Assembly (NCBI RefSeq): GCF_030811715.1
Contig: NZ_JAUSRH010000018.1
Span: 1-64,000 of the forward strand
Direction: 5' to 3'
Length of the DNA: 64,000 nucleotides
From: Sinomonas atrocyanea
GTDB taxonomy: Bacteria > Actinomycetota > Actinomycetes > Actinomycetales > Micrococcaceae
Within the stretch, counting starts at the first letter, position 1. The number at the start of each line of letters is the position of its first letter. The translations under genes were made by a program, and so were the position numbers. This document shows, piece by piece, positions 1-64,000 of this stretch. Under the pieces are notes generated by a model that was not told the origin of the DNA, searched no databases, and saw only the letters and a program-made list of their open reading frames with translations.

Positions 1-33
1 ATCCGCACCACCACCGACGAAACCAGCGGCTAA
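1..33 (+). CDS. possible 3' end of an upstream gene (partial)
   Basis: The first 30 bases read as ten codons (IRTTTDETSG) ending in TAA at 31-33. A Thr/Asp/Glu-rich C-terminus is plausible for an actinobacterial protein, but ten codons are too few to assign a family or even to be sure the frame is used. Its start lies outside the window. Confidence 0.25.
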   Translation: MRTTTDETSG

Positions 34-255
34 ACTGCCTGCACCCGTTCACTTTTCAAGCGCCGAAAGCGTCCAAGATTCAAGCGCCGCCGACAGCCCG
101 GCCGGCCTTGCTTCGGTCGGCAGCGCGCGGGTAAGCCTCCGGGGACCGCCTGTCCGGGGGCCTGGGTGGACATCGACGTCTGGGGAGGCAGGCAGCCGTC
201 GTGATGATGGCCCTCGGGAGTCCATGCGGCACACGCAGACCTTTGAGGAGCAAGC
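34..255. promoter_or_regulatory. katE leader with an 11-bp direct repeat
   Basis: No convincing gene lies here. The 11-mer TTCAAGCGCCG occurs twice, at 55-65 and 79-89, with a 24-bp period, in an otherwise unrepetitive leader. It could be a regulator site or a promoter element for the catalase; no clear -35/-10 pair is visible. A ribosome-binding site GAGGAG sits at about 245-250, just before the katE ATG. Confidence 0.35.
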
Positions 256-2463
256 ATGCCCGAGAACGAGAACATCCAGATCCCCGGCTCCCCCGGAGCC
301 GTCCCGCCCGAGGTCGAGGAACAGACCACGCCCCGCGAGCCGCGCCCGCACAAGCCCGACCAGCGTGGGCCCGAACAGGTCTCCCCGACGGGCACGCCGA
401 CCGGGGCCCCCGAGACCTCCCGGTCCCAGTCGGGGCCGTTCCTCACGACGGCGCAGGGCGCCAGGCTCCCCGACACGGACCACTCGCTCAAGGCGGGCGC
501 CCGCGGACCGATCCTGCTGCAGGACCACCACCTGCGCGAGAAGATCACGCACTTCGACCACGAGCGCATCCCGGAGCGCGTGGTGCACGCCCGCGGCTCG
601 GCCGCCCACGGCGTCTTCCGCTCCTACGGCACCGCCGCGAACATCACGAGGGCGGGGTTCCTCGCGAAGGATGTGGAGACGCCGGTCTTCGTGCGCTTCT
701 CCACCGTGCTCGGCTCGCGCGGCTCCGCGGACGCCGTCCGCGACACCCGGGGATTCGCCACGAAGTTCTACACGGACGAGGGCACGTATGACCTCGTCGG
801 CAACAACATCCCGGTCTTCTTCATCCAGGACGGGATCAAGTTCCCCGACGTCGTCCACGCCGCCAAGCCGCATCCGGACCGCGAGATCCCGCAGGCCCAG
901 AGCGCGCACGACACGTTCTGGGACTTCGTGTCGCTCCACACCGAGGCGCAGGCGCACACGATGTGGAACATGTCCGACCGGGCGCTCCCGCGGTCGCTGC
1001 GGACCATGGAGGGCTTCGGCGTCCACACCTTCCGCTTCGTCGCGGACGACGGCGGCACCACGCTGGTGAAGTTCCACTGGAAGCCGAAGCAGGGCGTGCA
1101 CTCGCTGCTGTGGGAAGAGGCCCAGATCATCAACGGCATGGACCCCGACTTCCACCGCCGAGACCTGGCCGACGCCATCGAGGCGGGCGCCTATCCCGAG
1201 TGGGAGCTGGGTGTGCAGACGTTCCCGGACACCGAGGACCAGATGTTCGAGGGCATCGACCTGCTCGATCCGACCAAGTTCGTGCCGGAGGAGCTGGCCC
1301 CCGTGCAGCCGATCGGGCGCATGACCCTGAACAGGAACCCGGTGAACTTCTTCGCCGAGACCGAACAGGTCGCCTTCCACCCGGGCCACCTCGTCCCCGG
1401 CATCGACGTGACCAACGATCCGCTGCTCCAGGCGAGGCTGTTCTCCTATCTCGACACGCAGATCTCGCGGCTGGGCGGTCCGAACTTCAGCCAGATCCCG
1501 ATCAACCGTCCCCACGCCCCGGTCAACGACATGCTGCGCGACGGCATGCACCAGACCGCCGTGCACCCGGGGGCGGCGCCCTACCGGCCCAATTCGCTGG
1601 ACGGCGGCTGCCCCTTCCACGCCGGTTCCGAGGCCGGGGCCTACGTCGAGGTGCCGGAGCCCATCGCCGCCTCCATGAAGGAGCGCGCGTCCCAGGCGTC
1701 CTTCGAGGACCACTTCAGCCAGGCAGCGCTGTTCTTCCGCAGCCTCAGTCCCGTGGAGCAGGACCACGTGGTCCAGGCCTACACCTTCGAGTTGGGCAAG
1801 TGCTTCGAGACGGCCGTGCGCGAGCGTCAGCTGCGCGCGCTGGCCAACATCGACCCCCGCCTCTGCGCCGCCGTGGCCGCGGGGCTCGGCCTGCCGGCCC
1901 CACAGCCCTCCGAGGCCCCGGCGGGCTCCGGGACGAGCCCGGCGCTGTCCCAGCTGGCGGGCACGTGGCCGGTGGCCGGGAGAGTCCTCGGCATCGTCGC
2001 GGACGGCACCAGCGACCCGGCGGTCGTGGACGCGGCCCGCGAGGCCGCCGCCGCGGCCGGCATGGTCCCGCTCGTCGTGGCGCCCGCCGGCGGCTTCCTC
2101 GACGGCGGGGAGGTGCCGGTCCAGCGGACCTACCTCACTGCCCGCTCCATCGAGTTCGACGCGCTCCTGCTGGCCGGCACCGCCGAGCCTGCACCCGATG
2201 CGCGGCAGGGGCTGGACGCCAAGGCCGCGGGGGCAGCGGACCACTCGGTCGATCCCCGGGTGGGGCTGCTCCTCACCGAGGCGTTCCGGCACGCCAAGGC
2301 CATCGCGGGCCTCGACGGGTCCGAGGCCGTGCTCACCGCGGCCGGGATCCCCACGGAGGCGCCCGGCGTCGTCCTCGGGGACGTCCCCGCGGTCGTGGAG
2401 GAGCTGACCACGCTGCTCGCGGCACACCGCGTCTGGGAGCGCTTCCCGGCGGCCAGCGCCTAG
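256..2463 (+). CDS. katE: large-subunit catalase (HPII/KatE type)
   Basis: Monofunctional heme catalase that dismutates H2O2 in the cytoplasm. At 735 aa it belongs to the large-subunit clade. After a Pro/Gly-rich N-terminal arm (about 1-70) comes the catalase core: the distal His is H111 in [14 protein letters not shown], the distal Asn lies in [10 protein letters not shown] (about 183-184), and the proximal heme Tyr is Y398 in [14 protein letters not shown]. From about residue 565 a DJ-1/PfpI-like flavodoxin-fold domain follows ([19 protein letters not shown] onwards), the hallmark of HPII-type enzymes. The ATG has a GAGGAG ribosome-binding site. It is probably monocistronic, converging with the uracil-DNA glycosylase gene. 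In this family expression is usually stationary-phase or stress-linked; here only the direct repeat in the leader hints at control. Confidence 0.95.
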
Positions 2464-2503
2464 CGGCCGGGCCTCGCGGCCCCCGCGCCGCCCCCCGCGG
2501 CCC

Positions 2504-3337
2504 TCACAGGCGGCGGAGGGCGGCGTCGAGCATCTCCCCGGTCAGTCGCTTCGTGGACGTGTTGTGGGGGCTCACGTGGTAGCTGCCCAGCAGCCGGACG
2601 CCGCCTCCGCCCGGAAGGCCCAGGACCGTCTCGGCCCCGTGCCCGAACACGGGCTTGGGCCGCGGCACGGCCCAGCCGAGCCTGCGCGCCGCGGCGAGAG
2701 CCGCGTTCCACGCCACGCCGCCCAGCGCCAGGACGGCGTCCAGTCCCCCGGCCGAGGCGGCCGTGAGGGCGAGGTCGCGGTCGAGCCAGTGCCCGCACGT
2801 GGCGAGCTCGGCCGGCGTCGGACGATTCGCCGGAGGTGCGCACCGCACCGAGGCGACGATCCGGATGCCGGTGAGCACCAGCCCGTCGCCGGCGGCGACG
2901 GAGGCGGCCCGGTTCGCGTAGCCGGTGCGGTGGAGGGCGGCGTAGAGCCAGTCGCCGGAGCGGTCGCCCGTGAACATGCGGCCGGTCCGGTTCGTCCCGT
3001 TCGCGGCGGGGGCGAGGCCCAGCACGAGCTTCGACGCCGAGAGGTCGCCGAACGAGGGGCCGGGGCGACCCCAGTAGGGCTGGTCCGCGAACGCCGCGCG
3101 GCGCCCCGAGACGGCCACAGCCTCGCGCCACTCGACGAGGCGGGGGCACGCCCGGCACACCGAGCTGAGGGCGTCCACCTCCTGGACGGTGGCCGCCGCG
3201 GCCGCGAGGCGCGAGACGTCCGCCACGCTGCGGGCGACCGGTGTGCGCGCTGAGGCCGGGTCCCCGGGCCATCCCGTGCCCGGCGGGACGGGCGAGGGGA
3301 ACGGCACAGCAGTGACGGGATGCGGCTCGAGGCTCAT
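2504..3337 (-). CDS. uracil-DNA glycosylase, family 5 (UDGb)
   Basis: Base-excision repair enzyme of 277 aa that removes uracil, and in this family also other deaminated bases, from DNA. The family 5 signature [19 protein letters not shown] is present, with the usual acidic catalytic residue of other families replaced. The C-terminal motif [16 protein letters not shown] matches the HPSxxN-like loop. Four cysteines (CRAC near residue 57, then C-x14-C after SVR) are placed as the 4Fe-4S ligands typical of UDGb. The ATG is preceded by TAGCGT and 6 nt, so the mRNA may start at the A of the start codon. It converges with katE, only 40 bp apart. Confidence 0.92.
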
Positions 3338-3360
3338 CCCCTCACGCTAGCGCGGCGGGG

Positions 3361-4137
3361 TCAGCCCTCGTCCCAGAGCGCTGCGAGGGATGCGGCGACG
3401 CGGTCCGGCTCGACGCGGTGCGGAGGATCGAAGTGGTGCCTGCCCGGGAACACCTCGAGCCGGAATCTGGGGAAGACGCCCGAGAGGCGGTCGGCGATCT
3501 CGCCGTAGTCATCGGGATTGGAGAGGCCGCCGAGGGCGAAGTAGACCGGGCGGTCGAAGCGCGTCAGAGCGCTCCGGTCGAGGTCGTAGGCCGAGAAGGT
3601 CTCCAGGAGCGCCCGGATGCCCGCGGGCCGCAGCGCCATCCACGGCGGCTGCTCTCCGCCCGGCACCGGCAGGCCCGCCGTCACGCCGGGACGCACGGCG
3701 AGTCGGACGAAGCCTGCCATGAAGTCGTCCGGCGGGAGGCGGTCCAGTTCGGCGTACTGCTTCCAGAGGGCCCGGTGGGCCGAGCTCCATCCCCAGTTCC
3801 CGGCCCACGCCGGCTCGAGCAGCGCGAGCGACTGAAGCAGCTCGGGATGCCTCGCCGCGACAGCGACGGCGGCCGCTCCCCCGCCGGAGTACCCGACCAG
3901 ATGGAAGGCGTCCCAGCGCAGCTCGCGGGCCGCGCGCACGACGCCGGCCACTTCCGTCTCGAGCGAGTAGTCGGCGGGCGGCGTGGGTCCGGCATAGACC
4001 TCGAGATCCTTGGTGACGGGCTGGACCGCATCGCCGAACCTGGCGTGCAGGGCCGCGATGAGCGCGCCGTACGCCGGGCCCGCCGGGAGCACGCTGCCGG
4101 GGAGGAGGAGCACGCGATGCACGCTTGCGGTGTCCAT
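3361..4137 (-). CDS. alpha/beta hydrolase
   Basis: Predicted alpha/beta-hydrolase fold protein of 258 aa. The strand-turn of the oxyanion hole (VLLLPGSVLPAGPAYGAL) is followed by the nucleophile elbow GYSGGG (G-x-S-x-G) near residue 98, and the late segment VFPGRHHFDPPHR offers the catalytic His. There is no signal peptide, so it is probably cytoplasmic. The chosen ATG has a GGAG just upstream; a Met seven codons earlier (4158) is possible. The substrate cannot be read from the sequence. It lies downstream of proC on the same strand with a 37-bp gap, so co-transcription is possible, although the function seems unrelated. Confidence 0.8.
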   Translation of the reverse strand: MDTASVHRVLLLPGSVLPAGPAYGALIAALHARFGDAVQPVTKDLEVYAGPTPPADYSLETEVAGVVRAARELRWDAFHLVGYSGGGAAAVAVAARHPELLQSLALLEPAWAGNWGWSSAHRALWKQYAELDRLPPDDFMAGFVRLAVRPGVTAGLPVPGGEQPPWMALRPAGIRALLETFSAYDLDRSALTRFDRPVYFALGGLSNPDDYGEIADRLSGVFPRFRLEVFPGRHHFDPPHRVEPDRVAASLAALWDEG

Positions 4138-4195
4138 GCTCCAAGGATCCGCCTTCACCTGCCCGGACGCAGCAGGCGACGGGCCCCGGGCGGGA

Positions 4196-5041
4196 TCAGC
4201 CCTGCGGGGCCCGGCCGAGCTCGCGGGTGATCTCGTCCGAGCGCTCGACGGCGGCCCGGGCGCCCTCCGCGATGATGGCGGGCAGACCCCGCTCGTCGAA
4301 GACGCGGATGGCCTGCTCGGTGGTGCCCTTGGGGCTCGTCACGGCGCGCCGGAGCGCGGCGGGGTCCGCGCCGGGCTCGTCGAGCATGTAGCCGGCGCCG
4401 ACGACCGTCTCGCGCGCGAGCTGGAGCGCGAGCTTGGGTTCCAGGCCGAGGGACTCGCCCGCCTTGGCCATGGCTTCCGCAAGGTAGAAGGCGTACGCGG
4501 GGCCGGAGCCGCTCACCGCGCTCACGGCCGCGATCTGGTCCTCTGAGACCTCCACCACGAGCCCGAGGCCGCCGAACAGCTTCTTGACGTGCTCGACCTG
4601 CTCGGTGGTGGCGTGCGTCCCGCGCGCCACGGCCACGACGCCCTTGCCGAGCCGGGACGGGGTGTTCGGCATGGTGCGGATCACCGGCTGGCCCTCGGGC
4701 AGGTCGCGTTCGAGCTGTTCGATCGACACTGCGGCGGCGACGCTCACGACGACGGCGCCCGGGCTGAGCACCGGCGCGATCTCGCGTGCGACGGCCGCGA
4801 CACCGACCGGCTTGACGCCGATGACCACGATCGAGGCCCCCCGGGCGGCCTGCGCGTTGGAGTCGCTCTCCTCGTCCCAGGCCATGACCGTCACGCCGTA
4901 GCGCTCCGCCAGCTCCGAGGCGCTCTCCCTGCGCCGCACGGTGGCGACGATGTCCGTCTTGGGGAAGCCGGCAGCGAGGAGGCCGCCCATGATGGCCCCG
5001 TTCATGGAGCCCGTGCCGAGGAATGCGATCTGGTTGCTCAT
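4196..5041 (-). CDS. proC: pyrroline-5-carboxylate reductase
   Basis: Catalyses the last step of proline synthesis, NAD(P)H-dependent reduction of delta1-pyrroline-5-carboxylate. The protein (281 aa, normal length) opens with the Rossmann motif IAFLGTGSMNGAIMGGL and carries the family region VSGSGPAYAFYLAEAMAKAG and the C-terminal SPKGTTEQAI block. The frame remains open 64 codons further upstream, but that part is Gly/Ala/Arg-rich noise, and homology starts at MSNQIAF, so the ATG at 5041 is chosen. It is preceded by CAGGAT plus 6 nt, compatible with a leaderless transcript. The local order ppx, sugar isomerase, proC matches Rv0496-Rv0498-Rv0500 of M. tuberculosis. Confidence 0.95.
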   Translation of the reverse strand: MSNQIAFLGTGSMNGAIMGGLLAAGFPKTDIVATVRRRESASELAERYGVTVMAWDEESDSNAQAARGASIVVIGVKPVGVAAVAREIAPVLSPGAVVVSVAAAVSIEQLERDLPEGQPVIRTMPNTPSRLGKGVVAVARGTHATTEQVEHVKKLFGGLGLVVEVSEDQIAAVSAVSGSGPAYAFYLAEAMAKAGESLGLEPKLALQLARETVVGAGYMLDEPGADPAALRRAVTSPKGTTEQAIRVFDERGLPAIIAEGARAAVERSDEITRELGRAPQG

Positions 5042-5179
5042 GCCCCCATCCTGCCAGCCGGGCGCGGCCGCCGCATGCTGGCCGGCGGCGCCTTTCCCAG
5101 CCTTTTCCCACCCTCGCCCCGGTGTTCTCCCATACTCCGTCTTTACAGTAGTGAATACCTCACAGGGTGCGAGTGATGG

Positions 5180-5210
5180 GGCGGTCAGTCTCCCCCCAAG
5201 ACTGACCGCC
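5180..5210. repeat. perfect 12-bp inverted repeat (hairpin 1)
   Basis: Arms GGCGGTCAGTCT (5180-5191) and AGACTGACCGCC (5199-5210) are perfectly complementary, with a 7-nt C-rich loop. It lies in the proC/isomerase gap and is followed 1 bp later by a second, longer hairpin. There is no T-run, so it is not a standard terminator. Confidence 0.75.
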
Positions 5211-5211
5211 A

Positions 5212-5265
5212 GGCACTGGCAGTTCGGATGCATGGTCCCCTAACCTTCCCCGAACTGCCAGTGCC
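5212..5265. repeat. perfect 16-bp inverted repeat (hairpin 2)
   Basis: Arms GGCACTGGCAGTTCGG (5212-5227) and CCGAACTGCCAGTGCC (5250-5265) are perfectly complementary around a 22-nt loop. Perfect conservation of both arms outside coding sequence argues for a selected structure: a structured RNA, a regulator site, or the ends of a tiny MITE-like element. Confidence 0.75.
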
Positions 5266-5274
5266 GAACTCGTT

Positions 5275-5312
5275 TAACGGGTCCTCCGGCGACTAACGGG
5301 TCCTCCGGCGAC
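5275..5312. repeat. perfect 19-bp tandem duplication
   Basis: TAACGGGTCCTCCGGCGAC occurs twice head to tail (5275-5293 and 5294-5312) without a mismatch, directly after hairpin 2. Each copy begins with TAA. It could be a recent duplication or a paired protein site. Confidence 0.8.
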
Positions 5313-5320
5313 ACGGAAAC

Positions 5321-5351
5321 GCGGCCGGCCCCCCCGAAGAGAGCCGGCCGC
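5321..5351 (-). terminator. terminator of the ppx-isomerase unit
   Basis: Arms GCGGCCGGC (5321-5329) and GCCGGCCGC (5343-5351) form a 9-bp GC-only stem 12 bp past the isomerase stop. Read on the minus strand it is followed by GTTTCC, a weak U-tract. Confidence 0.6.
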
Positions 5352-5363
5352 CGAAGGCCCCGC

Positions 5364-6266
5364 CTAGATCCCGCTGCCCGCGTCCATACTGGCGCGCTGC
5401 CCCAAGTGCGTCCGGGCGAACTCGAGGGTCTCGGCCAGCATCCGCTCGCGTTCCCCCGCCACCTTGGCCTTGCGCGTGCTGATCTCGGCGACCACGGCGC
5501 CGTCGAACCCGTTTCCGCCCAGGTGCGCGAGGCACTCGGCGACCCGCTGCGTCCCCTGGCCGGGGAGGAGGTGCTCGTCCCGGAATGACCGCCCGGACCC
5601 GTCGGTCAGGTGGACGTGCCGCAGCGTGCTGCCGAGCGCCTTGATCGCGGCGAGGCTGTCCTCACGCGCGGTCGCGGCGTGCGAGAAGTCCCACGTGACA
5701 TCCTGGTAGCCCTGCCCGATCGGATCCCAGTGCGGGAGGTAGGCGAGCGTCTCGCGTCCGCGCACGCGCCACGGATACATGTTCTCCACCGCGATCCGCA
5801 CCCCGTACGCGTCGGACAGGTCCCGGACCCCGTGGGCGAACGTCTCCGCATAGTTGCCCTGCCAGCGGAACGGCGGGTGCACCACCACGGTCTCGCACCC
5901 GACGTCGACCGCCATCCGGCAGGACTGGCTGATCTTGTTCCACGGCGACCCCCACACCTGCTGCGTCAGCAGGAGGGTGGGAGCGTGGATCGACACGATC
6001 GGCTGGTCGTAGTGCTGGGCGAGCTGGATCAGCTCGTCGGCCTTCTGGCTCGTGGAGTTGTTCGTGACCATGACCTCGACGCCGTCGAAGCCGAGGTCGG
6101 CGGCCACCGCGAACGCGTCGTGGACGCTCAGCGGGTAGACCGAGGCGCTCGAGAGGGCCACCGGGATCCCCCCTCCGTCCGGGCGCTGGTCCGCCTCTGA
6201 GGCCGTCTGGGGTGCTCTCTCCACGTGGGTTCCCGCTTCCGCTCCGGTGCCGCTGGATGAATTCAT
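5364..6266 (-). CDS. sugar phosphate isomerase/epimerase family (TIM barrel)
   Basis: A 300-aa protein of the xylose isomerase-like/AP-endonuclease-2 TIM-barrel superfamily. Visible barrel segments include VEVMVTNNSTS, VSIHAPTLLL, VVVHPPFRW, IAVENMYPW, VTWDFSHAATA and LRHVHLTDGSG, which supply the His/Glu/Asp metal ligands of the fold (HAP, HPP, EN, DFSH, HLTD). The substrate is not known. The upstream part of the open frame is antisense noise to ppx; the true ATG at 6266 overlaps the ppx stop as ATGA, so the two genes are translationally coupled. The same pair is seen in M. tuberculosis (Rv0496/Rv0498), which suggests a functional link with polyphosphate/(p)ppGpp metabolism, although the basis is unknown. 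Confidence 0.88.
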   Translation of the reverse strand: MNSSSGTGAEAGTHVERAPQTASEADQRPDGGGIPVALSSASVYPLSVHDAFAVAADLGFDGVEVMVTNNSTSQKADELIQLAQHYDQPIVSIHAPTLLLTQQVWGSPWNKISQSCRMAVDVGCETVVVHPPFRWQGNYAETFAHGVRDLSDAYGVRIAVENMYPWRVRGRETLAYLPHWDPIGQGYQDVTWDFSHAATAREDSLAAIKALGSTLRHVHLTDGSGRSFRDEHLLPGQGTQRVAECLAHLGGNGFDGAVVAEISTRKAKVAGERERMLAETLEFARTHLGQRASMDAGSGI

Positions 6267-7282
6267 ACGCGCGCCCTCGAGGGGTGCATGCGCTCTGACC
6301 GCCGACGCTCGCTCTGGATGGGCCCGATGTGGGCCGGGGGCTCGAGGGGGCCGTCGTGGACGAGCTGGTCGAGCCGGCGGAGGATGAGGCCCTCGCGCAG
6401 GGCCCAGGGGCAGATCTCGAGCTCGTCGACCTCGAACTGCTCCATGGCCGCCTCGGCGGCGAGGGCGCCGGCGAGGAGTTGGGGCGCGCGAGCCTCCGAG
6501 ACCCCGGGGAGGTGGACCCGGTCGGAGGCGGCCATCGCCGAGATGCGCTGGGCCCACAGGCCGAGGTCGGTCCGCTGCAGGACGCGCCGCACGTACGGCC
6601 CGGCTCCCGAGGGCGCGGCCCCGGCGATGCGGGCCAGGGACCGGAAGGTCTTGGACGTCCCGGTGACGAGGTTGGGCCGGCCGGCCTTCTCGAATCCCTT
6701 GACGACCGGCCGGAGCGTGTCCCGCAGGTACTTGCGCAGCTCCTTGATGCTCTTGGCGGTCGGCGGGTCCTCGGACAGCCAGTCACGCGTGAGGCGCTGG
6801 GCGCCGAGCGGGACCGAGGTCGCGACGGCGGGCAGGGAGTCGTGCCCCATCGCCATCTCGAACGAGCCGCCGCCGATGTCGAGGTCGAGGATGGTCCCGG
6901 CGCCCCAGCCGTACCAGCGCCGGACAGCGAAGAACGTCATCGCCGCCTCCTCGGGACCGGTGAGCTCCTGCAGCGTCACGCCGGCCTCCTGCTGCACCCT
7001 GTCGAGGACGGCATCGCCGTTGGGCGCCTCGCGGATCGCGGAGGTGCAGAACGCGAGGAGGTCCTCGGCGTGATGCCGCCCTGCGAACGCCCAAGCCTCC
7101 TGGACGAAGTCGATGAGCTCCTTCTGGCCGCGCTCGCTGATGCTGCCGTCGGCCTCGAGGTACCGCACGAGGGAGAGCGGCCGCTTGTGGGAGGCATAGG
7201 CCACCGGCTGCGCACCCGGGTGGGCGTCCACCAGGAGCAGGTGCACGGTGTTCGAACCGATGTCGAGGACGCCTAGCCGCAT
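6263..7282 (-). CDS. Ppx/GppA exopolyphosphatase-family phosphatase
   Basis: A 339-aa member of the ASKHA-fold Ppx/GppA family, which cleaves terminal phosphate from polyphosphate and/or the 5' phosphate of pppGpp. The phosphate-binding loops LDIGSNTVHLLLVD (start) and LDIGGGSFEMAMG are intact, and the catalytic region FCTSAIREAPNG lies between them. At about 340 aa it is the short actinobacterial form without the C-terminal HD domain of E. coli Ppx. The ATG is preceded by AATAAT plus 6 nt. Its stop overlaps the start of the isomerase-like gene (ATGA). The SseB-like gene ends 7 bp upstream on the same strand, so topA-sseB-ppx-isomerase could be one read-through unit. Confidence 0.92.
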   Translation of the reverse strand: MRLGVLDIGSNTVHLLLVDAHPGAQPVAYASHKRPLSLVRYLEADGSISERGQKELIDFVQEAWAFAGRHHAEDLLAFCTSAIREAPNGDAVLDRVQQEAGVTLQELTGPEEAAMTFFAVRRWYGWGAGTILDLDIGGGSFEMAMGHDSLPAVATSVPLGAQRLTRDWLSEDPPTAKSIKELRKYLRDTLRPVVKGFEKAGRPNLVTGTSKTFRSLARIAGAAPSGAGPYVRRVLQRTDLGLWAQRISAMAASDRVHLPGVSEARAPQLLAGALAAEAAMEQFEVDELEICPWALREGLILRRLDQLVHDGPLEPPAHIGPIQSERRRSERMHPSRARV

Positions 7283-7289
7283 GTGCCCA

Positions 7290-7820
7290 TTATTCCCCGG
7301 TCGACCCTGCGGGGCTGTCCGGGCCCAGCTCGTCCGGCTCGGCGGGGCGGAAGTCGCGCAGCACCGCGGCGACGTGCTCGGTGCTCAGCTCGAAGCCGTA
7401 GGCGCTCCCCGGGTTCAGCACGAGCCCGAGCTCGCTGCCGAGGTTCTGCAGCAGCACAGCGCCCTGGGTCTGCACCACGGTGGGGGCGTGCTCGAGGAAG
7501 TCCGGGCGGATCCTCGCACGGTGGGTGAAGGCCGCGACCACGGGCTTCCCCTCGCCGTTGGAGAGGATGAGCGGCTCGACGGTGTCCCCGCCGGACTCCC
7601 CGCCCGCCGGCTCCGGCACGAGGAGGCACACGAGGCTGTTGAGGAAGGCCAGGATCGACTGCTGCGCGTCCTCGTCGGCGCCGGACGCGGTCGCCGAGGC
7701 GAGGGCGGCCTCGAGCTCGGTCAGCGGGACCGGGTCGAGGTGCGCGGGCACCGCTCCTGCATCCGCGGACGACGCCGCGTGCTCGCCGCCGGTGACCGGC
7801 TCGCCGTCGTGCGTGCTCAC
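7290..7820 (-). CDS. SseB-family protein
   Basis: A 176-aa protein with the SseB N-terminal domain (enhanced serine sensitivity family). The core runs through LLVPEPAGG, PLILSNGEGKPVVAAFTHRA, GAVLLQNLGSELGLVLNPGSAYGFEL, and the ends are low-complexity acidic/Ala-rich. The biochemical role of the family is not established. The GTG start at 7820 overlaps the topA stop as GTGA, so it is translationally coupled to topoisomerase I. No signal peptide or membrane segment is present, so it should be cytoplasmic. Confidence 0.8.
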   Translation of the reverse strand: MSTHDGEPVTGGEHAASSADAGAVPAHLDPVPLTELEAALASATASGADEDAQQSILAFLNSLVCLLVPEPAGGESGGDTVEPLILSNGEGKPVVAAFTHRARIRPDFLEHAPTVVQTQGAVLLQNLGSELGLVLNPGSAYGFELSTEHVAAVLRDFRPAEPDELGPDSPAGSTGE

Positions 7821-10594
7821 TTGGCACCCGCCTTCGCTCGGCCGCCCGACGAGCGCCGGGCGGGCTTCTTGGCCGGGCCCTTGGCCCGCTTCTCGGCGAG
7901 GAGCTCGATGGCGCGCTCCCGCGTCAGCTCCTCGATCGCGGTGGACCGCGGGACGGTGATGTTCGTCTCTCCGTCCGTGATGTAGGGGCCGAAGCGGCCC
8001 TCCTTGACCACGATGGGCTTGCCCGAGGCCGGGTCGTCGCCGAACTCCGCGAGCGGGGCTGCGGCCGTGCGCCCGCCGCGCGTCTTGGGCTGGGAGTAGA
8101 TCTCGAGCGCCTGCTCGAGGGTGATCGTGAAGATCTCCTCCTCGGAGCCGATCGAGCGCGAGTCCGTGCCCTTCTTCAGGTACGGCCCGAACCGGCCGTT
8201 CTGCACCGTGATCGTGGTGCCCTCCGCGTCCTCGCCGAGGCGGCGCGGAAGCGTGAGGAGCTGCAGCGCCTGCTCGAGGGTCACCGTGTCCAGGGTCATC
8301 GACTTGAACAGGCTGGCCGTGCGGGGCTTGACCTTGACCGGCTTCTTGGGCGGCTTCGGCTTGCCGTTCTTGTAGTACTCCACGGGCTGGGCCGCGATCT
8401 GCTCGGGCGTCATCTCGGGGATGACCTCGGTGACGTACGCCCCGTACCGGCCGTTCTTGGCCACGACGGTGTGCCCCGTGTGCGGGTCCTGGCCGAGGAC
8501 GCGCTCCTCCGGCCCGGCGCTCTCCATGAGCTCGAGCGCCTTCTCGGCGGTGAGCTCGTCCGGGGCGAGGTCCTCCGGCACGTTGGCGCGCTCGGGGGCG
8601 GTGCCCTCGGGGGCGTCCGCCGGGAGGGGCTTCTCGAGGTACGGCCCGTACTTGCCCACGCGCAGCACGATGCCGGGGGCGATCTCGACCGAGTTGACCT
8701 CGCGGGCGTCGATCTCGCCGAGCCCGTTGACGATCGTGGTCAGGCCGGGGTTGGTCCCGTCGCCGAAGTAGAAGTGGCTGAGCCAGTCGGCGCCGGCCTG
8801 CTGGCCCGCCGCGATCTTGTCGAGGTCCTCCTCCATCTCGGCGGTGAAGTCGTAGTCGACGTAGTCGTGGAAGTGCTCCTCGAGCAGCCGGACCACCGAG
8901 AACGCGATCCAGCTCGGCACGAGCGCGGTGCCGCGGGCGCGCACGTAGCCGCGGTCCATGATCGTGGAGATCGTCGCCGCGTACGTGGACGGGCGGCCGA
9001 TCCCGCGCTCCTCGAGCGTCTTGACGAGCGAGGCCTCGGTGTACCGCGGGGGCGGGGAGGTCTGGTGGCCGTTAGAGGCGATCTCGAGCGCGTCGAGCGG
9101 CTGGCCCTGGGAGAGGATCGGGAGCCGGCCGCCCTCGGCGGAGCCGGCCGCGCCGTTCCCAGCGCTCTCGGTGTCCTCGCGGACCTCGTCGCGGCCCTCC
9201 TCGTACGCGGCGAGGAAGCCGCGGAACGTGATGACGGTGCCGGACGCGGCGAACTCGGCGTCCCGCCCGCCGGCCTCGCCGGTCACGGCCGTCGCGCCGA
9301 GGCGGACGGTCGCGGTCGAGCCCTTGGCGTCCTCCATCTGCGAGGCGACCGTGCGCTTCCAGATGAGCTCGTAGAGGCGGAACTCGTCCCCCGAGAGCTG
9401 CTTGGCCACCTGGGCAGGTGTGCGGAAGGAGTCGCCGGACGGGCGGATGGCCTCGTGGGCCTCCTGGGCGTTCTTCGACTTGGACGCGTACACCCGGGGC
9501 CGCGAGGGGATGTACTCCGCGCCGTAGAGCTCGGAGGCCTGCCGCCGCGCGGCCGTCACGGCCTGGTCGGACAGCGCCGTCGAGTCGGTACGCATATAGG
9601 TGATGTAGCCGTTCTCGTACAGGCGCTGGGCCACCTGCATCGTCACCCGCGCGGAGAAGCGCAGCTTGCGCGCCGCCTCCTGCTGGAGGGTGGAGGTGGT
9701 GAACGGGGCCGCCGGGCGCCGGGTGTACGGCTTCTCCTCGACCGAGCGCACCGCGAACGCGGCGTCCCGCAGGCCCTCGGCGAGGGCCGTGGCGGTGGCC
9801 TCCGTGAGGAGCTCGGCATTCTTGGCCTTGAGCTGGCCGCGGTCGTCGAAGTCGCGCCCGGTGGCGACCTTCTTCCAGTCCACCTGCGCGAGGCGCGCCT
9901 GGAAGCTCTGGCGGGCGGCGGCGTCGTCCGTGCCCTTCCCGGCCGGGGCGAGGGTGGCGAGGAGGTCCCAGTAGCTCGCGGCGCGGAACGCCATGCGCTC
10001 GCGCTCGCGCTCCACCACGAGCCGGGTGGCCACCGACTGCACGCGGCCGGCGGAGAGGCCGCCGGCGACCTTGCGCCAGAGCACCGGGGAGATCTCGTAG
10101 CCGTACAGGCGGTCCAGGACGCGCCGGGTCTCCTGGGCGTCGACGAGCGACTCGTCCACGTCGCGCAGCTCCGCCATGGCGCGCTGGATCGCTTCCTTGG
10201 TGATCTCCGGGAAGGTCAGGCGGTGCACGGGCACCTTGGGCTTGAGCACCTCGAGCAGGTGCCACGCGATGGCCTCGCCCTCGCGATCGCCATCGGTGGC
10301 GAGGTAGAGCTCGTCGGCGTCCTTGAGCTTGGCCTTGAGCTCCGCGACCTTCTTCTTCTTGTCCGGGGAGACCACGTAGTAGGGCTCGAAGCCGTGCTCG
10401 ATGTCCACGGCGAACTTGCCCACCGAGGACTTCTTGAGCTCGGCGGGCAGGTCCGAGGGCTGGGGGAGGTCCCGGATGTGGCCCATCGACGCGTCGACCT
10501 CGAAGCCGTCGCCCAAGTACTGGGCGATCGTCTTGCTCTTGGCCGGCGACTCCACGATCACGAGCTTCTTGCCGGTTCTAGCCTTCGTGGCCAC
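7817..10594 (-). CDS. topA: DNA topoisomerase I (type IA)
   Basis: Relaxes negative supercoils by single-strand passage. The 925-aa protein begins with the TOPRIM domain (KLVIVESPAKSKTIAQYLGD, later ATDGDREGEAIAWHL with the acidic triad). The active-site Tyr lies in NGYITYMRTDSTALSD. The C-terminal half has several topo_C_Rpt repeats (NGRYGAYVTEV, NGRFGPYLKKG, EGRFGPYITDG) and ends in a Lys/Arg/Ala-rich tail, which is usual in actinobacteria and replaces zinc fingers. The start is GTG at 10594, with GAGGAG 4 nt upstream; the open frame before it has no homology. The stop overlaps the SseB-like start. The gene is essential in actinobacteria studied so far. Confidence 0.97.
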   Translation of the reverse strand: MATKARTGKKLVIVESPAKSKTIAQYLGDGFEVDASMGHIRDLPQPSDLPAELKKSSVGKFAVDIEHGFEPYYVVSPDKKKKVAELKAKLKDADELYLATDGDREGEAIAWHLLEVLKPKVPVHRLTFPEITKEAIQRAMAELRDVDESLVDAQETRRVLDRLYGYEISPVLWRKVAGGLSAGRVQSVATRLVVERERERMAFRAASYWDLLATLAPAGKGTDDAAARQSFQARLAQVDWKKVATGRDFDDRGQLKAKNAELLTEATATALAEGLRDAAFAVRSVEEKPYTRRPAAPFTTSTLQQEAARKLRFSARVTMQVAQRLYENGYITYMRTDSTALSDQAVTAARRQASELYGAEYIPSRPRVYASKSKNAQEAHEAIRPSGDSFRTPAQVAKQLSGDEFRLYELIWKRTVASQMEDAKGSTATVRLGATAVTGEAGGRDAEFAASGTVITFRGFLAAYEEGRDEVREDTESAGNGAAGSAEGGRLPILSQGQPLDALEIASNGHQTSPPPRYTEASLVKTLEERGIGRPSTYAATISTIMDRGYVRARGTALVPSWIAFSVVRLLEEHFHDYVDYDFTAEMEEDLDKIAAGQQAGADWLSHFYFGDGTNPGLTTIVNGLGEIDAREVNSVEIAPGIVLRVGKYGPYLEKPLPADAPEGTAPERANVPEDLAPDELTAEKALELMESAGPEERVLGQDPHTGHTVVAKNGRYGAYVTEVIPEMTPEQIAAQPVEYYKNGKPKPPKKPVKVKPRTASLFKSMTLDTVTLEQALQLLTLPRRLGEDAEGTTITVQNGRFGPYLKKGTDSRSIGSEEEIFTITLEQALEIYSQPKTRGGRTAAAPLAEFGDDPASGKPIVVKEGRFGPYITDGETNITVPRSTAIEELTRERAIELLAEKRAKGPAKKPARRSSGGRAKAGAK

Positions 10595-10756
10595 GGTACT
10601 CCTCGCCAAACTGCTGCAGATCTCCCGTGCCCTCCTGCGCCGGGACAGGCCGGCGTCGGGGCACGAGGGGGCGCGGCGAGCGCCGCGCAAGTCCCTAGTT
10701 CACCATACGACGGCCGCCCACGCGCAAGCCGGGCGTGCAGCTGTGGACAGCCGGGG

Positions 10757-11491
10757 TCAGGAGCCGGCGACCGCGGCGGGGTGCGCCGCGCCGCCCGAGG
10801 AGGGCCGGCCCGGCGCCTCGGCGCCCGGCTTCCGGGCCGCGGCCCGGCGCGCGGCCGGCCGGCGTCCCTCGCCTGCGTCCTTCGGCGCGGACTTCACGGC
10901 CTCGCGCACCTCGGGCAGCATCGACCACACGAAGTACATGCGCTCGGTGTCCTCGTCCCCGGGATGCTCCTCGAGCTCGAACTCGTCCATGAGCTCGAGC
11001 ATCCGCTGCTTGAAGCGGGCCCGCTGCTCGAGGGTGAGCTTGAGGACATTGCCCGAGATCATCATGACCGGCGACTCGTCCGGCTCGCCCCGGCGCCTGG
11101 CCGCGTCGCGGTGCTTGGCGTGGCTCGCGATCCGCGTGCGCAGCGAATCGATCTCCATGTCGATGATCGCGAGCCCCGGCGTCTGGCCGGTCGTGGCGGT
11201 GTCCAGGTTCAGGTCCGTGCCGGCGGCCTTCCAGCGCCGCTCGCGGCCGTCGCCGTCGCTCGGCGCGTCCACGACGATGCCCCATTTCTTCAAGGCCCGG
11301 AGGTGATAGCTCATCGCACTCGGGGTGAGCCCTGTGAACGCCGCCAGCTCCGTGGCGGTGCGGCTCTCCTGGCTCGAGTAGAGCTCGTTGATGGCCTCGA
11401 GGCGGGCCGCGTGCGCGAGCGCGCGGATGGCCTTGGGGTCGGTGATCCGGACCGGGTTCTCGGTGCGGGAACTGCGCTTCTTGTCCGTCAT
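10757..11491 (-). CDS. ArsR-like winged-helix transcriptional regulator
   Basis: A 244-aa DNA-binding protein. Residues about 15-95 form an ArsR-type winged helix (ALAHAARLEAINELYSSQ, ATELAAFTGLTPSAMSYHLRALKKWGIV), the recognition helix being TPSAMSYHLRAL. The middle (about 100-190) resembles the long effector part of helix-turn-helix regulators, and the C-terminus is a disordered Ala/Arg/Pro tail. No metal-binding Cys cluster of the ArsR/SmtB type is seen, so the ligand is not a thiol-bound metal. It stands alone between topA and the methyltransferase gene. Upstream there is an AT-richer promoter patch with a TACACT -10 about 33 nt before the ATG and a possible operator (11519-11538). Confidence 0.85.
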   Translation of the reverse strand: MTDKKRSSRTENPVRITDPKAIRALAHAARLEAINELYSSQESRTATELAAFTGLTPSAMSYHLRALKKWGIVVDAPSDGDGRERRWKAAGTDLNLDTATTGQTPGLAIIDMEIDSLRTRIASHAKHRDAARRRGEPDESPVMMISGNVLKLTLEQRARFKQRMLELMDEFELEEHPGDEDTERMYFVWSMLPEVREAVKSAPKDAGEGRRPAARRAAARKPGAEAPGRPSSGGAAHPAAVAGS

Positions 11492-11518
11492 GCTGCTTTT
11501 TCGTTGTGCCGGTATTGG

Positions 11519-11538
11519 AGTGTAATAAACGCCACACT
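11519..11538. promoter_or_regulatory. inverted repeat upstream of the ArsR-like gene
   Basis: AGTGT (11519-11523) and ACACT (11534-11538) form an inverted repeat with 10 nt between. It overlaps the presumed -10 (TACACT on the minus strand) of the regulator gene, which fits autoregulation. Confidence 0.4.
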
Positions 11539-11548
11539 GGGGGCGATG

Positions 11549-13219
11549 TCAAGCTGTTTCTTCACGGTTCCCGGCCGTCGCGTCATCGGCGTGTCCGCCA
11601 GCGGTTCCGGCCGGGAATCCCGCCGGCATTCCCGATGGGACGAGGAAGCCGTCGGCGACCAGGTTCGCGGCCTCGGCGACGACGCCGGGGCGGAAGCCCT
11701 CGTCGTCGCGGCCGAGGAGCGCAGCGAGCGCGGATGCGATCTGCCCGGCCGTGAGCTCGCCGTCGCAGGCCGAGACGAAGCCGGCCAGCTCGGTGCTCAG
11801 GAGGCTCGTGCGGCGGAACCCCGCGCCCTGGCGCAGGAGGATCACCCCCGGGTGCTCGGCCCCGGGTCGCTGGTGGCGCTCCTCGGTCACATCGTCGGCG
11901 ACGACGAGCCGCTCGGCTGCCAGGTCTGGGTGGGCGGCGAGCCAGTCGGCGCGCTCGACGGCGGCGGCCCAGTGCGGCCCGATCGGCTGCTCGAGCGGGT
12001 GGGTGAGCTCCTCGAAGCGGTCCAGGCGCGCCTGGCCGAGCGCGGGGCGCCGGAGCCAGACCGCGCCGAAGCCGATCGCCGCGGTCCCGCGGGCCGCGAA
12101 GTCGGCGAGATAGGCGGCGTAGGCGTCCTCGTAGGCTGCGGGGTCGCGCTGCTGCGAGGCGTCCGCGAGCCACGTCTCCGCGTACTGCCCGGGGCCGATC
12201 TCCTCGCGCTGGAGGACCCACGCGTCGACGTCCGCGGGGATCCACGAGCGGACGCGCTCGTGCCAGGGGGCGCCGGCCGGGATCTCCCAGTTGCCCAGCA
12301 GCTGGGCGGTGCCGCCCTCGGCCAGCACGGCGGGCAGCCCCGCCACGAGCCGGGCCACGAGCTCGTCCCCGGCCAGGCCGCCGTCACGGTAGGTGAACTG
12401 GTCCTCGGCGCGCTCCCCCGCGGCCCGCGGGGTGATGACGAACGGCGGGTTGGAGACCACGAGGTCGAACAGTTCCCCCGCGACCGGCTCCAACAGGCTG
12501 CCGCGGCGCAGCTCGACGCGGTCCTCGAGGCGGTCCGGGTCGAGGCCGAGTGCGCCGGCGTTGAGCAGGAGGTTGAAGCGGGTGAACGCGAGCGCGCGCT
12601 CGGAGATGTCCGTCGCGACCACGTGGCGTGCGTGGCCGAGGAGGTGGAAGGCCTGGATCCCGCAGCCGGTGCCGAGGTCCAGCGCCCGCTCGACCGGGCG
12701 CCTGGCCGTGGTCTGGACGAGGGTCGCCGAGGCGTGCCCGATCCCGAGCACATGGTCGGGCCGGAGGACCCCGGGCCGCTGGTGGGCGGCCAGATCGGAG
12801 GCGACCCAGATCTCCTTCTGGCCCTCCTCCGCGTCCCACGCGTACGGGCGGAGGTCGACCGCCGCGGCGAGCCGCCCGCCGTCGTCCGCCGGCTCGGCCA
12901 GCCCGAGCGCGCGGAGGCCGTCCGCGCCGAGCGCGGGAAACACGGCGTCGAGCCCCGCCGCGGGCAGGGGCCGGGCGAGGAGGAAGAAGCGCACGACGGC
13001 GCCCAGCGGGTTCCGCGCCGGATCCTCGCCGGCGGCGCGGGTCGCCGCGAGCGCGGGCACGATCTGGTCGCGGGAGAGGGCGGCGTGCGCCTCGGGTCCG
13101 AGTAGCTCGGCGACCGCGTCGACCGTGTAGTCCGCGGCGGCGAGGTCGTGGGCCAGCGCGCGCAGCAGCTCGGGCCGGTCGGAGGCGGGGGCGTCGTCCT
13201 GGGTGCTTGAACTCACCAC
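11549..13219 (-). CDS. class I SAM-dependent methyltransferase (two-domain, N-methylating type)
   Basis: A 556-aa protein with an N-terminal helical domain (about 1-140), then a Rossmann methyltransferase: SAM motif I is LDLGTGCGIQAFHLLGHA, followed by VVATDISERAL and the catalytic loop DLVVSNPPFVITP. NPPF is typical of enzymes acting on exocyclic or side-chain amides (HemK/PrmC, RsmC, N6-adenine). A roughly 200-aa C-terminal extension carries no motif I can name. Similar large proteins are common in Micrococcales, and their substrate is not known. GTG codons at 13219 and 13216 are both possible; TAGACT lies 6 nt before the second one, favouring 13216 for a leaderless message. It diverges from the lipoprotein gene with only 48 bp between. 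Confidence 0.82.
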   Translation of the reverse strand: MVSSSTQDDAPASDRPELLRALAHDLAAADYTVDAVAELLGPEAHAALSRDQIVPALAATRAAGEDPARNPLGAVVRFFLLARPLPAAGLDAVFPALGADGLRALGLAEPADDGGRLAAAVDLRPYAWDAEEGQKEIWVASDLAAHQRPGVLRPDHVLGIGHASATLVQTTARRPVERALDLGTGCGIQAFHLLGHARHVVATDISERALAFTRFNLLLNAGALGLDPDRLEDRVELRRGSLLEPVAGELFDLVVSNPPFVITPRAAGERAEDQFTYRDGGLAGDELVARLVAGLPAVLAEGGTAQLLGNWEIPAGAPWHERVRSWIPADVDAWVLQREEIGPGQYAETWLADASQQRDPAAYEDAYAAYLADFAARGTAAIGFGAVWLRRPALGQARLDRFEELTHPLEQPIGPHWAAAVERADWLAAHPDLAAERLVVADDVTEERHQRPGAEHPGVILLRQGAGFRRTSLLSTELAGFVSACDGELTAGQIASALAALLGRDDEGFRPGVVAEAANLVADGFLVPSGMPAGFPAGTAGGHADDATAGNREETA

Positions 13220-13267
13220 GGAAGTCTAGGCTGATCCGCTCGGGCGGCGCGGGGGCAGAATGGTCGC

Positions 13268-13873
13268 ATGAGCCGCTCCGCCGCCGCGCGACCCCCGAGC
13301 GCGGGGCCCCTGCGGGCGTGCCTCGCGGCCGCGCTCCTCGTGGCTGGCGTGTCCGGCTGCGCGTACCAGTACGACGACGGGCTCCCGCCCCTGGGCCAGC
13401 GCGACGCGGCGGCGGCAGCGTCGGCGTCGGCCAGCGCGTCGGCGGCCGCCTCGGCTGCGGCTGCCGAGCACGACCGGAGGTCGCGCGTGGCGCGCGGCGC
13501 CGCGACGGCCGCGCCCCTCGACCAGCCGCTGGCCGGCGAGCCCCTGCAGGCGTGGGCGAACACGGTGCTGCCGGACGCCTCCGGGGTGTCGCTGGCCAGG
13601 GACGCGAGCACGGCGTGGCCGGGACGGCCGGCACGGCGCATGGGCATCGCGACGGAGCCCGGACCGGCGACCCTGAGAGTCGCCTGCCGGGGCGAGGGCC
13701 TCGCCGACGTCCGGGTGACGGCGGGCGACGTCCAGCTGCTCGACTTCACGTTCGCGTGCAACCGGGCGTGGGCGCGGCCGGTCGAGGTCCCCGCGGCGGG
13801 ACGCCTCGACGTGCAGTTCAGTGCCGCGGGCGACGCGGCGGCGAACGTGGCCTACCGGCTCACCCGGCCGTGA
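13268..13873 (+). CDS. secreted lipoprotein, unknown function
   Basis: A 201-aa protein with a type II signal peptide: hydrophobic [15 protein letters not shown] with lipobox VSGC, so it is expected on the outer face of the membrane. Next comes an Ala/Ser low-complexity linker, then a compact C-terminal domain (about 80-200) with two conserved-looking Cys (RVACRGEG and FTFACNRA) that could form a disulfide. I do not recognise a family. The ATG is preceded by CAGAAT and 6 nt. The 3' end overlaps the trhO 3' end by 14 bp (convergent). Confidence 0.75.
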
Positions 13874-14825
13874 CGCGCCCGGCGGGCTCGGCCGTGCCCT
13901 CCTCGGCTCCTTCCGCCTCCTCCGCCGGGCGGCAGCCGTCCGGGCAGCGGAGGGTCTCGGGGGACGACGCACACTGCGGGCAGTAGAGGGTCAGCCGGCG
14001 GCACTGAGGGTCGGAGCAGTTGTGGAAGTCGGACGTCGGGGCAGCGCAGCGGGCGCACCGGCCGATCGTTGCCGCGTCCTCGCTGAACTCGAGGTGCATG
14101 CGCCGGTCGAAGACGTAGAGCGAGCCTTCCCACAGGCCGGCGTCCCCATAGGCCTCGCCGTACCGCAAGATCCCGCCGTCGAGCTGGTACACCTCCTGGA
14201 AGCCGCGGCGGCGCATGTGCGCGGTGAGGATCTCGCAGCGGATCCCGCCCGTGCAGTAGGTGACCACCGGGCGGTCCTTGAGGTCGTCGTACTTGCCGGA
14301 GTCGAGCTCGGCGAGGAAGTCGTGCGTCGTGGAGGTGTCGGGGACGACAGCGCCCTTGAAGCGTCCGATCTGCGCTTCGAATGCATTGCGCCCGTCGAAG
14401 AACACGACTTCGCGCCGAGCGTCGTCGGCGTCGCGGCCCGAGGCGACGAGGTCGTGGAGCTGCTCCGGAGTGAGCCGTTCGCCGCCGCCGACCACGCCCT
14501 CGGCGCCGATCGCGAGTTCGCCGGGGGCGCCGAAGGACACCAGCTCGGGGCGGGCCTTCACGGACAGGCGGGGGAAATCCTGGGCACTGCCCTCAGACCA
14601 CTTCACGTCGAGGCTCCGGAAGCCGGGGTACTCCTTGGTGGCCCGCAGGTACCGCTTGACGGCGTCCAGTTCGCCGCCGACGGTCGCATTGATGCCGTCC
14701 GGCGAGACGATGATGCGGCCCCTGAGTCCGAGCCCCTCGCACAGGGTGCGCTGCCAGAGCCGGACTGCCTCCGGGTCCGCCAGCGGGGTGAAGCAGTAGA
14801 ACAGGATGATACGGTGCTGGGCCAC
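13860..14825 (-). CDS. trhO: tRNA uridine(34) hydroxylase, rhodanese family
   Basis: Oxygen-dependent 5-hydroxylation of the wobble uridine of tRNAs (TrhO/YceA). At 321 aa, the N-terminal acylphosphatase-like domain ([48 protein letters not shown]) precedes a rhodanese domain with the loop [12 protein letters not shown], where the first Cys is the active site. A C-terminal Cys-rich part ([19 protein letters not shown], then CPQC) looks like a zinc-binding tail. The start is GTG, 6 nt after TACCCT. It diverges from the GNAT gene across a perfect 7+7 bp palindrome. Confidence 0.93.
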
Positions 14826-14860
14826 CCATCAAGGGTACCGGCGCCCCGGTGCGGGCCCCG

Positions 14861-14876
14861 GTGACAGTTCTGTCAC
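14861..14876. promoter_or_regulatory. perfect palindrome between trhO and the GNAT gene
   Basis: GTGACAG-TT-CTGTCAC is a perfect inverted repeat with 7-bp arms. It lies just upstream of the inferred -35 positions of both divergent promoters, so one bound protein could serve both. The GTGA/TCAC spacing is 8, not the 6 of Crp sites. Confidence 0.55.
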
Positions 14877-14917
14877 GGCCCTTATCAGGTTCTCCGGTTC
14901 CGGTTATCGTCGTGGCT

Positions 14918-15607
14918 ATGGGAGAGCCATCGCTGAGCGAGCTTCTGGGCATCTGGGTCGAAGGCTGGGCCTCCACGCGCCACTATCCGGTCCAGGACGT
15001 CGGGGCGTTCAAGGCGGTGCAGCTCACCGACAAGTCCGGGGACTGGGAGGCGTTCGCCGCCGACCCGAGCGAGCAGGAGTTCGCCGACCTGGCCGCGTTC
15101 GTCACGGAGTCGTCGCCCCGGCTGATGACCGTGCTCACCGAGAACCTGCCTGCCTACCGCGCCCTCGGCGAGAAGCACGGCCTCGTCGAGCTCGCTGCGG
15201 ACCAGGAGCTCATGATCATGGACTTCGAGGGCAAGGACGTCGAGGCGCCCTGGCTCAACGACGATGAGCTCAAGCTGACCACCGACTACGAGGACCACAG
15301 CGCCACCGTGACCGTGGCGACCACCGACGGCACACTGGCCGCCCGCGGCCACGTGGCTGTGGCCCACGGGTATGCGGTGTTCGACCGGATCATCACCGAG
15401 CCCGCCTTCCGGCGCCGGGGCCTGGGCAGCTTCATCATGCGGGCCCTCACGGCCGCGATGAGCGAGCACAACCTCGACCAGGGCCTGCTCATCGCCTCCA
15501 CGGATGGCCAGCACCTCTACCACCACCTCGGGTGGAGCGACGTGTCCCAGGTGCTGGTCCTCACCAACCCCGGCAACACCCAGGGCGGTTCGCTCTCCTC
15601 GGACTGA
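14918..15607 (+). CDS. GNAT family N-acetyltransferase
   Basis: A 229-aa protein whose C-terminal half is a GNAT domain: AYVFD-like strand, then the acetyl-CoA pyrophosphate loop FRRRGLGSFIMRAL (R-x-x-G-x-G/A) near residue 165-180, and the terminal SDVSQVLVL strand. The N-terminal 110 residues (GIWVEGWASTRHYPVQDVGAF) are a partner domain often seen with it in actinobacteria. The acceptor is not known. The frame is open upstream of the chosen ATG (23 codons), but TATCGT lies 7 nt before 14918 and the upstream residues look non-coding. Confidence 0.8.
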   Translation: MGEPSLSELLGIWVEGWASTRHYPVQDVGAFKAVQLTDKSGDWEAFAADPSEQEFADLAAFVTESSPRLMTVLTENLPAYRALGEKHGLVELAADQELMIMDFEGKDVEAPWLNDDELKLTTDYEDHSATVTVATTDGTLAARGHVAVAHGYAVFDRIITEPAFRRRGLGSFIMRALTAAMSEHNLDQGLLIASTDGQHLYHHLGWSDVSQVLVLTNPGNTQGGSLSSD

Positions 15608-15664
15608 CCCCACCTGGCGGCCTGCGGGTCCGAGTCCTCCGGCCGGTGCTGGAAGAATGCTGGT

Positions 15665-18010
15665 GTGGCCGCGCACGACTCCCTCCTCTCGCTTCTGGGC
15701 AGGTCCTCTGCCCCGGAGGAGCTGCGGCATCTGCGCACGATCCCCGCGCGCTCGGCGCGGCACGCGCCCTGGCCTGCGTGGGCCCACCCGGATCTGGTCG
15801 CTGCGTATCGGCGGCTCGGCATCGAAACGCCCTACATCCATCAGGTCGAGGCGGCGGACCTGGCGCACGCGGGCCAGCACGTCGTGCTCGCCACCGGGAC
15901 CGCGTCGGGCAAGTCGCTCGCCTACCAGCTCCCAGCGCTGGACGCTGTCCACCGCTCGGAGCTGCGCGTGGCCGAGCAGCCCGGGCGGATCCACGACGAC
16001 GGCGCGGCCGTCCTCTACCTGTCCCCCACCAAGGCGCTCGCCGCCGACCAGCTCACGGCCATCCGCTCCCTCGGGCTCCGCACGGTCCGCGCCGAGACCT
16101 ACGACGGCGACACCGAACAGTCGGCGAGGCGCTGGATCCGGGACCACGCGAACGTCATCCTCGCCAACCCGGACATGCTCCACTTCGGCATCCTGCCGAA
16201 CCACCCCTGGTGGGCCGCGTTCTTCCGGCGCCTGAAGTTCGTCATCATCGACGAGGCGCACTCGTACCGGGGCGTCTTCGGGTCCCACGTGGCCAACCTC
16301 CTGCGGCGGCTCCGGCGCGTGTGCGCCCACTACGGCTCCGCCCCCGTGTTCATCGCCGCCTCCGCCACCTCTGGGGATCCGGAGGGCTCGGTGGGGCGGC
16401 TGATCGGCGACGCGGTCACTGCGGTCACTGAGGACGGCTCGCCCCATGGGGCCACTGAGGTGGCCTTCTGGGAGCCCGCGCTGACAGACTCCCGCGGGGA
16501 GAACGGCGCGCCGCAGCGGCGCACCGCGATCGCCGAGAGTGCGGACCTTCTGGCCAATCTCGTGTCGGCGCACGTGCGGACGATCGCCTTCATCAAGTCC
16601 CGCCGCGGGGCCGAGACGATCTCCTCGATCGCGCAGCGCCTCGTGGACGAGGTGGATCCGAGCCTTCCCGGGCGCATCGCCGCGTACCGGTCGGGGTACC
16701 TGCCCGAGGAGCGGCGCGAACTCGAGCGGCGGCTGCGCTCCGGGGAGCTGCTGGGGGTCGCGAGCACCTCGGCGCTCGAGCTGGGCATCGACATCTCGGG
16801 GCTGGATGCGGTCCTTGTCGCCGGATGGCCCGGCACGAGGGCCTCGCTCTTCCAGGAGATCGGCCGTGCCGGGCGCTCGGGCCAGGACGCGCTCGCGGCG
16901 TTCGTCGCGAGCGATGACCCCCTCGACACCTATCTGGTGAACCACCCGGAGGCGATCTTCGACACCTCGGTCGAAGCCACCGTCCTCGACCCATCGAACC
17001 CCTATGTCCTCGGCCCCCACCTGTGTGCCGCGGCTGCAGAGAAGCCCCTCACCGGCGCCGACCTCGCCCTGTTCGGCCCCACCACCGAGCGCCTCCTCGA
17101 CCAGCTCGTGGCGCAGGGGTACCTCCGCCGGCGCCCTGGCGGGTGGTTCTGGACCCATCCTGAGAGCGCCGCGGGCATGGTGAGCCTCCGGGCCGACGGT
17201 GGCGGCCCGGTGAGCATCATCGATGCCGACACCGGGCAGCTGCTGGGCTCCATGGACTCACCCCAGACGCACTACCAGGCCCACCAGGGCGCCATCTACG
17301 TCCACCAGGGCGCGAGCTACCTCGTCGAAGAGCTCAACGAGGCGGAGCACTGCGTGGTGGTTCGACGGGTGAACCCGGACTACTACACGACCGCGCGGGA
17401 CATCACCACGGTCGAGGTCCTCGGCGAGGAGCGCTGCGAGCAGTGGGGCCCAGTGGGGGTCCACTTCGGCGAGGTCAGGGTGACGACCCAGGTGGTCTCC
17501 TTCCAGCGCAAGGCGCTCATCTCCAACGAGGTCCTCGGCGAGGAGCCCCTCGAGCTCGGCGCGCGGGACCTTTTCACCAAGGCCGTCTGGCTCACCCTGC
17601 CGGAGCCGACGCTCGCGGCCGCGGGACTGATCACAGCCCAGTTCCCCGGCGCCCTCCACGCCGCCGAGCACGCATCGATCGGCCTCCTCCCGCTCGTCGC
17701 CTCGAGCGACCGGTGGGACGTGGGCGGAGTCTCCACAGCACTGCACGCCGACACCGAGCAGCCGACCATCTTCGTCTACGACGGGCATCCAGGCGGAGCG
17801 GGGTTCGCGGAGCGCGGATTCGAACGCATCCGGGTGTGGCTCCGGGCGACCCTGGACGCGATCGAGGCCTGCGAGTGCGATGCCGGGTGCCCCTCGTGCG
17901 TCCAGAGCCCCAAGTGCGGCAATAAGAACAACCCCTTGGACAAGGCCGGGGCGGTCGCCCTCCTGCGCGCCGTCCTCCTCCAGTCCGACCTCGCGGCCGA
18001 ACTGGTCTGA
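15665..18010 (+). CDS. DEAH-box helicase with C-terminal Cys cluster (MrfA/YprA-like)
   Basis: ATP-dependent superfamily 2 helicase, 781 aa, of the type that marks the actinobacterial helicase/secretion neighbourhood. The Walker A motif is ATGTASGKSLAYQLPAL (about residue 76), the DEAH box is VIIDEAHSYRG (about 194), motif III is ASATSG and motif VI is QEIGRAGRSGQ. The C-terminal DUF1998-like domain ends in the metal-binding cluster CECDAGCPSCVQSPKCG. B. subtilis MrfA of this family acts in mitomycin-C damage repair; the same role here is an inference. The GTG start has AAGAAT exactly 6 nt upstream. It converges with the Tad cluster. Confidence 0.9.
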   Translation: MAAHDSLLSLLGRSSAPEELRHLRTIPARSARHAPWPAWAHPDLVAAYRRLGIETPYIHQVEAADLAHAGQHVVLATGTASGKSLAYQLPALDAVHRSELRVAEQPGRIHDDGAAVLYLSPTKALAADQLTAIRSLGLRTVRAETYDGDTEQSARRWIRDHANVILANPDMLHFGILPNHPWWAAFFRRLKFVIIDEAHSYRGVFGSHVANLLRRLRRVCAHYGSAPVFIAASATSGDPEGSVGRLIGDAVTAVTEDGSPHGATEVAFWEPALTDSRGENGAPQRRTAIAESADLLANLVSAHVRTIAFIKSRRGAETISSIAQRLVDEVDPSLPGRIAAYRSGYLPEERRELERRLRSGELLGVASTSALELGIDISGLDAVLVAGWPGTRASLFQEIGRAGRSGQDALAAFVASDDPLDTYLVNHPEAIFDTSVEATVLDPSNPYVLGPHLCAAAAEKPLTGADLALFGPTTERLLDQLVAQGYLRRRPGGWFWTHPESAAGMVSLRADGGGPVSIIDADTGQLLGSMDSPQTHYQAHQGAIYVHQGASYLVEELNEAEHCVVVRRVNPDYYTTARDITTVEVLGEERCEQWGPVGVHFGEVRVTTQVVSFQRKALISNEVLGEEPLELGARDLFTKAVWLTLPEPTLAAAGLITAQFPGALHAAEHASIGLLPLVASSDRWDVGGVSTALHADTEQPTIFVYDGHPGGAGFAERGFERIRVWLRATLDAIEACECDAGCPSCVQSPKCGNKNNPLDKAGAVALLRAVLLQSDLAAELV

Positions 18011-18087
18011 CGGGACCTGACCCTGACTCGCGGCTGGCCATGACGCGGGCCAGGCCTGGCGCGGGGCCGGCCCGACCGTCCCGGGCA

Positions 18088-18552
18088 TCACCCACTGCCT
18101 ACCGCGGGCGGCGGCCCTGCCCGTGCACGCCCCACGGCCGGACCCCACGGTGCGCCGGTGTCCAGCTCCACCGTGACCCGAACGGTGCTGCCGGGCTTCT
18201 CCACCGTGCAGTCAGTCAGCGCGGCGCCGTTGAGCTCGGCCACGCCCTGCGCAGTGGTGCAGGCGGCCCCGGAGCGTAGGCCGCGCTCGGCGTCGGCCCC
18301 GGCGAGCGCGGCGAGGTCCGCCGCCGCACCGGCCCGCGAGGACGCGGCCAGCGCCTGGCCGAGGATCACGAGCGCCGCACACGCCAGGATCAGGACCATC
18401 CCGAGCCCGAGGGCCAGAACCGTTCCCGACCCGCCCTCGGCGCACCTGCATCCGGAACCGCGAGCACGGCGGTCGACCGGGCCGCGCAGGCCGCACCTGC
18501 TGCGCCTGGTGCACGTGCCGAACGAGCCGCACTGGCCGCACATCCAGGTCAC
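18088..18552 (-). CDS. TadE-like secretion-neighbourhood protein (Rv3654c type)
   Basis: A 154-aa protein, last gene of the Tad cluster. A single membrane segment (GTVLALGLGMVLILACAALVILGQALAAS) is followed by an AADLAALAGAD motif and a small extracellular domain with two Cys (SGAACTTA and LTDCTVEK), matching the helicase-neighbourhood TadE-like family. Odd feature: the 40 residues before the membrane helix contain six cysteines (CGQCGSFGTCTRRSRCG then GCRC), which I do not expect in this family. No in-frame downstream ATG/GTG would remove them. The GTG start overlaps the TadE stop as GTGA. Confidence 0.75.
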   Translation of the reverse strand: MTWMCGQCGSFGTCTRRSRCGLRGPVDRRARGSGCRCAEGGSGTVLALGLGMVLILACAALVILGQALAASSRAGAAADLAALAGADAERGLRSGAACTTAQGVAELNGAALTDCTVEKPGSTVRVTVELDTGAPWGPAVGRARAGPPPAVGSG

Positions 18553-18932
18553 GGCGGTCCCTCCCTGCTCAGGCTCGCGGTCGCGCGGGCTCGCAGCCCT
18601 GCCGCGGCCGCTACGGGCCCCGGCACGGCGGCGCTGACCCGGACGGTCACAACCCCGGCGGAGGCGTCGACGGAATGCTCTGCGCCCGATCCGGCGACCC
18701 GCGCGATCTCGCGGGCCACCGCGCCGGGGTCCTCGCCTTTAGCGACCGCGCGCGCCCCAGCCCTCGCGGCCTCCTCGACCCTGACCTGGCACACGGCCGC
18801 AGAGACCGCACCGAGGAGGAAACCGAGCAGGAGGATCACCGCGGGGACGGCCACCGCGAACTCGGCGGTGACCGAACCCCGCGGGGACGCCGGGCCCTCG
18901 GGGGCACCGGCGACCCCACGGACGGCACTCAC
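18549..18932 (-). CDS. TadE family pseudopilin-like protein
   Basis: A 127-aa protein with the TadE hallmark: GSVTAEFAVAVPAVILLLGFLLGAV with Glu at position 5 after the processing-type Gly, then a periplasm-facing helix (VRVEEAARAGARAVAKGE) and a short beta domain. It is a minor pilin-like component of Tad/Flp systems. Both ends overlap neighbours by 4 bp (GTGA), so it is translationally coupled to DUF4244 upstream and the TadE-like gene downstream. Confidence 0.82.
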   Translation of the reverse strand: MSAVRGVAGAPEGPASPRGSVTAEFAVAVPAVILLLGFLLGAVSAAVCQVRVEEAARAGARAVAKGEDPGAVAREIARVAGSGAEHSVDASAGVVTVRVSAAVPGPVAAAAGLRARATASLSREGPP

Positions 18933-19447
18933 GGGAGGGCGAGGGCTTGGCGGATGATCGCGAGGAGGAAGCCCCGCACCTCGTCGCTGCGCATGATGAC
19001 CACGAGAAGGCCTGCGAAGGCCACGGCGCCCAGTGTGGCGATCGCGTACTCTGCCGTCGCCATCCCGTGCTGCCCCGCAGCCCGGGTCCCGAGCCAGAGC
19101 CGCAGGAGCTGCAGGCGGATGGCCGCCCTGCGCCGCATGCGGGCGGCCCGGACGCGCGCCCGCCTACGGATCTGCCGGGACACCCTTCGATCCTGTCCTG
19201 GGAGGGAGGCGTCCGAGCAGCTCCCGAGGGCGGGGGCGCCCGACCCGGCGCCGCCGCTCCCCCGGCCTTGCTGTCGATCGCCTCGCACTCCCGCCGCGGG
19301 GAAGAGCTCGATGACCTGGCATGCCTCTCCGGGTACTTCGAGGGCATCGGGCCGGGGCCCCGCACCCGGGGCCAGATTGAGCCTCGTGGATTCGCGGGAC
19401 TGGTCGGGGTGCGCCCCGACGTCGCTGGGATGGTGCATTGCGGACAT
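18929..19447 (-). CDS. DUF4244 Flp-pilin-like protein
   Basis: The last 50 residues hold a Flp-pilin-like segment: GMATAEYAIATLGAVAFAGLLVVIM (Gly, then Glu at +5 region), preceded by a strongly basic stretch. This is the DUF4244 family, likely the major pilin-like subunit of the cluster. The start at 19447 has a textbook ribosome-binding site (AAGGAGG, then AACC, ATG) and gives 172 aa with an unusual Pro/Gly-rich, hydrophilic extension of about 88 residues. A second start, GTG at 19183 (84 aa, the usual family size), lies 6 nt after CAGGAT and could come from an internal leaderless mRNA. Both forms may be made. Confidence 0.7.
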   Translation of the reverse strand: MSAMHHPSDVGAHPDQSRESTRLNLAPGAGPRPDALEVPGEACQVIELFPAAGVRGDRQQGRGSGGAGSGAPALGSCSDASLPGQDRRVSRQIRRRARVRAARMRRRAAIRLQLLRLWLGTRAAGQHGMATAEYAIATLGAVAFAGLLVVIMRSDEVRGFLLAIIRQALALP

Positions 19448-19591
19448 GGTTCCTCCTTGGTGGTCGGGCGTAGCCGCGGTGCAGGCCCGGTGGGTGGGCT
19501 TGCCGGCTCGCCGGGGTGGTCCCGCTTCGCGGCGGGCCCATGGCGCCCAAAGACGCCGCCTGCCCGGTGGGCAGGGGTCGTGGCGGCGGGA

Positions 19592-20206
19592 TCACCCGCC
19601 GGGCAGCATCGCCAGGAGCACGGGCACGACGCCGAGGCACAGGAAAGCTGGGAGGGAGCAGACTCCCAAGGGAATGACGAGCTTGACCCCCAGCGCCGCG
19701 GCGCGCTTCTCGAGTTCCCGGTGCCTGCTGCGCCGCAGCTGCCGCGCCCGCGAGTACAGCAGCTCGGCAGAGGGTGCTCCGGTTGATGCCGCGAAGCGCA
19801 GGGCCGTTCGGAGTTCGTCGACGGCCGACCCGGGCGCCGCGTCCGGCCACGCATGGTCCCAGGCGGTCCCGAGCCGCAAGGCACCGGACGCCCGTGCCAG
19901 CGCCGGTCCCGGCCCGTCGGCGACACCGGCCGCGACCTCGAGCGCCCGCGGCAGCGCCAGGCCCGCCTCGAGCATGGCCCCGAGCAGCTCGAGCAGGAGG
20001 GGCACCTCGTCGGGCCGCGCCGGCCCTCGGCGTCCCTGGCCTCCGGCTCGGAGGGGCAGCGGCGGGCCGCCCCCGCCGGTGGGCGCCGTGACGCTGGTGC
20101 CGGCTGGCTGCCCCAGAAGGCGGTCGATGCGGCGGCGACCGCCGGCGAGGGCGAGGGCGATGCCTGCGGACGCGGCGACGAGGCCGACGGCGAGGACGGC
20201 GCTCAT
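19592..20206 (-). CDS. tadC: type II secretion F family protein (TadC)
   Basis: A 204-aa inner-membrane platform protein of the Tad system. An N-terminal helix (AVLAVGLVAASAGIALALAGG) is followed by a Pro-rich loop, a cytoplasmic T2SSF domain (LLLELLGAMLEAGLALPRALEVAAG ... FAASTGAPSAELL) and a C-terminal hydrophobic hairpin (KLVIPLGVCSLPAFLCLGVVPVLLAM). The ATG at 20206 overlaps the tadB stop. The 144 bp to the next gene contain its leader; no terminator is visible. Confidence 0.82.
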   Translation of the reverse strand: MSAVLAVGLVAASAGIALALAGGRRRIDRLLGQPAGTSVTAPTGGGGPPLPLRAGGQGRRGPARPDEVPLLLELLGAMLEAGLALPRALEVAAGVADGPGPALARASGALRLGTAWDHAWPDAAPGSAVDELRTALRFAASTGAPSAELLYSRARQLRRSRHRELEKRAAALGVKLVIPLGVCSLPAFLCLGVVPVLLAMLPGG

Positions 20207-20988
20207 CGTGCCTCCGATGCCGAGCGAACAAGCCGGTCGGACCACCATCGTCCGGCGACGGTCAGTGCTGCCCCGAGGCCGAGGCACATCGCTCCCAGAG
20301 GCGTGGAGAGCAGGATCCCGAACGGGTCCGCGCCCATCAGCATCCCGAGTCCGAGCCCCGCCACGGGGAGGATGCTCAGTACCTTCGCAGTGGCGCGAGG
20401 CCCGGCGAGGGCCACGGAACGCGCCGCGACCGCGTCAGCGTCGGCCTCGAGCTGGGCCGCGAGCCTCTCGAGGACACCCGCGAGGGCGCTTCCCGAGGCC
20501 TCTGCGGCCTCGATGCAGGCCGCCACGCTGAGCCAGATCCCGGCAGCCGCTCGAGCGGCTGGGGGAGCGGAGTGTTCCCCGTCGCGCGCGGCCGTCCGGA
20601 TGGAGGCTGCGACAGGTCGGCCGAGATCCGCGGACATGGCGGCCGCCCGCAGCACGCGTGGCGTGAGGTCTTCGCTCCCCCGTTGGCCGACCCGGTACGC
20701 CTCGGAGGCCTGCCGCCACATCTGCTCGGGGGTGCGGCCCGCGCGCAGCAGAGCGGCGAGCTGCCCCACCAGGATGGCCGCGTGCTGGAACTCCTCCGCG
20801 GCCCTGGCCCGTTCCCTCGCCGCCCGGTGTCCTCCCCAGCGCCGGCGCAGCCGCCATGGCGCCGGGAGGACGAGGGCCGCTCCGGGCCGGGGCCGGTAGG
20901 CGCCCGCTGCTCCGGCCCCGGCCGCGAGGCGCCAACCCGCGAACAGCAGCGCAGCGATCGTGGCAGCCACGACGGACGCGGCGCTCAC
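20203..20988 (-). CDS. tadB: type II secretion F family protein (TadB)
   Basis: A 261-aa platform protein, partner of TadC. It has an N-terminal transmembrane helix (AASVVAATIAALLFAGWRLA), a basic linker, a T2SSF domain (EEFQHAAILVGQLAALLRAGRTPEQMW ... AACIEAAEASGSALAGVLERLAAQLE) and two C-terminal membrane segments (VLSILPVAGLGLGMLMGA, GAMCLGLGAALTVAG). The open frame continues upstream for about 270 codons antisense-like inside tadA, but the GTG at 20988 overlaps the tadA stop as GTGA and homology starts there. Confidence 0.85.
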   Translation of the reverse strand: MSAASVVAATIAALLFAGWRLAAGAGAAGAYRPRPGAALVLPAPWRLRRRWGGHRAARERARAAEEFQHAAILVGQLAALLRAGRTPEQMWRQASEAYRVGQRGSEDLTPRVLRAAAMSADLGRPVAASIRTAARDGEHSAPPAARAAAGIWLSVAACIEAAEASGSALAGVLERLAAQLEADADAVAARSVALAGPRATAKVLSILPVAGLGLGMLMGADPFGILLSTPLGAMCLGLGAALTVAGRWWSDRLVRSASEAR

Positions 20989-22169
20989 GCCGCAGACCTC
21001 AGAGCGCAGGGAAGGGCCAGCTCCGAGGCGAGGCGGTCCCAGCCGGGGCCCCGTTCCGATGTGCGGGCCGTCCCGGCGCCGCGGCGCAGTGCATCGGTGA
21101 CTGCGAGCCCGTGCGGCCCCTCGGTGACCACGGCGATGCTCGCGACCCGGCGGCCTGCCGGGGCCCTCTCCATGTGCACGACCGCGTCCAGGGCACTCGA
21201 GGCTTGGAGGAAGGTGGCCTCCCGGGTGAGCCCCGCGAGCGCCCCCAGGGCCGAAAGCCGTGCCACGACGGAGCCCGCCGTATTGGCGTGGACTGTCCCG
21301 GCCCCGCTGTGCCCCGTGTTGAGCGCCGAGAGGAGGTCCCTGACCTCGGCGCCGCGGCACTCGCCCACAACGAGCCAGTCCGGCCGCATCCGCAGTGCCT
21401 CCCGCACAAGGCGGGCGAGATCGATCCCGCCGGCACCCTCGACGTTGCCGTGGCGCGCTTCCAGGCAGACGGCGTGCCCGTGGTCCGGAGCCAGCTCGGC
21501 GGCGTCTTCGACCAGCACGATCCGGTCGGCGGATGGAACCAAGCCGAGGAGGGTGCTCAGCAGTGTCGTCTTCCCCGACCCTGTGGAACCGCTCACGAGG
21601 AAGCTGCGCCGCTGCGCGACCAAGGCCTCGAGCACGGTTCTCTGGTCGGGCAGGACCGAGCCGGCAGCCTCGAACTCGTCCAGGGTCATCGGCCGCGCAC
21701 GCCGCATGCGGATGGAGAGCAGGGTTCCGCCGGTGGAGACGGGCGGCAGCACGGCGTGGACGCGGTACCCTCCGGGAAGCCGCACGTCGACGCACGGCGA
21801 CGAGTCGTCGAGCCGGCGTCCCGCCGCGGCCACGAGCCGGACAGCGAGGGAGCGCAGGGCCTCCTCCGAGGGGAAGGACACCGCGCTCCGCTCGAGTCCC
21901 TGCCCCCTGTCGAGCCAGACGCTGTCGGGCGCGTTGACGAACAGGTCCGTCACCGCGGGGTCGTTGGCGAGCGCCTGCAGGGGGCCGAGGCCACGCAGCT
22001 CGGCCATGATGGTCTCCACGGCCGCGAGCGCACCCGCCGTGCCCAGCACGCGGCCACTGCCCTGCAGGGCAGCTGCGACCCGCGCGGCCGTCACCGGCCC
22101 CGGCGTCGAGAGCACCGATCTGCGCACGGCGTCCAGCAGCTCCGCGTCGACTGTGCCCTGACCCCTCAC
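20985..22169 (-). CDS. tadA: TadA family pilus/secretion ATPase
   Basis: The 394-aa cytoplasmic hexameric ATPase that powers the Tad system. The N-terminal region (about 1-120) includes LGPLQALANDPAVTDLFVN. The Walker A motif is SGSTGSGKTTLLSTLLG, the Asp box is VLVEDAAEL, Walker B is PDWLVVGECRGAEV and the His box is SALNTGHSGAGTVHANTA. The long open frame upstream is antisense-type sequence; the GTG at 22169 overlaps the ssd stop as GTGA. It belongs to the helicase/secretion-neighbourhood ATPases. Confidence 0.92.
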   Translation of the reverse strand: MRGQGTVDAELLDAVRRSVLSTPGPVTAARVAAALQGSGRVLGTAGALAAVETIMAELRGLGPLQALANDPAVTDLFVNAPDSVWLDRGQGLERSAVSFPSEEALRSLAVRLVAAAGRRLDDSSPCVDVRLPGGYRVHAVLPPVSTGGTLLSIRMRRARPMTLDEFEAAGSVLPDQRTVLEALVAQRRSFLVSGSTGSGKTTLLSTLLGLVPSADRIVLVEDAAELAPDHGHAVCLEARHGNVEGAGGIDLARLVREALRMRPDWLVVGECRGAEVRDLLSALNTGHSGAGTVHANTAGSVVARLSALGALAGLTREATFLQASSALDAVVHMERAPAGRRVASIAVVTEGPHGLAVTDALRRGAGTARTSERGPGWDRLASELALPCALRSAA

Positions 22170-23335
22170 CGCGCGACCCTCCGCCCGCGCCCGGCGAGGC
22201 TGGAGCCCAGGGCGAGGGCCCCGCCGTCGTCCGCGACAGCGCCCGAGGCCGGCTCGGGCAGCGACGAGAGCACCGCGGCGGCGAGCCGCCGCAGTGGCCT
22301 CGAGCGCGCCAGCTCCATGAGGCGCCCCGCCTCCGCGGCGGCCGCGGCCCGTCGGAGATGTGGGATCCGGGCCACGAGGGGGCAGCCGATGAGGCCGGCC
22401 AGCTGCTCTGCGTCGACCCCTTCGGCGGTGCCGCCCCGGAGCACCATGCCCAGCGGCACCGGGGGAAGTTCGTGGACGAGCTGGGCGGCGGACAGCGCGC
22501 CGCCCAGACTGCCAGGCACCACGACGAGGATCCGGTCGCTGGCCCATCCGAAGTCCTCGAGCCCTTCCCGTCCGCGTCCTACATCGACCACGACGAGGTC
22601 GAACGCTCCCCGTCCCGCCTCCATCACCGCCGAGACCGCGGACCCTGGCATCCGCACAGCGTGCCCCGGCCCCGCAGGCCAGGAGAGGACCGCGGCCCCG
22701 CCCACCCGCGGCAGTGACGCGGCCAGCTGGTCCGGGTTGATGGCCCCGCTGGCAGAGCCGAGGTCCGGCCACCGCAGCCCCTCCATGGGCTGCTCGCCGA
22801 GGGCAGCCTCGAGCCCTCCCGCGAGCCGGTCGCCGTCCACGAGCAGAACCCGCGCGCCGCCATGCGCCGCGGCGCCTGCGAGCAGCACCGCTGTCGTGCT
22901 GGCGCCAGCGCCGCCGCGGCCGCCGACGATGCCGACCACCAGCCCGGATCGCCCCTGTGCGCCCCGCCTGCCCATGAACTCCACGAGCCAGCCAGCAGCC
23001 TCCGGCAGCTCGGCCACGTGGTCGATGCCGAGCGCCGCAGCCCTGTCCCAGAGCTGATGGCGTTGGCCGGCACCACCGACGAGGATGGTCGAGCCGCGCC
23101 GCTGCGGGGGAACTTCGCTGACATCCGCCCCGAGCAGCACGAGGTCTGCCCCCGTCCAGAGGCGCGGGTCCTCGCTTGCGGAGCCCACACCCTCGAAGGC
23201 GACGCCGGCCACCGCAGCCGCTCTCGCGCACTCGTCCCGGAGCGCAGCGTCACCGGTGATGCAGCACACGACTGCCCCTGCCTCGGGGAGCCACCCCCCG
23301 GCGCCAGCCGACTGTTCCTGCTCGTTCCTCGCCAT
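22166..23335 (-). CDS. ssd: Ssd/CpaE-like ParA-family protein
   Basis: A 389-aa protein, first gene of the Tad cluster, equivalent in position and domain order to Rv3660c (Ssd), a septum-site regulator of mycobacteria. Residues 1-130 form a receiver-like N-terminal domain (AVVCCITGD, ADLVLLGADVSEV). From about 140 comes a MinD/ParA fold: VVGIVGGRGGAGASTTAVLLA, VLLVDGDRLAGGLEAALG, FDLVVVDVGRG. The P-loop is deviant: the Lys expected before Ser/Thr is Ala (GAGAST), so classic ATP hydrolysis is doubtful. The ATG at 23335 is preferred to earlier in-frame codons. It diverges from the PolA-like gene. Confidence 0.82.
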   Translation of the reverse strand: MARNEQEQSAGAGGWLPEAGAVVCCITGDAALRDECARAAAVAGVAFEGVGSASEDPRLWTGADLVLLGADVSEVPPQRRGSTILVGGAGQRHQLWDRAAALGIDHVAELPEAAGWLVEFMGRRGAQGRSGLVVGIVGGRGGAGASTTAVLLAGAAAHGGARVLLVDGDRLAGGLEAALGEQPMEGLRWPDLGSASGAINPDQLAASLPRVGGAAVLSWPAGPGHAVRMPGSAVSAVMEAGRGAFDLVVVDVGRGREGLEDFGWASDRILVVVPGSLGGALSAAQLVHELPPVPLGMVLRGGTAEGVDAEQLAGLIGCPLVARIPHLRRAAAAAEAGRLMELARSRPLRRLAAAVLSSLPEPASGAVADDGGALALGSSLAGRGRRVAR

Positions 23336-23449
23336 GCCGTCCAGACTTCCCAGTCCGCGGATCCACCGGAACCTGCCCGACCGCCCATGTGGACAACACG
23401 CCTTGGGTCGCCCTGTGGAGGGCGAGTGCATGCGCGCGGACAGGGAAGA

Positions 23450-25123
23450 ATGGGGGGCGTGTTCCAGCTCGTCGCCCCCGCATCGGACGGCGGAGTGCTG
23501 CTGCAGCGCCTCGACCGGACGGGCGCGCCGGCGCGCCCCGCCCGGGTGGTTCCCGCCAGCGGCTTCGCCGAGCTTGCCCGCCGGGTCGAGGCGGAGGAAC
23601 ACCCGCGGTGGGTGTGGCAGCGCACCTCAGACTGGTACCCGCGGCTCCTCGCCGCAGGCGTCGAGGTCCAGCGGTGCCACGACCTCACCCTCAGTGCCGC
23701 GATCCTCGCCCACTCGGCCTACGCGGCCGGCAGCGGCTATACGTCCGCGATCCCCGTCGGCGGGCCCCTCGATGAGCCGGAGGCTGGTCGGGGCGCGTGG
23801 CCTGTCCAGCACCAGTACGCGCTGTTCGACGCGAGACCCACCGGCGTAGGGGCCGAGGCGGCCATCGCCGAGCTCTCAGCCCAGCTTGCGACGGTCGCAG
23901 GATCAGCACGACGCCAGAGACTCGCTCTGCTGCTCGCCGCCGAGTCGGCGGGGGCGCTCGCCGCTGCCGAGATGCAGCATGCGGGGGTCCCGTGGGACGC
24001 GGCCGTCCACGATGCCCTCCTCGCCGAGCGGCTCGGTCCGCGGCCCCCGGGGACGGCGCGGCCCGCCCTCCTCGAGGCGAAGGCCGCCGAGCTCCGTGCG
24101 CTCCTCGGTTCGCCGCGCCTCAACCCGGATTCGCCGCAGGAGCTCATCCGTGCGCTCCACCGGGCCGGCATCGAGGCGAACACCACCCGTGCGTGGGAGC
24201 TGCGGACGTTCACGCACCCGGCTGTCGCCCCGCTGCTCGAGTACAAGAAGATGGCGCGCCTGCTCGCTGCCAACGGCTGGGCGTGGCTGGACACCTGGGT
24301 CTCGGACGGCCGCTTCCGCCCCGAGTATGTGGTCGGCGGGGTGGTGACCGGGCGGTGGGCCTCGCGGGGCGGGGGCGCGATGCAGATCCCGGCCGAGATC
24401 CGCTCCGCCGCCCGCGCGCTCCCCGGCCACCGCCTCATCGTTGCGGACGCCTCGCAGCTGGAGCCGCGGGTCCTCGCGGCGCTTGCCGGCGACGACGCGA
24501 TGGCCGACGCGGCGCGTGGGCGAGACCTCTACGCGGGGATCGCGGCCGCGGGCTTCGGCGGCGACCGGGCCCAGGCGAAGGTCGCCCTCCTCGGCGCCAT
24601 CTACGGCGCGACGACGGGTGAGTCGGGCCGGCTCATGCCGCAGCTCGCCCGCCTGTATCCGCGGGCCGTCGCGCTCGTCGAGCAGGCGGCCAGGGCCGGC
24701 GAGCGGGGGCTTGCGGTGACGACCCACCTGGGGCGCAGCACTCCTCCTCCGTCACCCCGCTGGCTGGCGTCGCAGCGCACCACGAGCGCGCAGGAGCAGC
24801 ACCGCGCCGATGCGATGGCCCGCGACAGGGGCCGCTTCACGCGAAACTTCGTGGTGCAGGGAACGGCCGCCGAGTGGGCCGAGTGCTGGATGGCCGACCT
24901 TCGGGGAAGGCTGCGGCGCATCAGATCGGGCGGGCACCGCGCAGAACTCGTGTACTTCCTCCACGACGAGGTGGTCATCCACGCTGAGGAGGCGGCCGCC
25001 GAGGAGTGCGCCGCGGCCGTCCAGGACGCGGCCAGGACCGCTGGGCGGCTGCTCTTCCACGACGCTCCCGTCGAGTTCCCGCTCAGCGTCGCCGTGGTCG
25101 AGTCCTACGACCGCGCGAAGTAG
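23450..25123 (+). CDS. PolA-like bifunctional 3'-5' exonuclease/DNA polymerase
   Basis: A 557-aa A-family polymerase without the 5' nuclease domain, a type common in Actinobacteria. The N-terminal about 200 residues resemble a shortened 3'-5' exonuclease domain. The polymerase has motif A DASQLEPRVLAALAGD (DYSQIELR in PolA), motif B region AKVALLGAIYGATTGESG, and motif C YFLHDEVVIHAEE with the catalytic Asp-Glu. Motif A keeps the catalytic Asp, but Tyr is Ala and Ile-Glu-Leu is Leu-Glu-Pro, so activity may be altered. ATG 23450 and GTG 23459 are both possible; AAGAAT lies 7 nt before the GTG, favouring it if leaderless. Confidence 0.85.
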   Translation: MGGVFQLVAPASDGGVLLQRLDRTGAPARPARVVPASGFAELARRVEAEEHPRWVWQRTSDWYPRLLAAGVEVQRCHDLTLSAAILAHSAYAAGSGYTSAIPVGGPLDEPEAGRGAWPVQHQYALFDARPTGVGAEAAIAELSAQLATVAGSARRQRLALLLAAESAGALAAAEMQHAGVPWDAAVHDALLAERLGPRPPGTARPALLEAKAAELRALLGSPRLNPDSPQELIRALHRAGIEANTTRAWELRTFTHPAVAPLLEYKKMARLLAANGWAWLDTWVSDGRFRPEYVVGGVVTGRWASRGGGAMQIPAEIRSAARALPGHRLIVADASQLEPRVLAALAGDDAMADAARGRDLYAGIAAAGFGGDRAQAKVALLGAIYGATTGESGRLMPQLARLYPRAVALVEQAARAGERGLAVTTHLGRSTPPPSPRWLASQRTTSAQEQHRADAMARDRGRFTRNFVVQGTAAEWAECWMADLRGRLRRIRSGGHRAELVYFLHDEVVIHAEEAAAEECAAAVQDAARTAGRLLFHDAPVEFPLSVAVVESYDRAK

Positions 25124-25144
25124 GCGCACCTGGGGCTTCTTGGG

Positions 25145-25822
25145 CTAGGGGTCGACCCGGTGCTCCCGGGTCCGGTCCCAGGGAACCGACCAGCCCAGGG
25201 CGGTGAACAGGGAATCGAGGACCATGGCGGTGAAGCCCCATACGAGGACGCCGTTGACCTGGAACCCGGGGCTCGCGAAGCGCGCACCCCGGCGGTGGAG
25301 CACGGCCATGACCCGGTTGTCCGGGTCCAGCAGGTCCCGGACGGGGGTGCGGAACACCTGCGCGGACTCCCCGTAGTCCACCACGTCCACCGGGGACGGG
25401 GAGGCCCACCATCCGACCACGGGGGTGACGAGGAAGTGGCTCACAGCCATGCCCAGCGGGGGCAGCTCGCCCAGCACCTCGACCCCGGAAGGGTCGAGGC
25501 CGGTCTCCTCTCGGGCCTCGCGGAGGGCGCAGTCCGCCAAGGTGGCGTCCTCAGGGTCCTGGCTGCCGCCCGGAAAGGCGACTTGGCCGGGGTGCGAGCC
25601 CAGGGTCGCGGCCCGCTCGAGGAGCAGGACGTCGAGGTCCGCGGGAGCGAGCGGGCGGCGCGAGACCGCTGGGACGTCATCGAGGACCCCGAAGAGGACG
25701 AGGACAGCGGCCTTCCGCGAGGGCCCGGGCAGGGTCGCCGGGTGCCAACGGCGGTCGAAGGGGTCGGTGTGGCCCGCGCGGATGGCGCGGACGAGCTCCT
25801 CGAGTTCCGCCCGCGCGCTCAC
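25145..25822 (-). CDS. Nudix hydrolase, CoA pyrophosphatase-like
   Basis: A 225-aa Nudix protein. The Nudix box runs through GGSQDPEDATLADCALREAR and continues EETGLDP, giving the G-x5-E-x7-R-E-x2-E-E-x-G pattern with all metal-binding Glu. The preceding GQVAFPGG (L-x-x-G-Q-[IV]-[AS]-F-P-G-G) is the extra motif of CoA pyrophosphatases (NUDT7/YeaB), so hydrolysis of CoA to phosphopantetheine and 3',5'-ADP is the best guess. The GTG start overlaps the nth stop as GTGA. It converges with the PolA-like gene. Confidence 0.87.
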   Translation of the reverse strand: MSARAELEELVRAIRAGHTDPFDRRWHPATLPGPSRKAAVLVLFGVLDDVPAVSRRPLAPADLDVLLLERAATLGSHPGQVAFPGGSQDPEDATLADCALREAREETGLDPSGVEVLGELPPLGMAVSHFLVTPVVGWWASPSPVDVVDYGESAQVFRTPVRDLLDPDNRVMAVLHRRGARFASPGFQVNGVLVWGFTAMVLDSLFTALGWSVPWDRTREHRVDP

Positions 25823-26697
25823 TGGCGCGGCCCCGGTGTGGCGTCCGGGCCGGCCACCGGTTCCGCCGGCGACGCGGCCAGCGTCTCCGTCCTCCGGCGG
25901 ATCGCGGCGGCGTCGGAGAAGTTGGCGACCATCTCGGCGTGGAGGTCCTCCCGGCCCGGCGCCATCTCGAACCGCAGCAGCCGGCGCGCCTTGACCGGGT
26001 CGGTCTCGCCCTCGCCGAACGAGGGGCACAGGGAGGCCACCGGGCAGGCGCCGCAGGCCGGCTTGCGTGCGAGGCACACGCGCCGGCCGTGGAACACGAC
26101 GCGGTGGGAGAGCATCGTCCAGTCCCGGGGCTCGAACAGTTCCATCACGTCCCGCTCGATCACCACGGGGTCGTCGGACGCCGTCCACCCGAACCGCTTG
26201 GCGAGCCGGGCGAAGTGGGTGTCGACGGTGATCCCGGGGACGCCGAAGGCATTGCCGAGCACCACATTGGCCGTCTTGCGGCCGACGCCGGGCAGCGTCA
26301 CCAGTTCTGCCAGCGTCCCGGGCACCTCGCCGTCGAACTCATCGACGACCTTGCGCGCCAGAGTGTGGATGCTGCGCGCCTTGGCCCTGAAGAACCCGGT
26401 GGGCCGGATGATCTCCTCGATGTCGGCGAGCTCGCCCTCCGAGAGGGCCCGGGCGTCGGGGTACCGGGCGAACAGGACGGCCGTCACCTGGTTCACCCGG
26501 ACGTCGGTCGTCTGTGCACTCAGCACGGTGGCGACCAGGAGCTCGAACGGGTTCCGGAAGTCCAGCTCGGCATGCGCATACGGGTACGCCTCGGCAAGGA
26601 CGCGGTTGATCTTCCGTGCCCGTCGCTTGAGCCCGAGGGGGGTCTCGTCGTGGCTCATCCGCCGTCGGCGGGGCCCGGCGACCGCCGCGTCGCTCAC
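25819..26697 (-). CDS. nth: endonuclease III
   Basis: DNA glycosylase/AP lyase for oxidised pyrimidines. It has the helix-hairpin-helix LVTLPGVGRKTANVVLGNAFG with the catalytic Lys, the catalytic Asp in GITVDTHFARL, and a 4Fe-4S cluster CLARKPACGACPVASLC (C-x6-C-x2-C-x5-C). The GTG at 26697 (292 aa) is chosen because it overlaps the upstream stop as GTGA; ATG 26658 would give a 279-aa protein starting MSHDETPLG, equally compatible with homology. A C-terminal tail of about 45 residues after the cluster is longer than in E. coli Nth. Confidence 0.93.
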   Translation of the reverse strand: MSDAAVAGPRRRRMSHDETPLGLKRRARKINRVLAEAYPYAHAELDFRNPFELLVATVLSAQTTDVRVNQVTAVLFARYPDARALSEGELADIEEIIRPTGFFRAKARSIHTLARKVVDEFDGEVPGTLAELVTLPGVGRKTANVVLGNAFGVPGITVDTHFARLAKRFGWTASDDPVVIERDVMELFEPRDWTMLSHRVVFHGRRVCLARKPACGACPVASLCPSFGEGETDPVKARRLLRFEMAPGREDLHAEMVANFSDAAAIRRRTETLAASPAEPVAGPDATPGPRQ

Positions 26698-28178
26698 GCG
26701 CGTTCGATCCCCGAGAGATCGCGCAGGACCCCGACGCGGCCGTCGGGGCTCTGGACAACGAACTCCTGTCCACGATCCTGGAGTGCGAGGATCCACTGCC
26801 CGGGCTCGAGGTTGAACACCGGCTGGCCAGTGGAGGCGTCCACCGCCGTGCGGGGCTGGCTGACGGCGAACCAGAAGGCCTCGTAGCGCGCGCCGTCGTC
26901 GTCGTACGGCCGGGTCGCCCCGATGTCGTCGGCGACGCTGCCCTGCCCGTCCGCGGCACCGCCGTCCGCGGCACCGTCGTCCTCGGCTCCCCCGCGGGCC
27001 GCCGTCGGGAACACGGCCGTGGCCGGGCCTGCACCGGCCGCCCCGACGATCTCGGTCGGCGCTGCGGTCCCAGCGGTTGCAGGCTCAGTGGAGGCAGGAC
27101 CGGCAGGCTCAGTGGAGGCAGGACCGGCGGCCCCAGTGGAGGCAGGACCGGCGGCCCCAGTGGAGGCGGAACCGACGGGCTCTGCCGGCTCTGCCGCGGC
27201 CGGTTCCTCGGGGGCTGCAGACGCCGCAGGCTCTGCCGCCGCGACGGGCGCCTGGGCCGCCGCGACGGGCGCCTCGGCCGCGGGCACCGCAGGTGCGGAC
27301 GCCGCAGGCTCAGACTGCGCGACGGGAGCACCATAGGCCTCGCCGTCGGCTGCTCCGGGGGTGCCGACGGCGTGCTCGGGCGCCCGGTCGTCTTCGGACA
27401 CAGGTGCGCCAGGCCCGGTTCCCGCCGCCGCCGGCCCAGCCGCCTCCGCCGGCGCGCCGCCGAACGGCGGGATGGGGCCACCGCTGCTCGGGCCGGCGCC
27501 GGGGACGGCGGCGGCCTCGCCGGGCCGCCCGGACGGCTGCGCGAAGGGGCCGCCCCACTCGTTCCCAGCCGGGCTCCCCCATTCGTTCCCCGCAGCGCCG
27601 GAGCCGGGCCCAGCGCCGGCGGGCCCCGGCCCGGGCTTCCCAGCGCCAACGAGTCCGCGCTTCGTCTTGCCGGGGCCGGCCGGGCGGGGCGCGGGGGGCA
27701 CGGCGTCGCGCGCCACGACGTGGGCGGGGACCTCCGGCCTGCCCGCGAAGTCGACCGCGAACGCGGGGATGAGCCGCGCGAGGGTCGTGGCGGCCAGCAT
27801 GGCCAGGCCGCCCAGCAGGCCCACCACGGCACCGGGCGAGAGGGTGGTGACGGTGCCGAGGAAGTAGAAGGCGGCGCTCAGGACGGAGGCGACAGAGGCG
27901 AACTGGTCCACCGAGAGGGAGCCGACACGCAGCCTGCGCGCGGGCTCGAGCCGCCGCCAGGCGAACAGGGCTGCGGTCGCCACGGGGACGAGGATGCCGA
28001 TCCCGAGGAAGTACAGGCCCGCCGCGTTCCAGAGGTTCCCGACGCCGAACAGCGGCAGGAGGGAGGCCACGAACGTGATGAGCACGCCTCCGAACAGGGT
28101 CAGGTCACGCGTGGTGAACGGTCCGAGCACGGACTCGCTGCGGCGCCCCTCGGACGGGCTCTGGCTGGGGTCAGACAT
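26694..28178 (-). CDS. repeat-rich membrane protein, unknown function
   Basis: A 494-aa protein. The first about 150 residues have four transmembrane helices (LTLFGGVLITFVASLLPLFG, LYFLGIGILVPVATAALFAW, VASVLSAAFYFLGTVTTL, VVGLLGGLAMLAATTLARLI). A long disordered Pro/Ala/Gly/Glu linker follows, including four 8-residue units of the GPASTGAA type encoded by a 24-bp tandem repeat. The last about 75 residues (FWFAVSQPRTAVDASTGQP ... FVVQSPDGRVGVLRDLSG) form a small folded, probably cytoplasmic domain. I do not recognise a family. GGAG 6 nt before the ATG serves as ribosome-binding site. The stop overlaps the nth start. Confidence 0.75.
   Translation of the reverse strand: MSDPSQSPSEGRRSESVLGPFTTRDLTLFGGVLITFVASLLPLFGVGNLWNAAGLYFLGIGILVPVATAALFAWRRLEPARRLRVGSLSVDQFASVASVLSAAFYFLGTVTTLSPGAVVGLLGGLAMLAATTLARLIPAFAVDFAGRPEVPAHVVARDAVPPAPRPAGPGKTKRGLVGAGKPGPGPAGAGPGSGAAGNEWGSPAGNEWGGPFAQPSGRPGEAAAVPGAGPSSGGPIPPFGGAPAEAAGPAAAGTGPGAPVSEDDRAPEHAVGTPGAADGEAYGAPVAQSEPAASAPAVPAAEAPVAAAQAPVAAAEPAASAAPEEPAAAEPAEPVGSASTGAAGPASTGAAGPASTEPAGPASTEPATAGTAAPTEIVGAAGAGPATAVFPTAARGGAEDDGAADGGAADGQGSVADDIGATRPYDDDGARYEAFWFAVSQPRTAVDASTGQPVFNLEPGQWILALQDRGQEFVVQSPDGRVGVLRDLSGIERA
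27081..27176. repeat. 24-bp tandem repeat, four units, inside the membrane protein gene
   Basis: Units at 27081-27104, 27105-27128, 27129-27152 and 27153-27176 share CAGTGGAGGCAGGACCGG with few changes; units 1 and 2 are nearly identical, as are 3 and 4. They encode 8-residue Ala/Pro/Ser/Thr/Gly units. Copy number is likely to vary between strains. Confidence 0.8.
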
Positions 28179-28505
28179 GAGTCACTCCTTCGGTCTTGAG
28201 TTCAGCCTAGCCATACCGCCATGGGGGCACCTAGGCGGCCGCCGGCGGCAGCGGGGTGGCCGGCGAGGGGTGGAGGACGACGGCGGGCGGCGGCCACTCG
28301 GCGTCGGGCGCCTACCGCCTGCCGCAGGTCTGCGGCCGCCCGGCGCGGGAGTGTGACGCTCGCAACGTCGCTGCGACCCCTTTGGGGCTACTGTTGACAT
28401 CAGGCAGCCGGTGTGTGCGGCCTCACATCCGACGGTGGCGTCCTGCCCCGCGGCCGGGGCGGCAGGATCGGCTGGATCATGCGAGGAACGAGCCGAAAGG
28501 ACACC
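28179..28505. promoter_or_regulatory. intergenic region with divergent promoters of the membrane protein gene and acs
   Basis: A 327-bp gap. Next to the membrane protein gene a minus-strand TAGGCT (-10) lies about 25 nt before its ATG. The middle is GC-rich without a gene. Toward acs there is a Crp-like palindrome (28412-28427), then CAGGAT at 28463-28468 as a possible -10 and an AAAGGA ribosome-binding site. Confidence 0.5.
28412..28427. promoter_or_regulatory. Crp/GlxR-like site upstream of acs
   Basis: TGTGTGCGGCCTCACA matches TGTGA-N6-TCACA at 9 of 10 informative positions. In Corynebacterium GlxR controls acetate genes; the cognate protein here may be the Crp-type regulator at 43362. 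Its centre lies about 55 bp upstream of the inferred acs transcription start. Confidence 0.55.
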
Positions 28506-30491
28506 ATGGCCCACGAAACCGTCACGGGCGACGCCTTCGAGAACCTGCTCCGGGAGAAGCGCCAGTTCGCGCCCTCCCCCGAGTTCGCGGCGGCGGCGAA
28601 CGTCCACGAAGGCATCTATGCCGAGGCGAACGCTGATCCCGAGGCCTTCTGGGCCGCGCAGGCCCGCGAGCGCCTCACCTGGTCGAAGGACTTCTCCCAG
28701 ACGCTGGACTGGTCCGACCCGCCCTTCGCGAAGTGGTTCGTCGGCGGGGAGGTCAACGCCGCCTACAACGCGCTCGACCGGCATGTCGAGAACGGCCTCG
28801 GCGACCGGGTCGCGATCCACTTCGAGGGCGAGCCGGGCGACACCGAGACGATCACGTACGCCGATCTGACCGAGCGCGTCAAGCGCGCGGCGAACGCGTT
28901 CGAGTCGCTCGGGGTCGCCAAGGGCGACCGCGTCGCCGTGTACCTGCCGATGATCCCCGAGGCCGTCGTGACGATGCTCGCGTGCGCGCGCATCGGCGCG
29001 ATCCACTCGGTCGTGTTCGGGGGCTTCTCCTCCGAGGCGCTCCGCTCCCGCATCGACGACGCGGAGGCCAAGCTCGTGGTCACCGCGGACGGGACCTACC
29101 GCCGCGGCAAGCCCAGCCCGCTCAAGCCTGCGGTGGACGAGGCCCTCGCCGAGGACGGGCACACGGTGCAGCACGTCGTCGTCGTGCGGCGCAACGGCCA
29201 GGACGTGGCCTGGACCGAGGGCCGCGACCTGGACTGGTCCGAGGTCATGGGGGCAGCCTCCGCCGAGCACACCGCCGTGGGCCACGACGCCGAGCACCCG
29301 CTGTTCATCCTCTACACGTCCGGCACCACGGGGAAGCCGAAGGGCATCCTGCACACCACGGGCGGCTACCTGACCCAGACCGCGTTCACGCACTCGGCCG
29401 TGTTCGACCTCAAGCCGGAGACGGACGTCTACTGGTGCACCGCGGACATCGGCTGGGTGACCGGCCACTCGTACGTCGCCTACGCCCCCCTCGTGAACGG
29501 CGCCACCCAGGTCATGTACGAGGGCACGCCGGACTCGCCGCACCAGGGCCGGTGGTGGGAGATCGTTCAGAAGTACAAGGTCTCGGTCCTCTACACCGCC
29601 CCCACGGCGATCCGCACCATGATGAAGTGGGGCTCGGACATCCCGGCCAAGTACGACCTCTCCTCGATCCGGGTCCTCGGCTCCGTGGGCGAGCCCATCA
29701 ACCCCGAGGCGTGGATGTGGTACCGCGAGGTGATCGGCGGCAACGGCGGCCGCAGGGAGGAGCGCGCGCCGATCGTGGACACCTGGTGGCAGACCGAGAC
29801 CGGCGCGATCATGATCGCGCCGCTGCCCGGCATCACCGCCACGAAGCCGGGCTCGGCGCAGGTTCCGCTCCCGGGCATTGCGGTGGACGTCGTGGACGAG
29901 GCTGGCCAGCCCGTGCCCGACGGCCACGGCGGCTTCCTCGTGATCCGCAAGCCCTGGCCGGCGATGCTGCGCACCATCTGGGGCGACCCGGAGCGGTTCA
30001 AGGACACCTACTGGTCCCGTTTCGAGGGCATGTACTTCGCCGGGGACGGGGCGAAGAAGGACGACGACGGCGACATCTGGCTCCTGGGCCGCGTCGACGA
30101 CGTCATGAACGTCTCGGGCCACCGCCTCTCCACGACCGAGATCGAGTCCGCGCTCGTCTCCCACCCTTGGGTCGCCGAGGCGGCGGTGGTGGGCGCCGCC
30201 GACGAGACCACCGGCCAGGCCGTGGTGGCCTTCGTGATCCTGCGCGGGGAGGCGAGCATCCCCGAGGGCGAGGACCCCGCGGCCGTTCTGCGCGCCCACG
30301 TGGGGCACGAGATCGGCCCGATCGCGAAGCCGCGGCACATCCTCGTGGTCCCGGAGCTGCCCAAGACCCGCTCGGGCAAGATCATGCGCCGCCTGCTCAA
30401 GGACGTGGCCGAGGGCCGCGACCCCGGCGACGCCACGACCCTCGCGGACCCGACGGTCATGCACAAGATCGCCCAGGACCTGCGCAAGTAG
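28506..30491 (+). CDS. acs: acetyl-CoA synthetase (AMP-forming)
   Basis: Activates acetate to acetyl-CoA with ATP through acetyl-AMP, feeding the TCA cycle. The protein (661 aa, normal length) has the AMP-binding signature [19 protein letters not shown], the [14 protein letters not shown] acetate-pocket region, and DTWWQTETG. The hinge follows in [18 protein letters not shown], and the C-terminal Lys motif is [11 protein letters not shown], whose Lys is the site of reversible acetylation in the family. The start at 28506 has AAAGGA 5 nt upstream; the 31 codons before it are not homologous. It is monocistronic, ending at a strong hairpin. The Crp-like site upstream suggests cAMP-linked carbon control. 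Confidence 0.97.
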
Positions 30492-30523
30492 ATCCGGCCG
30501 CGGAAGGCAACCCGCGGACGACG

Positions 30524-30555
30524 ACGGCGCCCCACCGCTCGCGGTGGGGCGCCGT
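30524..30555. terminator. hairpin terminator between acs and the LacI gene
   Basis: Arms ACGGCGCCCCACCGC (30524-30538) and GCGGTGGGGCGCCGT (30541-30555) are perfectly complementary; the effective loop includes the inner bases. It serves the two convergent genes. There is no T-run, as is common in GC-rich actinobacteria. Confidence 0.75.
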
Positions 30556-30607
30556 CGCGTGTGGTGGCGTCGCCCACATCGGCGAGGCCGCGCCGTCGTC
30601 CGCGCCG

Positions 30608-31606
30608 CTAGCAGCCGCACGAGGCGCGGCGCACGAGCTCCGGGGGGAAGATGCGGCTGGTCGCGGGGCCGCCGCCCAGGAGGGATTCGACGGCTGCGGC
30701 GGCCATCTCGGCGATCGGCTGGACGAGCGTGGTCAGCGCCGGCCAGCTGTACTCCGCTTCCTCAGAGCCGTCGAACGAGACAATCGCGACGTCCTCGGGG
30801 ACCCGCACTCCCGACTCGTGGAAGGCCCTCAGGATCCCGACCGCGAGGAGGTCCGAGCTCGCGAACAGCGCCGTCGGCCGGTCGGAGGACGCCGCGAGCT
30901 CGAGGCCGAGCCGGTAGCCGGCCCCGCGGCGGAAGGGGGCCCTGATCACCGTGCCCGGGGCGAGGCCCGCGGCGCGGATTCCGTCGAGCCAGCCGGCCTC
31001 GCGCCCGTCCAGGCCGCCGCCGGTGGTGGTGCCCATGACGAGCGCGATGTCGCGGTGGCCGTGCGCCGCGAGGTGCTCGGCTGCGGCCCGCCCGCCGCCG
31101 CGCAGGTCCACTCCGACGGACGCGAACCCCGGGCTGTCGAGGCTGTGGTTGAGCAGGACCACCGGGATGTCGGCGGACTCGAGTCCGCGCAGGTCCGGCT
31201 CGAACAGCACGCTCGAGAGGAACACGCCGTCCACCCTCCGGCTCGCGAGGCTCTCGACGTGGCGGCGCTCGGCCTCGACGGAGGCATCCGAGTTGGCGAT
31301 GAGCAGCGCGTAGCCGCGCTCGGCGGCGGCAAGCTCGACAGCGTGCGCGAGCATGACGAAGAACGGGTTGGTGGTGTCCGGCACGATCATGCCGAGCATC
31401 TCGCTCGAGCCGAGCTTGAGGGCGCGCGCCGCGGCGTTGGGCCGGTACCCCAGAGCAGCGATGGCCTCCCGCACCCGGGCCTCGGTCCCGGGGGCCACCT
31501 TCTTGGGGCCGCCGTTCACCACGTAGCTGACCACCGCAGTGCTCACGCCGGCGAGCCGGGCCACGTCCGTGCGGGTGGGGGGCGGCTTCGCTGCGGGATG
31601 GCGCAT
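30608..31606 (-). CDS. LacI family transcriptional regulator
   Basis: A 332-aa repressor. The N-terminal helix-turn-helix (TRTDVARLAGVSTAVVSYVVN) and hinge helix (RPNAAARALKLG) are followed by a periplasmic-binding-protein-like sugar domain (MIVPDTTNPFFVMLAHAVE ... VPEDVAIVSFDGSEEAEY). It diverges from the alpha-galactosidase gene, so it probably represses galA and responds to a galactoside or galactose. The C-terminus ends in CGC, unusual but without known meaning. ATG 31606 is preferred: TAGCAT lies 7 nt before it and overlaps the alternative ATG at 31615 (three codons longer). Confidence 0.9.
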   Translation of the reverse strand: MRHPAAKPPPTRTDVARLAGVSTAVVSYVVNGGPKKVAPGTEARVREAIAALGYRPNAAARALKLGSSEMLGMIVPDTTNPFFVMLAHAVELAAAERGYALLIANSDASVEAERRHVESLASRRVDGVFLSSVLFEPDLRGLESADIPVVLLNHSLDSPGFASVGVDLRGGGRAAAEHLAAHGHRDIALVMGTTTGGGLDGREAGWLDGIRAAGLAPGTVIRAPFRRGAGYRLGLELAASSDRPTALFASSDLLAVGILRAFHESGVRVPEDVAIVSFDGSEEAEYSWPALTTLVQPIAEMAAAAVESLLGGGPATSRIFPPELVRRASCGC

Positions 31607-31657
31607 GGCGACCATGCTAGCCGCGCGAAGGGCCAGGCCCGCGAGGAAGGGACCCCC

Positions 31658-31700
31658 TTGGACTGCCGGGGTTACTCGTGTAGATTGCGGGCAGTCCCGC
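31658..31700 (+). promoter_or_regulatory. galA promoter with inverted repeats
   Basis: TTGGAC (31658-31663), 17 bp, TAGATT (31681-31686) is a good sigma-70 type promoter. GGACTGCC (31660-31667) and GGCAGTCC (31690-31697) are perfect inverted arms flanking it. GCGGG-CAGT-CCCGC (31687-31700) sits at the start point. Either could be the operator of the divergent LacI protein; neither is a classical LacI operator. Confidence 0.55.
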
Positions 31701-31740
31701 GTCGGATCCCGTCCACCACGTCCCACGAAAGCAGGTCCCC

Positions 31741-33957
31741 ATGGACCCCCTGCACCTGCGCGCCGCCGGCACCAGCGTCCTCGTCGCCTTCCACTCCGGG
31801 GAGGTCGAGATCGTCCACTGGGGCGCCGACCTCGGCGACTCCCTCCCCGACCTCGACCTCCTGACTCCGCCGATCCCGCATTCGGCGCTGGACGTGCCGG
31901 TGATCGCGGGGCTCCTTCCGCAGTCATCGTCGGGCTGGCCGGGCCGCCCAGGGCTGCGCGGGTCACGGCTGGCCCTCTCGGGCACTGCAGGTGGGGGCGC
32001 GCACGACGGCGCGGTGCCCGGCTTCGCGTTCTCGCCCGCCCTCCGCGTGGTCTCGGCCGAGGCGACACCGGGCGGGCGCGGGGCGCGGATCGTCCAGGCC
32101 GACCCCGACGCAGGCGTGCAGGTGATCTCGGAGCTCACGCTGCACAGCGGGGGGCTCCTCGAGCTCTCCCACGAGCTGGCGAACACCGGGACCACCCCCT
32201 ACTGCCTCGACGAGCTCGGCACCGTGCTCCCGGTGCCGGGGGAGGCCGTCGAGCTCCTGGACCTCACGGGGCGCTGGTGCCGCGAGAACCATCCGCAGCG
32301 GCACCGCGTCGGCCAGGGCACGTGGGTCCGCTCGGGCCGCCACGGGCGCACGGGCCATGACTCCTCGCTCCTCCTTGCTGCCGGCTCCGCCGGCTTCTCC
32401 AACCGCGCGGGCCGGGTCTGGGCCGTGCACTTCGCCTGGTCCGGCAACCACGAGCAGTACCTCGACTCGCTCGCCGACGGGCGCCGGACACTCGGTGCGG
32501 CGGAGCTGCTGGGCCCGGGCGAGGTGGTCCTCGCCCCCGGGGAGGCCTACCGCACCCCCACCCTGTACGCGGCCTTCTCCGACCGCGGCCTCGACGGGAT
32601 CACCGAGGCCTTCTACGCGTGGTTCCGGGCACGGCCCAGCCACGTCGGCACCACCGCCGGCCGCGTCCGCCCTGTCGTGCTCAACACCTGGGAGGCCGTG
32701 TACTTCGACCACCGGCTCGAGCCGCTGCTCGAGCTCGCCGAGTCCGCTGCCGAGCTCGGCGTGGAGCGCTTCGTCCTCGACGACGGCTGGTTCCGGGGGC
32801 GCCGCGACGACCACGCGGGCCTCGGGGACTGGTACGTCGACGAGACCGTGTGGCCCGAGGGACTGACGCCGCTGATCGAGAGGGTCACCGGCCTGGGCAT
32901 GGAGTTCGGGCTGTGGGTCGAGCCCGAGATGGTCAACCTCGACTCCGACGTGGCCCGGGCCCATCCCGACTGGATCGTGCGCCCGACCGCTGCGGCGGCC
33001 GCCGACGGCGGCAGGCTCCCCCTCGAGTGGCGGCACCAGCACATCCTCGACCTGGCGAACCCGGACGCCTGGCAGTACACCTACGACCGCCTCGATGCCC
33101 TCCTGGGCGAGAACGACATCGCGTACCTGAAGTGGGACCAGAACCGCGACCTGACCGAGCACGGCCACGCCGGCCGGCCCTCGGTGCACGAGCAGACCCT
33201 CGCCGCCTACCGACTCTTCGACGCGCTCCGGGCCGCCCACCCGCACGTCGAGATCGAGTCCTGCTCCTCCGGCGGGGCCCGGGTGGACCTCGGCATCCTC
33301 GCCCGCACGGACCGAGTGTGGGCCTCGGACTGCAACGACGCCCTCGAACGCCAGACCATCCAGCGCTGGACCCAGGCCGTCCTGCCGCCCGAGCTCGTGG
33401 GCGCCCACGTCGGGCCCACGCATTCGCACACGACCGGCCGCGTCCACGACATCTCGTTCCGGGCCATCACCGCCCTGTTCGGCCACTTCGGCCTGGAGTG
33501 GGACATCCGCCAGGCCACCCCGGCCGAACGCGAGACGCTCCGGCGCGCCATCGCGCTCTACAAGCGCCACCGCGGCCTGATCCACTCGGGCGTCCGGATC
33601 AACGCAGACCTCGGCGAACCCAACCTCCGGCTGCACGGCGTCGTCTCCCAGAGCGGCACCGAGGGACTCTTCGCAGCCGTCTCCCTGGGCACCCTCATGG
33701 CGGAGGCTCCCGGACGGGTCGCTGTGCCCGGGCTCGACCCCGAGCGGACCTACCGGGTGCGCGCGGCGCTCCCGACACCCGAGGACGCCGACTGGGCCGA
33801 CAGCTTCACCCAGACCGCGCCCCCGCGATGGATCGCCGCGGGGGCCACGGCGTCCGGCCGATTCCTCGCCGAGGTCGGTCTGCCCCTGCCGATCCTCCGC
33901 CCGGAGCACGCGCTCCTGATCGAGGCCAAGGTCACAGAACAGTCCGTTTCTGATTAG
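31741..33957 (+). CDS. alpha-galactosidase, GH36
   Basis: Hydrolyses terminal alpha-galactosides such as melibiose, raffinose or stachyose. At 738 aa it has the GH36 layout: N-terminal beta-supersandwich (about 1-320), catalytic TIM barrel and C-terminal beta domain. The barrel shows FVLDDGWFRGRRDD, LWVEPEMVNLDSD, the nucleophile D466 in YLKWDQNRD and the acid/base D530 in VWASDCND after ESCSSGGARVDLG. There is no signal peptide, so it acts on sugars already taken up. It diverges from a LacI regulator and is followed after 110 bp by the beta-galactosidase gene; the operator of the latter overlaps the galA stop codon. Confidence 0.93.
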   Translation: MDPLHLRAAGTSVLVAFHSGEVEIVHWGADLGDSLPDLDLLTPPIPHSALDVPVIAGLLPQSSSGWPGRPGLRGSRLALSGTAGGGAHDGAVPGFAFSPALRVVSAEATPGGRGARIVQADPDAGVQVISELTLHSGGLLELSHELANTGTTPYCLDELGTVLPVPGEAVELLDLTGRWCRENHPQRHRVGQGTWVRSGRHGRTGHDSSLLLAAGSAGFSNRAGRVWAVHFAWSGNHEQYLDSLADGRRTLGAAELLGPGEVVLAPGEAYRTPTLYAAFSDRGLDGITEAFYAWFRARPSHVGTTAGRVRPVVLNTWEAVYFDHRLEPLLELAESAAELGVERFVLDDGWFRGRRDDHAGLGDWYVDETVWPEGLTPLIERVTGLGMEFGLWVEPEMVNLDSDVARAHPDWIVRPTAAAAADGGRLPLEWRHQHILDLANPDAWQYTYDRLDALLGENDIAYLKWDQNRDLTEHGHAGRPSVHEQTLAAYRLFDALRAAHPHVEIESCSSGGARVDLGILARTDRVWASDCNDALERQTIQRWTQAVLPPELVGAHVGPTHSHTTGRVHDISFRAITALFGHFGLEWDIRQATPAERETLRRAIALYKRHRGLIHSGVRINADLGEPNLRLHGVVSQSGTEGLFAAVSLGTLMAEAPGRVAVPGLDPERTYRVRAALPTPEDADWADSFTQTAPPRWIAAGATASGRFLAEVGLPLPILRPEHALLIEAKVTEQSVSD

Positions 33958-33976
33958 TTCTGTACGTTTCTGTTCG
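33947..33976. promoter_or_regulatory. three phased 10-bp direct repeats (putative DeoR operator A)
   Basis: TTTCTGATTA (33947-33956), GTTCTGTACG (33957-33966) and TTTCTGTTCG (33967-33976) lie head to tail with a strict 10-bp period. Helically phased TTTC-type direct repeats are the usual operator form of DeoR-family repressors. The array overlaps the galA TAG codon and the -35 region for the beta-galactosidase gene. TACCCT at 33984-33989 is the likely -10. Confidence 0.65.
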
Positions 33977-33990
33977 GATCGCCTACCCTA

Positions 33991-34006
33991 GGTGACGGCG
34001 GTCACA
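33991..34006. promoter_or_regulatory. Crp/GlxR-like site upstream of the beta-galactosidase gene
   Basis: GGTGACGGCGGTCACA fits TGTGA-N6-TCACA at 9 of 10 positions. It begins 14 bp after the 10-bp repeat array and lies at or just after the inferred start point, a position that suits repression. Confidence 0.6.
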
Positions 34007-34067
34007 CTCAGTACCCATCGAGCGTGACCGCCCACCAAGCCCTTCCGAGCAAGAGACAGGCCTCCTG

Positions 34068-36155
34068 ATGGACATGACCGATCTCACCCGCCGCCTCGGC
34101 GACGGGGCACCCCGCATCGCCTTCGGCGCGGACTACAACCCGGAGCAGTGGCCCGAGGAGGTGTGGGAACGGGACGTCGAGCTCATGCGGGAGGCAGGCG
34201 TCAACCTCGTCAGCCTCGGCATCTTCTCGTGGGCCCTCCTCGAGCCCGAGGAAGGCCGGTACGAGTTCGGCTGGCTCGACCGGGTGATGGATCTCCTGCA
34301 CACCCACGGCATCGCGGTGGACCTCGCCAACGCGAGCGCCTCCCCGCCACCGTGGTTCACCGTGAGGTACCCGGACTCCGCTCCCGTCAGCGCGGATGGC
34401 GTCCGCCAGACCCATGGTTCCCGCCAGGCCTTCGCTGCCTGCTCGCCGGACTACCGGCGCGCCGCCGCGGCGCTGACCACCGCGATCGCCGAGCGCTACT
34501 CAGGCCACCCGGCGCTGGCGATGTGGCACGTGCACAACGAGTACGGCTGCCACAACCAGCCCGACTACGGACCGCACGCCGCGCGCGGCTTCCGGGCCTG
34601 GCTCGAGCGCCGGTACGGCACGCTGGAGGCTCTCAACGATGCCTGGGGAACGGCGTTCTGGTCCCAGCACTACTACGCCTGGGCGGAGATCATGCCGCCG
34701 CGGCGCTCGGGCACCTGGGTCAACCCCACGCACCAGCTGGACTTCGCGCGCTTCTCCTCCGACTCGCTCCTCGAGTGCTTCGAGGCCGAGGCCGCGATCA
34801 TCCGGGCACATTCGGACAAGCCCGTCACCACCAACTTCATGGGCACCAACATGGGACTGGCCGCACCGATCGACTACTGGCGCTGGTCCGCGAGCATGGA
34901 CATCGTCTCCAACGACCACTACCTCATCGCGGAGGACGTGCGGAACTACCAGGACCTCGCCCTCACGGCCGACCTGACGCGGGGCTGGGCGGGCGGGCGC
35001 CCGTGGCTGCTCATGGAGCACTCGACCTCGGCCGTGAACTGGCAGCCGCGCAACATCGCCAAGGCGCCGGGCGAGATGCTCCGCAACTCCTTCCAGCACC
35101 TGGCCAGGGGCGCGGACGGGATCATGTTCTTCCAGTGGCGCGCCTCCCGGGCCGGCGCCGAGAAGTACCACTCGGGCATGGTCCCCCACGCCGGTACGGA
35201 CACCAAGGTCTGGCGGGAGGTCGTCGAACTCGGGAAGGCTCTGCGCTCGGCCTCCGAGGTCGCGGGGTCGCGGGTGGCGGCGGAGGCGGCGCTCCTCTTC
35301 GACACCGATGCCCGCTGGGGCGCCGAGCTCGACTCCCATCCGAGCATCGAGGCCCAGCCCGTCCGCGAACTGCGCGATTGGCACGACGCGCTCTACCGCC
35401 GCGGCGTCACGGCGGACGTCCGGCAGAGCACCGACGACCTCTCCGCCTACCGCCTCGTCGTCGCCCCGATGCTCTACCTCGTCACAGCGGAGGGCGCCGC
35501 GAACCTGCACCGGTACGTCGAGGGCGGTGGCACGCTCGTGCTGACGTACTTCTCGGGCATCGTCGACGAGCACGACCACATCATCATGGATCCCGTCGCG
35601 GGGCGCGGCTACCCGGGCGCGTTCCGGGACCTGCTCGGCGTCGAGATCGAGGAGTTCTTCCCCCTTCGCGCCGCGGAGACAGTGCGGCTGGGGACCGGGC
35701 GCGGCCGCCGCTGGAGCGAGCTCGGCCGCGCCACCGGGGCAGAGGTCCTGGCCCGCTTCGAGGAGGGGCCGACGGCGGGGTCCCCCGCCGTGACGCGCAA
35801 CGCCGCCGGCGCCGGGCACGCCTACTACGTCGCCACGTCCCCCGATGCCGAAGCGCTCGCCGCGTTCCTCCCCCGCGTGCTCGAGGACGCCGCACTGGGC
35901 CCGGCGGCCCCCACGGCAGCGGGCCACGATCTCGAGGTCGTCCTGCGGGTCTCGGAGGATGCGTCCTGGCTCTTCGCCATCAACCACGGCGCCCACGATG
36001 CCCGGGTGCCCGCCAGCGGCACAGAACTGCTCTCGGGCACCTCCGTCAGCGGCGAGCTGACTGTGCCCGGCGGCGCGGTCGCCGTCGTGCGCCTGGCGGA
36101 CGACAGCGGAGCCGGACCCGGAAAGGTCACGGGACGATCAAGCTTTCGTTCCTGA
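34068..36155 (+). CDS. beta-galactosidase, GH42
   Basis: Cleaves beta-galactosides, in GH42 often galacto-oligosaccharides from plant galactan. At 695 aa it has the typical barrel opening IAFGADYNPEQWPEEVWERD, the acid/base E158 in WHVHNEYG, the nucleophile E317 in WLLMEHSTSAVNWQ, then the trimerisation domain (LLFDTDARWGAELD ...) and a C-terminal beta domain. The Cys cluster that binds zinc in Thermus A4 is not kept. There is no signal peptide, so it is cytoplasmic. It lies between galA and the transporter genes, each with its own promoter. Rare AT-rich stretches flank it only at the operators. Confidence 0.93.
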   Translation: MDMTDLTRRLGDGAPRIAFGADYNPEQWPEEVWERDVELMREAGVNLVSLGIFSWALLEPEEGRYEFGWLDRVMDLLHTHGIAVDLANASASPPPWFTVRYPDSAPVSADGVRQTHGSRQAFAACSPDYRRAAAALTTAIAERYSGHPALAMWHVHNEYGCHNQPDYGPHAARGFRAWLERRYGTLEALNDAWGTAFWSQHYYAWAEIMPPRRSGTWVNPTHQLDFARFSSDSLLECFEAEAAIIRAHSDKPVTTNFMGTNMGLAAPIDYWRWSASMDIVSNDHYLIAEDVRNYQDLALTADLTRGWAGGRPWLLMEHSTSAVNWQPRNIAKAPGEMLRNSFQHLARGADGIMFFQWRASRAGAEKYHSGMVPHAGTDTKVWREVVELGKALRSASEVAGSRVAAEAALLFDTDARWGAELDSHPSIEAQPVRELRDWHDALYRRGVTADVRQSTDDLSAYRLVVAPMLYLVTAEGAANLHRYVEGGGTLVLTYFSGIVDEHDHIIMDPVAGRGYPGAFRDLLGVEIEEFFPLRAAETVRLGTGRGRRWSELGRATGAEVLARFEEGPTAGSPAVTRNAAGAGHAYYVATSPDAEALAAFLPRVLEDAALGPAAPTAAGHDLEVVLRVSEDASWLFAINHGAHDARVPASGTELLSGTSVSGELTVPGGAVAVVRLADDSGAGPGKVTGRSSFRS

Positions 36156-36178
36156 TCTTTTCTGAACGTTTTCGAACA
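36149..36178. promoter_or_regulatory. three phased 10-bp direct repeats (putative DeoR operator B)
   Basis: TTCCTGATCT (36149-36158), TTTCTGAACG (36159-36168) and TTTTCGAACA (36169-36178) repeat with a 10-bp period and match operator A. The array overlaps the stop codon of the beta-galactosidase gene. TACTAT (36181-36186) directly after it is a good -10 for the transporter operon. Confidence 0.65.
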
Positions 36179-36192
36179 CCTACTATTTCCAG

Positions 36193-36208
36193 TGTGACGC
36201 AGGTCATA
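36193..36208. promoter_or_regulatory. Crp/GlxR-like site upstream of the sugar ABC operon
   Basis: TGTGACGCAGGTCATA fits TGTGA-N6-TCACA at 9 of 10 positions. The distance to repeat array B is 14 bp, exactly as at the beta-galactosidase promoter. Confidence 0.6.
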
Positions 36209-36240
36209 GAAGACCTCGTCCTTCACCCCAGGAGAAGCAC

Positions 36241-37545
36241 ATGAACACCCAGCGCAGCGGTTCCTCCTCGCTCACCTTCGATCGGAGGGCCCTGTTGAAG
36301 ACCCTCGGGATCGGCGCTGTCGGCCTCGCGGGCGTCCCGCTCCTCTCCGCCTGCACCGGCGGCTCGGCCCCCAGCGGCGGCAGCAGCAAGACCATGACCT
36401 TCGGTTCCTCCGCCTCGGACGATGTGCCCAAGCGCGCCTACCAGGCGGTCGTCGACGCCTTCCAGAAGAAGTCGGGCGACACGGTCACGACGAACACCGT
36501 CCCCCACAACGACTTCCAGAACAAGATCAACTCCTACCTCCAGGGCAGCCCCGACGACGCCTTCACGTGGTTCGCCGGCTACCGCATGCAGTACTACGCG
36601 GGCAAGGGGCTCCTCGCCCCGATCGACGACGTATGGGAGAAGATCGGCGCGAACTACTCCGATGCGCTCAAGAAGGCGTCCACCGGCCCCGACGGCAAGA
36701 TGTACTTCGTCCCCAACTACAACTACCCGTGGGGCTTCTTCTACCGGAAGAGCTTCTGGGCGCAGAAGGGCTACACCGTCCCGAAGACGTTCGACGAGCT
36801 CAAGACCCTCGCGGCCAAGATGAAGGGCGACGGCATCATCCCGATCGGCTTTGCCGACAAGGACGGCTGGCCGGCCATGGGCACGTTCGACTACATCAAC
36901 ATGCGCCTGAACGGGTACCAGTTCCACGTGGACCTGTGCGCGCACAAGGAGTCGTGGAACCAGCCCAAGGTGCAGTCCGTGTTCGACACGTGGAAGGCGC
37001 TCCTGCCGTTCCAGGACCCGGGCGCCCTCGGCCAGACCTGGCAGGACGCCGCGAAGCTGCTCGGCGACAAGAAGACCGGCATGTACCTGCTCGGCTCCTT
37101 CGTCACGCAGCAGTTCACCGATCCGGCGGTCCTCGCCGACATCGACTTCTTCCCCTTCCCGGAGATCGCGGTCGAGGGCCAGGACTCGATCGAGGCCCCG
37201 ATCGACGGCCTCCTCCTGTCCAAGAAGGGCGGACAGAACCAGGTCGCGAAGGACTTCCTCGCCTTCATGGGCACGCCGGAGGCGCAGAACGCGTACTACT
37301 CGGTCGACTCCTCGAACATCGCCACCGCCAAGGGCGCGGACACGTCCAAGTTCTCGGCCCTGAACAAGAAGTGCGCTGACGCGATCGCCGGTGCCAAGAA
37401 CATCAGCCAGTTCTTCGACCGGGACGCGCTGCCCGCGATGGCGAACAACGTGATGATCCCGGCGCTGCAGTCGTTCATCAAGGACGGCAGCGTGGACATC
37501 AAGAACCTTGAGTCCCAGGCCGCCGCGCTCTACGCCGCGCAGTAG
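36241..37545 (+). CDS. sugar ABC transporter substrate-binding lipoprotein
   Basis: A 434-aa family 1 extracellular solute-binding protein of the CUT1 class. The N-terminus has a twin-arginine-like motif (FDRRALLKTLGIG) and a lipobox (LLSAC, lipidated C38), so it is probably exported folded by Tat and anchored outside. The mature domain has the usual motifs YQAVVDAFQKKSGDTV and FTWFAGYRMQYYAGKGLL, and many aromatic residues that could stack on sugars (NYNYPWGFFYRKSFW). Its neighbours are galactosidases, so galacto-oligosaccharides or raffinose-type sugars are the likely ligands. AGGAG before the ATG is a good ribosome-binding site. Confidence 0.92.
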   Translation: MNTQRSGSSSLTFDRRALLKTLGIGAVGLAGVPLLSACTGGSAPSGGSSKTMTFGSSASDDVPKRAYQAVVDAFQKKSGDTVTTNTVPHNDFQNKINSYLQGSPDDAFTWFAGYRMQYYAGKGLLAPIDDVWEKIGANYSDALKKASTGPDGKMYFVPNYNYPWGFFYRKSFWAQKGYTVPKTFDELKTLAAKMKGDGIIPIGFADKDGWPAMGTFDYINMRLNGYQFHVDLCAHKESWNQPKVQSVFDTWKALLPFQDPGALGQTWQDAAKLLGDKKTGMYLLGSFVTQQFTDPAVLADIDFFPFPEIAVEGQDSIEAPIDGLLLSKKGGQNQVAKDFLAFMGTPEAQNAYYSVDSSNIATAKGADTSKFSALNKKCADAIAGAKNISQFFDRDALPAMANNVMIPALQSFIKDGSVDIKNLESQAAALYAAQ

Positions 37546-37629
37546 GCAACGCCCACAACGCAGCGACCTTTCGGCACGGGCGGATGCCGCTCCGCCCGCG
37601 CCGGGCCCTCCCACCGCAGGAAAATCACC

Positions 37630-38541
37630 ATGCCCACCACCCGCCGCAAAGTCCGCCGGCTCTCGACCCGGGACAGGATCGTCCTGACCCTCATGGTCGC
37701 GGTCCCGACGCTCATCGAGCTCGCCTTCGTCTGGCTGCCCACGCTCTTCTCGATCGGCCTCTCCTTCACCCGCTGGAACGGCCTCGACGTCAACGACATC
37801 CACGCCACAGGGACCGACAACTACGCCTTCGTGTTCAAGGACTACCCGCCGTTCTGGCCCGCGGTCCAGCACAACGTCCTGTGGCTCGTCTTCCTCGCGC
37901 TCATCGCCACGCCGCTGGGCCTCCTGCTCGCGGTGCTCCTGGACCAGAAGATCCGCGGAAGCCGGATCTACCAGAGCATCTTCTTCGCACCGGTCATGCT
38001 CTCCCTCGCGCTCGTCGGCGTCATCTGGCAGCTGTTCTACCAGCGCGACAACGGGCTGCTGAACTTCCTCCTCGGAACTGCGGGGACGCCGTCGGCCGTC
38101 GACTGGTTCGGCGACAGCAGCGTCAACATCTGGGCCGCCCTCATCGCCGCGACCTGGCGCCATTCCGGCTACGTCATGCTCCTGTATCTGGCCGGGCTCA
38201 AGGGCGTGGATCCGGCCCTGAAGGAGGCTGCCGCCCTCGACGGAGCGAATGCGGCCCAGACCTTCTTCCGCGTCATCTTCCCGGCCATGCGGCCCATCAA
38301 CATCGTCATCGTGGTGATCACGATCATCGAGTCGCTGCGCGCGTTCGACATCGTCTACGTGATCAACCGCGGCACCAACGGCCTCGAGCTCATCTCGGCC
38401 CTCGTCATCCAGAACCTCGTCGGCGAAGGCCAGGTGATCGGCGTCGGCTCCGCCCTCGCGACGATCCTGCTCGTCATCTCCCTCGTGCCGATCACGTTCT
38501 ACCTCTCGCGCACCTTCGGGAAGGAGGCCAAGGAATCATGA
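37630..38541 (+). CDS. sugar ABC transporter permease (MalF-like)
   Basis: A 303-aa CUT1 permease with six predicted membrane helices. The first is RIVLTLMVAVPTLIELAFVWLPTLFSIG; the EAA loop is KEAAALDGANAAQTFFRVIFPAMRP, which contacts the ATPase. The C-terminus overlaps the start of the next permease (ATGA), so the two subunits are translationally coupled. An AGGAAA ribosome-binding site precedes the ATG, 84 bp after the binding-protein gene. No ATPase gene is in the operon. Confidence 0.92.
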   Translation: MPTTRRKVRRLSTRDRIVLTLMVAVPTLIELAFVWLPTLFSIGLSFTRWNGLDVNDIHATGTDNYAFVFKDYPPFWPAVQHNVLWLVFLALIATPLGLLLAVLLDQKIRGSRIYQSIFFAPVMLSLALVGVIWQLFYQRDNGLLNFLLGTAGTPSAVDWFGDSSVNIWAALIAATWRHSGYVMLLYLAGLKGVDPALKEAAALDGANAAQTFFRVIFPAMRPINIVIVVITIIESLRAFDIVYVINRGTNGLELISALVIQNLVGEGQVIGVGSALATILLVISLVPITFYLSRTFGKEAKES

Positions 38542-39446
38542 CCACGCTCACGACTCCCCGTCTGGCCCGCACCGCCGCCGAGCCCGCGGGCTCGAGGCCC
38601 AGGCGCCACTACTCGACCCACATCGTGCTCATCGTCCTGGCCGTCATGTGGCTCCTGCCCCTGGGCTGGTCCCTCTACACCGCCCTGCGGCCCATCGAGT
38701 CGACCAACGCCCACGGCTACTTCAGCATCGCCGGCCCGTACAACTTCGACAACTTCGTCACGGCGTGGAACCAGGGCGGGTTCTCGAAGTACTTCTGGAA
38801 CTCGGCGCTCATCACCGTGCCCACCGTGGTGCTGACCCTGTTCTTCGCCTCGCTCATGGCGTTCGCGGTCAGCCGCGTGAGCTGGAAGTTCAACATCGCC
38901 CTGCTCATCCTGTTCACGGCCGGCAACCTGCTCCCGCCCCAGGTCCTCGCGGCACCGCTGTTCCAGATGTTCAAGCACCTCGAGCTGCCGTACTGGTTCA
39001 GCGACTCGGGCTCCCTGCTCAACACCTACATCTCGGTCATCGTCGTGGACACGGCGTTCCAGATCGGCTTCTGCACGTTCGTCCTGTCGAACTACATGAA
39101 GGCGCTCTCGCACGACCTCACCGAGGCCGCCCTCGTGGACGGCGCCGGGATCTGGACCCAGTACTGGTCCATCATCATGCCGCTGTGCCGGCCGGCGTTC
39201 GCGGCCCTTGGCACGCTCGAGGTCATCTTCATCTACAACGACTTCTTCTGGCCCCTGCTGTTCATCCAGAACGGCGACCGCCTCCCGGTGACCACCGCCA
39301 TCAACAACCTCCAGGGCGTCTTCCTCAGCAACTACAACCTGCTCGCGGCCGGCGCCACCATCACCGTCATCCCGACCCTCGTCATCTACCTCGTGCTGCA
39401 GCGCCAGTTCGTGGCGGGCCTGACGCTCGGCTCGAGCAAGGGCTGA
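38538..39446 (+). CDS. sugar ABC transporter permease (MalG-like)
   Basis: A 302-aa CUT1 permease, partner of the preceding gene. Six membrane helices are predicted (first HIVLIVLAVMWLLPLGWSLYT), and the EAA loop is TEAALVDGAGIWTQYWSIIMP. It ends with the common GLTLGSSKG tail of MalG-like proteins. The upstream part of this open frame overlaps the first permease in another frame and is not coding. The DeoR gene follows 2 bp after its stop, in the same operon. Confidence 0.92.
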   Translation: MTTLTTPRLARTAAEPAGSRPRRHYSTHIVLIVLAVMWLLPLGWSLYTALRPIESTNAHGYFSIAGPYNFDNFVTAWNQGGFSKYFWNSALITVPTVVLTLFFASLMAFAVSRVSWKFNIALLILFTAGNLLPPQVLAAPLFQMFKHLELPYWFSDSGSLLNTYISVIVVDTAFQIGFCTFVLSNYMKALSHDLTEAALVDGAGIWTQYWSIIMPLCRPAFAALGTLEVIFIYNDFFWPLLFIQNGDRLPVTTAINNLQGVFLSNYNLLAAGATITVIPTLVIYLVLQRQFVAGLTLGSSKG

Positions 39447-39448
39447 CG

Positions 39449-40228
39449 ATGCTTGCAGCAGCGCGCCACACCGCAATCCTCGACGCCGTCCAGCGCGAGG
39501 GCGTCGTGAAGGTCGCCGACCTCGCCCAGCGCCTCGGGGTCTCCGCGGTCACGATCCGCCGGGACATCGATGCCCTCAGCGACGCGGGACTGCTGACCCG
39601 CGTCCACGGCGGCGTCATGGTCCCCGGGGAAGGCGGAACGCACGAGCCCGGCTTCGCCCTCAAGTCGACCCAGAACCTCGAGGCGAAGGAGGCGATCGCC
39701 CTCGAGGCCGCGGCCCTCGTCACCGAGGACATGGCCGTGGGGGTGACCGCGGGCTCCACCACCTGGGTGCTCGCCAAGGCGCTCGCCGCCGGGCCCCGCA
39801 TCACCGTCCTGACGAACTCCGTGCGCGTCATGGAGGCCTTCAGCTCCTCGACGTCCGGCTCGACGGTGCTGCTCACCGGGGGCCAGCGCACGCCGTCGGA
39901 CGCCCTCGTCGGGCCGCTCGCGACCGCGTCGATCCGCTGCCTCCACCTCGACCTCCTCTTCCTGGGCGTCCACGGGATGGACGAGAACGCGGGCTTCACC
40001 ACACCGAACCTCCTCGAGGCGGAGGCCAACCAGGCGTTCGCCGCAGCGGCCCGGCGCGTCGTCGTCGTCGCAGACCACAGCAAGTGGGGCGTCCAGGGCA
40101 TCGGGAGCATCTGCGGGCTCGAGGAGGCGGACTGCCTCGTCACCGACAGCGGCCTGCCGCGCGCCGCGGTCTCGCACCTTCGGGACCGGATCCCCTCGGT
40201 GCGGGTCGCGGGCCATCCGGAGAGCTGA
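39449..40228 (+). CDS. DeoR/GlpR family transcriptional regulator
   Basis: A 259-aa repressor. The N-terminal winged helix (RHTAILDAVQREGVVKVADLAQRLG, VSAVTIRRDIDALSDAGLLTRVHGG) is the DeoR signature. The rest is the DeoRC sugar-phosphate sensor domain (VTAGSTTWVLAKAL, VLTNSVRVME, LVGPLATASIRCLHLDLLFLGVHGMDE, VVVVADHSKWGVQGIG). It is the last gene of the transporter operon, 2 bp after the permease, so it probably controls its own operon and the beta-galactosidase gene through the 10-bp repeat arrays. The effector is likely a galactose- or tagatose-type sugar phosphate, an inference from the family. Confidence 0.9.
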   Translation: MLAAARHTAILDAVQREGVVKVADLAQRLGVSAVTIRRDIDALSDAGLLTRVHGGVMVPGEGGTHEPGFALKSTQNLEAKEAIALEAAALVTEDMAVGVTAGSTTWVLAKALAAGPRITVLTNSVRVMEAFSSSTSGSTVLLTGGQRTPSDALVGPLATASIRCLHLDLLFLGVHGMDENAGFTTPNLLEAEANQAFAAAARRVVVVADHSKWGVQGIGSICGLEEADCLVTDSGLPRAAVSHLRDRIPSVRVAGHPES

Positions 40229-40251
40229 CCGGCGCTCCCCCGCGCACGACG

Positions 40252-40283
40252 GCGGCGCCTCGCCCGAGCGGGCGGGGCGCCGC
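40252..40283. terminator. hairpin terminator of the transporter-deoR operon
   Basis: Arms 40252-40266 and 40269-40283 (GCGGCGCCTCGCCCG against CGGGCGGGGCGCCGC) pair over 15 bp with one U-G wobble. The hairpin lies between convergent deoR and the cupredoxin gene and can serve both. Confidence 0.7.
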
Positions 40284-40318
40284 TGCCGCCATGGCCGGCA
40301 GGGCCGGGAAGGCGCCCG

Positions 40319-41260
40319 CTAGGACCTCACGGCAATGTCGCCGACCATGCCCATGTCGTCGTGGAACTCGCAGATGTAGTGCCAGGTGCCAGCCTTGCCG
40401 AACGTCCAGGTGAAGTGGTCCGGGCCCCCGCCGGCCTTGGGGAGCAGCGTGCCGGAGTCAACATGCTTCCCGCCGGGCCCGGTGAGCTTGGCGAACGTCA
40501 CCGTGTGCGGGACGACGCCCTGGTTGGCGCTCATGTCGAACGTCACCGTGGTCCCTGCCCTGATGTGGTCCAGCGACGGCATGAACCGCATGACCATGGC
40601 TGTGTCGTCCATGGCTCCGACGAAGACGTGTGTGGCGCTCGCCCTCTCCATCGTCTCGTGCATCAGGGCGTACCCGTCGCGGATGATGTGCCGGCTCTCA
40701 GCGTGGGCCCGCCGGTCGTAGTAGGCCTGGCTGTGCGGGAGCGGAGCCCCCTGGTGCCGGACGTGGACCACGATGTTCATCATCTGGCCGTGCAGGATGC
40801 AGTAGAACGTGAAGGTGCCGGATTCGGCGAACTTGAGCTGATAGGTCCGAACCGTCGGGACCCCCGGCGTGGGCGGGGCGATCACGCCCGAGTTGGTCCA
40901 CCGGGCCTTCGGGTCGAAGAGGGGGCCGCCGACCGGCTTGAACGCGTCGGCCTCGAGGTTTGCGATCGAGGTCGGGGGAAGCGGCGGCTTCCCGTAGCTG
41001 ACGGTGTGGAGTTCGGCGCTGTTGGAGACGAATCGGATCGAGTCTGCCTGGTGGATCCAGATCTCTCCCGGCAGGAATCGCATGCCCTGGATGGCCATGT
41101 CCTTCGACTGTTCGCCCACGAGGACGTTCCAGGTCCGTGCGGCAGCGGAACCCGTCCCGGCCTGCGCCGGGGCGGTGCCGAGGAGGCCGATCAGCAGGGT
41201 GAGCAGGGCCGTGGCAACCACGGCGGGCGCCCGGAGCCGGGCGCGGGATGACGGTGACAT
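40319..41260 (-). CDS. secreted protein with two cupredoxin domains
   Basis: A 313-aa exported protein with a Sec signal peptide (ALLTLLIGLLGTAPAQA) and two plastocyanin-like domains. Domain 1 (about 40-165) has the type 1 copper ligand His in AELHTVSYG and Cys/His/Met in FYCILHGQM. Domain 2 (about 200-313) has His in VVPHTVTF and Cys/His/Met in YICEFHDDMGM. Both sites therefore keep a full H-C-H-M set. No HxH pairs of laccase-type trinuclear centres are present, so it is an electron carrier or copper-binding protein rather than a multicopper oxidase. The frame is open upstream to 41527, but signal peptide placement supports ATG 41260. The gene stands alone. Confidence 0.82.
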   Translation of the reverse strand: MSPSSRARLRAPAVVATALLTLLIGLLGTAPAQAGTGSAAARTWNVLVGEQSKDMAIQGMRFLPGEIWIHQADSIRFVSNSAELHTVSYGKPPLPPTSIANLEADAFKPVGGPLFDPKARWTNSGVIAPPTPGVPTVRTYQLKFAESGTFTFYCILHGQMMNIVVHVRHQGAPLPHSQAYYDRRAHAESRHIIRDGYALMHETMERASATHVFVGAMDDTAMVMRFMPSLDHIRAGTTVTFDMSANQGVVPHTVTFAKLTGPGGKHVDSGTLLPKAGGGPDHFTWTFGKAGTWHYICEFHDDMGMVGDIAVRS

Positions 41261-41422
41261 TGGACTGCTCCCGTAATGAAGCAGCGGGCCCGGGCCCTCC
41301 CAGCGGGACTCCGGCTCGGCAGCGCCGGCGAGCGGAAAGTGCGGGCCGGCCACGCGGCGTCGTGCGCCTCCAGCGGGGGTGCCGCCGCTTCGGCGCCGAG
41401 ACCGCGCCGATTCAGGGTGCTG

Positions 41423-41454
41423 TCCTGTGGCCCCCTCGAGGACACACCACAGGA
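41423..41454. promoter_or_regulatory. inverted repeat in the cupredoxin/aroQ gap
   Basis: TCCTGTGG (41423-41430) and CCACAGGA (41447-41454) are perfect inverted arms 16 nt apart. The right arm overlaps a minus-strand TATCCT (41456-41451), a possible -10 for the cupredoxin gene with a leader of about 190 nt. Confidence 0.4.
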
Positions 41455-41520
41455 TAGACCCCGGCGTCCGGCCGAGGAAGGGGAATCCGGCGCGGCGCGG
41501 GGACGCCATAGAGTGAGTCC

Positions 41521-41988
41521 ATGGCACAGACCCGCGGCACCGTCCTCGTCCTCAACGGCCCCAACCTGAACCTGCTGGGCACGCGCGAGCCGGAGAAGTA
41601 CGGCACGCACACCCTCGCAGACATCGAGCGGCTGTGCGCCGAGGCGGCGCGGGCCCAGGGGCTCGAGGCCGAGTGCTTCCAGTCGAACCACGAGGGCGCG
41701 CTCGTCGACGCGATCCACGCCGCCCGGGGCACGGCGCTCGGGATCGTGCTCAACGCCGGCGCCTACACCCACACCTCGGTGGCCGTCCGGGACGCGGTCG
41801 CGGCCGTCCAGCTCCCGCTCGTCGAGGTGCACATCACCAACGTCCACGCCCGGGAGCCGTTCCGGCACCACTCCTACCTGAGCGACATCGCCAGGGCCGT
41901 GATCGCAGGGGCCGGGGTGCTCGGCTACCGGTTCGCGATCGAGTACCTCGCGGACCTCACCGCCACCCGCCGGCCGGTCCAGGCCTAG
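41521..41988 (+). CDS. aroQ: 3-dehydroquinate dehydratase, type II
   Basis: Third step of the shikimate pathway, trans-dehydration of 3-dehydroquinate. The protein (155 aa, dodecameric family size) has the flexible lid [17 protein letters not shown] with catalytic Tyr and Arg, [11 protein letters not shown], the Asn/His segment [16 protein letters not shown] and [26 protein letters not shown] lies 6 nt before the ATG, so the mRNA is likely leaderless. It stands apart from other aro genes. Confidence 0.96.
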
Positions 41989-42009
41989 ACGGCCCCTCCC
42001 GGCCGCGGG

Positions 42010-43182
42010 CTACTTCCTGGTGCAGACGCCGGGCTGGACCTGCTGGCTGAGACCGGGGGCCTTCGATGCCACGGGGGCGAGCTCCTCCATGGTGATCGCG
42101 TAGCCGACGTTCGCCGTGGAGTCGCTCTTGGCGAAGACCACGCCCGTCACGCGCCCGTCGAGCGTCATGAGCGGACCCCCCGAGTTGCCCTGCTGGACGT
42201 TCCCGGAGATCTGGTAGACGCTCTTGGGCACCTCGTTGCTGCCGTAGATATCCGGGGCGAGCACCGTCGTCGTGCCCTGCACCACCGCCGGGCGCAGCTG
42301 GTAGGGGCCGCCGAGGGGGTAGCCGCCGAACGCGGCCGAGGTGCCGGCGGGGCTCGTGCCGGTCAGCTGCAGCGGTGCGACGTCGAGGCCGTCCACCGCG
42401 ACGACGGCGAGGTCGTGCACCGCGTCGAAGTACACCACTCGGCCGCTGCGGGCCCCGCCGCCCGGAAGCTCGACGACGGGCTCGCTCACCCCGGCCACGA
42501 CGTGCGCGTTGGTGACGATCCTCCCGGGGGACACCACGAAGCCGGAGCCGGTCTGGTTCTGGCCGCACTGGTACGCGGTTCCGGTGATCCTGAGGATGGA
42601 CGGCGCCGCGCTGCGCAGCGCGGCCGTGTCCACGGAGTCCGGGACCTTGACCGGCTGGGCAGGGGCGATGCCCTCGATCAGCTTGGGCAGGCCGTCGCCG
42701 ATCACGAAGGCGCGCAGGGCGGCCGCCTGCTCCTTCACAGGATCCGGCGTCGCGTCGTCGAGCGTCCGGACCACCGTGGAGCCGGCGATCTGCTGTGTGA
42801 GCAGGGGCACGCCCATGCTCGAGACGGTGAAGGCGGTCATCGAGATGACGAGGGCCGCCACGACCACGCTGACCACCCCGCCGAGGCCGCGGTCGACGGC
42901 GGTGGCCCCCTTCCAGCGGATCCTGCGGCGGATGCGCTGGCCGAGTGCGGAGCCGACCGCGTTGCCGGCGGCCATGAGGAGGACGGCCGTGATGATGATC
43001 CCGACCGCGCGCCACCCGCCCGGCGCGAGCCAGCTGCTCACAAGCGGCACGGCGAAGAAGGCGGCCACGCCGCCGGCCACGAAGCCGAGGATGCCGCTCA
43101 GGCTCACGACGAACCCCGCGCGGATCCCGTTGAGGAGGTAGCCCACGAGAACGAGCACGAGGAGGACGTCGAGGAGATTCAC
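42010..43182 (-). CDS. marP: MarP-type membrane serine protease (CvpA + trypsin domains)
   Basis: A 390-aa protein. Four N-terminal membrane helices form a CvpA-like domain (LLDVLLVLVLVGYLLNGIRAG, LSGILGFVAGGVAAFFAV ...). The chymotrypsin-like domain has H227 in IVTNAHVVAG, D257 in AVHDLAVVAV and S334 in GNSGGPL. In M. tuberculosis MarP (Rv3671c) is needed for acid and oxidative stress survival, and two Cys (here YQCGQ and PGVCTRK) form a disulfide. The GTG start has TAGACT 7 nt upstream. It diverges from the Crp-type gene, as in mycobacteria, where marP and crp (Rv3676) are near neighbours. Confidence 0.9.
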   Translation of the reverse strand: MNLLDVLLVLVLVGYLLNGIRAGFVVSLSGILGFVAGGVAAFFAVPLVSSWLAPGGWRAVGIIITAVLLMAAGNAVGSALGQRIRRRIRWKGATAVDRGLGGVVSVVVAALVISMTAFTVSSMGVPLLTQQIAGSTVVRTLDDATPDPVKEQAAALRAFVIGDGLPKLIEGIAPAQPVKVPDSVDTAALRSAAPSILRITGTAYQCGQNQTGSGFVVSPGRIVTNAHVVAGVSEPVVELPGGGARSGRVVYFDAVHDLAVVAVDGLDVAPLQLTGTSPAGTSAAFGGYPLGGPYQLRPAVVQGTTTVLAPDIYGSNEVPKSVYQISGNVQQGNSGGPLMTLDGRVTGVVFAKSDSTANVGYAITMEELAPVASKAPGLSQQVQPGVCTRK

Positions 43183-43361
43183 CCTCGGCAGTCTACCGAC
43201 GGGTTCTGACCCCAGACTGGGAGGCCCGCACGCCGCTCCCCCGCGTCCTCGCGCGGGCCCTGCGCTGTGTCGCCTGCCAAGTTCGTCACAAAAGGTCCGC
43301 GGTATCTGAAACAATGAGCCCAGCGCAAGCAAGCGAATGCAACTGACACTAGGAGACTGAA

Positions 43362-44039
43362 TTGGACCTCGAGGTACTGCGCCGCGCACCGCTCTTCGCC
43401 ACGCTCGACGACGAAGGGTTCCGCCTGCTGACGGATGAGCTCACCGAGGTGGACCTGTCCCGGGGCGCGTCGGTGTTCCGCGAAGGCGACCAGGGCGACC
43501 AGCTCTACTTCATCGTCTCCGGCAAGGTGAAGCTGGGCCGCACCTCCCCCGATGGCCGCGAGTCCCTCGTGGCCATCCTCGGCCCCGGCGAGCTCTTCGG
43601 CGAGATGGCCCTTTTCGACCCGGCGCCCCGCAACGCCACGGCCACCGCCGTCTCCGAGACGCGCCTCGCCGGCCTGAAGAACGAGGCCCTCGTGGCGCTC
43701 CTCCGGTCCCGCCCGGAGGTCTCCGCGCAGCTGCTGCAGGCGCTGGCCCGCCGCCTGCGCCGCACCAACGACTCGCTCTCGGACCTCGTGTTCTCGGACG
43801 TCCCCGGCCGTGTCGCGAAGGCCCTCCTGGACCTCGCCGACCGCTTCGGCCGCCCGGCGACCGACGGCGTGCTCGTGGCCCACGAGCTCACTCAGGAGGA
43901 GCTGGCCCAGCTCGTGGGCGCGTCCCGCGAGACGGTCAACAAGGCCCTGGCCGAGTTCGTCCAGCGCGGCTGGATCCGCCTCGAGGCCCGCGCCGTGGTG
44001 ATCCTGGACATGCAGCGGCTGCGCCAGCGCTCCCGCTGA
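43362..44039 (+). CDS. Crp/Fnr family regulator (GlxR/Crp type)
   Basis: A 225-aa cAMP-receptor-type regulator. The cyclic-nucleotide fold shows FREGDQGDQLYFIVSGKVKLG and the phosphate-binding cassette LFGEMALFDPAPRNATATA (P-R-N-A in place of R-S-A). The C-terminal helix-turn-helix is LTQEELAQLVGASRETVNKALAEFVQRGWI; R-E-T-V-N-K is typical of proteins reading TGTGA half-sites. The start is TTG with AGGAG 6 nt upstream. In corynebacteria GlxR is a global carbon regulator; the three TGTGA-type sites in this window (acs, beta-galactosidase, sugar ABC operon) are candidate targets. It ends at a strong terminator. Confidence 0.92.
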   Translation: MDLEVLRRAPLFATLDDEGFRLLTDELTEVDLSRGASVFREGDQGDQLYFIVSGKVKLGRTSPDGRESLVAILGPGELFGEMALFDPAPRNATATAVSETRLAGLKNEALVALLRSRPEVSAQLLQALARRLRRTNDSLSDLVFSDVPGRVAKALLDLADRFGRPATDGVLVAHELTQEELAQLVGASRETVNKALAEFVQRGWIRLEARAVVILDMQRLRQRSR

Positions 44040-44055
44040 TCCGCACCGGAACGCG

Positions 44056-44090
44056 GAAGGAGCCGGACCCGTCGCGGGTCCGGCTCCTTC
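44056..44090. terminator. strong hairpin terminator after crp
   Basis: Perfect 16-bp stem, arms GAAGGAGCCGGACCCG (44056-44071) and CGGGTCCGGCTCCTTC (44075-44090), loop TCG, followed by TCTGTCTC. It lies between the convergent crp and Nudix genes. Confidence 0.85.
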
Positions 44091-44127
44091 TCTGTCTCGC
44101 GCTGTGCCGGAGTGTGGGCGGCCCGCG

Positions 44128-45069
44128 CTACGCCTGCTCGGCCGGGCGGCCGACGGCGCGCAGCGCCTCGGTCGGCGGGGCGACGACGGCTCCCGGGGCG
44201 CTCACCTCGAGGTAGAGCTGGCCGGCGTCCTCGACGAGCTCGGCCTGGTAGACGTGGTTGCTCCGCTTGATGTTGAGGTAGGCGATGCAGCCCCTGGCCT
44301 TGGCCATCTTGGCGAGGATGATCTCGGTGGCCGGGACGAGCAGCTCCGGCAGCGCGAGACCGCGGGTGTCCGGCTCGCCCACCTCGTCGCCCAGGGCGCT
44401 CGTCTCCTTCTCCGCCATGAGGGTGGCGGCGCTCACCCACTGGCCCCACACGCCCTTGCTCGGCAGGAGCGTAGGGGTCTGGCCGACGGGAAGCGTGGCG
44501 GCGAAGTAGCGGGTGTCGAAGCGCCGGTGCGCGAAGTCCGGCGTCACCCAGTGCACGAGCGAGCGCAGCAGGTCGGTCCGCAGGCCCAGCCCGCGCTTGG
44601 CGAGCAGCTCGGCGAAGCCGATCTCCTGGCCGGCGAGGGCCTCGCGCGCACGGACCCAGTCCGCGGTGCTCGTGCCCTCCACCACCACGGACTCGTCTGA
44701 GCCGGCCAGGAGCACACCGGTCTCCTCGAACAGCTCTCGGATGGCGGCGACAACGTGGACCCTGGCGAGCGCGTAGTCCTCGGTCCCGAGGACCTCGGCC
44801 CACTGGCCCACCGAGGGGCCGAACCAGTCGAAGGAGTCCTGGTCTGCGTTCTCCACCGAGCCCCCGGGGAACGCGACGACCCCGAGGGGCGAGTCGCCCG
44901 TGCGGTAGGTCAGCCAGGTCTCGGTGCCGTCGGGGGCGTCCCGCACGAGCGCGACGGACGAGGCGAGGCGGGGTTTGCGCGGGGCCCGGTCGGCTTCATC
45001 GAGCCAGCTGCGGGCCGCGCCCTGCAGGCGCTTGGGCAGGGTGAAACGGCGCCTAGGCGAAGTCGGCAA
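44128..45069 (-). CDS. Nudix hydrolase, NUDT19-like
   Basis: A 313-aa protein of the Nudix superfamily. The core has VAFPGGSVENADQD, and the box IRELFEETGVLLAG comes after a long insertion, the arrangement of NUDT19-type acyl-CoA/CoA hydrolases rather than short MutT. The substrate is not certain. The TTG start at 45069 lies inside the last codons of the ridA-like gene (17-bp overlap) with GGAGG about 10 nt upstream, so it is coupled to it. It is the last gene of a three-gene unit (DUF4177, RidA, Nudix). Confidence 0.82.
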   Translation of the reverse strand: MPTSPRRRFTLPKRLQGAARSWLDEADRAPRKPRLASSVALVRDAPDGTETWLTYRTGDSPLGVVAFPGGSVENADQDSFDWFGPSVGQWAEVLGTEDYALARVHVVAAIRELFEETGVLLAGSDESVVVEGTSTADWVRAREALAGQEIGFAELLAKRGLGLRTDLLRSLVHWVTPDFAHRRFDTRYFAATLPVGQTPTLLPSKGVWGQWVSAATLMAEKETSALGDEVGEPDTRGLALPELLVPATEIILAKMAKARGCIAYLNIKRSNHVYQAELVEDAGQLYLEVSAPGAVVAPPTEALRAVGRPAEQA

Positions 45070-45565
45070 TCAGCTCAACCTCCACTGGGGCGTCGAGCGG
45101 CAGGACCGCGACGCCGACGGCGGAGCGGGCATGCGTGCCGGCCTCGCCGAAGATCTTGCCGAGCAGTTCGGAGGCGCCGTTGACGACTCCGGGCTGCCCC
45201 GTGAACTGCGGGTCGGAGGCGACGAAGCCCACGACCTTGACGATGCGCGTGACGCGGTCAAGGTCCCCAATCTGGGCCTTGACCGCGGCGAGCGCGTTGA
45301 TGACGCACACCTCGGCGTGCTTCTTGGCGTCCTCGGCGCTGACCTCGGCGCCGACCTTGCCGGTGGCCGGGAGCTTGCCGGAGACGAACGGCAGCTGGCC
45401 GGACGTGTAGACGGTCGAGCCGCTCACGACTGCCGGGACGTAGGCGGCCACTGGCGCGGCAACCTCGGGCAGGGTCAGGCCCAAGTCTGCGAGGCGGCGC
45501 TCGACGGCGCTGCTCACCTCGGCCTCGACGTGTCCTTCCGCTGTCGCGGCCTGGTCCTGGCTCAT
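45053..45565 (-). CDS. RidA family protein
   Basis: A 170-aa member of the RidA/YjgF/UK114 family; authentic RidA deaminates reactive enamines/imines. The fold motifs VYTSGQLPFVSGKLP and VNALAAVKAQIGDLDRVTRIVKVVGFVAS are present, as is the C-terminal ARSAVGVAVLPLDAPVEVELIA, which contains the Arg-Ser-A-x-G-V region of the active site. The N-terminal about 30 residues are longer than in E. coli RidA. The ATG overlaps the DUF4177 stop as ATGA. Confidence 0.85.
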   Translation of the reverse strand: MSQDQAATAEGHVEAEVSSAVERRLADLGLTLPEVAAPVAAYVPAVVSGSTVYTSGQLPFVSGKLPATGKVGAEVSAEDAKKHAEVCVINALAAVKAQIGDLDRVTRIVKVVGFVASDPQFTGQPGVVNGASELLGKIFGEAGTHARSAVGVAVLPLDAPVEVELIADFA

Positions 45566-45720
45566 GCCTGCTTCTCCCTCTTCATGTACGCGACGAGTCC
45601 GTTGCCGCCGGGGCCGGGGACCACCTGCACGAGCTCCCAGCCGTCCTCACCCCACTGGTCGAGGATCTGCTTCGTCGCGTGGACGATGAGCGGCACGGTC
45701 GCGTATTCCCAGGCGGTCAT
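45562..45720 (-). CDS. small DUF4177-like protein
   Basis: A 52-aa open frame beginning MTAWEYATVPL, with the motif WGEDGWELVQVVPGPGGNGLVAYMKR. The W-E-Y start and G-W-E-L-V motif match the DUF4177 family of small proteins often found next to RidA in actinobacteria. The function is unknown. The stop overlaps the ridA start (ATGA). TAATCT lies exactly 6 nt before the ATG, so the transcript is probably leaderless. Its promoter overlaps that of the divergent penicillin-binding protein gene. Confidence 0.82.
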   Translation of the reverse strand: MTAWEYATVPLIVHATKQILDQWGEDGWELVQVVPGPGGNGLVAYMKREKQA

Positions 45721-45756
45721 GAGGCCAGATTAGCCCCTCCCGTTAGACTGGCCCAC
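45721..45756. promoter_or_regulatory. 36-bp gap with overlapping divergent promoters
   Basis: TAATCT on the minus strand (45732-45727) and TAGACT on the plus strand (45744-45749) sit 6 and 7 nt from their start codons. The -35 region of each must fall on the other side of the partner's -10, so RNA polymerase cannot occupy both at once. Confidence 0.55.
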
Positions 45757-48114
45757 ATGGCGTCTGGCAAGAACCCTGTCTTTGACACGGCCACCACTCT
45801 GGGAAAGATCCTCGCATTCCTCGGTGTGAGTGCGATCTGTGGCGTGCTGGTGGCGGGGCTCATGGTGCCCGCCGCGGCCGTCACCGGCAGCGCGGCCAAC
45901 GGCTCGGTCCAGTTCTTCGACAGCCTGCCCAGCGAGCTCACGGTCGAGCCGCCGGGGCAGGTCACGAAGATCCTGGCCTCGGACGGCTCCCAGATCGCCA
46001 CGCTGTTCTCGGAGAACCGCACCAAGGTCTCGCTCGACCAGATGTCCCCGTACATCAAGGACGGGATCGTCGCCATCGAGGACTACCGCTTCTACGAGCA
46101 CGGCGGCGTGGACACGACCGGCATCCTGCGCGCGCTCGCGGCCAACTTCCGCGGCGGCCGGCAGGGCGCCTCGACCCTGACGCAGCAGTACGTCAACAAC
46201 GTGATCAACGAGAACCTCGTCGCGCAGGGCAAGGCGGACGAGGTGCTCCTCAACGGCCTGAACAAGGGCGTCGGTGACAAGCTGCGCGAGATGAAGCTCG
46301 CGATCGCGCTCGAGAAGAAGTTCAGCAAGGACCAGATCCTCGAGGGCTACCTCAACATCGTGTTCTTCAACGCCAACGCCTACGGCATCGAGGCCGCGAG
46401 CCAGTACTTCTTCTCCACGGACGCCAAGAACCTCACGCTGCCCCAGGCTGCGCTCCTCGCGGGCCTCGTCAACAGCCCCTCGATGTATGACCCGACCGTG
46501 CACCCCGAGGCGTCGAAGAAGCGCCGCGACCTCGTGCTCGACGCCATGCTGCAGCACGGCAAGATCAACCAGAAGCAGCACGACGACGCCGTCGCGACGC
46601 CCGTGAAGACCAAGGTCAACCCGCCCAAGCAGGGCTGTCCGTACGCCCAGACGGCGCAGTACTTCTGCGACTACGTGCTCCACCAGATCCTCAACGACCC
46701 GGCTTTCGGCGCCGATGAGAAGGAGCGCACGGCCCGGATCATGCGCGGCGGCCTGACTATCAAGACCACCCTGGACCCGCGCCTCCAGGGCCCCGCCCAG
46801 CAGCAGGTGGACTCGACCGCCGGGGCCAACTCGCTCAAGTGGGCGGCCTCCCTCGTGACCGTCCAGCCCGGCACGGGCAAGATCGTCTCGATGGCCCAGA
46901 ACTCGCGGATGCTGGACGGCCAGGGGTCGAACTTCGTGACCTCGTACAACGTCAACGTCGAACGCAGCGATCCCTCCGGCAACCCGCTCGGCGGCGCCGG
47001 AGGCATGCAGCCCGGCTCGACGATGAAGCCCGTGACCCTGGCGGCCTGGCTGACCGAGGGCAAGTCGACGAACGCGGTCGTCAACGCGTCCCAGCGCCGC
47101 TACCCCAAGGGCTACCCGTGGAAGACGACCTGCGACCCGGTGGTGGGCTGGTACGACGACACGGTGGAGGGCTCCACCGACCTCCAGAACGACGAAGAGG
47201 GCTGGTACCGGCCCATGACGGTGCGCGAGGGAATCTACCAGTCGATCAACACCGCGACCTTCGCCTCCGCCGCCGGCCTGAACGACTTCTGCGACATCCA
47301 GCGGGCCGCTGACGCGCTCGGGATGCACGACGGCGAGGGCAACAGCAAGAAGCTCGACCTCCACTACCTCGGCAACCTCCTCGGCGGCATGAACGTGGCC
47401 CCGCTGACGATGGCGAGCGCGTTCGCCACCTTCTCGGCCGACGGCACGTACTGCACCCCGATCTCGATCACCGACGTCACCGACGCGCAGGGCAAGCGGA
47501 TCGGCGGCCAAGCGCCGACGTGCCAGCAGAACGCGATCAAGCCCGAGGTGGCGAGGGCGGCCACGAACGTGCTCCAGGACGTCCTCACGAAGGGCTCCGG
47601 CTACAACATCAAGGACGCCGGCGGGAAGACCATCAAGCTGCCCTACCCCGACGCGGCCAAGACCGGTACGAACAACTTCAACAACCAGACCTGGGTGGTC
47701 GGGTACACGAAGGGCCTCGCCACCGCCTCCTTCTTCGGAGAGGCGCTGAAGGATCCGGCATCGTCCACCATCGGGCGCGACATCACGATCAACGGGCGCT
47801 TCTACAAGTCCGTGGACGGCGCCTTCATCGCCGGCCCGCAGTGGGCGTACTTCATGCAGAAGGCGGCGCCGCTGTACGACAACGGCGCCTTCGAGGCACC
47901 GCCGCAGAACCTCATCACCGGCGCGAACACGGACTCGAGCCCGTCGACGTCGCAGCAGCAGGGCTTCCAGCAGCAGCAGAATCCGCAGCCGGCCCCGCCC
48001 GTTGCCCCGGCTCCCGCTCCGAAGCCGCAGCCGGTCCAGCCGCCGGCACAGAAGCCCGCCCCCACCCCAGCCCCGCAGCCCACGTCCGGCAAGGGCAAGG
48101 GCGGGAACGGCTGA
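45757..48114 (+). CDS. class A penicillin-binding protein (transglycosylase/transpeptidase)
   Basis: Bifunctional peptidoglycan synthase, 785 aa. A short cytoplasmic N-terminus and one membrane helix (ILAFLGVSAICGVLVAGLMVPAAAV) anchor it. The GT51 domain has EDYRFYEHGGVD with the catalytic Glu and QGASTLTQQYVNN. The transpeptidase has S421 in PGSTMKPVT, the SxN motif in YQSINTATF, and KTGTN late in the protein. The C-terminus is a Gln/Pro/Ala-rich tail without PASTA repeats. TAGACT lies 7 nt before the ATG. The downstream metallophosphoesterase starts 3 bp after the stop and may belong to the same transcript. Confidence 0.94.
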   Translation: MASGKNPVFDTATTLGKILAFLGVSAICGVLVAGLMVPAAAVTGSAANGSVQFFDSLPSELTVEPPGQVTKILASDGSQIATLFSENRTKVSLDQMSPYIKDGIVAIEDYRFYEHGGVDTTGILRALAANFRGGRQGASTLTQQYVNNVINENLVAQGKADEVLLNGLNKGVGDKLREMKLAIALEKKFSKDQILEGYLNIVFFNANAYGIEAASQYFFSTDAKNLTLPQAALLAGLVNSPSMYDPTVHPEASKKRRDLVLDAMLQHGKINQKQHDDAVATPVKTKVNPPKQGCPYAQTAQYFCDYVLHQILNDPAFGADEKERTARIMRGGLTIKTTLDPRLQGPAQQQVDSTAGANSLKWAASLVTVQPGTGKIVSMAQNSRMLDGQGSNFVTSYNVNVERSDPSGNPLGGAGGMQPGSTMKPVTLAAWLTEGKSTNAVVNASQRRYPKGYPWKTTCDPVVGWYDDTVEGSTDLQNDEEGWYRPMTVREGIYQSINTATFASAAGLNDFCDIQRAADALGMHDGEGNSKKLDLHYLGNLLGGMNVAPLTMASAFATFSADGTYCTPISITDVTDAQGKRIGGQAPTCQQNAIKPEVARAATNVLQDVLTKGSGYNIKDAGGKTIKLPYPDAAKTGTNNFNNQTWVVGYTKGLATASFFGEALKDPASSTIGRDITINGRFYKSVDGAFIAGPQWAYFMQKAAPLYDNGAFEAPPQNLITGANTDSSPSTSQQQGFQQQQNPQPAPPVAPAPAPKPQPVQPPAQKPAPTPAPQPTSGKGKGGNG

Positions 48115-48117
48115 GCC

Positions 48118-49101
48118 GTGGGTCCAGCAGCAGACACCGCCGCGGCGCACGCCCGGGGCCGGGTGGGCGCCGCCGTGGCCCTTGCCGCGCGGCGGGCTGC
48201 CCTCCTCGCCGGGCTCGGCCTGAGCGCGGGCGCCGCCGCCGCGGCATACGGGTGGTGGGAGAAGGACCAGTTCACGCTCCGTGAGGAGACCGTGGCCGCC
48301 CTTCCGCCCGGTTCGGGGCCGCTCCGGGTCCTCCACCTGAGCGACATCCACTTCGTGCCGGGCCAGACGGCGAAGGTCCGCTGGCTCGCGGGGCTGGCCG
48401 ACCTCGAGCCCGACCTCGTGGTGAACACCGGTGACAACCTGAGCCACCCCGACGCGGTCCTGCCGCTCGTCACGGCGCTCAAGCCGCTCCTGCGGTTCCC
48501 CGGGGTGTTCGTGCCCGGGTCCAACGACTACTACGCGCCGGTCGCGAAGAACCCGGCGGCCTACCTTCTCGGGCCGTCGAACCGGAAGCCGCTCCCCCGC
48601 CGCATCGAGCTGGACTGGCGCAGCCTCTTCACGGCGTTCGGGGCCGCAGGCTGGCTCGACCTGACGAACCGGGCGCAGTCCATGAGCGTGGCCGGCGTCC
48701 GGCTCGACTTCTCCGGCGTGGACGATCCGCACCTGCGGCGCGAGCGCTACGCGGGGTGGCCAGTGCCTGTGCCCGGTCCTTCGGAAGGCCCCTCGCTCAG
48801 GGTGGCCGTCATCCACGCCCCCTACCAGCGGGTGCTGGACCACTTCACCGATGCTGGGGCCGAGCTCATCCTGGCCGGCCACACGCACGGCGGCCAGATC
48901 TGCCTCCCCGGCTACGGCGCCCTCGTCTCCAACTGCGACCTGCCGACCTGGCGCGCCAAGGGCCTCACCCTCTGGGAGCAGGACGGCCGTTCGGTCCCCC
49001 TGAACGTCTCGGGCGGGATCGGCACCTCGCGTTTCGCCCCGGTACGGATCGCGTGCCGTCCCGAGGCGGTCCTGCTCACGCTCACCGCCCGCCCGGCGTA
49101 G
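48118..49101 (+). CDS. metallophosphoesterase, membrane-anchored
   Basis: A 327-aa calcineurin-like phosphoesterase. An N-terminal hydrophobic segment (AALLAGLGLSAGAAAAAYGWW) suggests a signal anchor. The metal-site motifs are LSDIHF, NTGDNL, GSNDYY (GNHD in most relatives, with the His replaced by Asp shift), and GHTHGGQICLP. YkuE/YaeI-type enzymes of this family act outside the membrane on lipid or nucleotide phosphates; the substrate here is open. The GTG start is 3 bp after the penicillin-binding protein gene, a pairing common in Micrococcales. Confidence 0.87.
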   Translation: MGPAADTAAAHARGRVGAAVALAARRAALLAGLGLSAGAAAAAYGWWEKDQFTLREETVAALPPGSGPLRVLHLSDIHFVPGQTAKVRWLAGLADLEPDLVVNTGDNLSHPDAVLPLVTALKPLLRFPGVFVPGSNDYYAPVAKNPAAYLLGPSNRKPLPRRIELDWRSLFTAFGAAGWLDLTNRAQSMSVAGVRLDFSGVDDPHLRRERYAGWPVPVPGPSEGPSLRVAVIHAPYQRVLDHFTDAGAELILAGHTHGGQICLPGYGALVSNCDLPTWRAKGLTLWEQDGRSVPLNVSGGIGTSRFAPVRIACRPEAVLLTLTARPA

Positions 49102-49138
49102 GGTAGTTGCCACAGCTAACTACTTCCTACCCAGGTGT

Positions 49139-51055
49139 GTGAGCCCCGGCATGCCACAGCGCGCCTCAGTTGACCCCCCGGCACCGACCCCGCAGCAGAG
49201 CCCGTACTGGGCCTCCATCGCGCGCCTCGGACCGATCGTCCGCCCCATCGTGCCGCGCCTCGTGATGGGCATGGTCGTGGCCCTGGCCGCGTCCGCGCTC
49301 GCCCTGGCCGTCCCGCAGGTGCTGCGGCTCGTCATCGACGAGCTGCTCCGCAGCGGGACCCAGCCTCCGGCTGTGTGGGGAGCGGCCGGCGTCGTGCTCC
49401 TCCTCGGCGTGCTCGAGGCGACGATGATCTACCTCCGGCGCGTCCTGGTGATCGAGCCGAGCATCACGCTCGAGCGGCAGATGCGCACCTCGATGTACGA
49501 CCACCTCCAGGACCTGCCGGTCTCGTTCCACGACCGGTGGGGCTCCGGGCAGCTGCTCTCGCGCTCCGTCGCGGACCTGGGGTTCCTGCGGCGGTGGCTC
49601 GCCTTCGGCGCGATCTTCCTCGTGGTCTCGATCAGCACCGTCGCCCTGGGCGTGGTCCTGCTGTTCACGCTCTCGTGGCAGCTTGCGCTGATCTTCCTCG
49701 CGGCGGCCGTGCCGATCATGGTGTACGGGGCGATCTTCCGCCGCCGCTTCTCGCTCGCCACCCGGCGCAGCCAGGACCAGGCCGGGGACCTCGCGACCGC
49801 GGTCGAGGAATCGGTGCACGGTATCCGTGTCCTCAAGGCCTTCGGCCGCGCCCATGAGGCCCTCGAGGGCTTCGCCGAGCAGGCCCGGCACCTGCGCGAG
49901 ACGGAGGTCGCGAAGGCTCGGCACCAGGCGCTGTTCAGCCTCGTCGTGACCCTGCTGCCCGAACTCGCGCTCGGCACCGGCCTCGTCACCGGCATCTGGC
50001 TCGCCGCCACGGGGCACCTGAGCATCGGCTCGCTCGCTGCCTTCTTCGCGACCGCCGCCGCGGTCGCGCAGCCGGTCGAGGCCAGCGGGATGCTCGTGGG
50101 CATGGCGCTCACCGCGAAGACCGCCGTGGACCGGCACTTCGAGGTCATGGACGCCACGAACACGGTGGCCGACCCGGAGCACCCGCGCCACATCGGCACC
50201 CCGCGCGGGGAGCTGGCCTTCCGCGGCGTCCGCTTCTCCTACGGCGCTCCCGACGCGCACGACGCCGGCCGCCCGCCGCGCGCCGCCGGCCAGCCGTCGG
50301 AGGTCCTCAGCGGAGTGGACCTGCGGGTGCGGCCCGGGGAGACCATGGCCCTCGTCGGGGCGACGGGCTCGGGCAAGAGCACGCTGCTCCAGCTCGTGCC
50401 GCGGCTCTACGACGTGGGCGGCGGCGCGGTGGAGGTCGACGGCGTGGACGTCCGGGACCTCCCGCTGGCCGAGCTGCGCCGGCGCGTCGCCGTCGCGTTC
50501 GAGGACACGATCCTGTTCTCCTCCTCGGTGCGGGAGAACGTGCTGCTCGGCGCGCCTGCCCAGGCGGGCCCGGAAGCGGACGCCGTGGTGGCCGAGGCCC
50601 TCGAGGTCGCCCAGGCCCAGTTCGCGTACTCGCTCCCCGAGGGCCTCGACACCCGGATCGGCGAGGAGGGCCTGAGCCTCTCGGGGGGCCAGCGCCAGCG
50701 GATCGCCCTGGCCCGCGCCATCGCGGCGCAGCCGTCCGTGCTGGTCCTCGACGATCCGCTCTCGGCCCTGGATGTCGCCACGGAGGAGCGTGTGTCGGAG
50801 GGCCTGCGCGAGGCGCTCGCCCACACGACCACGCTCATTGTGGCCCACCGCCCCTCGACCGTGGCCCTCGCGGACCGGGTGGCGCTCCTGCGCCACGGTG
50901 TGGTCGAGGACGTGGGCACCCACGCCGAGCTCCTCGCCCGCAGCGACCACTACCGCTGGGTGATCGCGAGCCTGCCCGAGGGGCCGAGGGATCTGGACAG
51001 GGACGAGGAACCCGACCTGGACACCGTCCTCTCCGAGGAGGCCGAGGCCCGATGA
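49139..51055 (+). CDS. ABC exporter half-transporter with degenerate ATPase site
   Basis: A 638-aa type IV ABC exporter subunit: six-helix transmembrane domain (about 30-335) and an ATPase domain. Walker A is [14 protein letters not shown], the signature is [17 protein letters not shown] and the H-loop is IVAHRPST. Walker B reads [12 protein letters not shown], so the catalytic Glu is Asp; this marks the degenerate partner of heterodimeric exporters such as TM287/288 or BmrCD. The next gene supplies the intact site and overlaps by ATGA. Start GTG 49139 or ATG 49151. The transported compound is unknown; drug or lipid export is usual. Confidence 0.9.
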
Positions 51056-52908
51056 GCCGCACCCACACCGGCCCGCTGCCGCAGGGCGGGCAGGGCACCC
51101 GCGGCGAGGACGCGGTGGACCTCACGCGCGAGGCGAGCCGCGCCGTCCGCCGTCGTTCGCTCAGGCTCCTGCGGGACCTCGTGCGGCCCGTCCGCGGGCG
51201 GCTGTGGGCGACCCTCGCGATGGTCGTCGTCTCCCAGGCGTCCCGCGCGGCGGGCCCGGCGATCATCGCGTTCGGGATCGACCGCGCGCTGCCCGCCCTC
51301 GTCTCCGGCGACCCCGGGCAGATGTGGCTCGCCGGGGCGGGGTACGTCGCGGCGGCCCTCGTCACCGGCATGCTCACCGCCGGCTACGTCACCTCGACCG
51401 CGAAGCTGAGCCAGGCCATGCTCCTGGACCTGCGCGTGTGGGTCTTCCGGCACACCCAGCGGCTGAGCCTGGACTTCCACGAGACCTACACGTCCGGGCG
51501 CATCATCTCGCGGCAGACCTCGGACCTCGAGGCGCTGCGCGAGCTGCTCGACTCGGGCATCAGCTCGCTCGCCTCCGGCCTGCTGTTCATGGCCTTCACC
51601 GCGATCACGGTCTTCGCGCTCGACTGGCCCTCGGGGCTCATCATGCTCGCCGCCGCGGTCCCCATGCTGTTCCTCGCCCGCTGGTACCAGGTCCGCTCGC
51701 AGCGGGCCTACCGTGCCTCCCGCGTGGTCTCGGCGCGGCTGATCGTGCACTTCGTCGAGACCATGACGGGCATCCGCGCGGTCAAGGCGTTCCGGAAGGA
51801 GCGCGCCAACAGCGCCGAGTACGGCCGGCTCGCGGACGACTACGCCGCCGCCACCCAGCGTTCGGTGATGCTCAACGGTGTCTTCCAGCCGGGCCTCGTG
51901 CTCATCGGCAACGTCACCGTGGCCGTGATCCTGCTCGTGGCCGCGTTCCGCGTGCTCGACGGCGGGCTGGCCGTGGGCGTCCTGCTCGCCGTGGTGCTCT
52001 CGACCAAGCGGTTCTTCTCCCCGCTCGAGCAGATGGCCATGTTCTACAACTCGTTCCAGAGCGCCCAGGCGGCCCTCGAGAAGGTCTCCGGCCTGCTCGA
52101 GGAGGTCCCCACGGTGCGCCCGCCGCGGGAGCCCGTGCCGCTGCCGCAGGCCAGCGGGGCGGTCGCGTTCGAGTCGGTCTCCTTCTCCTACGGCTCGGGG
52201 CCCGAGATCCTTCCAGAGTTCACCCTGCGGATCCCGGCGGGGCAGACGGTGGCTCTCGTCGGCGCGACCGGCGCGGGGAAGTCCACGATCGCCAAGCTGG
52301 TGGCCCGGTTCTACGATCCGACTTCCGGGGCGGTGACGCTCGACGGCGTGGACCTCCGGCGGCTCTCGACCCGGGACCTGCGGCGGGCGGTCGTCATGGT
52401 GACGCAGGAGGCGTACCTGTTCTCGGGCTCGGTCGCGGACAACATCGCGCTCGGGCGCCCGGACGCCTCCCGGGAGGAGATCGAGGCGGCGGCCCGCGCG
52501 GTGGGCGCGCACGAGTTCATCGCGGCGCTGCCGGACGGCTACGACACAGACGTCACCAAGCGCGGCGGCCGGGTCTCCGCCGGGCAGCGCCAGCTCATCT
52601 CGTTCGCGCGGGCGGTGCTGGCGAATCCTTCCGTGCTCATCCTGGACGAGGCGACGAGCTCTCTCGACATCCCGTCCGAGCGCCTCGTGCAGTCAGGTCT
52701 CGCCAAGCTACTCGGCTCGGGCCCCGGCCAGACTGGGGGACGGACCGCCGTGATCATTGCCCACCGGCTCTCGACGGTGGAGAATGCGGACCGGGTGCTC
52801 GTGGTGGACGGCGGGCGCATCGTCGAGGACGGTTCCCCGGCCGAGCTCCTCGCCGGCGGAGGCCGGTTCGCGGCCCTCCACGGAGCATGGCGGGACTCCC
52901 TCGTCTAG
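51052..52908 (+). CDS. ABC exporter half-transporter, catalytic partner
   Basis: A 618-aa partner of the preceding exporter. The transmembrane domain (about 45-340) is followed by Walker [16 protein letters not shown]-loop [11 protein letters not shown], signature [15 protein letters not shown] (S-A-G-Q, slightly non-canonical), Walker [13 protein letters not shown] with the intact Glu, and IIAHRLST. With a degenerate first subunit and an intact second one, the pair fits the asymmetric heterodimer model. The ATG overlaps the first gene's stop by 4 bp, which favours 1:1 synthesis. Confidence 0.92.
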
Positions 52909-53006
52909 GCTGCACTGCAGGGGAAGGAAGGGCGTCCCCGATTTCATCTTCGCCCCCTGATCGGGTACTCTGGATGAGTTGCTCCGGGGAGACCCGGGCA
53001 GCGGAT

Positions 53007-53083
<77 letters not shown>

Positions 53084-53086
53084 TAG

Positions 53087-53118
53087 GAAGGCCCCACGGC
53101 ATGCGCCGTGGGGCCTTC
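53087..53118. terminator. hairpin terminator after tRNA-Pro
   Basis: Perfect 14-bp stem: GAAGGCCCCACGGC (53087-53100) and GCCGTGGGGCCTTC (53105-53118), loop ATGC. It lies between the tRNA and the convergent P-type ATPase gene, 37 bp past the latter's stop, and can serve both. Confidence 0.8.
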
Positions 53119-53154
53119 GCCGTCCCCGGGCGGCGAGGCGCAGCGGCGCGCACA

Positions 53155-55887
<2,733 letters not shown>

Positions 55888-55959
55888 GGAGCCATTCTTC
55901 CGAACCGGGCCGCCGCCGCGGAAGGGAAGGAGGGCCCGCGCAACTGGCCCGCAGACGCA

Positions 55960-55991
55960 GAAGTGCCCCGGACCGGGGTCCGGGGCACTTC
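55960..55991 (-). terminator. terminator of the repeat-peptide gene
   Basis: Perfect 14-bp stem (arms 55960-55973 and 55978-55991, GAAGTGCCCCGGAC against GTCCGGGGCACTTC) with a 4-nt loop, 80 bp past the stop of the 78-aa secreted protein gene. It isolates this gene from the P-type ATPase gene. Confidence 0.75.
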
Positions 55992-56070
55992 CCTGCTGGC
56001 GTCAGCACTCCCCCACAGATGTACTGGGCTGACGGGCCGGGTCAGCGTGAGGCGGCTGCGCCGCGTCGGG

Positions 56071-56307
56071 TCAGAGGCTGCTGCCCTTGGCGGACATCGG
56101 ATCCGGCCAGTTGCCGATGGCAACCGGCGCCTTCATCGGATCGGGCCAGTTGCCGATCGCCGTGGACTTCATCGGGTCCGGCCAGTTGCCGATGGCCGTG
56201 GACTTCATGGGATCGGGCCAGTTGCCGATCGCGGTTGGGGCCCCGGCAACGCCGGACACCGCGAGCGCGCCGCCAAGTGCGAGGGCCGCAATCAGTTTCT
56301 TCAGCAT
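56071..56307 (-). CDS. small secreted protein with four AIGNWPDPM repeats (candidate peptide precursor)
   Basis: A 78-aa protein. Residues 1-23 are a clear Sec signal peptide (MLKKLIAALALGGALAVSG, then VAGA). The rest is almost only a repeat: AIGNWPDPM at residues 26-34, 38-46, 50-58 and 63-71, with K-S-T or K-A-P-V links (period 12, 12, 13), and a short tail SAKGSSL. There is no Cys, no lipobox and no membrane anchor. It looks like a precursor that could release several copies of one short peptide. AAAGGA before the ATG is a good ribosome-binding site and a terminator follows. It diverges from an XRE-TPR regulator across 210 bp with paired inverted repeats. I know no described family with this repeat. 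Confidence 0.85.
   Translation of the reverse strand: MLKKLIAALALGGALAVSGVAGAPTAIGNWPDPMKSTAIGNWPDPMKSTAIGNWPDPMKAPVAIGNWPDPMSAKGSSL
56095..56232 (-). repeat. 36-39 bp tandem repeat coding for AIGNWPDPM units
   Basis: Four direct repeats share GGCCAGTTGCCGAT on the plus strand; synonymous changes (GGATCC/GGATCG/GGGTCC; GATGG/GATCG) show that the peptide is kept while the DNA has drifted, so selection acts on the protein. Confidence 0.85.
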
Positions 56308-56377
56308 GGGCTTGTCCTTTGTATTCAGTCCCGTGGGTCGGCGGGACAGGGTGCGTCTAACGGGGCAGAGCGTGCTT

Positions 56378-56391
56378 TGTCATGATTGACA
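56378..56391. promoter_or_regulatory. operator candidate 1: TGTCA-N4-TGACA
   Basis: A perfect inverted repeat, arms 56378-56382 and 56387-56391, lying over the -35 elements of both divergent promoters. It is a good place for the XRE-TPR regulator to act on both genes. Confidence 0.55.
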
Positions 56392-56420
56392 TTCCCAGTA
56401 AAATATCTCCCACATTGCCT

Positions 56421-56447
56421 GTCAAGGAATACCGTCACCCTCTTGAC
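56421..56447. promoter_or_regulatory. operator candidate 2: GTCAAG-N15-CTTGAC
   Basis: Perfect 6-bp arms at 56421-56426 and 56442-56447, 21 bp centre to centre (two helical turns), just past the inferred start point of the regulator gene. It shares the TCA/TGA core with candidate 1 and could be an autoregulatory site. Confidence 0.5.
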
Positions 56448-56517
56448 GGCCCATGATGGATATTAAAGACAAGCGTGCTCCGGTTCACGAGGTTCCGGGC
56501 CGGGCCAGGAGGTCATC

Positions 56518-57813
56518 GTGGGGAGTGGATTCGGCGAGAAGCTGCGTGCCGAGCGACTGGAGCGCGGACTCACTCAGGCCGAACTCGGCAAGGACCTCTA
56601 CTCGCCCAGCTACATCTCGCTGCTCGAGACCGGGCGACGAGAACCCACCGCGGAAGTGATCCAGGAGCTCGCGCGCAGGCTCCAGCTCGCCCCGAAGGCC
56701 CTCGAGGCCTGGAGCCAGCCCGTGAGCGCCAACGACGCCGAGTACGTGCTCGCCGGGCTCTACGCGCGGCAGGCCTGGGACCTCCGCGACTATGCGCAGG
56801 CGGCCACGCACGCCGCGACAGCGGCGCAGTTCGCCCTCGACGGCAAGAACAACAGCGCGTGGTGGAACATGACCTACATGCAGGCCGAGTGCCTCATGAA
56901 GCAGGGCGAGCTCGCCGAGTGCCAGCGGATCGTCCAGCACCTCCTCGAGCACCCCATCGTCGCCGAGTCCGCCGGCCTCGCGGTGCGCGCGCGCCAGATG
57001 CTGGCGGCGGTGTGCCACGGGCTCGGCCAGCTCAGCACCGCGGTGGAGCACGCGCGCGAGGCCGTCCGGCTCGCCTCGCAGCTTCCCGCCGGATCCACGA
57101 TCTACATCGGCGCCCTGCGCGCGCTCATCGGCGCGCTCGCGGAGAGCGGGAAGCTGGATGAGGCCTGGGAGCAGTGCCGCATCCTCGAGACCCTCATCGA
57201 CGAGGAGTCGATGGGCCAGCTCGCCGGCGAGATCGAGTGGGTGATCGGCAACGTGGCGTTCATGCGCGCCGACTACGCGGAGGGCGTCAAGCACCACGAG
57301 CGGGCCGCCAAGCTCCTCTCCCCCGCCAACGACATCGAGCTCTGGGCCCGCTTCAACAAGGCCTCGGCCGCGGTGCGGCTCTCCGGCGGCATCATCGAGC
57401 CGGAGACGCTCGCGGCGATCGAGCGCGCCGAGCTGGCCCTGAGCATCGTGGGCGGCTCCCGCTCGGAGCAGCTCGAAGTGAGCTTCATCCGCGCCCGGTG
57501 GCTGTACCTCAACGGCCAGATCCCGGAGGCCATCGAGCTCCTGCGCACCATCCATGCCGAGAAGGGAGTGCTCGGCCGCCACACCGCCGGCGAGGTCGCC
57601 CTCCTGTACGGGCGCGCGCTCAAGGCGCTGGGCCGCAACGACGAGGCGCTCGAGCTCCTCGGCGACGCGCGGGAGCAGTTCAGCTACGCGGGGGCCTCGG
57701 ACAAGGTCCAGCAGGTGATGGACGCGATCCTCGAGATCCGGCTCGCCACCCAGCGCGCCGCCAAGGAGGCCTCGGGCGGCGCCAAGGCCCCCCAGAAGGA
57801 CGGCGTCAGCTGA
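56518..57813 (+). CDS. XRE-TPR transcriptional regulator (RNPP-like architecture)
   Basis: A 431-aa protein. Residues 1-60 form an XRE helix-turn-helix (FGEKLRAERLERGLTQAELG, then YSPSYISLLETGRREPTAEVIQELARRL). The remaining about 350 residues are alpha-helical TPR-like repeats (YVLAGLYARQAWDLRDYAQA, AWWNMTYMQAECLMKQGELA, ALYGRALKALGRNDEALELLG) ending in a Lys/Ala tail. An HTH plus a long TPR superhelix is the layout of peptide-sensing regulators (Rgg, PlcR, PrgX) of Firmicutes. It diverges from the repeat-peptide gene. The GTG start has AGGAGG 5 nt upstream. The 3' end overlaps purC by 8 bp (convergent). Alternative: a TPR regulator of unrelated targets. Confidence 0.88.
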   Translation: MGSGFGEKLRAERLERGLTQAELGKDLYSPSYISLLETGRREPTAEVIQELARRLQLAPKALEAWSQPVSANDAEYVLAGLYARQAWDLRDYAQAATHAATAAQFALDGKNNSAWWNMTYMQAECLMKQGELAECQRIVQHLLEHPIVAESAGLAVRARQMLAAVCHGLGQLSTAVEHAREAVRLASQLPAGSTIYIGALRALIGALAESGKLDEAWEQCRILETLIDEESMGQLAGEIEWVIGNVAFMRADYAEGVKHHERAAKLLSPANDIELWARFNKASAAVRLSGGIIEPETLAAIERAELALSIVGGSRSEQLEVSFIRARWLYLNGQIPEAIELLRTIHAEKGVLGRHTAGEVALLYGRALKALGRNDEALELLGDAREQFSYAGASDKVQQVMDAILEIRLATQRAAKEASGGAKAPQKDGVS

Positions 57814-58732
57814 ACGTGCGGCCGGTGAGCCGCTCGTACGCCTCGACGTAGCGGTCGCGGGTGCGCTTGACAACCTCGTCGGGCAGGGCTGGCGGCTCCT
57901 GCCCCGAGGCACGGTCCCAGCCGGACTCTGCGGACGTGAGCCAATCGCGGACGAACTGCTTGTCGAACGAGGGCTGGGCCTGCCCGGGCTCCCATGTGGC
58001 AGCGTCCCAGAAGCGCGAGGAGTCCGGCGTGAGCACCTCGTCGCCGAGGGTGATGTACCCGGTGGTCGGGTCCACGCCGAACTCGACCTTCGTGTCCGCG
58101 AGGATGATCCCCCGTTCGCGGGCGATCCGCTCAGCCTCGCGGTAGATCTCGAGCGTGAGGTCCCGCAGCTGCGCCGCGGCCTCGTCGCCGACCATCCCCG
58201 TGACGTCCTCATACGTGATGTTCACATCGTGCTCGCCGAATTCGGCCTTGGCCGAGGGCGTGAAGACGGCCTCGGGAAGGCGCGAGCCGTCCACGAGCCC
58301 CGCGGGCAGCGGGATCGCGCACACCGTGCCCGACTCGCGGTACTCGGCCAGCCCGGAGCCGGTGAGGTAGCCGCGGGCGATGCACTCGACGGGGTACATC
58401 TCGAGCCTGCGGCAGACCATGGCGCGGCCCGCGACCTCGGCGGGGACGCCGTCGTCGACCGTGGAGGCCAGCACGTGGTTGGGCACGTTGAGCTGCTCGA
58501 ACCACCACAGGCTCAGCTGGGTGAGGATCCGGCCCTTGTCCGGGATGGTGCTCGCGAGGACGTAGTCGTAGGCGGAGATGCGGTCGCTGGCCACGACGAG
58601 CACTCGGTCCCCGGGACCAGACTCAGCACCGTCGACCGGCTCGTACAGGTCCCGGACCTTGCCCGAGTAGATGTGCCGCCAGCCGGGCAGCTCGAGGACC
58701 TCGGTGGAGTACCCTGCCTTGTCGATGCTCAT
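57806..58732 (-). CDS. purC: phosphoribosylaminoimidazole-succinocarboxamide synthase
   Basis: SAICAR synthetase of purine synthesis, 308 aa (the longer, eukaryote-like form common in Actinobacteria). Motifs are IYSGKVRDLYEP, VVASDRISAYDYVL, ECIARGYLTGSGLAEY and ILADTKVEFGVD. The ATG at 58732 overlaps the purD stop as ATGA, so purD-purC are coupled. The frame open before it is antisense-like noise within purD. It converges with the TPR regulator. Confidence 0.97.
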   Translation of the reverse strand: MSIDKAGYSTEVLELPGWRHIYSGKVRDLYEPVDGAESGPGDRVLVVASDRISAYDYVLASTIPDKGRILTQLSLWWFEQLNVPNHVLASTVDDGVPAEVAGRAMVCRRLEMYPVECIARGYLTGSGLAEYRESGTVCAIPLPAGLVDGSRLPEAVFTPSAKAEFGEHDVNITYEDVTGMVGDEAAAQLRDLTLEIYREAERIARERGIILADTKVEFGVDPTTGYITLGDEVLTPDSSRFWDAATWEPGQAQPSFDKQFVRDWLTSAESGWDRASGQEPPALPDEVVKRTRDRYVEAYERLTGRTFS

Positions 58733-60039
58733 TGCTCTGCTCCCGTCCCGGCGCCGTTGCGCACTCCCGGCACGCTGATGTCCCCGCGTGCTGCCTTGGC
58801 CGCGATGTCGCGGCGGTACTGCCCGCCCTCGAGCCTGATGAGGCCCATTCCCTCGTAGGCCCGCTCGCGCGCCTGCGCGAGCCCCTCGCCGAGGGCGACG
58901 ACCGCGAGCACGCGCCCGCCTGCGGAGACCACCTTGCCGTCCGCATCGAGCGCTGTCCCGGCATGCAGGACGTGGACGCCCTCGAGCCTCTCTGCCTTCT
59001 TCAGCCCGCGGATGCGGTCGCCGGTGCGCGGCGTCCCGGGGTAGTTGTGCGACGCGAGGACGACTGCGACGGCGGCCTCGGGCGCCCAGCGCAGGTCCCC
59101 CGCGCTCTCGAGCTGGCCGGTCGCGGCAGCCAGGAGCAGGCCGCCGAGCGGCGTCCTGAGCCGGGCGAGCACCGCCTGCGTCTCGGGGTCGCCGAACCGG
59201 GCGTTGAACTCGATGACGCGGGTGCCGCGCGAGGTGAGCGCGAGGCCGCAGTAGAGCACGCCCACGAACGGGGTGCCGCGCTTGGCCATCTCGTCGATGG
59301 TCGGCTGGGCGACCCGCGCGACGACCTCGTCGACGAGCCCCGCGGGCGCCCACTCGAGGGGGCTGTAGGCGCCCATGCCGCCGGTGTTGGGGCCCTCGTC
59401 GCCGTCGAAGATGCGCTTGAAGTCCTGGGCCGGAGCGAGCGGGACGGCGGTGTGGCCGTCGGAGAGGACGAAGAGGGAGACCTCGGGGCCGTCGAGGTAC
59501 TCCTCGATGACCACGGTGCCGCCGGCCTCGAAGCAGGCCTGGGCGTGGGCGAGCGCCGCGGTGCGGTCGTCCGTGACGACCACGCCCTTGCCGGCGGCGA
59601 GGCCGTCGTCCTTGACCACGTAGGGGGCGCCGAACGCATCGAGCGCGTCGGCAGCCTCCCCGGGGTTGACGGCGACGCGGGCCATCGCCGTGGGCACGCC
59701 GGCCTCCGCCATGACCTGCTTGGCGAAGGCCTTGGACGCCTCGAGCTGGGCGGCGGCCCGGCTGGGCCCGAACACGGGGATCCCGGCGGCGCGGACGGCG
59801 TCCGAGACGCCCGCCGCGAGCGGCGCCTCCGGGCCGACCACCACGAGGTCCACCGCGAGGGCCCGCGCGAGGACGGTGACGGCGTCCGGGTCGTTCGCGT
59901 TGACGGGGTGTGTCGGGACGATCTGGGCGATTCCGGCATTGCCGGGCGCAGCGTGCACCTCGGAGACGGCCGGATCGGCGAGGAGGGAGCGGACGATGGC
60001 GTGTTCGCGGCCACCGGGGCCGATCACGAGAACCTTCAC
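58729..60039 (-). CDS. purD: phosphoribosylamine-glycine ligase
   Basis: GAR synthetase, second step of purine synthesis, an ATP-grasp enzyme of 436 aa. It opens with [15 protein letters not shown], then [13 protein letters not shown], the ATP-grasp region ([35 protein letters not shown]) and [15 protein letters not shown]. The GTG start at 60039 has TACCCT 7 nt upstream and lines up with homologues; 23 earlier codons are dropped. It diverges from the asparaginase gene. Confidence 0.97.
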
Positions 60040-60121
60040 GCCCCCAAGGGTATCGGCCAGCCCATGCGCGGCGCACCCGGGGATCCCCGGCAACCCGGGT
60101 CCGCGCACCTAGACTGAGGCC

Positions 60122-61129
60122 ATGGCCCACGCAACCTTCACCGCGGACGACGCCGTCGAGCTCGCCGTGATCGAGCGCAGCGGCTTCATCGAGTCCCGCC
60201 ATCTCGGCTCGGCGGTGGTGCTGGCAGGTGACGGCTCCGTGGTGACTGAACTCGGGGACATCCGCACGCCGGTGCTCGCCCGCTCCACCCTCAAGCCCTT
60301 CCAGGCGCTCGCGTCCATGCAGGCCGGCGTGCCGCTGCGGGGCACCCAGGTTGCCCTCGCGTGCGCGTCCCACACCGGGTCGCTGGACCACATGGACGTG
60401 GTCGAGGGGATGCTCCACGCCGCTGGTCTGAGCGAGGCGGACCTGGGCTGCCCGGCCGAGTGGCCGGCCGACGAGAACGCGCGCGCCTGGCTGGTCCGCT
60501 CGGGCCAGGGCCGGCGCAAGCTCGCCTACAACTGCTCCGGCAAGCACGCGGCCTTCCTGTGGGCGTGCGTCGAGAACGGCTGGGACCGGCGCAGCTACCT
60601 CGAGCCCAACCACCCGCTCCAGCAGCGCGTCCGGACCACCATCGAGGAGTACGCCGAGGAGCCGATCGCGCACCTCGGGATCGACGGCTGCGGCGCGCCG
60701 GTGGCCGCCCTGTCGCTGCGCGGGCTCGCCCAGGCCTACTCGCGGCTCGCCAAGTCACCCGGGGACCACGGCGCCAACGCCCGTGCCGCGACGATCGCCA
60801 CCTCGATGCTCGACTACCCGTGGGCCGTCCAGGGCCACGACAAGGAGAACACGATCGTCATGGAGGAGCTGGGGATCCTCGCCAAGGTCGGGGCCGAGGG
60901 CCTCCTCGTGCTCGCCACCCCGCAGGGCGCCACGGCGGCCGTGAAGGTCCTCGACGGCAACGTCCGCGCCACGACCCTCGTGGGCCTGACGATGCTCGCG
61001 GCGGCCGACGCCGTGGACGTGCCCGAGGTGGCGCGCGTCCTCGAGCGGGTCGTCGACCCGGTCCTCGGCGGCGGGCGGCAGGTGGGCCGCATCCGGCTGG
61101 GGCGAGCCGTCTCGGCGCTGCTGGACTGA
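60122..61129 (+). CDS. asparaginase, AnsA/ReAV (R. etli) type
   Basis: A 335-aa L-asparaginase of the R. etli type (asparaginase II family, Ser-Lys active site rather than the Thr triads of E. coli AnsB). Visible are the candidate catalytic [10 protein letters not shown] (S-x-x-K), the [11 protein letters not shown] loop, [14 protein letters not shown] and the late [17 protein letters not shown]. The Cys/Lys/Ser set of the metal-assisted site is kept. TAGACT lies 6 nt before the ATG. It is followed 13 bp later by a sterol-carrier-like gene, probably in one operon. There is no signal peptide. Confidence 0.87.
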
Positions 61130-61142
61130 GGGAGGGACCGCC

Positions 61143-61580
61143 ATGGCTGTCCGCCGCAGGATCGCGCACGACGCCGGCCGCGCTGCCGTCGCTGCCTGGC
61201 TCGCCGCCCGCCGGGGCCAGGACGGCGCCGGCGCCCCCGGCACCGGCGAGGTTCCGGCGGAAGGCGGCCAGGCCGGCGTCGTGCGCGGCGCGGTGGACCG
61301 GCAGACGACCGCCACCGCCGTGCGCTACCTGCTGGAGGAGCTCGCGGAGCGGGCCCCCGGCAATTCGGTCGAGGTGCGCGTGCCGCCGTTCGGGGTGGCG
61401 CAGTGCGTCGAGGGGCCCCGGCACACGCGCGGGACGCCCCCGAACGTGGTCGAGACGGATGCCGAGACGTGGCTCGCCCTCGCCACCGGCACGCTCGCGT
61501 GGCCGGGGGCCGTCGCCTCCGGGCGCCTGACCGCCTCCGGCATCAGGACGGACCTGAGCGAGTTCCTGCCGCTCGCCTAG
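61143..61580 (+). CDS. sterol carrier-like family protein (actinobacterial)
   Basis: A 145-aa protein of the sterol-carrier/MDMPI C-terminal type often annotated next to purine genes in Actinobacteria. The core is [33 protein letters not shown], then [20 protein letters not shown] and [21 protein letters not shown]. The W-x-x-L-x-x-G motif is typical of SCP2-like folds. The substrate or partner is unknown. GGGAGG before the ATG is a clear ribosome-binding site. The stop directly touches the convergent SDR stop. Confidence 0.8.
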
Positions 61581-62339
61581 CTAGCCCCGGCCGACGAACG
61601 GCATGCCCGAGGCGGTGATGAGCAGGCTGCCGACGCTCGCCTCCGCCGGCAGGGACGCCATGAACGCCACGGCCTCGGCGGCCTCCTCGACGGCGAACGT
61701 GGGCTCGACCCGGCGCGAGCCGTCCGCCTGGAGGGCACCCTCGCCGACGCCCAGGGTCTCCATGATCTCAGTGCGCGTGTTGCCGATGTCGATCTGCCCG
61801 CACGTGATTCCCCAGGGGCGCCCGTCGAGCTCGATGCTCTTGGTCAGTCCCGTGATGGCGTGCTTGGTCGTCGTGTAGGCGACGGACCGCGGCCGCGGCG
61901 AGTGCGCCGAGATCGAGCCGTTGTTGATGATCCTGCCGCCCCTCGGCTCCTGCGCCTTCATGGCCCGGAACGCCGCGGCCGCGCACAGGAAGCTCCCCGT
62001 GAGGTTCACGGCGACCGTGGACTCCCATCCAGCGGGGTCGATCTCGCCGACGTCGCCCGACGGTCCGAACGTCCCGGCGTTGTTGAACAGCACGTCCACG
62101 CGCCCGAACGCGCCCACGGTATCCGCGAAGAGCCGCTCGACGTCGGCCGGCACGGTCACATCGCACGGCACCACGAGGGAGCCTGCGGCCTCCCCCGCCG
62201 TCTCCTCGAGCTGGGCGCCCCGCCGGCCCGCCAGGGCCACGCTCCAGCCGTCGGCGAGCAGCCGGCGGGCCACGGCCCGGCCGATCCCACTGCCGGCACC
62301 GGTCACCACGGCCACGCCGGGGTCCTGACGCTTGCTCAT
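61581..62339 (-). CDS. SDR family oxidoreductase
   Basis: A 252-aa short-chain dehydrogenase/reductase. It has the cofactor motif [17 protein letters not shown] (T-G-x3-G-I-G), then FNNAGTF, the catalytic Ser in [10 protein letters not shown] and the Tyr-x3-Lys in [11 protein letters not shown]. The loop [10 protein letters not shown] follows. The GR-R after strand 2 (ALAGRRGAQ) suggests NADP(H). The substrate is unknown. ATG 62339 has GGAGG 7 nt upstream. It diverges from aceE. Confidence 0.88.
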
Positions 62340-62420
62340 TGCTGCCTCCATTCCGTCACGGACTTGACGCGGATCACGTCCACGCGCCACGCTAGTTTCA
62401 CATTACAGTATTTCTCTTCC

Positions 62421-62437
62421 GCTATATGGAATATAGC
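62421..62437. promoter_or_regulatory. AT-rich palindrome upstream of aceE
   Basis: GCTATAT-GGA-ATATAGC, a perfect inverted repeat with 7-bp arms. A stretch of 17 bases with so much A/T is rare in this genome. It lies about 80 bp before aceE and 12 bp after a possible -10 (TACAGT, 62404-62409), a place for a repressor of the pyruvate dehydrogenase gene or of the divergent SDR gene. Confidence 0.6.
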
Positions 62438-62516
62438 CATCGGGCGGAGGAGCGGCGGGGGACGCCCCCGCCGACGCTCGACGCGCGGCACCAACGCGCG
62501 CAGAAGGAGGTTGGCC

Positions 62517-64000
62517 GTGCTCACGTCAGAGCCTACCCAGCAGTTCCTCGGCGGCGCCGGGGCCGCCGTGGACCGCGACCCGGAGGAGACCGCCGAGTGG
62601 ATCGAGTCCTTCGACTCGCTCGTGGCAGAGCGGGGCACCGAACGGGCCCAGTTCATGGTCAAGAACATCCTGCAGCGGGCGGGCGCGCAGAGCGTCGGCG
62701 TGCCCATGGTCCACACCACGGACTACATCAACTCGATTCCGGCCGACCAGGAGCCCGAGTACCCGGGCGACGAGGAGGTCGAGCGCCGCTACCGCGCGTA
62801 CATGCGCTGGAACGCCGCGATCATGGTCCACCGGGCCCAGCGCCCCGGCATCGGGGTCGGCGGCCACATCTCCACCTACGCCGGCGCGGCCACCCTGTAC
62901 GAGGTCGGCTTCAACCACTTCTTCCGCGGTAAGGACCACCCCGGCGGCGGCGACCAGGTCTTCTTCCAGGGCCACGCCTCCCCCGGCATGTACGCCCGGG
63001 CCTTCATGGAGGGCCGCCTCGCCGAGGAGGACCTCGACGGGTTCCGCCAGGAGAAGTCCAAGGAGGGCCATGCGCTCTCCTCCTACCCGCACCCGCGCAT
63101 GATGCCGGAGTTCTGGGAGTTCCCGACCGTGTCCATGGGCATCGGCCCCATGAACGCCATCTACCAGGCACAGTCGAACCGGTACCTCCACAACCGGGGC
63201 ATCAAGGACACCTCGGACCAGCACGTGTGGGCGTTCCTCGGCGACGGGGAGATGGACGAGCCCGAGTCCCGCGGCCTGCTCCAGCTCGCCGCGAACGAGA
63301 ACCTGGACAACCTCACGTTCGTGGTCAACTGCAACCTCCAGCGCCTCGACGGGCCCGTGCGCGGCAACGGCAAGGTCATGCAGGAGCTCGAGGCGTTCTT
63401 CCGCGGCGCCGGCTGGAACGTCATCAAGGTCATCTGGGGCCGCGAGTGGGACTCGCTGCTGTCGAAGGACACCGAGGGGAACCTCGTGAAGCTCATGAAC
63501 GAGACCCCGGACGGCGACTACCAGACCTTCAAGGCCGAGAACGGCGCCTTCGTCCGCGACCACTTCTTCGGCCGGACCCCCGAGACCAAGGAGCTCGTGG
63601 CCGACCTCACGGACGAGCAGATCTGGAACCTCAAGCGCGGCGGCCACGATTACCACAAGGTCTATGCGGCCTACAAGGCTGCCACCGAGTTCAAGGGCAA
63701 GCCCACGGTGATCCTGGCCAAGACGGTCAAGGGCTATGGCCTAGGCGCGCACTTCGAGGGCCGCAACGCGACCCACCAGATGAAGAAGATGACGCTGGGA
63801 GACCTCAAGGACTTCCGCGACCTGCTGCGCATCCCGATCTCGGACGAGCAGCTCGAGGCCAATCCGTACGAGCCGCCCTACTACCACCCCGGCCAGGACT
63901 CGCCGGAGATCCGCTACCTCCTCGCCCGGCGTGCCGAGCTCGGCGGCTCGGTGCCCGAGCGGCGCAAGGAGCACCGCGCCGTCGCCCTTCCCTCCGAGAA
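62517..64000 (+). CDS. aceE: pyruvate dehydrogenase E1 component (partial, 5' part)
   Basis: Thiamine-diphosphate-dependent homodimeric E1 of the pyruvate dehydrogenase complex; 494 codons are visible before the window ends (the full protein is about 900 aa). Motifs are [51 protein letters not shown], and the ThDP-binding [12 protein letters not shown] with [15 protein letters not shown] (G-D-G-x25-30-N-N type). The GTG start at 62517 has a strong AAGGAGG ribosome-binding site. An AT-rich palindrome and a TACAGT -10 lie upstream. In Actinobacteria E1 works with SucB/Lpd-type partners. Confidence 0.97.

Follow-up and report, generated by a model that had tools for sequence, protein, structure and literature searches.

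A divergent repeat-precursor and HTH-TPR regulator gene pair in Sinomonas atrocyanea as a candidate RRNPP-like peptide-pheromone system

In the relevant passages of two surveys, RRNPP signalling is treated as a matter of the Firmicutes (Bacillota) (PMC10075063, PMC9765709), and its receptors are delimited as proteins of 250-500 aa with TPRs (PMC10075063). Systems such as PlcR-PapR and NprR-NprX place an HTH-TPR receptor beside the gene of a small propeptide that carries a secretion signal, and the mature peptide is often C-terminal. According to the same literature, Firmicutes propeptides can hold as many as six copies, with repeats in a reported 6.7% of those that are atypically large, and in Bacillales systems the propeptide is encoded immediately downstream of the receptor (PMC9765709, in part). 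The signals named for Actinobacteria in the corresponding passages are enzyme-made small molecules (PMC10075063) and cyclic or modified peptides and gamma-butyrolactones (PMC4748050). Searching titles and abstracts of the published literature, with preprints outside the search, we found neither RRNPP-type systems in Actinomycetota nor GNWPD-type or Trp-Pro peptides as signals; the string GNWPD occurs in one unrelated influenza paper.

Here we describe a gene pair from the soil actinobacterium Sinomonas atrocyanea, located in a 64,000-nucleotide stretch of DNA (the window), that is most likely an RRNPP-like peptide-pheromone system in Actinomycetota, though not a proven RRNPP member. We put at about three in four the probability that its two genes, a multi-copy pheromone precursor and a divergent HTH-TPR protein serving as its dedicated cytosolic receptor, form an RRNPP-like peptide-signalling pair. 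The precursor gene (56071..56307, minus strand) encodes 78 aa that start with MLKKLIAALALGGALAVSGVAGAPT and continue with the AIGNWPDPM array. Residues 1 to about 23 (56239..56307, minus strand) form a predicted Sec-type signal peptide, with MLKK, a hydrophobic core and AGA, called by our own hydrophobicity rule rather than by SignalP; 'signal-like' has this meaning throughout, with thresholds that vary slightly among scripts. Read from the translation, the four AIGNWPDPM units lie on the minus strand at residues 26-34 (56206..56232), 38-46 (56170..56196), 50-58 (56134..56160) and 63-71 (56095..56121), the last being followed by SAKGSSL, so that here, unlike in many relatives, the unit is not at the exact C-terminus. 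The array (56095-56232) takes the top scores of 19 TRF rows, 186 as a 36-bp unit and 216 as 72 bp. A previous interpretation made from the letters alone (the sequence-only reading) had called a signal peptide with four near-identical nine-residue units, synonymous drift between the DNA repeats, and a divergent HTH-TPR regulator across an AT-rich control region of 210 bp. All of this stands: the units share one protein sequence and differ in their DNA at synonymous third positions only, the gap is 210 bp, and its GC content is 54-60% against 65-79% in the surroundings.

The two perfect inverted repeats which that reading picked out in the control region are not in themselves beyond chance, since we found 12 pairs of at least 6 nt, nine of them perfect 6-bp pairs. 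A different feature of this region is conserved in the genus, namely a 40-bp element (56386..56425, minus strand) of the form TTGACA-N5-TGT-N7-ATTTTAC-N6-TGTCAA, with inverted TTGACA hexamers. Allowing up to three mismatches, it occurs once per genome, at this locus, in 15/15 genus genomes (14 exact, one with a single mismatch), while a reversed-pattern control gave zero matches in the same 15 genomes; it is also recognisable in 43 aligned intergenic regions from several genera. The element probably comprises the divergent promoters and an operator. Since each of these genomes has the full element at this one place, no second regulon target was identified.

The regulator (56518..57813, plus strand; 431 aa, GTG start) is a predicted cytosolic peptide receptor, judging by its Pfam domains, structure model and orthologues. 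It has a DNA-binding HTH domain at residues 5-64 (56530..56709, plus strand; PF13560 (HTH_31) and PF01381 (HTH_3), over threshold) and, at residues 71-431 (56728..57810, plus strand), TPR families over threshold that form a superhelix in the structure model (pLDDT 91.9), the predicted peptide-binding part. Its length, TPRs and N-terminal HTH (the last expected outside the Rap subfamily) agree with what is asked of RRNPP receptors, as does the precursor, a small propeptide with a predicted secretion signal whose gene directly adjoins that of the receptor, with what is asked of their partners. With this model, Foldseek placed PlcR-PapR7-DNA at rank 2, NprR and Rap structures compare at Z about 22, and a profile of the receptor family matches PlcR across HTH and TPR (E 4e-11, profile 3-208). 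Eukaryotic LGN TPR domains outscore PlcR, NprR and Rap as matches to the model, and designed PPR proteins score higher against the profile, so these fold and profile matches prove little. A single-sequence PDB search with the window regulator gave no match at E 0.001, PHROGs returned HTH matches only for the receptor and nothing for the precursor, and a profile of 27 HTH-less and 4 HTH-TPR receptors matches TPR proteins only. From the earlier assignment to RNPP-type regulators we thus retain a predicted HTH plus TPR superhelix fold compatible with the RRNPP class, the same fold matches being common to many TPR proteins.

We propose that the signal peptide would export the precursor and that proteases would cut the spacers, so that each precursor yields the same (A)IGNWPDPM-based peptide several times over. 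The peptide would then be returned to the cytosol by an oligopeptide importer; the genome contains four SBP_bac_5 matches. There it may bind the concave TPR groove of the receptor and alter HTH binding to the shared control region, and presumably elsewhere too, with a direction and targets that we infer.

Both genes are present in 15/15 genus genomes, in line with the co-occurrence of repeat protein and regulator that had been put forward as a check; the comparison lends the sequence-only reading partial support. The precursor measures 58-98 aa in the genus, with 57 intact IGNWPDPM units in total, 1-6 per genome and at least two in 14/15 genomes, while the receptor orthologues in the other 14 genomes are 90-98% identical. 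The unit is not special to Sinomonas: as judged from the sequences collected, the core of the wider family is xxWP, of which GNWPDPM is the Sinomonas/Arthrobacter version. Among multi-copy GNWPDP precursors of relatives, 58/71 end exactly in GNWPDPx and 98 of the 160 spacers are distinct, the core staying constant while spacers and copy number change; because this set was chosen for at least two GNWPDP copies, those six residues are bound to be invariant in it, whereas the variation in spacers, copy number and codons does not follow from the choice. A receptor-blind DNA-pattern scan gave at least 115 stretches, 47 of which, among the matches listed, carry a signal-bearing GNWPD array. A receptor homologue lies in the same stretch (tblastn, E 1e-8) for 47/47 of these arrays and for 0/68 of the remaining stretches among the matches listed, made up of 7 leaderless arrays and 61 others.

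The leaderless arrays bear on an improbable alternative, in which the Trp-Pro units bound by the receptor come from leaderless arrays or from precursor that has not left the cell, so that the receptor would report on export or self-production rather than cell density. Nine distinct leaderless ORFs of the GNWPDPM unit occur in Arthrobacter, with an AGGAG-type site upstream by eye, and some of them mix GNWPDPM with GWWP[DHN], the core that goes with a second class of receptors lacking the HTH. In the receptor-blind scan, the lack of a receptor in the stretches of the 7 leaderless arrays, set against the complete pairing of signal-bearing arrays, argues against sensing within the cell, as does the position of the core in single-copy forms, at the exact C-terminus like that of exported RRNPP pheromones. 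The leaderless arrays are comparable to the signal-less LCP peptide ORFs of the LCP/RopB system of Firmicutes; these, as portrayed in part of PMC10518010, are ultrasmall, yield one mature peptide and lie near their receptor, whereas the Arthrobacter arrays are multi-unit with no receptor in the stretch examined.

Starting instead from the receptors, we found a divergent signal-like ORF with a Trp-Pro core at 61/116 distinct loci (distinct proteins, with copies identical over the compared stretch merged and kept copies from precursor-first loci uncounted), and at 106/161 loci without the distinct-protein restriction. WP is present in 62/73 divergent signal-like ORFs, as against 1/21 signal-like ORFs downstream of receptors (64 loci testable downstream); upstream co-directional signal-like ORFs (5/17 with WP) serve poorly as a control, since L327, L329 and L330, three of these five, are probably precursors in their own right. 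Additional family regions were hand-picked from the match list and are not exhaustive. Full-length HTH-less TPR receptors (>300 aa) have a divergent WP candidate at 19/19 receptor-first loci and 25/25 over all loci, with the core at the very C-terminus in 19/25, for example in precursors ending IGWWPN, NNWPY or GIWPY. Among HTH-TPR loci, 52/94 are without a divergent precursor in the receptor-first scan, including a clade of 16 tree rows in one genus (g24), and some of them have candidates elsewhere. The window genome's own receptor paralogue on C3, one of these loci, had no divergent precursor in the scan and its split paralogue on C4 no precursor; nor did three incomplete or split receptors outside these two classes (L046, L152, L310). 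At the precursor-less HTH-TPR loci the precursor may have been lost, unlinked or missed, or the regulators may never have been peptide receptors.

The core varies by receptor clade, with GNWPD, GDWPH, terminal GWWPN, terminal NNWPY and GSWPT, and [IV]xWP in Streptomycetaceae, in 1-8 copies per precursor, and often forms the very end of the protein. More distant families fit in part: another family of the order has GGSWPTSQDPTV three times and an SDTWPA end beside receptors. On the receptor tree, eight hand-typed core labels change 23 times, compared with at least 32 in 300 shuffles, relatedness being uncorrected and the same pattern being expected from plain co-inheritance of linked genes. The HTH-less pairs (receptor L143, for example, of 347 aa) resemble Rap-Phr in their TPR receptor, single C-terminal core and two-gene layout, and Rap structures are among the fold matches of the HTH-less receptor model; they differ in their divergent gene order. 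Rap proteins carry an extra N-terminal region, which seems absent here, as the helix array of the model begins at residue 13. Several pairs in one clade are also reported for Paenibacillus polymyxa, a member of the Firmicutes, in part of PMC7425212.

Trp-Pro candidates extend to a family (f37) that we take to be Streptomycetaceae from named plasmid matches. Its candidates have DIEWP, DIGWP or DISWP repeats or end in DIDWP, EIGWP or MIDWP, and Streptomyces/Kitasatospora plasmids encode IDWP three times, DIGWP three times and IGWP six times. In the receptor-first set of 10 loci, six have a signal-bearing candidate (L322, L323, L327, L329, L330, L331), L324-L326 have a WP-ending ORF whose signal is not clear, and L328 has no candidate. 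Ten of 36 plasmid matches, hand-chosen for spread, were examined: 7/10 have a signal-bearing candidate, six with at least two WP units and L351 with one WP and one WS, while L348, a locus with NRPS and ketosynthase, has a weak candidate and L349 and L350 none. The candidates lie 1-2.3 kb upstream of the receptor in L353, L355 and L356 and downstream in L351 and L354. When the requirement was relaxed to WP close to the C-terminus, or two or more times, on any strand anywhere in the locus, 60/96 Micrococcaceae receptor loci (327 kb) scored, as did 6/10 loci in both Streptomycetaceae sets (42 and 62 kb); by chance this criterion picked up four ORFs besides the real one in the 64-kb window, three in 90 kb of other actinobacterial loci and seven in 209 kb of mixed loci. 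At such rates, chance could account for the score of about 1 to 4 of the 10 loci per Streptomycetaceae set, which makes single-copy candidates there weaker evidence than repeats.

Several Streptomyces plasmid receptors adjoin biosynthetic genes (NRPS, ketosynthase, acyl carrier protein, ATP-grasp), which, with the multi-core form of the precursor, would fit a multi-core RiPP or secreted antimicrobial peptide whose expression the regulator controls. We consider this very unlikely: Pfam scans of ORFs that flank the pair in the window, and of ten such ORFs at six other loci (purC, ABC transporter parts, phosphoesterase, phosphatase), gave no modification or immunity gene, ABC-transporter genes stand beside some precursors (L177, L189, L190 and the Sinomonas locus L230) and not all, core types track receptor clades, and full-length HTH-less receptors are always paired. 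In the window, Pfam identifies a P-type ATPase on the precursor side, an asparaginase, and purC 3' of the receptor. The convergent purC, which has the same position in four loci of Arthrobacter (L177, L189, L190, L215), is taken as plain synteny, and the precursor-side neighbour varies further, being a phosphoesterase in L215. Least probable of all is a secreted cell-wall or matrix repeat protein incidentally regulated by its divergent neighbour, since, for all its signal-like start, repeats and variable copy number, the product is very small, one unit suffices in many relatives, the core is constant among variable spacers, and the linked regulator is of the peptide-receptor type.

The peptide-signalling pair that we favour differs from the RRNPP systems described in belonging to Actinomycetota, in its usually divergent precursor, in the Trp-Pro core its peptides share, and in the prevalence of repeats within its genus, far from the Firmicutes figure given above for atypically large propeptides (PMC9765709, in part). 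Repeat precursors are not confined to fungi, the source named in the sequence-only reading, as the multi-copy propeptides of Firmicutes show. The repeat form is not new; what seems to lack a description in the literature searched is the phylum and the Trp-Pro core common to these peptides. The matching Trp-Pro pairs in related bacteria, probably including Streptomyces, suggest from their sequences an undescribed family of bacterial peptide signals. Whether the picture reaches further is, in our estimation, finely balanced: Actinomycetota may have their own large RRNPP-like family of PlcR-like (HTH-TPR) and Rap-like (TPR-only) receptors, in which residues flanking a fixed Trp-Pro core set pair specificity, population signals acting through plasmid-borne Streptomyces pairs switch on adjoining biosynthetic genes, and two receptor classes are supplied at once by leaderless mixed arrays. 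If Arthrobacter, Sinomonas, Tersicoccus and probably Streptomyces do share a family of genetically encoded peptide signals read by intracellular TPR receptors, the picture of actinobacterial signalling would change. Simple synthetic peptides could be tested as triggers of behaviour, in Streptomyces perhaps of silent biosynthetic clusters, and the evolution of signal specificity could be studied well in the many natural pairs, whose Trp-Pro core is fixed while its flanks vary.

A mobile-element origin was considered and rejected, the window receptor being without a match in plasmids (E 1e-15) or phages (E 1e-8). Seven viral-contig matches of the tandem pattern had no receptor (tblastn) and no secreted array (inspection). 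A terminator scan found none between the precursor and the P-type ATPase gene; a strong palindrome near 55960-55990 can be seen by eye in the raw sequence.

The window carries, at 56071-56307 on the reverse strand, a 78-aa ORF whose product combines a signal-peptide-like start with four identical AIGNWPDPM units, encoded by DNA copies that differ only at synonymous third positions, and this array scores highest among the tandem repeats of the 64-kb window. Divergent from it lies an HTH-TPR regulator of 431 aa (56518-57813, forward strand), and the 210-bp gap between the two has a lower GC content than the flanking DNA and contains several short perfect inverted repeats. The sequence-only reading had described just such a signal-bearing precursor of four nine-residue units with synonymous drift between DNA repeats, a divergent regulator and an AT-rich control region with perfect inverted repeats, all of which held up; the repeat precursor with its divergent regulator is a real feature. 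Between the precursor and a P-type ATPase gene, a strong palindrome (AAGTGCCCCGGACC/GGTCCGGGGCACTT, window 55960-55990), not called by a terminator scan, perhaps separates the two transcripts.

Precursor and regulator are both present in all 15 genomes of the genus Sinomonas (Micrococcaceae), and the regulators of the 14 other genomes are 90-98% identical to that of the window. The precursors measure 58-98 aa and contain one to six intact IGNWPDPM units each (57 in total), with differing spacers (KST, KTT, SAT, KVS, QAPV). Two precursors (L006 and L015) retain a decayed unit beside intact ones, the last intact unit forming the exact C-terminus in both, and the C-terminal end of a third (L013) may be a decayed unit. 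Across 43 aligned intergenic regions from several genera, a block CTTGACA...ATTTTAC...TGTCAA was observed with almost gap-free spacing and some substitutions in more distant genera. Its 40-bp form is found once per genus genome, always at the precursor-regulator gap, with no second target via this element across the genus genomes. The block, with its inverted TTGACA hexamers, would serve as divergent promoters and is probably also the operator of the receptor, suggesting autoregulation.

We searched the genome collection at the DNA level, without using the regulator, for sequences that encode WPD and then, 4 to 14 residues further along, GNWPD; at least 115 stretches matched. Among the 115 matches listed, 47 were signal-bearing arrays, the titled ones belonging to Arthrobacter, Pseudarthrobacter, Sinomonas or Tersicoccus. 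Co-occurrence of repeat protein and regulator, which the sequence-only reading had proposed to check, was complete: among these matches, a regulator homologue was present in the same stretch for 47/47 signal-bearing arrays, as against 0/68 of the others, of which 7 are arrays that lack a leader and the remaining 61 are chance or other hits.

Surveying from the receptor side, homologues (E 1e-60 or better) were identified in 129 of 295 family genomes, and 61 of the 116 distinct receptor loci have a divergent signal-like ORF with a Trp-Pro (WP) core. At these 116 loci, WP is present in 62 of 73 divergent signal-like ORFs, compared with 1 of 21 signal-like ORFs downstream of receptors (64 loci testable there). 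Cores vary between receptor clades, from the Arthrobacter-type GNWPDPM and GNWPDPA to GNWPDP[SF], FVGNWPDAV, ATGNWPNV, GIWPNS, PGIWPDS, WIWPDS, VGEWPH, VGDWPH (six to eight copies per precursor) and PAVGNWPDRF (L139 and L147; five to eight copies). No divergent signal-like WP ORF was detected at 55 of the 116 loci, including the other receptor-like genes of the window genome on contigs C3 and C4 and one receptor clade of genus g24 (16 tree rows); two other g24 genomes (L110 and L114) do have a divergent WP precursor. HTH-TPR receptors with an adjacent precursor undetected (L113, L115-L120, L123, L125-L129, L131, L133, L135 and L292, being the 16 rows of one tree clade plus L117, omitted from the tree as redundant) are candidates for listening to signals made elsewhere. 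A regulator paralogue of the window genome with 69-70% identity (G000:C4:98062-99251; L046, L057) lies in two reading frames, with residues 1-46 and 44-397 encoded separately and no WP precursor beside it, and is a probable frameshifted receptor.

One receptor branch lacks the HTH, as exemplified by L143 (L143:1535-2575, forward strand, 347 aa), in which TPR helices begin at residue 13; this receptor and others, including L150, L191 and L199, have a divergent WP precursor. Every HTH-less receptor over 300 aa was accompanied by a divergent precursor, both in the receptor-first set (19/19) and across all loci (25/25), and in 19 of the 25 pairs the core is the C-terminal end of the precursor, C-terminal cores being SSIGWWPN, RVNNWPY, GIWPY, GLWPY, KMGNWPH, VGYWPF and LVNWWPH. 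At L140, L191 and L199, two HTH-less receptors adjoin, each with a different precursor (DDWPH and GNWP[DG]). The pairing of HTH-less receptor and precursor is like Rap-Phr in its layout, and the TPR-only receptors form a Rap-like branch of this family. Arthrobacter-type genomes additionally encode leaderless arrays (L082:1489-1698, reverse; L157:1036-1188, forward; L158:1146-1331, reverse; and L184, L211, L220, L224, L236 and L261), which start MSTH or MSIH with an AGGAG-type site and contain 2-4 units, chiefly GNWPDPM, some adding IGWWPD, IGWWPH or IGWWPN, which are cores of the kind paired with HTH-less receptors. The stretches tested around these arrays contained no receptor, and a MarR-type gene was present at 3/4 loci scanned; the arrays are a possible second source of both signals, GNWPDPM and IGWWP[DHN].

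In the AlphaFold model of the regulator (pLDDT 91.9), an extended TPR superhelix comes after the HTH. Foldseek ranked the PlcR-PapR7-DNA complex second (E 8e-7) and VIA-align placed NprR and Rap at Z 22; however, eukaryotic LGN TPR domains outscore RRNPP structures, and the predicted fold is therefore compatible with the RRNPP class but short of proof. The family profile matches PlcR over HTH and TPR (E 4e-11), with some designed PPR proteins ranking above, and the regulator as a single sequence matched no PDB chain at E 0.001.

Taken together, this analysis makes a signalling function of the precursor-receptor pair likely. By analogy with the RRNPP class, the precursor would be exported by Sec, proteolysis would free several identical peptides, an oligopeptide permease would take the peptide up (the window genome has four SBP_bac_5 matches), and binding in the TPR groove would change DNA binding at the control element, multiple units per precursor presumably raising peptide yield per transcript. 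Excerpts of published accounts present RRNPP(A) systems as Firmicutes systems (PMC9765709, PMC10075063, PMC12700828), and those of a 2026 review place them in Bacillus and other Firmicutes (PMC13220807). Multi-copy propeptides are also known there, with up to six copies (PMC9765709). Excerpts from a review devoted to actinobacterial quorum sensing cover cyclic or modified peptides and gamma-butyrolactones and contain no word starting RNPP (PMC4748050). The mechanism class is therefore already known, and the literature searched seems to contain no description of it in Actinomycetota with a common Trp-Pro core.

Outside the Micrococcaceae, 297 genomes of the order (E 1e-40) yielded homologues in one other family (three genomes, four loci), with candidates at two of the four loci: L297, with GGSWPTSQDPTV-type units three times, and L298, ending in SDTWPA. 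Among 394 genomes of the class (E 1e-30), homologues were found in three further families. One of these, family f37, is most likely Streptomycetaceae, because its receptor matches 36 plasmid records, 35 from Streptomyces and one from Kitasatospora; its core, [IV]xWP, appears in repeats (DIEWP twice, DIGWP twice, DISWP three times) and in single-copy forms ending in DIDWP, EIGWP, LIDWP or MIDWP. Distant candidates are less uniform, some being co-directional, downstream or 1-2.3 kb off, some lacking a clear signal and some loci having none, and the loose WP criterion used for them also fires by chance; by comparison, the pairing has good support within Micrococcaceae and less firm support outside the family. 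Ten plasmid loci from Streptomyces and Kitasatospora (L347-L356) were inspected, the majority of their receptors having a WP-precursor candidate, with IDWP three times, DIGWP three times, IGWP six times and VEWP pairs. Genes for ATP-grasp, P450, acyl-carrier and SARP proteins are among their neighbours, and the locus whose candidate is weakest has NRPS and ketosynthase genes beside the receptor; these loci are possible signal-controlled biosynthetic clusters.
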